Origin: a virus
DNA: 20,103 nucleotides
Reading direction: 5' to 3' (one strand)
Virus record (IMG/VR): IMGVR_UViG_3300037010_001514
Location: 1 to 20,103 of that record
Part shown: positions 1 through 20,103 of the stretch, one piece after another
How positions within the stretch are numbered: the stretch's first letter is position 1
How the letters are laid out: each line of letters begins with the position of its first letter
Notes under the pieces: model-generated
Databases searched by the model: none
Told to the model about the DNA's origin: nothing
The model's input: only the letters and a program-made list of their open reading frames with translations
Program-made: the position numbers and the translations under genes

Positions 1-115
1 TGCCAAGCATCGGTGATCACCGTGGCCCCAGGCTCGATGTTCGCCGACACGAAGGCCAGCAGCGACTCTGCCGATGCATCCGCCACGGGCGCCATACGGC
101 TGCGACCGAACCCCT
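1..115 (-). pseudogene. IS1595/ISXO2-like transposase, internal fragment interrupted by the prophage
   Basis: The minus strand is open from about base 116 to base 1 and reads KGFGRSRMAPVADASAESLL followed by AFVSANIEPGATVITDAWQ. This matches the family pattern of IS1595 (ISXO2-like) DDE transposases, in which a GR-x-R-[ML] strand is followed by DAS-x-xSL and then PG-[AS]-x-V-x-TD-[GA]-W, the last Asp being a catalytic residue. Here TDAW replaces the usual TDGW. Only the central part is visible: the C-terminal half would lie to the left of the window and the N-terminal part beyond the unseen right end of the prophage. Homology stops where the phage end starts, so the gene is presumably split by phage insertion. 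Family assignment is by motif recognition only. Confidence 0.75.
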
Positions 116-172
116 TGTGAACAGGAGAGAGATAAATGAACAGGTATCCATGAGATAAATACCGGGAAACAG
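116..172. repeat. Probable phage left end with transposase-binding repeats
   Basis: TGAACAGG occurs at 118-125 and 137-144, and GAGATAAAT at 129-137 and 152-160. A related GAAACAG lies at 166-172. The block starts with TGTGAACAGG at 116; Mu-family ends begin with 5'-TG and carry several short transposase-binding repeats. No gene is supported between 116 and 228. A run of eight G lies at 182-189. The binding role is inferred from position and repetition; the exact first base could be off by one or two. Confidence 0.6.
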
Positions 173-202
173 CGAAAAATAGGGGGGGGTAACGGGACGG
201 CC

Positions 203-219
203 GCACAACTATGTTGCGC
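203..219 (-). terminator. Possible hairpin downstream of the early operon
   Basis: Read leftward, GCGCAAC-ATA-GTTGTGC forms a 7-bp stem (one G-U pair in RNA) with a 3-nt loop, ten bases after the stop codon of the last early gene. There is no U-tract directly after it; a T-rich stretch comes only about 25 bases later. It could end early transcription before the phage end, but it is not a standard intrinsic terminator. Confidence 0.3.
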
Positions 220-228
220 AGGGCAAAA

Positions 229-570
229 CTAAAAGAGGTCGCTTTGACGGCGCTTTATTTCGGCGGCGCGGGAGGCCTGGACGATCTGGCGGATACGCAT
301 CTCGGTGAGGTCATACTGACGGGCCAGCACAGCATAGTTGGAGCCGTCGAAACAGTCGAAAATCTCGCGGTCGCGTTTCGACCCTAGGTATTTCTCAGCC
401 TTGGGAATATAGGGCGCAGAGCCGCCGAATTCCTTGCGAATTCGCTCGGCGAGAAGCATGGCAAGGTCGGCAGCGCGATCCTGGGGTAGCTGATTGCTCA
501 CCATAAAATCGTAGGAGGTCTGGGCAATGACCGTCAAAACCTCCGGGTAGTCGTCGTCGATGGTCAGCAT
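229..570 (-). CDS. mor: Mor-family transcription activator (late/middle gene activator)
   Basis: A 113-residue protein with the Mor/C pattern of Mu-like phages. An N-terminal helical dimerisation region precedes a beta segment (GGSAPYIPKAEKY), then the conserved R-x-x-EIF-x-CFDG-x-NY and a C-terminal helix-turn-helix (VLARQYDLTEMRIRQIVQAS). Mor proteins bind as dimers and recruit RNA polymerase to the next phage promoter in the lytic cascade. The ATG at 570 is chosen because GGAG lies 5 bases upstream; it overlaps the end of gemA by 7 bases. It is the last gene of the leftward operon, next to the phage end, and would be made after the transposition genes. Its likely targets are the rightward late promoters. 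Family identification is strong; the target promoter is inferred. Confidence 0.9.
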   Translation of the reverse strand: MLTIDDDYPEVLTVIAQTSYDFMVSNQLPQDRAADLAMLLAERIRKEFGGSAPYIPKAEKYLGSKRDREIFDCFDGSNYAVLARQYDLTEMRIRQIVQASRAAEIKRRQSDLF

Positions 571-992
571 GTCCGCTCCACACGATCCTGCCACTGCTTC
601 AAGTGCTCGATGATCCTGGACGCCTGGGCGCCGGTAAGCCATTGCAGCGCCTCCACCCCGGTCATCCGCTTAACGAAAGCCGCCAGCGCCGATTCGGATG
701 GATCACGAACCTTGCCGACCTGGTGGAGCACCAGCCACAGCGCCCGAATCTTCTTCGACTGCTGATCGTTGGCCAGCGGGCGCGACTGCTGGGCCTTCTT
801 TGCGGGCTTCACGTGGAAGCCGCAGCGCTTGAAGTGTGAAACGATTGCGTCCAGTTCCTCCGGCGTGCAGTCTGCACTGGAGGTCTTGCCGCCGGCCTGG
901 GCCTGGATGATGGCGCGGTAGGCGTCGTCATCCAGCGCCAAATCGCGGCGGGCGACGTGGATCAGGCGGATCAGGCTGGCGCGGTCGGCCAT
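564..992 (-). CDS. gemA: GemA regulatory protein (DUF1018, Mu gp16-like)
   Basis: A 142-residue protein matching the DUF1018/GemA family of Mu-like phages. The N-terminus has the typical LIRLIHVARRDLALDDDAYR, followed by the TPEELDAIVSHFKRCGF segment, then a basic linker (about residues 62-80) and the conserved QQSKKIRALWLVLHQVGKVR helix, ending with the LQWLTGAQASRIIEHLKQW block. Mu GemA modulates host gene expression and supercoiling; the exact role here is unknown. The ATG at 992 has GAGG 7 bases upstream; an in-frame ATG at 1010 is possible but has a poorer context. It lies between a small hypothetical gene and mor, the usual Mu-like order. Confidence 0.92.
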   Translation of the reverse strand: MADRASLIRLIHVARRDLALDDDAYRAIIQAQAGGKTSSADCTPEELDAIVSHFKRCGFHVKPAKKAQQSRPLANDQQSKKIRALWLVLHQVGKVRDPSESALAAFVKRMTGVEALQWLTGAQASRIIEHLKQWQDRVERTC

Positions 993-994
993 GG

Positions 995-1225
995 TTAGAC
1001 CTCGCGCCATTCAAGCTCGCCGTTCTTGGCACTCAGGCGTTCCAGCGTCCCACCAGCCGCGTCTACGAGCTTGAAATTGAGGCGGCCACGCGCTGCCAAG
1101 GCCAGCGCCAGACAATGCGCCTTAACCTCCTCATACTTGGCCGTGGAAAAACGGCCTGCGTTGCACCAACTGCCGGCCGCGTTGATCTTGAGATCGACTT
1201 CAGTGAAATCGGGATCGAAGTCCAT
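995..1225 (-). CDS. Hypothetical phage protein, 76 aa
   Basis: Starts at the ATG at 1225, two bases after the stop of the DUF3164 gene, and ends two bases before gemA, so it is translated in line with both. The product (MDFDPDFTEVDLKINAAGSW at its start) is short, mixed alpha/beta by eye, with one Cys-containing segment (SWCNAGRF) and no membrane helix. I do not recognise a named domain. Its position between DUF3164 and GemA suggests an early accessory role. Confidence 0.7.
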   Translation of the reverse strand: MDFDPDFTEVDLKINAAGSWCNAGRFSTAKYEEVKAHCLALALAARGRLNFKLVDAAGGTLERLSAKNGELEWREV

Positions 1226-1227
1226 GG

Positions 1228-1854
1228 TTACACCGACGCCAGATCGAGCGGGATGTTGCGGTACTGGTCGCTGTCGCCGATGCGCTGGTACACGCGGATA
1301 TAGATAGCGGTCCCGGTGCTCTGGATGCTGTCCGCGATCGCCTGCATGGCTCGTTTCCACTCGGGGTCATCAATCTCCAGTCGCATCAATTCCAGGACGG
1401 CTGCCGTCTTGATCTGGCCCTTGCTGTCGGTACGGAATGCCCGGTCTACCAGGGCGCGGATATTCACGTCGGCCCCCTCGCTCCAGCGGGTAATGCAGGA
1501 GTTGATCAACTCCTTTGCCACCTCGATTTCCTCGGTAAACGCGATGCGCTCCGCCATGTGGCGCTGCACGCGATACTGGCCGTCGTAGCTGGTGATGGTG
1601 ACGTTGCCCTTGCTGCCGCCGATCTGCACCTCGTAGCGCTCTCCGGCGATGCGGATCAGGTCGATGATGTCGCTCAGGGCGCGGGTTTTGAATGCCACCA
1701 ACTGGGCGTGCAAGGCGATGGCGGACTCAGCCAGGTCCCGGGCGACACGGTCGCGCAGCATGTCGTGTTCTCGCACCTGGGCAATGGGGACCAAATGGCC
1801 GGCGGCGTTGGCCATGTAGCCGTCCGGGATGGTGGTAGTGGTCTGGGTGGTCAT
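1228..1854 (-). CDS. DUF3164 family protein
   Basis: A 208-residue protein that fits DUF3164, a conserved early-region family of Mu-like phages. Visible hallmarks are the N-terminal PDGYMANAAGHLVPIAQVRE, a long helical region rich in Ala and Arg, a central GGSKGNVTITSYDGQYRVQR strand pair, and a C-terminal segment with KGQIKTAAVLELMRLEIDDP. Biochemical function is not known. The start overlaps the stop of the upstream gene by 4 bases (ATGA), which supports this start and translational coupling. Confidence 0.88.
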   Translation of the reverse strand: MTTQTTTTIPDGYMANAAGHLVPIAQVREHDMLRDRVARDLAESAIALHAQLVAFKTRALSDIIDLIRIAGERYEVQIGGSKGNVTITSYDGQYRVQRHMAERIAFTEEIEVAKELINSCITRWSEGADVNIRALVDRAFRTDSKGQIKTAAVLELMRLEIDDPEWKRAMQAIADSIQSTGTAIYIRVYQRIGDSDQYRNIPLDLASV

Positions 1855-2432
1855 GGTCGATCTCCTGGTTGAATGGTCTTGATGCTGGCAAGCGTCTCGC
1901 GCAGGCTCTGGAGCCCTGCGCGGGTACCGTCTCGCGTCTGGGATGTGTTTGGGGTACGGGTCGGCGCCGGCGCCGGCGCTACCGCGCCAACAGGGGTCTC
2001 GCCGCGGCCGCTGGCCAGGCGATCGCGTTCGGCCTGGGCGTCGGCCTTGGCCGTCATGTTGGCGAGGATTTCCAGCAGCAACCCGTGGCCCTTGAGCGGT
2101 CGCGTCAGATCCGGCTTGGCCTCAATGGCCTCGATGGCGGTCAGGTAGGCCGCTGCCGGCGCCGCCCACATGCGGCCGCCACGCTCGATGCGGGCGGTCT
2201 CCATCCAGCCGTTGATCTCGGACAGGATGGCCTCGACGCGAGACCAGCGCAGACGCTGGGAGGCCGGGGCATGAAGCGCGCAGTAGCGCAGCAGCGCCTT
2301 ACGGGTGGCTGCGTCTCCAGGGCAGCGGGCCAACTCGCGGATTACGCCGCGGGCATCGTCCTGGCCGAGGGCCACTTCCAGGCCGTACTCAGCCAGGCAG
2401 GCGGGACAGGAGATGGTGGGGAGTCCGGCCAC
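1851..2432 (-). CDS. Conserved phage protein with N-terminal CPxC motif
   Basis: About 193 residues. The N-terminus carries SCPACLAEYGLEVALGQDDA, a possible half zinc-knuckle, followed by a helical body (ALLRYCALHAPASQRLRWSR, INGWMETARIERGGRMWAAP) and a Pro/Ala/Thr-rich C-terminal tail from about residue 145. Similar CPxC-plus-helical proteins occur in early regions of Mu-like phages, but I cannot name a function. The GTG at 2432 is preferred: GGGG lies 5 bases upstream and it follows the previous stop by one base. A GTG at 2459 would add nine residues and overlap the upstream gene by 26 bases. Confidence 0.75.
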   Translation of the reverse strand: MAGLPTISCPACLAEYGLEVALGQDDARGVIRELARCPGDAATRKALLRYCALHAPASQRLRWSRVEAILSEINGWMETARIERGGRMWAAPAAAYLTAIEAIEAKPDLTRPLKGHGLLLEILANMTAKADAQAERDRLASGRGETPVGAVAPAPAPTRTPNTSQTRDGTRAGLQSLRETLASIKTIQPGDRP

Positions 2433-2433
2433 C

Positions 2434-2787
2434 TCAGCCCCCGATCCGATGCACGACACGGCCGGTGAAGATCAAGGCCGCAGTGCCGCGCCGCTGACCC
2501 GGCTTGAACTGGGTCTCGGTGCCGCCGATCTGCAGCCCCTTCATCCCGTCGTTCCAGGGCCGATGACCTTTAGCGAAACGACTGGATGCGCCCTGGTTCC
2601 CCGTCAGCCTGCCCGATTTGGCACCGTCCAGGAATTCAGACGACTTGTGCAGGCCCAGCACACGCGCCTTGGCGTAGATGGTATTCACGTCGCGATCCAG
2701 TGCGCGGGCGATGTCCTCCGTCAGGCTGTCAGCGTAGTTCTTGCGCATAAACTCCAGTTCGGGAGGTGTCCAGGCGAGGGGGCTCAT
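2434..2787 (-). CDS. Myb/SANT-like HTH protein, likely C-terminally truncated HNH-type gene
   Basis: 117 residues. Residues 1-50 form a Myb-like helix-turn-helix (WTPPELEFMRKNYADSLTED, then ALDRDVNTIYAKARVLGL). Next comes the SGRLTGNQG...SRFAKGHRPWNDGMKGL...TQFKPGQRRG linker, which in longer phage proteins leads into an HNH endonuclease domain. Here the frame ends soon after (TAALIFTGRVVHRIGG) with no HNH residues, so the nuclease half appears to be missing and only the DNA-binding half remains. The start overlaps the DUF551 gene stop by 4 bases. It may act as a DNA-binding protein or be a decayed homing-type gene. The domain link comes from recalled family architecture and was not searched. 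Confidence 0.7.
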   Translation of the reverse strand: MSPLAWTPPELEFMRKNYADSLTEDIARALDRDVNTIYAKARVLGLHKSSEFLDGAKSGRLTGNQGASSRFAKGHRPWNDGMKGLQIGGTETQFKPGQRRGTAALIFTGRVVHRIGG

Positions 2788-3128
2788 GGCCGATCCCCAT
2801 CATATTCAGCGGCTGCGGGCTGGCTGGATACGGTAGAAACCATGTCCCCATCCGGCCCCTCCGGCAGGGGCGACCAGTGGGTGACACCTCTCAGCACCTC
2901 ATCTCCGCCCGTCAGGACATCCGTGGTGTAGGTATCAATCCACTGCCCGGATTGATTGCGGTAGGCGCTGCGGATCAGGGTGTTGTCGTCGTCCCCCATC
3001 CCGTCGAGCCGCTGGTAAACCAGGACATCCTCCAGCGGCGCGGGGAGCGCGGTAGCGACCGGCACCCAGAACATGATGGGGCGGAAGACCTCGCTACACG
3101 AGGGGACAGCGTTGGATAAATCGCTCAT
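2784..3128 (-). CDS. DUF551-like protein
   Basis: A 114-residue protein starting at the ATG at 3128, with GGAG 5 bases upstream. It has the DUF551 pattern: FWVPVATALPAPLEDVLVYQ near residue 20-40 and VTHWSPLPEGPDG near the C-terminus, the usual W-x-P-V...LP...VLVY and THW-x-PLPEPP signatures. DUF551 proteins are common small phage products of unknown function. It sits between two DNA-binding-like small genes of the early operon. Confidence 0.75.
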   Translation of the reverse strand: MSDLSNAVPSCSEVFRPIMFWVPVATALPAPLEDVLVYQRLDGMGDDDNTLIRSAYRNQSGQWIDTYTTDVLTGGDEVLRGVTHWSPLPEGPDGDMVSTVSSQPAAAEYDGDRP

Positions 3129-3136
3129 TTCATCTC

Positions 3137-3460
3137 CTAGAGGTCGTACGGGCTGAGGGATTTTGTTCGGCAGGTGCCACAAAGGCGGTTATGCGGCCCC
3201 TCCGACGGAAACAACTTGTTGCAGCACAGGCAGGGCCGCGTGGTTCTGATCTGAGAGAACTCCGGTGGCGGCTCGCGGCGCGTATACGGCTGAATCGTGA
3301 TGTCCTCTCCTGCCGCGGCCAGTATTTTGAGACGGGCCTGAATGCTGCAACGGGCCCTTCCCAGCGCCAGCATGATCTGCTGATGGGTGTATCCCTGGCG
3401 CCTGAGATCAACGAGGCACGCATCCTCCTCGGGCGTGAACCGACGAACCTCTCTACTCAT
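3137..3460 (-). CDS. Small HTH plus zinc-finger protein
   Basis: A 107-residue protein beginning at the ATG at 3460. Residues 4-50 form a Myb/GcrA-like helix-turn-helix (RRFTPEEDACLVDLRRQGYT, then HQQIMLALGRARCSIQARLK). Residues about 78-100 contain CLCCNKLFPSEGPHNRLCGTC, a C-x2-C...C-x2-C zinc-binding site that is often found in GcrA-like phage proteins. A role as a transcription regulator is likely, but its target is unknown. The start overlaps the upstream gene's stop (ATGA). Confidence 0.78.
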   Translation of the reverse strand: MSREVRRFTPEEDACLVDLRRQGYTHQQIMLALGRARCSIQARLKILAAAGEDITIQPYTRREPPPEFSQIRTTRPCLCCNKLFPSEGPHNRLCGTCRTKSLSPYDL

Positions 3461-3666
3461 GACACCACCTCCGCACCATGCGCCAGCGCGCCAGCCGCCA
3501 TCTGCTGCCACTGCTCGACGGGGCAGCGATACATGCCGTCAGGCATCTCCGTGGCGATGGTGTAAATGGCGTAGTACACGATGCCGTCCACGACATCGTG
3601 GACATTGGCTTCCTTGTTCCCTTTGCGGAGCGTCAGGCCACAAACGGGGGTCAATAGATCGCTCAT
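3457..3666 (-). CDS. Hypothetical phage protein, 69 aa
   Basis: Start at the ATG at 3666, overlapping the upstream stop by 4 bases. The product is short, with a central hydrophobic segment (GIVYYAIYTIATEMPDGMYR) that looks like two beta strands rather than a membrane helix, then CPVEQWQQMAAGALAHGAEV. No domain is recognised. Its place in the tight overlap chain supports real translation. Confidence 0.62.
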   Translation of the reverse strand: MSDLLTPVCGLTLRKGNKEANVHDVVDGIVYYAIYTIATEMPDGMYRCPVEQWQQMAAGALAHGAEVVS

Positions 3667-3869
3667 TTCCGATCCCCCATGAGACGCCGCCGGGTAGCCG
3701 GCGAACCGGCCTCAGCAACGTGGATACGCGCCACGTTGGCCTGGTTGGTGGCGATCTGCTGCTGCAGCCGGTCGTATTCATCGATCCGGCCGAGGCCGGC
3801 CAGCGTCAGGAGGGCGATGATGGCCATGAGCAGCCAGTCGCGTGGGTTGGGCATGATGGGTGGGCGCAT
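3663..3869 (-). CDS. Small single-pass membrane protein with coiled-coil tail
   Basis: 68 residues from the ATG at 3869, which has a G-rich ribosome site (GGGGGG) directly upstream. Residues about 11-26 (DWLLMAIIALLTLAGLG) form one membrane helix, followed by a charged amphipathic helix (RIDEYDRLQQQIATNQANVA) and a basic C-terminus. The tail is probably cytoplasmic. Function is unknown; a second small membrane protein is encoded just upstream, so the two may work together. Confidence 0.68.
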   Translation of the reverse strand: MRPPIMPNPRDWLLMAIIALLTLAGLGRIDEYDRLQQQIATNQANVARIHVAEAGSPATRRRLMGDRK

Positions 3870-3871
3870 GG

Positions 3872-4042
3872 TCAACCCCCCATGCCGAGGAAATCATCGT
3901 TGTCGCGGAACTCGGTTTGCGGGCCATCGCTCGGCCAGACCGGGTAACGCGGGTGGCTCGCCATCCACCACACGCGCAGCAGATAGGCGACCGGCAACAT
4001 TACCAGGAGCGCGCCGACAATCATGACGGCATGGATCAGCAT
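3872..4042 (-). CDS. Small single-pass membrane protein, 56 aa
   Basis: Starts at the ATG at 4042, with GGGAGGG 8 bases upstream, and overlaps the end of the upstream gene by 7 bases. Residues 1-26 (MLIHAVMIVGALLVMLPVAY and onward) make a long hydrophobic helix. The rest is a short soluble tail with Trp and Pro ending in FRDNDDFLGMGG. No family is recognised. Possible roles include superinfection exclusion or membrane anchoring of early phage proteins, but this is inference from size and position only. Confidence 0.68.
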   Translation of the reverse strand: MLIHAVMIVGALLVMLPVAYLLRVWWMASHPRYPVWPSDGPQTEFRDNDDFLGMGG

Positions 4043-4377
4043 GGCCGTTGCCCTCCCATCACGATCTCGATCCACTGCACGCGGCAGCCCATGCGCTGGG
4101 TCTGCCAGGTCAACAGGCGGAAGACGGAGAACCCCTCGGCCCTGTAGATGCCCGCGCCCTCACGTTTGAGGCGGGCACAACCGACGCGGTGCTCGATCCA
4201 GACCAGGGGCATGATGCCGTCACGCACCTCGATATGAGTGGGACGGTAGCCGTCCGTGCGCAGCTGCTGCACGCAGGCGCGGGCGGTGGCGATACCCTGT
4301 TCCAGGGCGGATAGCACGGGCTCGGGCCGGCGGGGCGCCGGCGCTCCACGGGCGGCATTGGATGATGGGTTTCTCAT
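4036..4377 (-). CDS. Hypothetical early phage protein, 113 aa
   Basis: The ATG at 4377 is chosen because GAGGGG lies 6 bases upstream, just after the stop of the MuB-like gene. The product has a Pro/Arg/Ala-rich N-terminus (about 25 residues), then a helix (LSALEQGIATARACVQQLRT) and a beta-rich C-terminal half (THIEVRDGIMPLVWIEHRVG, then FRLLTWQTQRMGCRVQWIEI). No membrane segment is seen. I do not recognise the family. Proximity to the transposition genes suggests an early function. Confidence 0.7.
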   Translation of the reverse strand: MRNPSSNAARGAPAPRRPEPVLSALEQGIATARACVQQLRTDGYRPTHIEVRDGIMPLVWIEHRVGCARLKREGAGIYRAEGFSVFRLLTWQTQRMGCRVQWIEIVMGGQRPC

Positions 4378-4388
4378 GGTCGGCCCCC

Positions 4389-5615
4389 TCACAGTTTGGC
4401 GATGATCGCAGCGTCGACCAGGGGCGCGCCCAGGTCGGCGGCCTTGTTCATGGCGCGGGTGATTTCGACGTTGACGTGCAGCGGGTAAAGCAGGGACACC
4501 AGGCCATTGCCCACCTGGCGGCGCAGCTTGGTGCGCAGGGCATCGCAGGCATCCGGCGCCAGGATGTCAGCCATGGGCTTGTTGATGCGCTGGAACTTCA
4601 TCGCCAGGTAGGCCTCCAGCTCGCGGCCCAGGGGTTCCAGGGTGGCGATCTCCAGGCGGTTGATCAGCTCGCGCGCCTCATGCTTGTAGTTGTCCAGCTT
4701 GCTCTGCAACTCGGGCTGGCCCACCAGGATGATGCCGAGCAGGTGGCGGTGGCCTTCAACGATTTCCCAGAATCTTTTGAGCAGCTTCAGTGTGTGGATA
4801 GAGAGGTCATGCGCCTCCTCGATCACCAGCACATGGCGCTTGCCGGCCTTGTGGCTGTCGCGCAGCAGGGACTGGGCCTGGCGTTCCTTGCCCTCCGCCG
4901 TGCGGCGGATTTTCGCGTCCGGCATCAGGTCGTAGATGATGGCCTCGGTGATCATGGAAGCGGTCAGGCGCGTCTTGTCGATGATCGTGGGCTGGATGAC
5001 GACGATCTGCTGGTCGCTGTCGGCCTGGATGCTTTCGATCACGTCGCGCATCAGCACGGTCTTTCCGGCGCCGGATTCCCCCACGCCGGCAAACAGGTTG
5101 CCGTTGCGGGCGGCCCACAGCATGGCCTCGCGCATCTCGCGGTAATTGATCGGCAGGAACACGTCGTCGCTGGACAGCACATCATTCTGGAAGGGGTCGC
5201 GGAACAGGCCGAAGTGCTTGTGGGTAGAGGGGTGGATCATTTCGCGGATCTCCGAATCGGGGACTTCAGGGTGGTGGGAGTGATTGCGCGGGCCGTAGCT
5301 GGCGCCGCCGGTGCGGTAGTGCTGTGGCTGGCCGTGGGGGCGGTCGTGGTCTTCTCGCTCCCAAATCGTGGCGATTTCTTCCTCGCCGACCTGGCGCTCG
5401 CGCAACATCGTCTCGGTGACGCGGCGGATATCTGCCTCGGTGGTGGTCACCGGCCAGACGCCACGGTTCAGCAGGACATTGATAGCGACCCGAGACAACA
5501 GCTTCCCGCTGGGCTGGCGGATGCACTCGGCCAGTTCTTCCTGGCTGATGCCGTGTTCGCGCAGCACCGTCTTCAGGCGGATGGCGAGGTGAGGGGCATT
5601 GCGGGTGTTGGACAT
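4389..5615 (-). CDS. MuB-like AAA+ ATPase (transposition target-selection protein)
   Basis: 408 residues. An N-terminal helix-turn-helix region (IRLKTVLREHGISQEELAEC) is followed by a linker and an AAA_22/ExeA-type ATPase domain. Walker A is GESGAGKT at about 179-186, Walker B is HVLVIEEAHDL at about 261-271, and the sensor strand GIILVGQPEL is at about 294-303. A conserved ELINRLEIATLEPL follows. In Mu-like phages this ATPase binds target DNA, stimulates the transposase and gives target immunity. Motif layout fits the BcepMu/TniB/ExeA-type subgroup better than classical MuB. The ATG at 5615 has AAGGTGG upstream and overlaps the preceding stop (TGATG). It lies one small gene downstream of the transposase in the same operon. 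Confidence 0.92.
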   Translation of the reverse strand: MSNTRNAPHLAIRLKTVLREHGISQEELAECIRQPSGKLLSRVAINVLLNRGVWPVTTTEADIRRVTETMLRERQVGEEEIATIWEREDHDRPHGQPQHYRTGGASYGPRNHSHHPEVPDSEIREMIHPSTHKHFGLFRDPFQNDVLSSDDVFLPINYREMREAMLWAARNGNLFAGVGESGAGKTVLMRDVIESIQADSDQQIVVIQPTIIDKTRLTASMITEAIIYDLMPDAKIRRTAEGKERQAQSLLRDSHKAGKRHVLVIEEAHDLSIHTLKLLKRFWEIVEGHRHLLGIILVGQPELQSKLDNYKHEARELINRLEIATLEPLGRELEAYLAMKFQRINKPMADILAPDACDALRTKLRRQVGNGLVSLLYPLHVNVEITRAMNKAADLGAPLVDAAIIAKL

Positions 5616-5866
5616 CACACCACCTTCCAGCCCTTGAGCGTCATGTTATAGACAGGGTCCAGTCCGGCCGGGTCGTGGGCGTAAATCTGGATTTCCAACG
5701 GGCGTTCAGCGTCCCAAAATACGCTCTCCACTTCCAGGAACTCGCCGCCCGGCTGCGGCGCCACCATCATTCCGGAACAGGGAACGAACGGAACGAGCTG
5801 CTCGTAGCAAATTTCTACTTCCGTGTTGTTGGCCCCCAGGACCATGGTCTTGAAAATGCCTTTCAT
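5615..5866 (-). CDS. Hypothetical protein between transposase and its ATPase, 83 aa
   Basis: ATG at 5866, with GGAG 8 bases upstream. The product (MKGIFKTMVLGANNTEVEIC at the start, NMTLKGWKVV at the end) is rich in beta-type residues, acidic in the middle, and has no membrane helix or known motif. It shares its stop with the start of the ATPase gene (TGATG), implying translational coupling. Its insertion between the two transposition genes is notable. Function cannot be assigned. Confidence 0.72.
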   Translation of the reverse strand: MKGIFKTMVLGANNTEVEICYEQLVPFVPCSGMMVAPQPGGEFLEVESVFWDAERPLEIQIYAHDPAGLDPVYNMTLKGWKVV

Positions 5867-5932
5867 GATTAAATCTCCAAGTCGTGGTAGTAACCGCCCG
5901 GAACCGCGCGCCAACGCGGCGCCGGGCACCTA

Positions 5933-7735
5933 TCAGCTCACCAGGGCCAGACGCGGCCTGCTGAGCGATTCCTCGACCGAGCCGAGCAGCGCATCCGCCA
6001 CCGTCTCCAGGTCGCATTCCTGGCACCCATCCGGGTGCATTGCCACCAACCGCGCGTAGTAGTCGCGGGACCAATCCAGGCCGCGCCCGGTGGCGATCTC
6101 CTTCACCCGCTGCACCATGTCCACCCGATCCAGCGGCTTCAGTTCCACCCGCAGGTTGTGGCCGGCCGCCAGCGGCGTGCCGCGCTTGGGCAGCCAGTCC
6201 GGCAGGTTCGCCTCCTCGGCTTCCTTGAATGGGTTGATGCGCTCGTCGCCAGACGAGTCCGGGAAAAACACCGTGTCCTTGCGGGTCATGGCCTTTTCCG
6301 CCGCCTCGACGCTGGTTTCGCCGGTGGCCACCTGGGCGATGCGCTTGCGGTTGGCATCCAGGCGCGTGTCCTTCAGGCCCTTGAACTCGCCGTAGGGAAC
6401 CGCGGTGCTGGCGTAGCCGAAGGCGTCCTTGGTCACCTCGCCCAGCTCCAGGTGCACCTCATGGCCCTCCAGGTCCTCCACCACCGCCATGGCCGTGTTC
6501 GCCATGAACGGGTGCCAGTGCACCAGCAGCTTCGCCTTGGGCTCGGCGCCGGGTACGTGGCGCACATCCCAGGTCTTTCCCTGGAAGCTCACCGTCAGGT
6601 CGCCGCTGATCGAGCGCGACTCCGGCTCGCGGGTGGCCAGGGTCAGCAACGCCGCCTCGCCGGCCGTGATGCGCAGCTGCTCGGCGGTGATCCGGCTCCA
6701 TGACGCGAACCGGGTTTCACCGTGGCGGCTGTGCTTCTTGGTCGCGTTGAAATGGATCTGATAGGTATCCGCCATGGTGTTCAGCGCCTCGATGCTGGTC
6801 ACCCGAGAACGCTGGAACTTAAGGCCGGACTCGAACGTGGTTTCCACCAGGTTCTGGCCTTGTTCGACTTGCCCCTTCGCCCGGGGCGAATGCGGCTTGT
6901 TCACCTGCAGATGGATATCCAGCCGCTTGCAGAAGCGCTTCACCAGGGCGGCAGCGGTGGCGCCGGGGTCGCTCATGATATCCAGCGGCGCACCGTGGAA
7001 CGGATCCGTGGCCGGACGCGGCCGCGCCATACACCAGGCCAGGAATCGCACCGTGTTCTCGCCGCTCTCGCTGTGCGGGTAGTAGTGCCAACGCACCACC
7101 CCGCTGGCGTGATCGGTCAACACGTAGCGAATCACCCGGAAGTCCTCGATCGCCTTCACGTTCTCCGGCTTGTTCTTGTAGATCTCCGCGTCGCGGACAT
7201 CGACGATGGCGCTGCCGCCGGTAGGCAGGTAAAACACCACGCACACCGAGGCGTCCACCTGCCACAGCGCGTTCGGGTGTTTCGTGCTCATCCGGATATG
7301 CGCCTTGGGCCGCCGCAGTTGCTCCAGGTGCAGGCCGTAGGCGCGCAGCGCATTGGCGATGGCCGAGTCGGACAACGGGATCACCTCGCCGGTGGCCAGG
7401 TCTATCCGTCGGGCGCGAATCGCCCCGTTGGCGCGCAGGATATCCACCGTCTGGGTCAGCGTGGCGCGCTGCTTGCCGGTACCGGACAGGGAGGCCATCA
7501 GATAGGCCGACAGCGTTTCCGCCTCATCCCGGCCCAGACACAGCGCGCCCGCATCGGAGCGGCGCTTGCGATTACGCACCACGTGCGGGTCCATCCAGCG
7601 GTAGAACGTGGTGGCCTTGATGCCACCCAACTCCGCGCAAGCCGCCGCGATGATCGGACCGACCTCGCCCTTGGGGAGGCCATGCAGGCGCTCGGCGTAG
7701 CGGGCCACGATGGCAATCTGCTGGGGCGTGGGCAT
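5933..7735 (-). CDS. Mu-type DDE transposase (rve integrase fold)
   Basis: 600 residues. An N-terminal DNA-binding HTH region (residues 1-50; KATTFYRWM) precedes the rve/DDE catalytic core at about 150-310 and a C-terminal Mu-transposase-like beta domain (about 370-460). Catalytic residues are visible: D161 (LWQVDASV), D256 (IMSDPGAT) and E291 (KGQVEQGQN), giving exact D-35-E spacing. It would bind the phage ends and carry out strand transfer for integration and replicative transposition. The start is uncertain: the ATG at 7735 follows the upstream stop by 7 bases but lacks a clear ribosome site, while an ATG at 7759 would overlap the upstream gene and has GGTGG upstream. The gene looks intact. 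It lies in one operon with its ATPase partner. Confidence 0.95.
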   Translation of the reverse strand: MPTPQQIAIVARYAERLHGLPKGEVGPIIAAACAELGGIKATTFYRWMDPHVVRNRKRRSDAGALCLGRDEAETLSAYLMASLSGTGKQRATLTQTVDILRANGAIRARRIDLATGEVIPLSDSAIANALRAYGLHLEQLRRPKAHIRMSTKHPNALWQVDASVCVVFYLPTGGSAIVDVRDAEIYKNKPENVKAIEDFRVIRYVLTDHASGVVRWHYYPHSESGENTVRFLAWCMARPRPATDPFHGAPLDIMSDPGATAAALVKRFCKRLDIHLQVNKPHSPRAKGQVEQGQNLVETTFESGLKFQRSRVTSIEALNTMADTYQIHFNATKKHSRHGETRFASWSRITAEQLRITAGEAALLTLATREPESRSISGDLTVSFQGKTWDVRHVPGAEPKAKLLVHWHPFMANTAMAVVEDLEGHEVHLELGEVTKDAFGYASTAVPYGEFKGLKDTRLDANRKRIAQVATGETSVEAAEKAMTRKDTVFFPDSSGDERINPFKEAEEANLPDWLPKRGTPLAAGHNLRVELKPLDRVDMVQRVKEIATGRGLDWSRDYYARLVAMHPDGCQECDLETVADALLGSVEESLSRPRLALVS

Positions 7736-7742
7736 GATGGAT

Positions 7743-8681
7743 TTACGCGTGGCCCGCATGGTCGCCACCGGCCTTCGCCGCCATCTCCGCATTTACGGCC
7801 GCCCAGATATCGTCGTCCGAATCCGTGTCCTGCTTGGGGGACTCATTGACGTCCAGGTCCAGGTCAGCGGCCACGTCGCGCACCGCCAGGATGATCCGCC
7901 CCATGGCCGCGCCGATCTGCTGCCGCGCCGACCGGGACAGGTCGTGAGTGGAGCCCTCGCCCATCACGTCCAGCACCGCCTTGCGTTGGCTGGCCAGGAT
8001 GCTGGCGACGATGGCACGCGTCTGCTGGTCCAGGGCACCCAGCGCTGCGTCCAGGTCGTAGACCGGCGCCGGCTTGGCCGAGAGTTCCGCGTCCAGGTCG
8101 TTGATCTTCTTATCCTTGGCCTCAAGCTGGCGATCCTTCACTTCCAGCTTGTCGGCCTGCTCGCGGAGACGGGCGCGCAGCTCACGCGTAGTCATGCAGT
8201 CGATTTCATCGAGCTTCATGCCCTTGACGCTGCCGCCCTCGGCCAGGGCTTCCAGGGCCGATTCGGGCTCCAGCATCAGTTCGTACAACTTGGTTTTACC
8301 CAAATGCGCGAGCGCCCGCGCTTTTGACGCCAGCGCCGGCGACATGAACTTGGCGCTGGCCTGCATCATGATTTGCGCCGATCGGATGCTGACCCCAAGC
8401 CGCTCCTCCACGATCTCGGTGAAGTCGCCGTGGGGCTCATGCTCCTTCATCAGAATCAGCCGCTTGCCGATCTCCAGCATGGCCTCGGCGGACTGCGCCA
8501 TCAGGAAGCGGGTCTCGTTGACCAGGCGGTCGCGGTCGTAGGGAAGGCCGTCGCCGTAGGTGGCGTCGATCTCCACCAGGTGGCCTGAAAGCAGGGTAGC
8601 CGCGGCGGCGTCCTGGGCCACCACATCGGTGTTCACTTCCGGCTGTTCAAGGGTGACGGGGGTTCTCGGGGTACGGCCCAT
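7743..8681 (-). CDS. DUF3102-like protein
   Basis: 312 residues. The region at about 65-112 (AMLEIGKRLILMKEHEPHGD, FTEIVEERLGVSIRSAQIMM) matches the DUF3102 pattern of E-IGKRL-x-x-K-x-x-x-HGxF/W followed by an HTH-like helix. Residues about 165-200 form a charged coiled coil (LREQADKLEVKDRQLEAKDK), and the C-terminus is acidic. Such proteins are frequent next to Mu-type transposases and are probably DNA-binding. The ATG at 8681 lies 10 bases after the stop of the IclR-type gene. The stop is just before the transposase start, suggesting coupled expression. Role in transposition or regulation is inferred from position. Confidence 0.82.
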   Translation of the reverse strand: MGRTPRTPVTLEQPEVNTDVVAQDAAAATLLSGHLVEIDATYGDGLPYDRDRLVNETRFLMAQSAEAMLEIGKRLILMKEHEPHGDFTEIVEERLGVSIRSAQIMMQASAKFMSPALASKARALAHLGKTKLYELMLEPESALEALAEGGSVKGMKLDEIDCMTTRELRARLREQADKLEVKDRQLEAKDKKINDLDAELSAKPAPVYDLDAALGALDQQTRAIVASILASQRKAVLDVMGEGSTHDLSRSARQQIGAAMGRIILAVRDVAADLDLDVNESPKQDTDSDDDIWAAVNAEMAAKAGGDHAGHA

Positions 8682-8691
8682 GATTCAATCC

Positions 8692-9003
8692 TCAGTTGGG
8701 TTTGCGGGTGTAGCGCTGGTCGATCTCATCCACCTTGCGGCGGGCACGGTTCAGGTTCTCGGTGAAAGCCAGGGCGATCTGCACCACCTTCGGGCCCAGG
8801 CGCCAGCGGCCCGTCTCCAGGATCGGTTCCGCCAGCCCCATCTTCTGCAACACCCGCAAGTCGCTGGTGATGCGGGAGCGGCTGGCCTTCACCGCGTCGG
8901 CGATCTCGGACGGCGCCAGGCCAGTGATTTCCTGCCCGGCCAGGGTCAGTAGCACCGCATAGCCGCGCTCCTGGCTGGCGTTGTCGTAGGTCCTCTCAGT
9001 CAT
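8692..9003 (-). CDS. IclR-type winged-helix regulator, short
   Basis: 103 residues from the ATG at 9003. The centre reads as an IclR-type winged helix: RGYAVLLTLAGQEITGLAPS, EIADAVKASRSRITSDLRVL, QKMGLAEPILETGRWRLGPK. The effector-binding domain of full-length IclR proteins is absent; only a basic helical tail follows (NLNRARRKVDEIDQRYTRKP). Such stand-alone IclR HTH proteins occur in early operons of Mu-like phages. It overlaps the upstream gene by 8 bases. It probably regulates early transcription; the operator is unknown. Confidence 0.85.
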   Translation of the reverse strand: MTERTYDNASQERGYAVLLTLAGQEITGLAPSEIADAVKASRSRITSDLRVLQKMGLAEPILETGRWRLGPKVVQIALAFTENLNRARRKVDEIDQRYTRKPN

Positions 9004-9472
9004 GGGCAAGCTCCAGTTCCGGCTGGCGGGCCATGGCCACGTTCTCGCGGTGCCAGGCCAGGGCTTCCATGCTGGTGCTGATCTCCGCGCCCACCTGGTC
9101 GGCATCCAACTTTCCGGCCGCGAAGCCGAGCAAGGCGCCAACCGCCGAGTTCAACGTGGCCTGGAGGGCGTGCACATCGTCGGAATCGATCAGGCGGCCA
9201 TGCGGCATATCGATCAGCAGCTGCCCGGCCGAATGCGCCAGGTAACGGGTGATGAAATTGGCATGGCAAGCGTGCTGGAACGCCGCAATCTTCTTGGCCG
9301 GGATCGAGCCGTCGCGCAGCCAGCCGTAAACCGTCCAGTGCGACTCCTCACTGGCCAGTTCGGCCACGCGCTCGACGGACAGGTTATGTACCTCGCGGGC
9401 GTATTTGATGCAGCCTTCGATGGCTTCGCGCATCGAGCGCGGATTGAAGGCCTTCCAATTCCTTTTAGTCAT
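8996..9472 (-). CDS. CII/CP76-like HTH regulatory protein
   Basis: 158 residues from the ATG at 9472, which has AGGGG 7 bases upstream; in-frame upstream codons are not supported. The first 90 residues look like a phage HTH regulator: MREAIEGCIKYAREVHNLSV, ERVAELASEESHWTVYGWLR, DGSIPAKKIAAFQHACHANF, ITRYLAHSAGQL. This is the pattern of lambda-CII-like/CP76 proteins, in which a helix-turn-helix is followed by a YLA segment. The C-terminal half is helical with no motif recognised. It starts a subgroup of tightly linked leftward genes, after a roughly 160-base interruption that holds a rightward ORF. The CII/CP76 link is by eye and moderate. Confidence 0.75.
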   Translation of the reverse strand: MTKRNWKAFNPRSMREAIEGCIKYAREVHNLSVERVAELASEESHWTVYGWLRDGSIPAKKIAAFQHACHANFITRYLAHSAGQLLIDMPHGRLIDSDDVHALQATLNSAVGALLGFAAGKLDADQVGAEISTSMEALAWHRENVAMARQPELELAHD

Positions 9473-9582
9473 TGCGACCCCTAACGAAAGGTATATGCCA
9501 AACAAATGCCGGGTTTGCAGGGTGGAAATCCGGTTGTGCTGAGTAGAATTCAGGGCGGGACATGAACGGAGCGGAGGAAGCC

Positions 9583-9918
9583 ATGGGAACCAGCTCGGAA
9601 CGAATCGACGCCTTGCCTGAAAACGCCATCCTTACGGGTGGCAATCCTGGGGATTTCCCGCCCTGGACGGATGCTCAGCGGGATGCCCAGATCGAGGCGC
9701 TGCGCTACGCATTTCTGCGCCTGGCATCGGCGCTGCACCGGAACGGCACCCTGGACAGCGCCGTCCTGCAACCTGATCTTGATGAGGCTGAGGTATGGTT
9801 TGAGGGTGAAGCGGACACCCGGGCGGCAGTGCGCTATCTGGCTGAGACCCTGGCCTATATGCGGCTGAAACAAGGGCCCGCACCGAAGCGTCGCGCAAGA
9901 ACATCAAGCCGGGGATAA
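9583..9918 (+). CDS. Rightward hypothetical protein inside the leftward operon, 111 aa
   Basis: The ATG at 9583 has an ideal GGAGG 5 bases upstream; an ATG at 9562 is less well placed. The product is acidic and helical (DAQIEALRYAFLRLASALHR, VRYLAETLAYMRL) with a basic C-terminus (PKRRARTSSRG). Codons look like real coding sequence (many CTG, GCG, GAG). It faces away from the HTH gene at 9472, so the 110 bases between could hold divergent promoters, and it runs tail-first into the leftward gene ending at 9632, overlapping it by 287 bases. No domain is recognised. It could be a moron or antisense regulator gene. Confidence 0.6.
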   Translation: MGTSSERIDALPENAILTGGNPGDFPPWTDAQRDAQIEALRYAFLRLASALHRNGTLDSAVLQPDLDEAEVWFEGEADTRAAVRYLAETLAYMRLKQGPAPKRRARTSSRG

Positions 9919-10357
9919 GGCGGTGTTCCAGAAACGCCCGATCCGCGCAGGGCAGCGGCTGCAGGCTCACCAGGCCGGACTGCACCAGGGGCAGCAGCGC
10001 CTGGCGCGCGGCCTCGTCCAGGTCGTACAGATACTGGAAGGGGAAGGCGGGCTTGGCCGGCGGCTCTTTCGGCTGCGCATCCAGCGGAATCGCCCAGGTG
10101 GCGCGGTGCGGCCCATGGTGGAGAACGTGGGTATGGTCCTCGATGAGCAGCGCCGCCCCATTGGGCGCCAGGTTACAACGGACGGTTTCGCCCGGCATGA
10201 ACGTGTCGGGGACAAACCAGGTCTGCCCTTCCAGGCGGAACGTCAGATCACTGTGGATACGGCGGATGGCCGTGATGAACTTTTCGCTGGTGCGCAGGGA
10301 TGCCATGAGAAAGTCGGCGATGGGTCGTGCTTCTTCGGGGGTGAGGGATTCGTTCAT
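9632..10357 (-). CDS. Hypothetical early protein with doubtful C-terminal tail
   Basis: 241 residues from the ATG at 10357, with GGAG 8 bases upstream. The first ~150 residues look like a genuine protein: MNESLTPEEARPIADFLMAS, EGQTWFVPDTFMPGETVRCN, FPFQYLYDLDEAARQALLPL, EHRLIPGLMFLRD. From there on the frame is Pro/Gly/Ser/His-rich and lies opposite the rightward gene at 9583-9918, so it may be an open but non-original extension. The ancestral stop may have been lost when the rightward gene was acquired. No family is recognised. Confidence 0.6.
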   Translation of the reverse strand: MNESLTPEEARPIADFLMASLRTSEKFITAIRRIHSDLTFRLEGQTWFVPDTFMPGETVRCNLAPNGAALLIEDHTHVLHHGPHRATWAIPLDAQPKEPPAKPAFPFQYLYDLDEAARQALLPLVQSGLVSLQPLPCADRAFLEHRLIPGLMFLRDASVRALVSAAYRPGSQPDSALPPGCPLHPQTIPQPHQDQVAGRRCPGCRSGAAPMPGAEMRSAAPRSGHPAEHPSRAGNPQDCHP

Positions 10358-10360
10358 GGT

Positions 10361-10489
10361 TCAGGCTCCAATGGCGAAACAGCGGGCGGCGTCGAGGCCG
10401 TATTGCTCCCAGACTTCCAGCATGGCGAATTGGTACGCCACGCTCAGGTCGGGAAATTCGAGGCCGGTTTGTTGGCGAAGGGTTTGCAT
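10361..10489 (-). CDS. Small hypothetical protein, 42 aa
   Basis: Read from the ATG at 10489, directly after the stop of the Mor-like gene, to a stop one base upstream of the next gene's ATG region. The product (MQTLRQQTGLEFPDLSVAYQ then FAMLEVWEQYGLDAARCFAI) is helical and not low-complexity. The bases around its start repeat, over 19 bases, those at the rha/mor-like junction at 10992-11010, which suggests a copied gene junction. No function can be given. Confidence 0.5.
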   Translation of the reverse strand: MQTLRQQTGLEFPDLSVAYQFAMLEVWEQYGLDAARCFAIGA

Positions 10490-10496
10490 GGCGGGC

Positions 10497-10994
10497 TCAG
10501 GCGGCAGAATTGAAAGGGGGGTGTGATGGACACGGATCGAAGCGAACCGAGCCTTTCCAGTGAGGCGGTACAAGCAGCACTAGAGCTGCTGCTGAGCTAC
10601 CTGGTGCAGCAGGTACGCCAAGTGGATGGCATGCCGGCGCCGCCCCTGCTGGATCGGGATGACTTTCTTGAATACGTGGCGTTGGCGCGTGAGGCGAAGG
10701 CTGCGCGGTGGTCGCCTGAACAGGCGCAGGGGCTTGATTGGCTGGACGACCGTTTGCGCTGGTTTGGCGCTGGGCGTCCTGGATGATCTGGCGGATGCAC
10801 CATTCGGAGAGATTGAAATGACGGGCAAGCGCGTGATAGTTGATGCCGTCGAACGCCGCCACGATGGCCGCATTGCGTTTGGTGGTGGTCTCGGCGCAGG
10901 GGAAGTAGTGCATTTGCTTGCCGAATTCCTGGGCGATCTGCCGGGCAATGGACGTGCCAGCGAGTTCGGCGATGCGTGCGAGTAGGTCGGTCAT
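10497..10994 (-). CDS. Second Mor-like activator with long extra tail
   Basis: 165 residues from the ATG at 10994. Residues 1-75 match the Mor family: an N-terminal helix (LARIAELAGTSIARQIAQEF), the GKQMHYFPCAE strand, then RNAAIVAAFDGINYHALARH and the HTH end FNLSEWCIRQIIQDAQ. Mor proteins normally end about 15 residues after this point. Here another ~85 residues follow that are rich in Pro, Ala, Ser and His and lie opposite the rightward gene 10526-10786. Either the stop was lost or both strands are used. It lies near the promoter-proximal end of the early operon, whereas the other Mor gene is at the far end. It may regulate early genes or be a diverged paralogue. Confidence 0.72.
   Translation of the reverse strand: MTDLLARIAELAGTSIARQIAQEFGKQMHYFPCAETTTKRNAAIVAAFDGINYHALARHFNLSEWCIRQIIQDAQRQTSANGRPANQAPAPVQATTAQPSPHAPTPRIQESHPDPAGAAPACHPLGVPAAPGSSAAALVLLVPPHWKGSVRFDPCPSHPPFNSAA
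10526..10786 (+). CDS. Rightward hypothetical protein opposite the Mor-like tail, 86 aa
   Basis: The ATG at 10526 is preceded by AAGGGGGG at ideal distance, one of the strongest ribosome sites in the window. The product is acidic and helical: AVQAALELLLSYLVQQVRQV, DRDDFLEYVALAREAKAARW, EQAQGLDWLDDRLRWFG. Codon choice is that of a coding strand. It lies wholly within the antisense of the Mor-like gene's atypical tail. No domain is recognised. It may be a moron gene or a regulator acting against the leftward transcript; no clear promoter is visible. Confidence 0.55.
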   Translation: MDTDRSEPSLSSEAVQAALELLLSYLVQQVRQVDGMPAPPLLDRDDFLEYVALAREAKAARWSPEQAQGLDWLDDRLRWFGAGRPG

Positions 10995-11001
10995 GGCGGG
11001 C

Positions 11002-11541
11002 TCAGGCGGCGCGTTGCGGGAGCAGGCCCAGGCGGCGGGCGCTGCGGCGGTGGTAGGTGATGCTGTTGGGCGTGCGGTCGACCTCGAAGGCGATGGCGGA
11101 ACGGTTCAGGCCCGCTTCCGTGCGCTCCGCCACGGTGCAAGTCACCGGGCGCAGGGTGTGAAGCGCGGCGGCTTCCCGTTCGATGCGGGCGCGCAGTTCG
11201 ACTTCCAGGGCGTTGAACGCCTGGATGAAGGCGATCTTCCAGGCCAGGGCTTGGGTGCCGGTGAAGCCCATCGCCAGAAGGGCGAAACCGTCGTGGCTGA
11301 GGCGGTATTCGACGCGGGGTTTTTTCTGCGCGTCGAGGTATTCAGCCGGCCCAAAATTGGGCTGGCTAAAAGCCGGGTCGGGGATGTCGGAGAGCAGTTG
11401 CTCGATGGCCCGCAGGACGTGGGTATGCCGCTTTCCGAAGCGTTCGGCGACGGCGCGCGAGGTAGTAAACGGCTGGTCGTGGTCCAGGAACAGGGCTTCA
11501 CGGGCGGCCAGCGGCGTGGGGAGGTTCAGGGCGAGTTGCAT
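11002..11541 (-). CDS. rha: Rha-family phage regulatory protein
   Basis: 179 residues from the ATG at 11541, with GAGGAG 6-7 bases upstream. Residues about 25-115 match the Rha (pRha) family: TTSRAVAERFGKRHTHVLRA, then YLDAQKKPRVEYRLSHDGFA, LLAMGFTGTQALAWKIAFIQ, AFNALEVELR. A C-terminal segment (AERTEAGLNRSAIAFEVDRT, PNSITYHRRSARRLGLLPQ) looks like a second helix-turn-helix. Rha proteins are DNA-binding regulators of temperate phages, first described as interfering with growth of phages in hosts lacking IHF. Here it is the third gene of the leftward operon, so it is expressed early in lytic growth or on derepression. Confidence 0.88.
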   Translation of the reverse strand: MQLALNLPTPLAAREALFLDHDQPFTTSRAVAERFGKRHTHVLRAIEQLLSDIPDPAFSQPNFGPAEYLDAQKKPRVEYRLSHDGFALLAMGFTGTQALAWKIAFIQAFNALEVELRARIEREAAALHTLRPVTCTVAERTEAGLNRSAIAFEVDRTPNSITYHRRSARRLGLLPQRAA

Positions 11542-11550
11542 GGTGGCTCC

Positions 11551-11808
11551 TCAGTCGGTAATCACATCAAGTTCAAACGCCGACAGGTACTTGATGCCGC
11601 TTCGGTACTGAATCTTGAGCATGCAGTGGGCGAGATCGGGCATGTGCACGGCGATTACCGTACCTACCGCCGGCTTGCCACGAGAAAAGGCGTGGCATTC
11701 GGTGCCTTCGGCGGCGCGGACCTTTTTGCCCACCAGGTCGGCGCTTGCGCGGGCGTAGGCGAGCTGAGACATGGTGCGGGGGTCGGGACGGAAGTGTGTG
11801 GTGGCCAT
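11551..11808 (-). CDS. Hypothetical early protein, 85 aa
   Basis: ATG at 11808, with AAGGAA 5 bases upstream. The product has a basic N-terminus (MATTHFRPDPRTMSQLAYAR) and a beta-rich C-terminal half (GKPAVGTVIAVHMPDLAHCM, LKIQYRSGIKYLSAFELDVI) that resembles a small SH3-like barrel by eye, though I cannot name the family. It lies between the gp16-type DNA-binding gene and rha, so it is among the first proteins made from the leftward promoter. Confidence 0.68.
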   Translation of the reverse strand: MATTHFRPDPRTMSQLAYARASADLVGKKVRAAEGTECHAFSRGKPAVGTVIAVHMPDLAHCMLKIQYRSGIKYLSAFELDVITD

Positions 11809-11817
11809 GGCGGTTCC

Positions 11818-12051
11818 TTAGGCGGCGATCTGATAGTCAGGCGCCAGCTTCAGGCCCAGCTTCACGGCGATCTCGTGGGCCTTGCCGAAGTGGCCCTTGT
11901 ACTGGCCGTTGAGGACCATGTAGACGTAGCGGCGGGAATAGCCGTTGGCATCCGACCATTGGCCGACCGGCATGCCGGCAGAGAGGAAATTCCGCTTCAC
12001 CTGGTCGGGGGTGAGCGGCTTGGAATGCGGTAACTGATAAGGGACGTTCAT
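11818..12051 (-). CDS. BcepMu gp16-type DNA-binding protein (Cro/Ner-like position)
   Basis: 77 residues from the ATG at 12051, chosen for the GGAG 5 bases upstream. The sequence fits the BcepMu gp16 phage-associated family: TPDQVKRNFLSAGMPVGQWS, DANGYSRRYVYMVLNGQYKG, HFGKAHEIAVKLGLK, a helix-turn-helix with the characteristic VY-x-VLNG and H-x-IAVKLGLK. It is the first gene of the leftward operon and diverges from the XRE repressor, the place held by Ner/Cro in other phages. It therefore probably represses the repressor gene or tunes early transcription; this role is inferred from position. Confidence 0.87.
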   Translation of the reverse strand: MNVPYQLPHSKPLTPDQVKRNFLSAGMPVGQWSDANGYSRRYVYMVLNGQYKGHFGKAHEIAVKLGLKLAPDYQIAA

Positions 12052-12098
12052 GGCGGCTCCTGTGCGGCGGTAAACGCAGGTAATCATGCGGTAGACAA

Positions 12099-12127
12099 AT
12101 CATAGGTGCAGATTTCGGCACCGTCAA
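12099..12127 (-). promoter_or_regulatory. Leftward early promoter
   Basis: On the minus strand, TTGACG (12127-12122) and TATGAT (12104-12099) are separated by exactly 17 bases, near the sigma-70 consensus TTGACA-17-TATAAT. It points towards the gp16-type gene, whose ATG is 48 bases past the -10 box. This would drive the whole early operon. Strong visual match, not measured. Confidence 0.8.
12105..12122. promoter_or_regulatory. Probable repressor operator
   Basis: GGTGCAGATTTCGGCACC is an 18-bp dyad with only one mismatched pair (A/G), sitting exactly between the -10 and -35 boxes of the leftward promoter. A further half-site, GGTGCA, lies at 12135-12140, just before the repressor start codon. 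Binding here by the XRE repressor, the gp16-type protein or both would block early transcription. Which protein binds is inferred. Confidence 0.65.
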
Positions 12128-12149
12128 GAAAAAAGGTGCATTAATCGTC

Positions 12150-12488
12150 ATGATCGGTGAGCGGATCAAAGAAGAGCGTGAGCGACTGGGAATGACTCAG
12201 CCCGAATTCGCAGCGGCAGCGGGCGCCGCGAAGCGCACCCTCATTGAGTGGGAGAAGGGCAGCACATCGCCGACAGCGGTGCAGCTATCTGCACTGGTCG
12301 TTGCCGGTGCCGACGCGCTCTACATCCTCACCGGCCAGCGTGGCGCACCCGCCGTGCCTCTCGCCCCCGACGAGGCCGCCCTGCTCGACAACTACCGGAA
12401 TTCCCCGCCCGCCGGCCGTGACGCCCTCAAGGCGACAAGCGCTGCGCTGGCGCAATCGTGTTCAACCACCAAACGGAGGGCAGGATGA
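12150..12488 (+). CDS. XRE-family phage repressor
   Basis: 112 residues. Residues 1-60 form a classical lambda-type HTH: MIGERIKEERERLGMTQPEF, AAAAGAAKRTLIEWEKGSTS, PTAVQLSALVVAGADALYIL, ending TGQR. A short C-terminal helix region follows (EAALLDNYRNSPPAGRDALK); there is no LexA-type peptidase domain, so inactivation is not by self-cleavage. It diverges from the leftward early operon with operators between, which is the place of the lysogeny repressor in BcepMu-type phages. No clear Shine-Dalgarno precedes the ATG at 12150 (AAGG is 13 bases away), so its translation may be weak or partly leaderless. The stop overlaps the next gene (ATGA). Confidence 0.88.
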   Translation: MIGERIKEERERLGMTQPEFAAAAGAAKRTLIEWEKGSTSPTAVQLSALVVAGADALYILTGQRGAPAVPLAPDEAALLDNYRNSPPAGRDALKATSAALAQSCSTTKRRAG

Positions 12489-12943
12489 TCGAGTACACCG
12501 GGATTGATTGGATCGACGCGCGTGGGGCCACGCTGGCCAAGATGGCGGAGTCAGGCCATCGTCTATGGGTGGTGGAGGATCTGCCGCCACCGGGTGACTG
12601 GAATGGCGAGGTGTGGGAGGCCACCGCGACACCACGCGACACGCCCTATCACCTGATGGGACAGTGGGCGGAGCGCCGTATTTCCAGCCTGCCGCGCCCG
12701 TCTGGGCGGCGAGAGGCGGTATTCCTGGAAGCCTTGAATCGGCGCCTACCCGTTGCGCTGGTGGTGCATGACGCCGGCCAGTTGAAGGGTGCCGTGCTGG
12801 ACAAGATGCGCCTGCTGGCGGAGGACGGCGCATTGGTGGTGTTGGTGGGTGATGTCTGCCAGATCGACCTGAGCACACGCCGATTTCCAGGGTTCTTCCA
12901 GCGCGCCACGTACTGTGTGCAGGTGGGCATCGTCTTCAAGTGA
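12485..12943 (+). CDS. Unknown protein co-transcribed with repressor; degenerate ATPase-like motif
   Basis: 152 residues from the ATG at 12485, which has GGAGGG upstream and overlaps the repressor stop by 4 bases. The segment at about residues 91-123 (VALVVHDAGQLKGAVLDKMR, LLAEDGALVVLVGDV) resembles the Walker B-to-sensor part of AAA_22/MuB-like ATPases: compare VLVIEEAHDL and GIILVGQPEL in this phage's own ATPase. No Walker A loop is visible, so it is not a normal ATPase. The N-terminus (MIEYTGIDWIDARGATLAKM) has no known motif. Coupling to the repressor suggests a lysogenic function such as immunity or exclusion. The family is not recognised and the ATPase link is tentative. Confidence 0.7.
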   Translation: MIEYTGIDWIDARGATLAKMAESGHRLWVVEDLPPPGDWNGEVWEATATPRDTPYHLMGQWAERRISSLPRPSGRREAVFLEALNRRLPVALVVHDAGQLKGAVLDKMRLLAEDGALVVLVGDVCQIDLSTRRFPGFFQRATYCVQVGIVFK

Positions 12944-13010
12944 CTGGCGCAGGCCTGCAGCGATTCAACCGATCAAGGCAACACCGGATTTCAACGGGTA
13001 AAATGTGACG

Positions 13011-13826
13011 ATGGATACCTTGCCTGACCTCAACGCCTTCGATGGCGACCCGCCCGCCTTCGAGCTACTAGCGCAGCAGAACGGATTCCGCTTCTGGATG
13101 GCCACCGACCTGGCGCGGGCATTGGGCTATGAGACCACCGCCCCGCTGTTCAAGGCCCTGAACAAGGCCTTGGCGGTGTGCATGATGCTGGGCATCGACG
13201 TGGCGGAGAACTTCACCTCCATCTCCCCCGGTAAGGCGCCGGAATACAAGCTTTCCCGGTTTGCCTGTTACCTGACGGTGATGAATGCCGATGTGCGTAA
13301 CCACCTGGTGGCGCGCGCCCAGGTCTTTTTCGCCAGCCTGGCGAATGCTTTCTGGGAGGCGTTACAGCAGCATGAAGAAGTAGACCGTCTGCTGGTGCGC
13401 GGCGAAATCTCGCAGCATGAGAAATCTCTGGCCGGCGTCGCGAAACACAGCGGGGTAGAGGACTACGCCCGGTTCCAGAACGCGGGCTATGTGGGCATGT
13501 ACAACATGCCCATCTGGAAGCTGAAGAACTACAAGCGCTTCGCTGGCGCGGGTTCGCTGTTGGACCACATGGGGCGCGACGAATTGGCCGCCAATCTGTT
13601 CCGCTTGACCCAGACCGAAGCCAAAATCCGGAACGAACGCATCAAGGGCCAGCAGCCGCTTGAGACGGCGGCGGAGACGGTGGGGCGCATCGTGCGCAAT
13701 ACAGTGCTGCAAATCTCCGGTCAGTTGCCGGAAAACTTACCCTTGGCCCAGCCCATCACTGAAACGAAGAAAAGCATCAAGGCCACCCAACGCGCTTTCA
13801 AGAAGCTCGATAAGCCGAAGCCTTGA
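13011..13826 (+). CDS. dinD: DinD-like protein (BRO-N-like N-terminus)
   Basis: 271 residues. The sequence follows DNA-damage-inducible protein D: FELLAQQNGFRFWMATDLAR at the start, YKLSRFACYLTVMNADVRNH, then LVARAQVFFASLANAF, GVEDYARFQNAGYVGMYNM, LLDHMGRDELAANLFRLTQT and the C-terminal VGRIVRNTVLQISGQLPENL-P. E. coli DinD is SOS-induced and inhibits RecA filaments; length is close to that family. The ATG at 13011 is used; a GTG at 13005 is possible. There is only a weak ribosome site (ACGGG), and TAAAAT at 12999-13004 could be a -10 box giving a nearly leaderless message. No LexA box was seen upstream. Rightward, 67 bases after the repressor operon, it is probably an accessory gene of the lysogen. 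Confidence 0.85.
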   Translation: MDTLPDLNAFDGDPPAFELLAQQNGFRFWMATDLARALGYETTAPLFKALNKALAVCMMLGIDVAENFTSISPGKAPEYKLSRFACYLTVMNADVRNHLVARAQVFFASLANAFWEALQQHEEVDRLLVRGEISQHEKSLAGVAKHSGVEDYARFQNAGYVGMYNMPIWKLKNYKRFAGAGSLLDHMGRDELAANLFRLTQTEAKIRNERIKGQQPLETAAETVGRIVRNTVLQISGQLPENLPLAQPITETKKSIKATQRAFKKLDKPKP

Positions 13827-13862
13827 GGTAGACGATGTTGGTGATTGCTTCCATTCCGCCCC

Positions 13863-14078
13863 TTACTGCTTGTCTGACTCCGGTGCGCGGTGCGGGTTCG
13901 GTGGCGCCTTCGGGTTCCCCTCCGGCTTCGGAACTTCCTCGCACTTGAATACGCTGTCGCCGACGTAGAACCCACCCAGGCGCCGGCACTCCGTCTTGAC
14001 GGTCTGGTGCGCGCCGATCCAGCCCATCCAGTAGCCGACGAGCAGGCCGATTAAAAGGCCGATGGAATATTGGGCCAT
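13863..14078 (-). CDS. Small phage membrane protein with conserved Cys pair
   Basis: 71 residues from the ATG at 14078, with GGAGAGG 3-5 bases upstream. Residues 4-26 (YSIGLLIGLLVGYWMGWIGA) form a membrane helix, followed by TECRRLGGFYVGDSVFKCEE, a small two-cysteine motif I have seen in many short phage proteins, and a Pro-rich tail. The gene is convergent with dinD and points back from the late-gene promoter region, so it is not part of the late operon. Function is unknown; superinfection exclusion is a guess. Confidence 0.7.
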   Translation of the reverse strand: MAQYSIGLLIGLLVGYWMGWIGAHQTVKTECRRLGGFYVGDSVFKCEEVPKPEGNPKAPPNPHRAPESDKQ

Positions 14079-14133
14079 GAACCTCTCCAACGCGGTGTAA
14101 ACAGGCGCCATTAACGTCTGAAAACCACCCGCC

Positions 14134-14155
14134 CGAAACTAAAGCCCTTTATTCG
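14134..14155. promoter_or_regulatory. Dyad upstream of the late genes (possible activator site)
   Basis: CGAA-AC-TAAAG-CC-CTTTA-TTCG is an inverted repeat with a two-base bulge, located 33-54 bases before the first late gene. Mor and C proteins of Mu-like phages bind inverted repeats just upstream of the -10 region of promoters without a -35 box, and this is where such a site would be expected. A second, small stem (GCGAC/GTCGC at 14171-14187) ends directly at the start codon. Role is inferred from position and symmetry. Confidence 0.4.
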
Positions 14156-14187
14156 CCCCACCCCGCGCGCGCGACGAAACTGGTCGC

Positions 14188-14340
14188 ATGACCTGCGCCA
14201 CCTGCAAACACGCCCGTACCCCTGACGACCCGCGCATGCGCGACTGGATCAACTGCGCCCTGGATCGGGAGCCGTGGCACTACCTCATTCCCGAGTGCGT
14301 CTGCCACCACAATCCCAGCCGCTGGGAGATCAAGCTGTGA
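14188..14340 (+). CDS. Small Cys-rich protein, probably zinc-binding
   Basis: 50 residues: MTCATCKHARTPDDPRMRDW, INCALDREPWHYLIPECVCH, HNPSRWEIKL. Five Cys and several His (CATC, NC, ECVCHH) suggest one zinc site. Similar short Cys-rich proteins ending in a PSRWE-like motif lie just before the endolysin in several Mu-like phages. The stop (TGA) overlaps the endolysin's GTG start, which supports a real, coupled gene. No Shine-Dalgarno is seen before the ATG; a small stem ends at the start codon. Function unknown. Confidence 0.65.
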   Translation: MTCATCKHARTPDDPRMRDWINCALDREPWHYLIPECVCHHNPSRWEIKL

Positions 14341-14885
14341 GCCTCACTGCTGCCGGCCTGATCGAAATCATGCCCAACGCCCGCCGCGTCGCAGCCACCT
14401 ATGTGGAGCCGCTGAACCAGGCTATGGGCGCCTTCGGGATCACCACGCCGCGCCGCCAGGCGGCGTTCCTGGGGCAGGTCGCCCATGAGTCCGGCCAACT
14501 CCAGTACACCCGTGAGTTGTGGGGGCCGACCCCGGCCCAGGTGGCCTACGAGGGGCGTCATGACCTCGGTAATCTGGAGCCCGGCGACGGCAAGCGCTTC
14601 CTGGGGCGTGGGCTCATTCAGATCACCGGCCGGCTCAACTACGGGGAAGTGAGCCAGGCGCTCTTCGGCGATGACCGCCTGCTCATCACCCCGACCGACC
14701 TGGAGACGCCCGACCTGGCGGCGCTCTCCGCCGCCTGGTTCTGGGGCAAGAACGGCCTCAATGCCTGGGCCGACGCCAACGACTACCGGACCATCACCCG
14801 CCGCATCAACGGCGGCCTGAATGGCTGGCAGGACCGGGTGACTTACTGGGAGCGGGCGAAACACCTGCTGGGAGTCCAGGCATGA
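14337..14885 (+). CDS. GH19-family endolysin (chitinase-like muramidase)
   Basis: 182 residues starting at a GTG at 14337, which overlaps the preceding stop and has GGGAG 10 bases upstream. It reads as a glycoside hydrolase family 19 phage endolysin: AAFLGQVAHESGQLQYTREL contains the catalytic Glu51 (HES) and likely second Glu60, followed by RFLGRGLIQITGRLNYGEVS (substrate-groove motif) and the C-terminal RRINGGLNGWQDRVTYW. It cleaves glycosidic bonds in peptidoglycan at lysis. No signal peptide is seen, so release depends on the holin encoded next. Length is normal for compact phage GH19 enzymes. Confidence 0.93.
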   Translation: MSLTAAGLIEIMPNARRVAATYVEPLNQAMGAFGITTPRRQAAFLGQVAHESGQLQYTRELWGPTPAQVAYEGRHDLGNLEPGDGKRFLGRGLIQITGRLNYGEVSQALFGDDRLLITPTDLETPDLAALSAAWFWGKNGLNAWADANDYRTITRRINGGLNGWQDRVTYWERAKHLLGVQA

Positions 14886-15130
14886 ACTGGGGTGATCTGA
14901 TCCGCGACGCCGGTACCGGCATGGCGTCCCACACCAAGTTGTGGGCGAACGCGGCCTACGCCTCCGGCACCGCCTCCTTCTTGTGGGGCGCCTTCCACGG
15001 CGGTCAGCCGGGAGAAATCTGGATCATCTATCTCGGCATCGTTGGCGCCAGCGCCACCGCCAGCAAGTTTCTGAGCCTGCGCTACGGCGCCAACCCCGAC
15101 CCGGAGACCAAGCCCGATGCTAGCGCTTAA
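14882..15130 (+). CDS. Holin-like small membrane protein
   Basis: 82 residues; its ATG overlaps the endolysin stop by 4 bases. Two hydrophobic segments are visible: LWANAAYASGTASFLWGAF at about residues 19-37 and IWIIYLGIVGASATASKFLS at about 45-64, separated by a short polar turn, with a charged C-terminus. Size, two-helix topology and position between endolysin and spanins fit a class II-type holin that permeabilises the inner membrane. Membership in a named holin family is not certain. Confidence 0.75.
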   Translation: MNWGDLIRDAGTGMASHTKLWANAAYASGTASFLWGAFHGGQPGEIWIIYLGIVGASATASKFLSLRYGANPDPETKPDASA

Positions 15131-15671
15131 CCCCTGGCTGATCCTCGCCGCCACGATCTTCCTGGGTGGCGCCTGGCTGGCGGGCGACCATCACGGCCAT
15201 CACCAGGAGCACCTCGCCGCCCAGGCGGCCCAGGCCGAACACCTGCAGCGCGCCATCGACCAGGCCGACGCCCAGGCCCAGATCGACCAGGGCATCGTCG
15301 CCGGCGACCAGGTCGTACAGGAACGTATTCGCCTTGTGTATCGGACGATCACCCAGGAGACCTCTCAATATGCGCTTACTCATCGTGATGACGATTGCGG
15401 CCTCGATGCTGATGGCCTGCGCCTCTGGCGTGCCGCCAATGATGGCACCGCCCCGGCGCCTGCCGCCGCCCAGCCTGACGGCGCCGTGCCCGCTGCCCCC
15501 GCAACCGGCGGACGGGCGCCTGGCGACCAGTCTGTTACCGAACCACGTCCAGGCGATGGAGCTGCTGGCGCTGTGCCGGTCGCGCCATCAGGCGTTGTCG
15601 GCGTGGACGCTGGCGCCGGACTCATCGCCCGCCTCCGTGCCCAATACCCTCCCCACTGGGCACGGCCATGA
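15117..15671 (+). CDS. Rz-like inner-membrane spanin (i-spanin)
   Basis: 184 residues starting at the ATG at 15117, overlapping the holin gene by 14 bases. Residues 3-23 (ALNPWLILAATIFLGGAWLA) form an N-terminal membrane anchor, then a His/Gln/Ala-rich amphipathic coiled coil (residues about 25-95) in the periplasm, and an Ala/Pro/Gly-rich C-terminal half. Rz proteins pair with the outer-membrane lipoprotein Rz1 to fuse the membranes at lysis. The Pro/Ala-rich C-terminal part is unusual and is probably shaped by the overlapping rz1 frame. Confidence 0.82.
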   Translation: MLALNPWLILAATIFLGGAWLAGDHHGHHQEHLAAQAAQAEHLQRAIDQADAQAQIDQGIVAGDQVVQERIRLVYRTITQETSQYALTHRDDDCGLDADGLRLWRAANDGTAPAPAAAQPDGAVPAAPATGGRAPGDQSVTEPRPGDGAAGAVPVAPSGVVGVDAGAGLIARLRAQYPPHWARP

Positions 15672-15675
15672 GTGA
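15370..15675 (+). CDS. Rz1-like outer-membrane lipoprotein spanin (o-spanin), nested in Rz
   Basis: 101 residues in the +1 frame relative to Rz, from the ATG at 15370. The first 17 residues, MRLLIVMTIAASMLMAC, are a lipoprotein signal with lipobox L-M-A-C, so mature protein starts at Cys17. A Pro-rich stretch (PPMMAPPRRLPPPSLTAPCP) and the AMELLALCRSRHQALSAW helix follow, as in Rz1-type proteins. There is a GGAG 11 bases upstream (CAGGAGACCTCTCAAT). Almost entirely nested in rz, ending four bases after it. With Rz it spans the periplasm and disrupts the outer membrane. Confidence 0.85.
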   Translation: MRLLIVMTIAASMLMACASGVPPMMAPPRRLPPPSLTAPCPLPPQPADGRLATSLLPNHVQAMELLALCRSRHQALSAWTLAPDSSPASVPNTLPTGHGHE

Positions 15676-15889
15676 CGACGCCGACCGCGCCGAATGTCTG
15701 ATCGAGCAGCACTTGGATGATGCCCTGGCCGAGGCGCATGAACACGCGATCGTGCCCGAGGTGGAGCCGACCGGGGTATGCCTGTACTGCCACATCCGCT
15801 TGCTTACGGCCAAGCGCTGGTGTGACGCCGATTGCCGCAATGACTGGGACCACGAGCGCAAATTGAGAATGATGCAGGGAGTGAAATGA
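15668..15889 (+). CDS. Small zinc-finger protein (DksA/TraR-like)
   Basis: 73 residues. The N-terminal DDADRAECLIEQHLDDALAE resembles the helical start of TraR/DksA-type proteins. The C-terminal part has CLYC at 38-41 and CDADC at 52-56, a C-x2-C-x10-C-x3-C arrangement, slightly different from the usual final C-x2-C. TraR/DksA proteins bind RNA polymerase through the secondary channel; the N-terminal acidic residues needed for this are partly present (DDAD). Such a gene is often found between spanins and DUF2730 in Mu-like phages. ATG overlaps the Rz stop (ATGA). Confidence 0.75.
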   Translation: MSDDADRAECLIEQHLDDALAEAHEHAIVPEVEPTGVCLYCHIRLLTAKRWCDADCRNDWDHERKLRMMQGVK

Positions 15890-16218
15890 TGGATTACCAA
15901 GCGCTGGATTTCTGGTGGAAGGTCGGCATCACGGTGATGAATGCCGGGGTCTGGCTCTACCTCTATCTGCTCAACCGCAACCGGGTCACCAACGAGCGGA
16001 TCAATCGCATGGAGACGCACATGACCGAATCCATTGGCACGCACGGCACTCGGCTCACGAGGCTGGAATCCGACGCCAAGCATGCGCCCAAGCCGGGCGA
16101 TCTGGCGCGGCTGCATCAGCGCATCGACGACGTGGCCGGCAGCATCAAGCGCATCGAGGGCGAGAACTCCGCCCAGACCCGCATCCTCAACCTGGTTTAT
16201 GAGAGCCTCGTCAAATGA
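15886..16218 (+). CDS. DUF2730 family protein
   Basis: 110 residues, start at the ATG at 15886 with GGGAG 5 bases upstream. An N-terminal membrane helix (FWWKVGITVMNAGVWLYLYL) is followed by a long charged coiled coil with repeated R-x-x-x-LE/ID-x-x heptads (RLTRLESDAKHAPKPGDLAR, LHQRIDDVAGSIKRIEGE). This is the DUF2730 pattern seen next to terminase genes in Mu-like phages. Function is unknown. It overlaps the next gene by 4 bases. Confidence 0.88.
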   Translation: MMDYQALDFWWKVGITVMNAGVWLYLYLLNRNRVTNERINRMETHMTESIGTHGTRLTRLESDAKHAPKPGDLARLHQRIDDVAGSIKRIEGENSAQTRILNLVYESLVK

Positions 16219-16499
16219 CCCGACTCGATGATTTGGTGACTGAAACCCGCCGCCGGGCGCTGCTCGACATCCTCGCCGAGGCGCAGGACTACGAGGAGGG
16301 GGAATCCATGCTGGGCATGGTGCTGGCCTCCATGCGCTTGCCGGGCGGATACGTTGCTGAGGATCTGGCCTGGCTGGCGCATGCCGACCTGGTCACCCTG
16401 TCCGGAGTAGTGGGCAGGCGCCGCGCCAAGCTCACGGCACTCGGCCTGGATGTTTCGCACGGCGCGGTGCGCGCCGAGGGTGTGGGGCGGAAACTCTGA
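16215..16499 (+). CDS. VpaChn25_0724-type small phage protein (winged-helix-like)
   Basis: 94 residues: ETRRRALLDILAEAQDYEEG, ESMLGMVLASMRLPGGYVAE, DLAWLAHADLVTLSGVVGRR, then RAKLTALGLDVSHGAV. The order of helices and the RAKLTALGLDVSHG-A end are the hallmark of a small family found just before Mu gp27-type proteins, which looks like an ArsR-type winged helix. It may bind DNA at packaging or act as a late regulator. Overlapping start and stop codons place it firmly in the late operon. Confidence 0.82.
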   Translation: MTRLDDLVTETRRRALLDILAEAQDYEEGESMLGMVLASMRLPGGYVAEDLAWLAHADLVTLSGVVGRRRAKLTALGLDVSHGAVRAEGVGRKL

Positions 16500-17023
16500 T
16501 GGGCCGCAAATCCGCCATCCGGCAGCTCGACCCCGCCATCCGCGAGGCGGTGGATACCGCCATCCGCGAGGGCCGCGCCACCATCGAGGCGATCACCACG
16601 CTCATCCAGGGCATGGGCGCTACGGTCAGCCGCTCCGCCGTGGGCCGCTACAAGCTCCAGGCCGAAAGCCAGATGCAGCGCTACCGCGAGGCGCAGGAAG
16701 TGGCCAAGGTCTGGATCGGCCGCCTGGAGGCCGACCCGGAAGGCGACGTCGGCCGCCTGCTGCCCGAGATGCTTCGCGCCGTCGCCTTCCAGAGCCTGGC
16801 CAACCTGGGCGAGGACGGCGAGGCGGTGGACAGTAAAGAGATCGCGCTCCTCGCCCGGGCCATCAAGGACGCCGCCGGCGCCACCAAGACCAGCGTCGAG
16901 GTGGAGCGCCTGCGCCGCGAGATGCGTGCGGCCCTGGCGAAGGTGGAGCAGGCGGTGGACCAATCGGCCCGCGACCCGGCCGCGCTGAAGCGCGCGATTG
17001 CAGAGGCGTATGGCCTCCTGTAG
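16499..17023 (+). CDS. Mu gp27-like small terminase subunit (DUF3486)
   Basis: 174 residues. The sequence begins MGRKSAIRQLDPAIREAVDT, then has an HTH (ATIEAITTLIQGMGATVSRS, AVGRYKLQAE) and a long helical region with ALARAIKDAAGATKTSVEVE, RLRREMRAAL. This matches the Mu gp27/DUF3486 family, located directly upstream of the large terminase. It likely recognises the phage end for headful packaging. The ATG shares one base with the previous stop (TGATG). Confidence 0.9.
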   Translation: MGRKSAIRQLDPAIREAVDTAIREGRATIEAITTLIQGMGATVSRSAVGRYKLQAESQMQRYREAQEVAKVWIGRLEADPEGDVGRLLPEMLRAVAFQSLANLGEDGEAVDSKEIALLARAIKDAAGATKTSVEVERLRREMRAALAKVEQAVDQSARDPAALKRAIAEAYGLL

Positions 17024-18404
17024 CGCCGGCGCCGCGCCGGCTCATTCTTCCGATCAGCCCGTTGATGCCGGCGAGGGCGCTGTCGCTTCGGTCCAGCTCT
17101 ACCCCTACCAACGCGCCTGGCTGGAAGACCCGGCGCGTTTCGCCGTGGGCATGTTCGCCCGACAGACCGGCAAGACCTGGACCACCACGCTGGGCATCGT
17201 CCTGGATTGTGTGAAGGCGGAGCTTGACGGCAAGCGCACCCGCTGGGTGATCCTCTCCCGCGGCGAGCGCCAGGCCAGCGAGGCCATGGTCGAGGGCGTA
17301 CAGCGCCACCTGGCCGCCATCGGCGTGCTGTTCGAAGCGCACGCCTACGAGTTCGAACCCGGCATCAAGGCCCTGGAAGTCGCCCTCCCCGGTGGCAGCC
17401 GCATCACCGCACTCCCGGCCAGCCCGGACACCGCCCGCGGTTTCAGCGCCAACGTGATGCTCGACGAGTTCGCCTTCCACAAGGATTCCCGCGCCATCTG
17501 GAAGGCCCTGTTCCCGGTCATTTCCGCCGGCTGGAAAATCCGCGTCGTCTCCACCCCCAACGGCAAGGGCAACAAGTTCTACGAGCTGATGACCGACCAG
17601 GCGCTGGCGGAGGTCTGGAGCCGCCACACCGTGGACATCTACCAGGCCGTGGCGGACGGCCTGCCGCGCAATATCGACGAGCTGCGCGCCGGCATCAACG
17701 ACGCCGACGCCTGGTCGCAAGAATTCGAACTCAAGTGGCTGGACGAAGCCAGCGCCTGGCTCGACTACGAGTTGATCGACGGCTGCGAACACGACCAGGC
17801 TGGCCTGCCCGCGAATTACACCGGCCTACCCGCCTTCGTTGGCGTCGACATCGCCGCCCGCAACGACCTGTTCGTCATCGCCGTGCTGGAGCTGGTGGGC
17901 GACGTGCTCTGGGTGCGCGAGCTGATCGTGCGCCAGCGCATCAGCTTCGCCGAGCAGGCCAGCCTGCTCGATGGCGTCATGCGCCGCTACAACGTGATCC
18001 GGGCCGCCATGGACCAAACCGGCATGGGCGAGATGCCCGTCGAAGATGCCAAGCGCCGCCACGGCGATCTGCGCGTCGAGGGCGTGCTGTTCAGCCCGGC
18101 GCGCAAGCTCGACATGGCCACGGCGCTCAAGGAACGCATGCAGGATCGCCAGTTGCGCATTCCGCAGGGCGATACGCTGTTGCGCGCCGATCTGCACGCC
18201 ATCCAGAAACAGGTGGGCGCTACCGGACAACAGCGCCTGGTCTCCGATGGTGAAACCGATGGCCACGCCGACCGCTTCTGGGCGATGGCATTGGCCTGCT
18301 CGGCGGCGGCCGGCCTGGTCGAGTGCGCCACCGAGGGCTTCCGCGCCATTTCCCGCAATTCCCTGCCCGGCACCCTCGGCGGCGCTTCGCGGAGGATGCT
18401 GTGA
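17010..18404 (+). CDS. Mu gp28-like large terminase subunit
   Basis: 464 residues. The ATG at 17010 has AGAGG directly upstream and overlaps the small subunit gene by 14 bases. Motor motifs are visible: adenine-side YPYQRAWL (31-38), Walker A-type RQTGKT (51-56), Walker B NVMLDEFAF (DE at 152-153) and coupling motif STPNG (181-185). The C-terminal nuclease region has VGVDIAARNDLFV (D280) and DQTGMGE. It would cut and pump phage DNA into proheads. The gene looks complete and typical in length for Mu-like phages. Confidence 0.94.
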   Translation: MASCSAGAAPAHSSDQPVDAGEGAVASVQLYPYQRAWLEDPARFAVGMFARQTGKTWTTTLGIVLDCVKAELDGKRTRWVILSRGERQASEAMVEGVQRHLAAIGVLFEAHAYEFEPGIKALEVALPGGSRITALPASPDTARGFSANVMLDEFAFHKDSRAIWKALFPVISAGWKIRVVSTPNGKGNKFYELMTDQALAEVWSRHTVDIYQAVADGLPRNIDELRAGINDADAWSQEFELKWLDEASAWLDYELIDGCEHDQAGLPANYTGLPAFVGVDIAARNDLFVIAVLELVGDVLWVRELIVRQRISFAEQASLLDGVMRRYNVIRAAMDQTGMGEMPVEDAKRRHGDLRVEGVLFSPARKLDMATALKERMQDRQLRIPQGDTLLRADLHAIQKQVGATGQQRLVSDGETDGHADRFWAMALACSAAAGLVECATEGFRAISRNSLPGTLGGASRRML

Positions 18405-18431
18405 TGCAGAAATGGCCCCTGCCAGGTGTCA

Positions 18432-18443
18432 TAACACGTGTTA
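18432..18443. promoter_or_regulatory. Perfect 12-bp palindrome between terminase and portal
   Basis: TAACACGTGTTA is fully self-complementary and lies 28 bases after the terminase stop, in the only sizeable gap (about 105 bases) of the late operon. It could be a protein-binding site. No promoter boxes are evident. Function is inference only. Confidence 0.35.
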
Positions 18444-18459
18444 AGCGCCCCGAAATCGA

Positions 18460-18483
18460 GAAGGTGGGTATTTCCCTACCTTC
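18460..18483 (+). terminator. Stem-loop upstream of the portal gene
   Basis: GAAGGTGGG-TATTT-CCC(T)ACCTTC folds into a 9-bp stem with one bulged base and a 5-nt loop, ending 26 bases before the portal ATG. No U-tract follows, so it is more likely an RNA-processing or translation-control element, or an mRNA stabiliser, than a full terminator. Role is inferred. Confidence 0.35.
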
Positions 18484-18509
18484 TGTCTACTGAATTGCCT
18501 GGATGCCCT

Positions 18510-20084
18510 ATGGCGCAAATTCTCGACTCTCGCGGCAACCCCATCGACCGGGGCACGCTCACCACCTCGCAGACCGCCGAAGTGGCGACCCTGCGCAATG
18601 CCTTTCTCATGCCGTGGATCAACGGCCTCACCCCGGCCATGCTGGCGGACTACCTGTACCGTGCCGATCAGGGGTTTCTCACCGCCCAGCACCGCGTCTT
18701 CGCCGACATGGAAGAGCGCGATCCGCACCTGGCAGCGGAGATGGGCAAGCGCAAGCAGGCCATCGTCAACCTGGACTGGCAGCTTGTCCCCCCACCCGAT
18801 GCCACCGCCGCCGAGAAAGCCACCGCTCAGTGGGCCGATGGCATCCTGCGCAGCGGCATCGAGAGCTTCGAGGATCTGCTGGTGGCCTGCCAGGATGCCA
18901 TCGGCCACGGCTTCGCACCGATCGAACTGGAATGGCAGATGCAGGGCGGCGAGCTGCTGCCCGTCTACTACCCCCGGCCCCAGGAGTGGTTCCGCCTGTC
19001 CGTGGATCGCCGCGCGCTGCATATCATGGACGGCAGCGCCGAGGGCGCACCGCTCAAGCCCTTCGGCTGGATCGTCCACCAGCCGGGCAAGGCCAAGACC
19101 GGTTACCTCGGGCGCCTGGGCCTGCACCGGGTGGTCTCGTGGCCCTTCCTTTACAAGGCCTATGCCATCAGCGACTTCGCCGAGTTCCTGGAGACTTTCG
19201 GTCTGCCCATCATCGTCGGCAAATACGGCCAGGGGGCTTCCGCCGAGCAGAAGAACAGCCTCTACGACGCCGTCTCTGCCCTGGGCCACGACGCCCGCGC
19301 CATCATGCCGGTGGACATGCAGCTTGAGATTAGCAAGATCGCCGCCGGCGGCGGTGGCGGCACTCCCCACCTGGACATGATCCACTGGGCCGACGACGCC
19401 CAGAGCAAGGCCATCCTGGGCCAGACCCTGAGCGCCGAGGCCAAGAGCACCGGCATGGGCAGTGGCGTGGCCAAGCTGCACGACCAGGTGCGCCTGGATA
19501 TCCAGCGCGCCGACGCCCGCCAGGTAGCGGACACCCTGACGCGGGATCTGATCTACCCGTTGATCGCGCTGAACCGCGGCATCGCCGACATGCGCCGCTG
19601 CCCGCGCCTGGTGTTCGACACCAACGACCTCCAGGACATCGCCGTCTACGCCAACGCCCTGCCGGCCCTGTCCGGCCTCATGGACATCCCGGCCGACTGG
19701 GTGCGGGAACGCCTGGGCATCCCGGCGCCGGTGGAAGGCGAGGACGTGCTGAAGGCGCCGGCCGCGCCCCCGGCCCAGGGGAAAACGCAGGTGCTGGCGG
19801 GGCTCTCCGTAGCGCAGGCTTCCAGCCTGCTGCCCGCGTCTACGGTCTCCGACCCGCCCGACGCCCAGTCGCGCCTGGCGGATAACCTTGTGCGTTCAGC
19901 GGCGCCGGCCATGGGCAAAATCCTGGATGACGTACGCCAGCTGGTGGACGAAGCCCACAGCCTCCAGGCACTCCAGGCCGTCCTGACTCAGGCCTACGGC
20001 CATATGGACAGCGTCGACCTGACCCGGATCATGGAACTCGCCTTCGCCGTCGCCGACCTGGCAGGCCTCGCCGATCATGGCTGA
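18510..20084 (+). CDS. Mu gp29-like portal protein (DUF935)
   Basis: 524 residues. The ATG at 18510 gives the typical start MAQILDSRGNPIDRGTLTTS; GGA lies 7-9 bases upstream. Conserved DUF935 parts follow: DLYR-like DYLYRADQGFLTAQHRVFAD, MEERDPHLAAEMGKRKQAIV, HGFAPIELEWQMQGGELLPV, GLPIIVGKYGQGASAEQKNS and KLHDQVRLDIQRADARQVAD. The portal forms the dodecameric DNA entry ring of the head. Near residues 433-446 the frame passes through a nested palindrome (19807-19845) encoding roughly SVAQASSLLPAS, apparently an in-frame insertion in the variable linker. The gene is otherwise complete. Confidence 0.94.
   Translation: MAQILDSRGNPIDRGTLTTSQTAEVATLRNAFLMPWINGLTPAMLADYLYRADQGFLTAQHRVFADMEERDPHLAAEMGKRKQAIVNLDWQLVPPPDATAAEKATAQWADGILRSGIESFEDLLVACQDAIGHGFAPIELEWQMQGGELLPVYYPRPQEWFRLSVDRRALHIMDGSAEGAPLKPFGWIVHQPGKAKTGYLGRLGLHRVVSWPFLYKAYAISDFAEFLETFGLPIIVGKYGQGASAEQKNSLYDAVSALGHDARAIMPVDMQLEISKIAAGGGGGTPHLDMIHWADDAQSKAILGQTLSAEAKSTGMGSGVAKLHDQVRLDIQRADARQVADTLTRDLIYPLIALNRGIADMRRCPRLVFDTNDLQDIAVYANALPALSGLMDIPADWVRERLGIPAPVEGEDVLKAPAAPPAQGKTQVLAGLSVAQASSLLPASTVSDPPDAQSRLADNLVRSAAPAMGKILDDVRQLVDEAHSLQALQAVLTQAYGHMDSVDLTRIMELAFAVADLAGLADHG
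19807..19845. repeat. Nested palindromic element inside the portal gene
   Basis: Outer arms CCGTAG (19807-19812) and CTACGG (19840-19845) enclose an inner perfect stem GCAGGCT-TCC-AGCCTGC (19814-19830). The AGGCTTCCAGCCTG core is like interspersed palindromic repeats I recall from several unrelated bacterial genomes. Here it is read through in frame. It occurs once in the window. Identity as a dispersed element is from memory, not searched. Confidence 0.5.
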
Positions 20085-20103
20085 TTCGCCCCTGGCCAAC
20101 GCC
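20077..20103 (+). CDS. Start of next head gene (probable Mu F-like head morphogenesis protein), partial
   Basis: An ATG at 20077 overlaps the portal stop by 8 bases and reads MADSPLANA to the window edge. In Mu-like phages the gene after the portal is the F-like (gp30) minor head protein. Only nine codons are visible, so the identity rests on gene order. Confidence 0.5.

Follow-up and report, generated by a model that had tools for sequence, protein, structure and literature searches.

A GTAG-tagged REP element, probably of host origin, lies in frame in the portal gene of a Mu-like phage

The window, i.e., the whole stretch of 20,103 nucleotides analysed here, is a partial IMG/VR virus record whose source is a Mu-like phage. 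Apart from the portal gene, Pfam matches were obtained for Mu gp27, a terminase, GemA, DUF3164 and an AAA ATPase. The portal assignment is further supported by a match to the solved portal structure 8rka; the portal of phage MP22 is 42% identical and the nearest IMG/VR portal is 56% identical to that of the window. No closer portal was found among 149 relatives of genome G021, a proteobacterium discussed below. A 39-bp palindrome lies within this gene (19807-19845, CCGTAGCGCAGGCTTCCAGCCTGCTGCCCGCGTCTACGG), with outer arms CCGTAG/CTACGG around an inner stem of 7 bp and a TCC loop (19814-19830). Read in frame, the element codes for about residues 434–445 (VAQASSLLPAST) and leaves the portal ORF intact. 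The sequence-only reading had described an in-frame palindrome with these arms, stem and loop in the variable part of the portal, and both descriptions hold: the sequence is as stated, and the element falls C-terminal of the Pfam Portal_Mu domain (residues 62–404), in a hypervariable linker.

Table 1. Features of the portal element and related elements, with positions in the window unless another contig is named.
Feature	Position	Strand	Evidence
Mu-type portal gene, 524 aa, bearing the element	18510-20084	+	PF06074 Portal_Mu, E 2.3e-91
GTAG-tagged REP unit: GTAG tag, C, 7-bp stem with TCC loop	19809-19830	+	exact 22-mer multi-copy elsewhere
TGCCCGCGTCTAC, probable remnant of the 3' end of a head-to-head REP dimer, outer CTAC kept	19831-19843	+	
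TCTCCG, left copy of 6-bp direct repeat around the portal element	19804-19809	+	
TCTCCG, right copy of 6-bp direct repeat around the portal element	19846-19851	+	
Second REP, sister type, GTAGCGCCGGCGCCGCGCCGGC	17020-17041	+	relaxed scan
Possible decayed REP, GTAGCGCCGGCGCCGGC, in linker of early gene 1851-2459	1963-1982	-	
Exact REP in portal linker of the G011 prophage	G011:C12:2411-2432	-	

Within the palindrome, an unpaired GTAG tag (19809-19812) is followed by one base and then by the 7-bp stem with its 3-nt loop. This unit is the 22-mer GTAGC+GCAGGCTTCCAGCCTGC, i.e., GTAGCGCAGGCTTCCAGCCTGC, and it is read in the phase GTA GCG CAG GCT TCC AGC CTG C as VAQASSL (residues 434–440). The palindrome occurs once in this virus record. 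The base preceding its GTAG is C, against T in 88% of the copies of the family described below. Only one hairpin is present at the site (19814-19830) and it does not make up a full doublet, which identifies a REP singlet rather than a REPIN; given that the second hairpin is absent, the portal copy is not itself a typical mobile unit. However, the stretch that follows, TGCCCGCGTCTAC, differs from the dimer end of the REP family, TGCCTGCGCTAC, by one substitution and one insertion (the copy at L110, which served for this comparison, reads GTAGC..CTGCtgccgctgaaagacgcaggccaggatgcctgcgctac). It resembles an eroded doublet end, and a REP inserted here would probably have been a doublet.

The direct repeat TCTCCG has a period of 42 nt, or 14 codons, and would arise by chance with a probability of about 3%. 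Around dimers of the REP family, flanking repeats are at most slightly in excess (p 0.025), and given both values we do not claim this pair as a target-site duplication.

The strength of the palindrome was rejected as evidence. Stems of at least 7 bp are frequent in this GC-rich window (23 observed vs 14 expected under a Markov model), and the nesting of one stem in another recurs at several other window sites as well as in 48 of 100 random sequences, so that the shape of the portal palindrome is no rarer than chance. Its single-strand fold reaches a z of -2.95. The informative property of the element is its sequence, not its shape: by our own estimate, GTAGCGCAGGCTTCCAGCCTGC is expected about 1e-8 times per 20 kb.

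The 17-bp palindrome was found in 28 IMG/VR stretches, many of them from metagenome 3300027921 and several with GTAGC immediately 5' of it. A 25-mer, GTAGCGCAGGCTTCCAGCCTGCTGC, matched six stretches of the GTDB genome set, from one uncultured proteobacterium (L110), Opitutaceae and an acidobacterium. Allowing up to 2 mismatches, we counted 14, 36, only 2, 92 and 62 copies of the 22-mer in genomes G001 to G005, respectively, and none with the reversed control; the Opitutaceae carry 36–92 copies. The exact 22-mer was present in nine of 101 relatives of G001, itself included (G001, G010, G011, G013, G015, G021, G022, G024 and G027), with a maximum of 35 copies in G021 and none for the control. 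It should be noted that the genomes used for these counts represent the clade to which the host most likely belongs. In the genomes behind loci L110–L115, the copies often form head-to-head dimers of the type GTAGC-hairpin-spacer-hairpin-GCTAC. A sister type, GTAGC+GCCGGC-N5-GCCGGC (GTAGCGCCGGC-N5-GCCGGC), reaches 47–179 copies per genome in seven members of the same proteobacterial clade (G010, G011, G015, G021, G022, G024 and G027), with no control hit.

Given that a GTAG tag in front of a short stem-loop is the signature of a known superfamily (PMC3733652), the portal element is, as judged from its sequence, a GTAG-tagged REP. A resemblance to interspersed palindromes of unrelated genomes had been proposed from the window alone, and it proved to be an exact 22-base identity with a REP that is multi-copy in a proteobacterial clade and in Opitutaceae. 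Many copies thus exist in other genomes, and no relative compared shows the same residues encoded by dissimilar DNA. Among named phages, nothing was found beyond a weak 25-bp match to the portal element in a Burkholderia phage, and the literature searched contained no report of the palindrome string.

Two further observations concern the family as a whole. The 22-mer is common to Opitutaceae, the acidobacterium and proteobacteria (G001–G005, loci L110–L115), which suggests transfer between phyla. At L235 and L224, single hairpins carry the tag at either end (GTAGC-hairpin-GCTAC), which makes these REPs palindromic throughout.

The portal element is not the only member of this population in the window. 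With its TAG (17021-17023), the second REP supplies the stop codon of the Mu gp27 gene (16499-17023), and it immediately precedes the terminase coding region; an identical copy of GTAGCGCCGGCGCCGCGCCGGC lies at G022:C8:10228-10249. From the copy numbers of both REP types, the two elements of the window are members of the REP population found in one proteobacterial clade. The possible decayed REP in the early gene lies at a linker that holds a full sister-type dimer in frame (GCGTCCCGC) in two homologues, those of L193 (a contig from metagenome 3300027921) and of the G011 prophage (L202). Over 565 bp, L193 has 86% identity to the window, and it also has prophage DNA in common with G011; the window terminase is 70% identical to that of L128 (G024), which stands beside a G024 portal. 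This shared phage DNA ties the window to phages of that proteobacterial clade and points to a member of the clade as the likely host. A weak REP-like hairpin with an imperfect tag, GGAGCGCCGGCGCCCCGCCGGC at 4326-4347 (minus strand), was also seen near the start of ORF 4036-4392.

Copies of the REP recur in frame in other genes, of phages as well as of bacteria. The portal of the G011 prophage (L131/L202) is a different Mu portal (Portal_Mu E 6.7e-98; 26% identity to that of the window), and the exact 22-mer lies in frame in its C-terminal linker (AEFAAP-VAQASSLP-RGADED). Moreover, a contig from metagenome 3300027921 (L091) carries a full REP dimer in frame (772-823) in a Mu-like prophage I protein, a protease/scaffold whose PF10123 match (E 3.6e-91) spans the dimer. 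The 22-mer is also found towards the end of a small gene that has no Pfam match, at L094 and at the related G027 locus L181. In the host clade, in-frame REPs occur in nifJ, in the hinge region of smc and in an HI0933-like oxidoreductase gene (L117, L110, L174, L224, L230). In a codon-model survey, nine of 90 sampled elements lay inside genes, and eight of the nine had the VAQASSL phase. As related genomes in part contribute the same site more than once, fewer than nine of these are independent. A comparison of NifJ and phage portal structures for a gain in length was not clear-cut.

In the AlphaFold model of the window portal, whose mean pLDDT is only 61.8, residues 414–447 have a pLDDT below 50 and form a coil between helices 395–402 and 452–481. 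The residues encoded by the element are therefore predicted to sit in a low-confidence, disordered linker between the core and the C-terminal helices, a setting that fits tolerance of added residues.

We also considered what could move such an element. In G005, a RAYT gene (the PF01797 ORF of L160) has REP dimers of the family described here on both sides (1041-1096 and 1823-1875). In G001, the RAYT gene (the PF01797 ORF of L146) is preceded by a REP at 1219 and followed by an inverted hairpin at the contig end. At this locus (1129-1812), moreover, the reading frame of the RAYT gene continues that of a short coding start upstream, which resembles the start of another gene, and the RAYT unit looks as if it had landed in that gene. 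In vitro, the RAYTs of E. coli, Stenotrophomonas and Marinomonas cut GTAG REPs in single-stranded form, usually at a CT next to the REP (PMC8266576), and REP singlets are regarded as remnants of doublets (PMC3116915). A host RAYT may well have moved the portal REP.

Taken together, these data lead us to propose, with a probability of about 0.8, that a host REP moved by a host RAYT landed in a permissive linker of the portal; the event, its agent, the tolerance of the protein and the identity of the host are what we infer here. Under this proposal, the GTAG-tagged REP of the host would be a non-autonomous hairpin repeat spread by host-encoded single-strand transposases (RAYT, TnpA_REP, HUH/Y1), and it would have reached the portal linker when a REP-bearing cell harboured the Mu-like phage, either integrated or in replication. 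The inserted unit would probably have been a head-to-head dimer (REPIN), most of whose second hairpin was subsequently lost. Because the VAQASSL phase has no stop, the portal would have gained a dozen harmless residues, and selection would keep the portal copy. The initial suggestion, that an essential gene tolerates a small mobile palindrome inserted in frame, agrees with these data, namely the REP identity, the association with RAYT genes and the other in-frame copies.

The comparison of linkers bears on whether an insertion took place and on the first of three alternatives. No empty-site orthologue of the portal was found, the nearest portals (about 57% identical) having hypervariable linkers that do not align, and so the insertion is one that we infer. 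The linker of the window portal has about 46 residues, within the length range of its relatives; an insertion of 10–15 residues is thus not readable from an alignment, and we dropped an alignment gap as proof, linker length and composition being too variable. Recombination rather than transposition would also bring a REP to this place, if REP-bearing linker DNA had been swapped with a locus of the host or of a prophage and the REP had provided the homology at a module boundary. The portal tail is indeed modular: L098 and the G011 prophage have a C-terminal module in common (74% DNA identity) on different portal cores, with homology that begins 25 nt after the G011 REP, and the similarity of the window DNA to other portals ends before the linker. 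However, portal tails vary at the same place in phages without any REP, and no donor was found that shares DNA on both sides of the window element, so that we consider recombination unlikely.

We regard it as very improbable that the hairpin is kept for a role in the portal mRNA or DNA, such as the roles in pausing, stability or protein binding suggested for intergenic REPs. In the general view, REPs are transcribed and act downstream of genes (PMC3733652), and the second REP of the window stands exactly at a gene end, but other portals of the same family lack such a hairpin and the in-gene copies lie in unrelated genes and at unrelated positions. Finally, a chance palindrome in a GC-rich gene with a coincidental REP likeness, for which the abundance of stem-loops of this size in the window speaks, has a negligible probability in view of the exact 22-base match to a dispersed family, the zero control hits, the second member in the window and the repeated phage examples.

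Beyond the transfer of a host REP by a host RAYT, these elements might be recurrent passengers of the Mu-like phages of this clade, lodged in virion linkers (the portal at least twice, and the protease) and nearly always in the VAQASSL phase. They would perhaps act as portable linker cassettes free of stops, or as blocks of homology that help to shuffle phage modules and bring host REPs from cell to cell; we hold this broader idea to be speculative and quite unlikely.

REPs are usually regarded as extragenic and host-bound. The presence of a REP family in frame in several phage genes, twice in a portal linker, would demonstrate that repeats linked to RAYTs find their way into phage genomes. 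If so, phages can ferry REPs between hosts, and in-frame phage REPs would mark where virion proteins tolerate insertions, that is, naturally selected sites in phage portals.

Several known systems can be compared with these elements. The Rickettsia palindromic elements, as cited in PMC3733652, are likewise palindromic repeats tolerated in frame in protein genes. They differ in that they belong to another sequence class (RPE-4 and RPE-6 are among the CGTC repeats, for which no dedicated transposase has been found; PMC3733652) and in that their hosts are obligately intracellular. The REPIN/RAYT system (PMC3116915, PMC8266576) has, as here, inverted REP doublets with a spacer as the mobile unit, RAYT genes flanked by their cognate REP, and singlets that are remnants, whereas the portal copy has one hairpin, with an outer tag at each end, and lies on a phage genome instead of in host extragenic space. 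No published account that brings together REPIN, prophage and portal was found in the literature searched. Also closely related is the GTAG REP superfamily with its 24 families (Di Nocera et al. 2013, PMC3733652), which has the same GTAG tag, a short perfect stem, a 3-nt loop and head-to-head dimers. Its members likewise provide the TAG stop of a preceding gene and include some in-frame copies in genes, although no phage or prophage genes appear in the main text of that paper. In-gene GTAG REPs are thus already known, and it is their recurrence in phage virion genes that is new.
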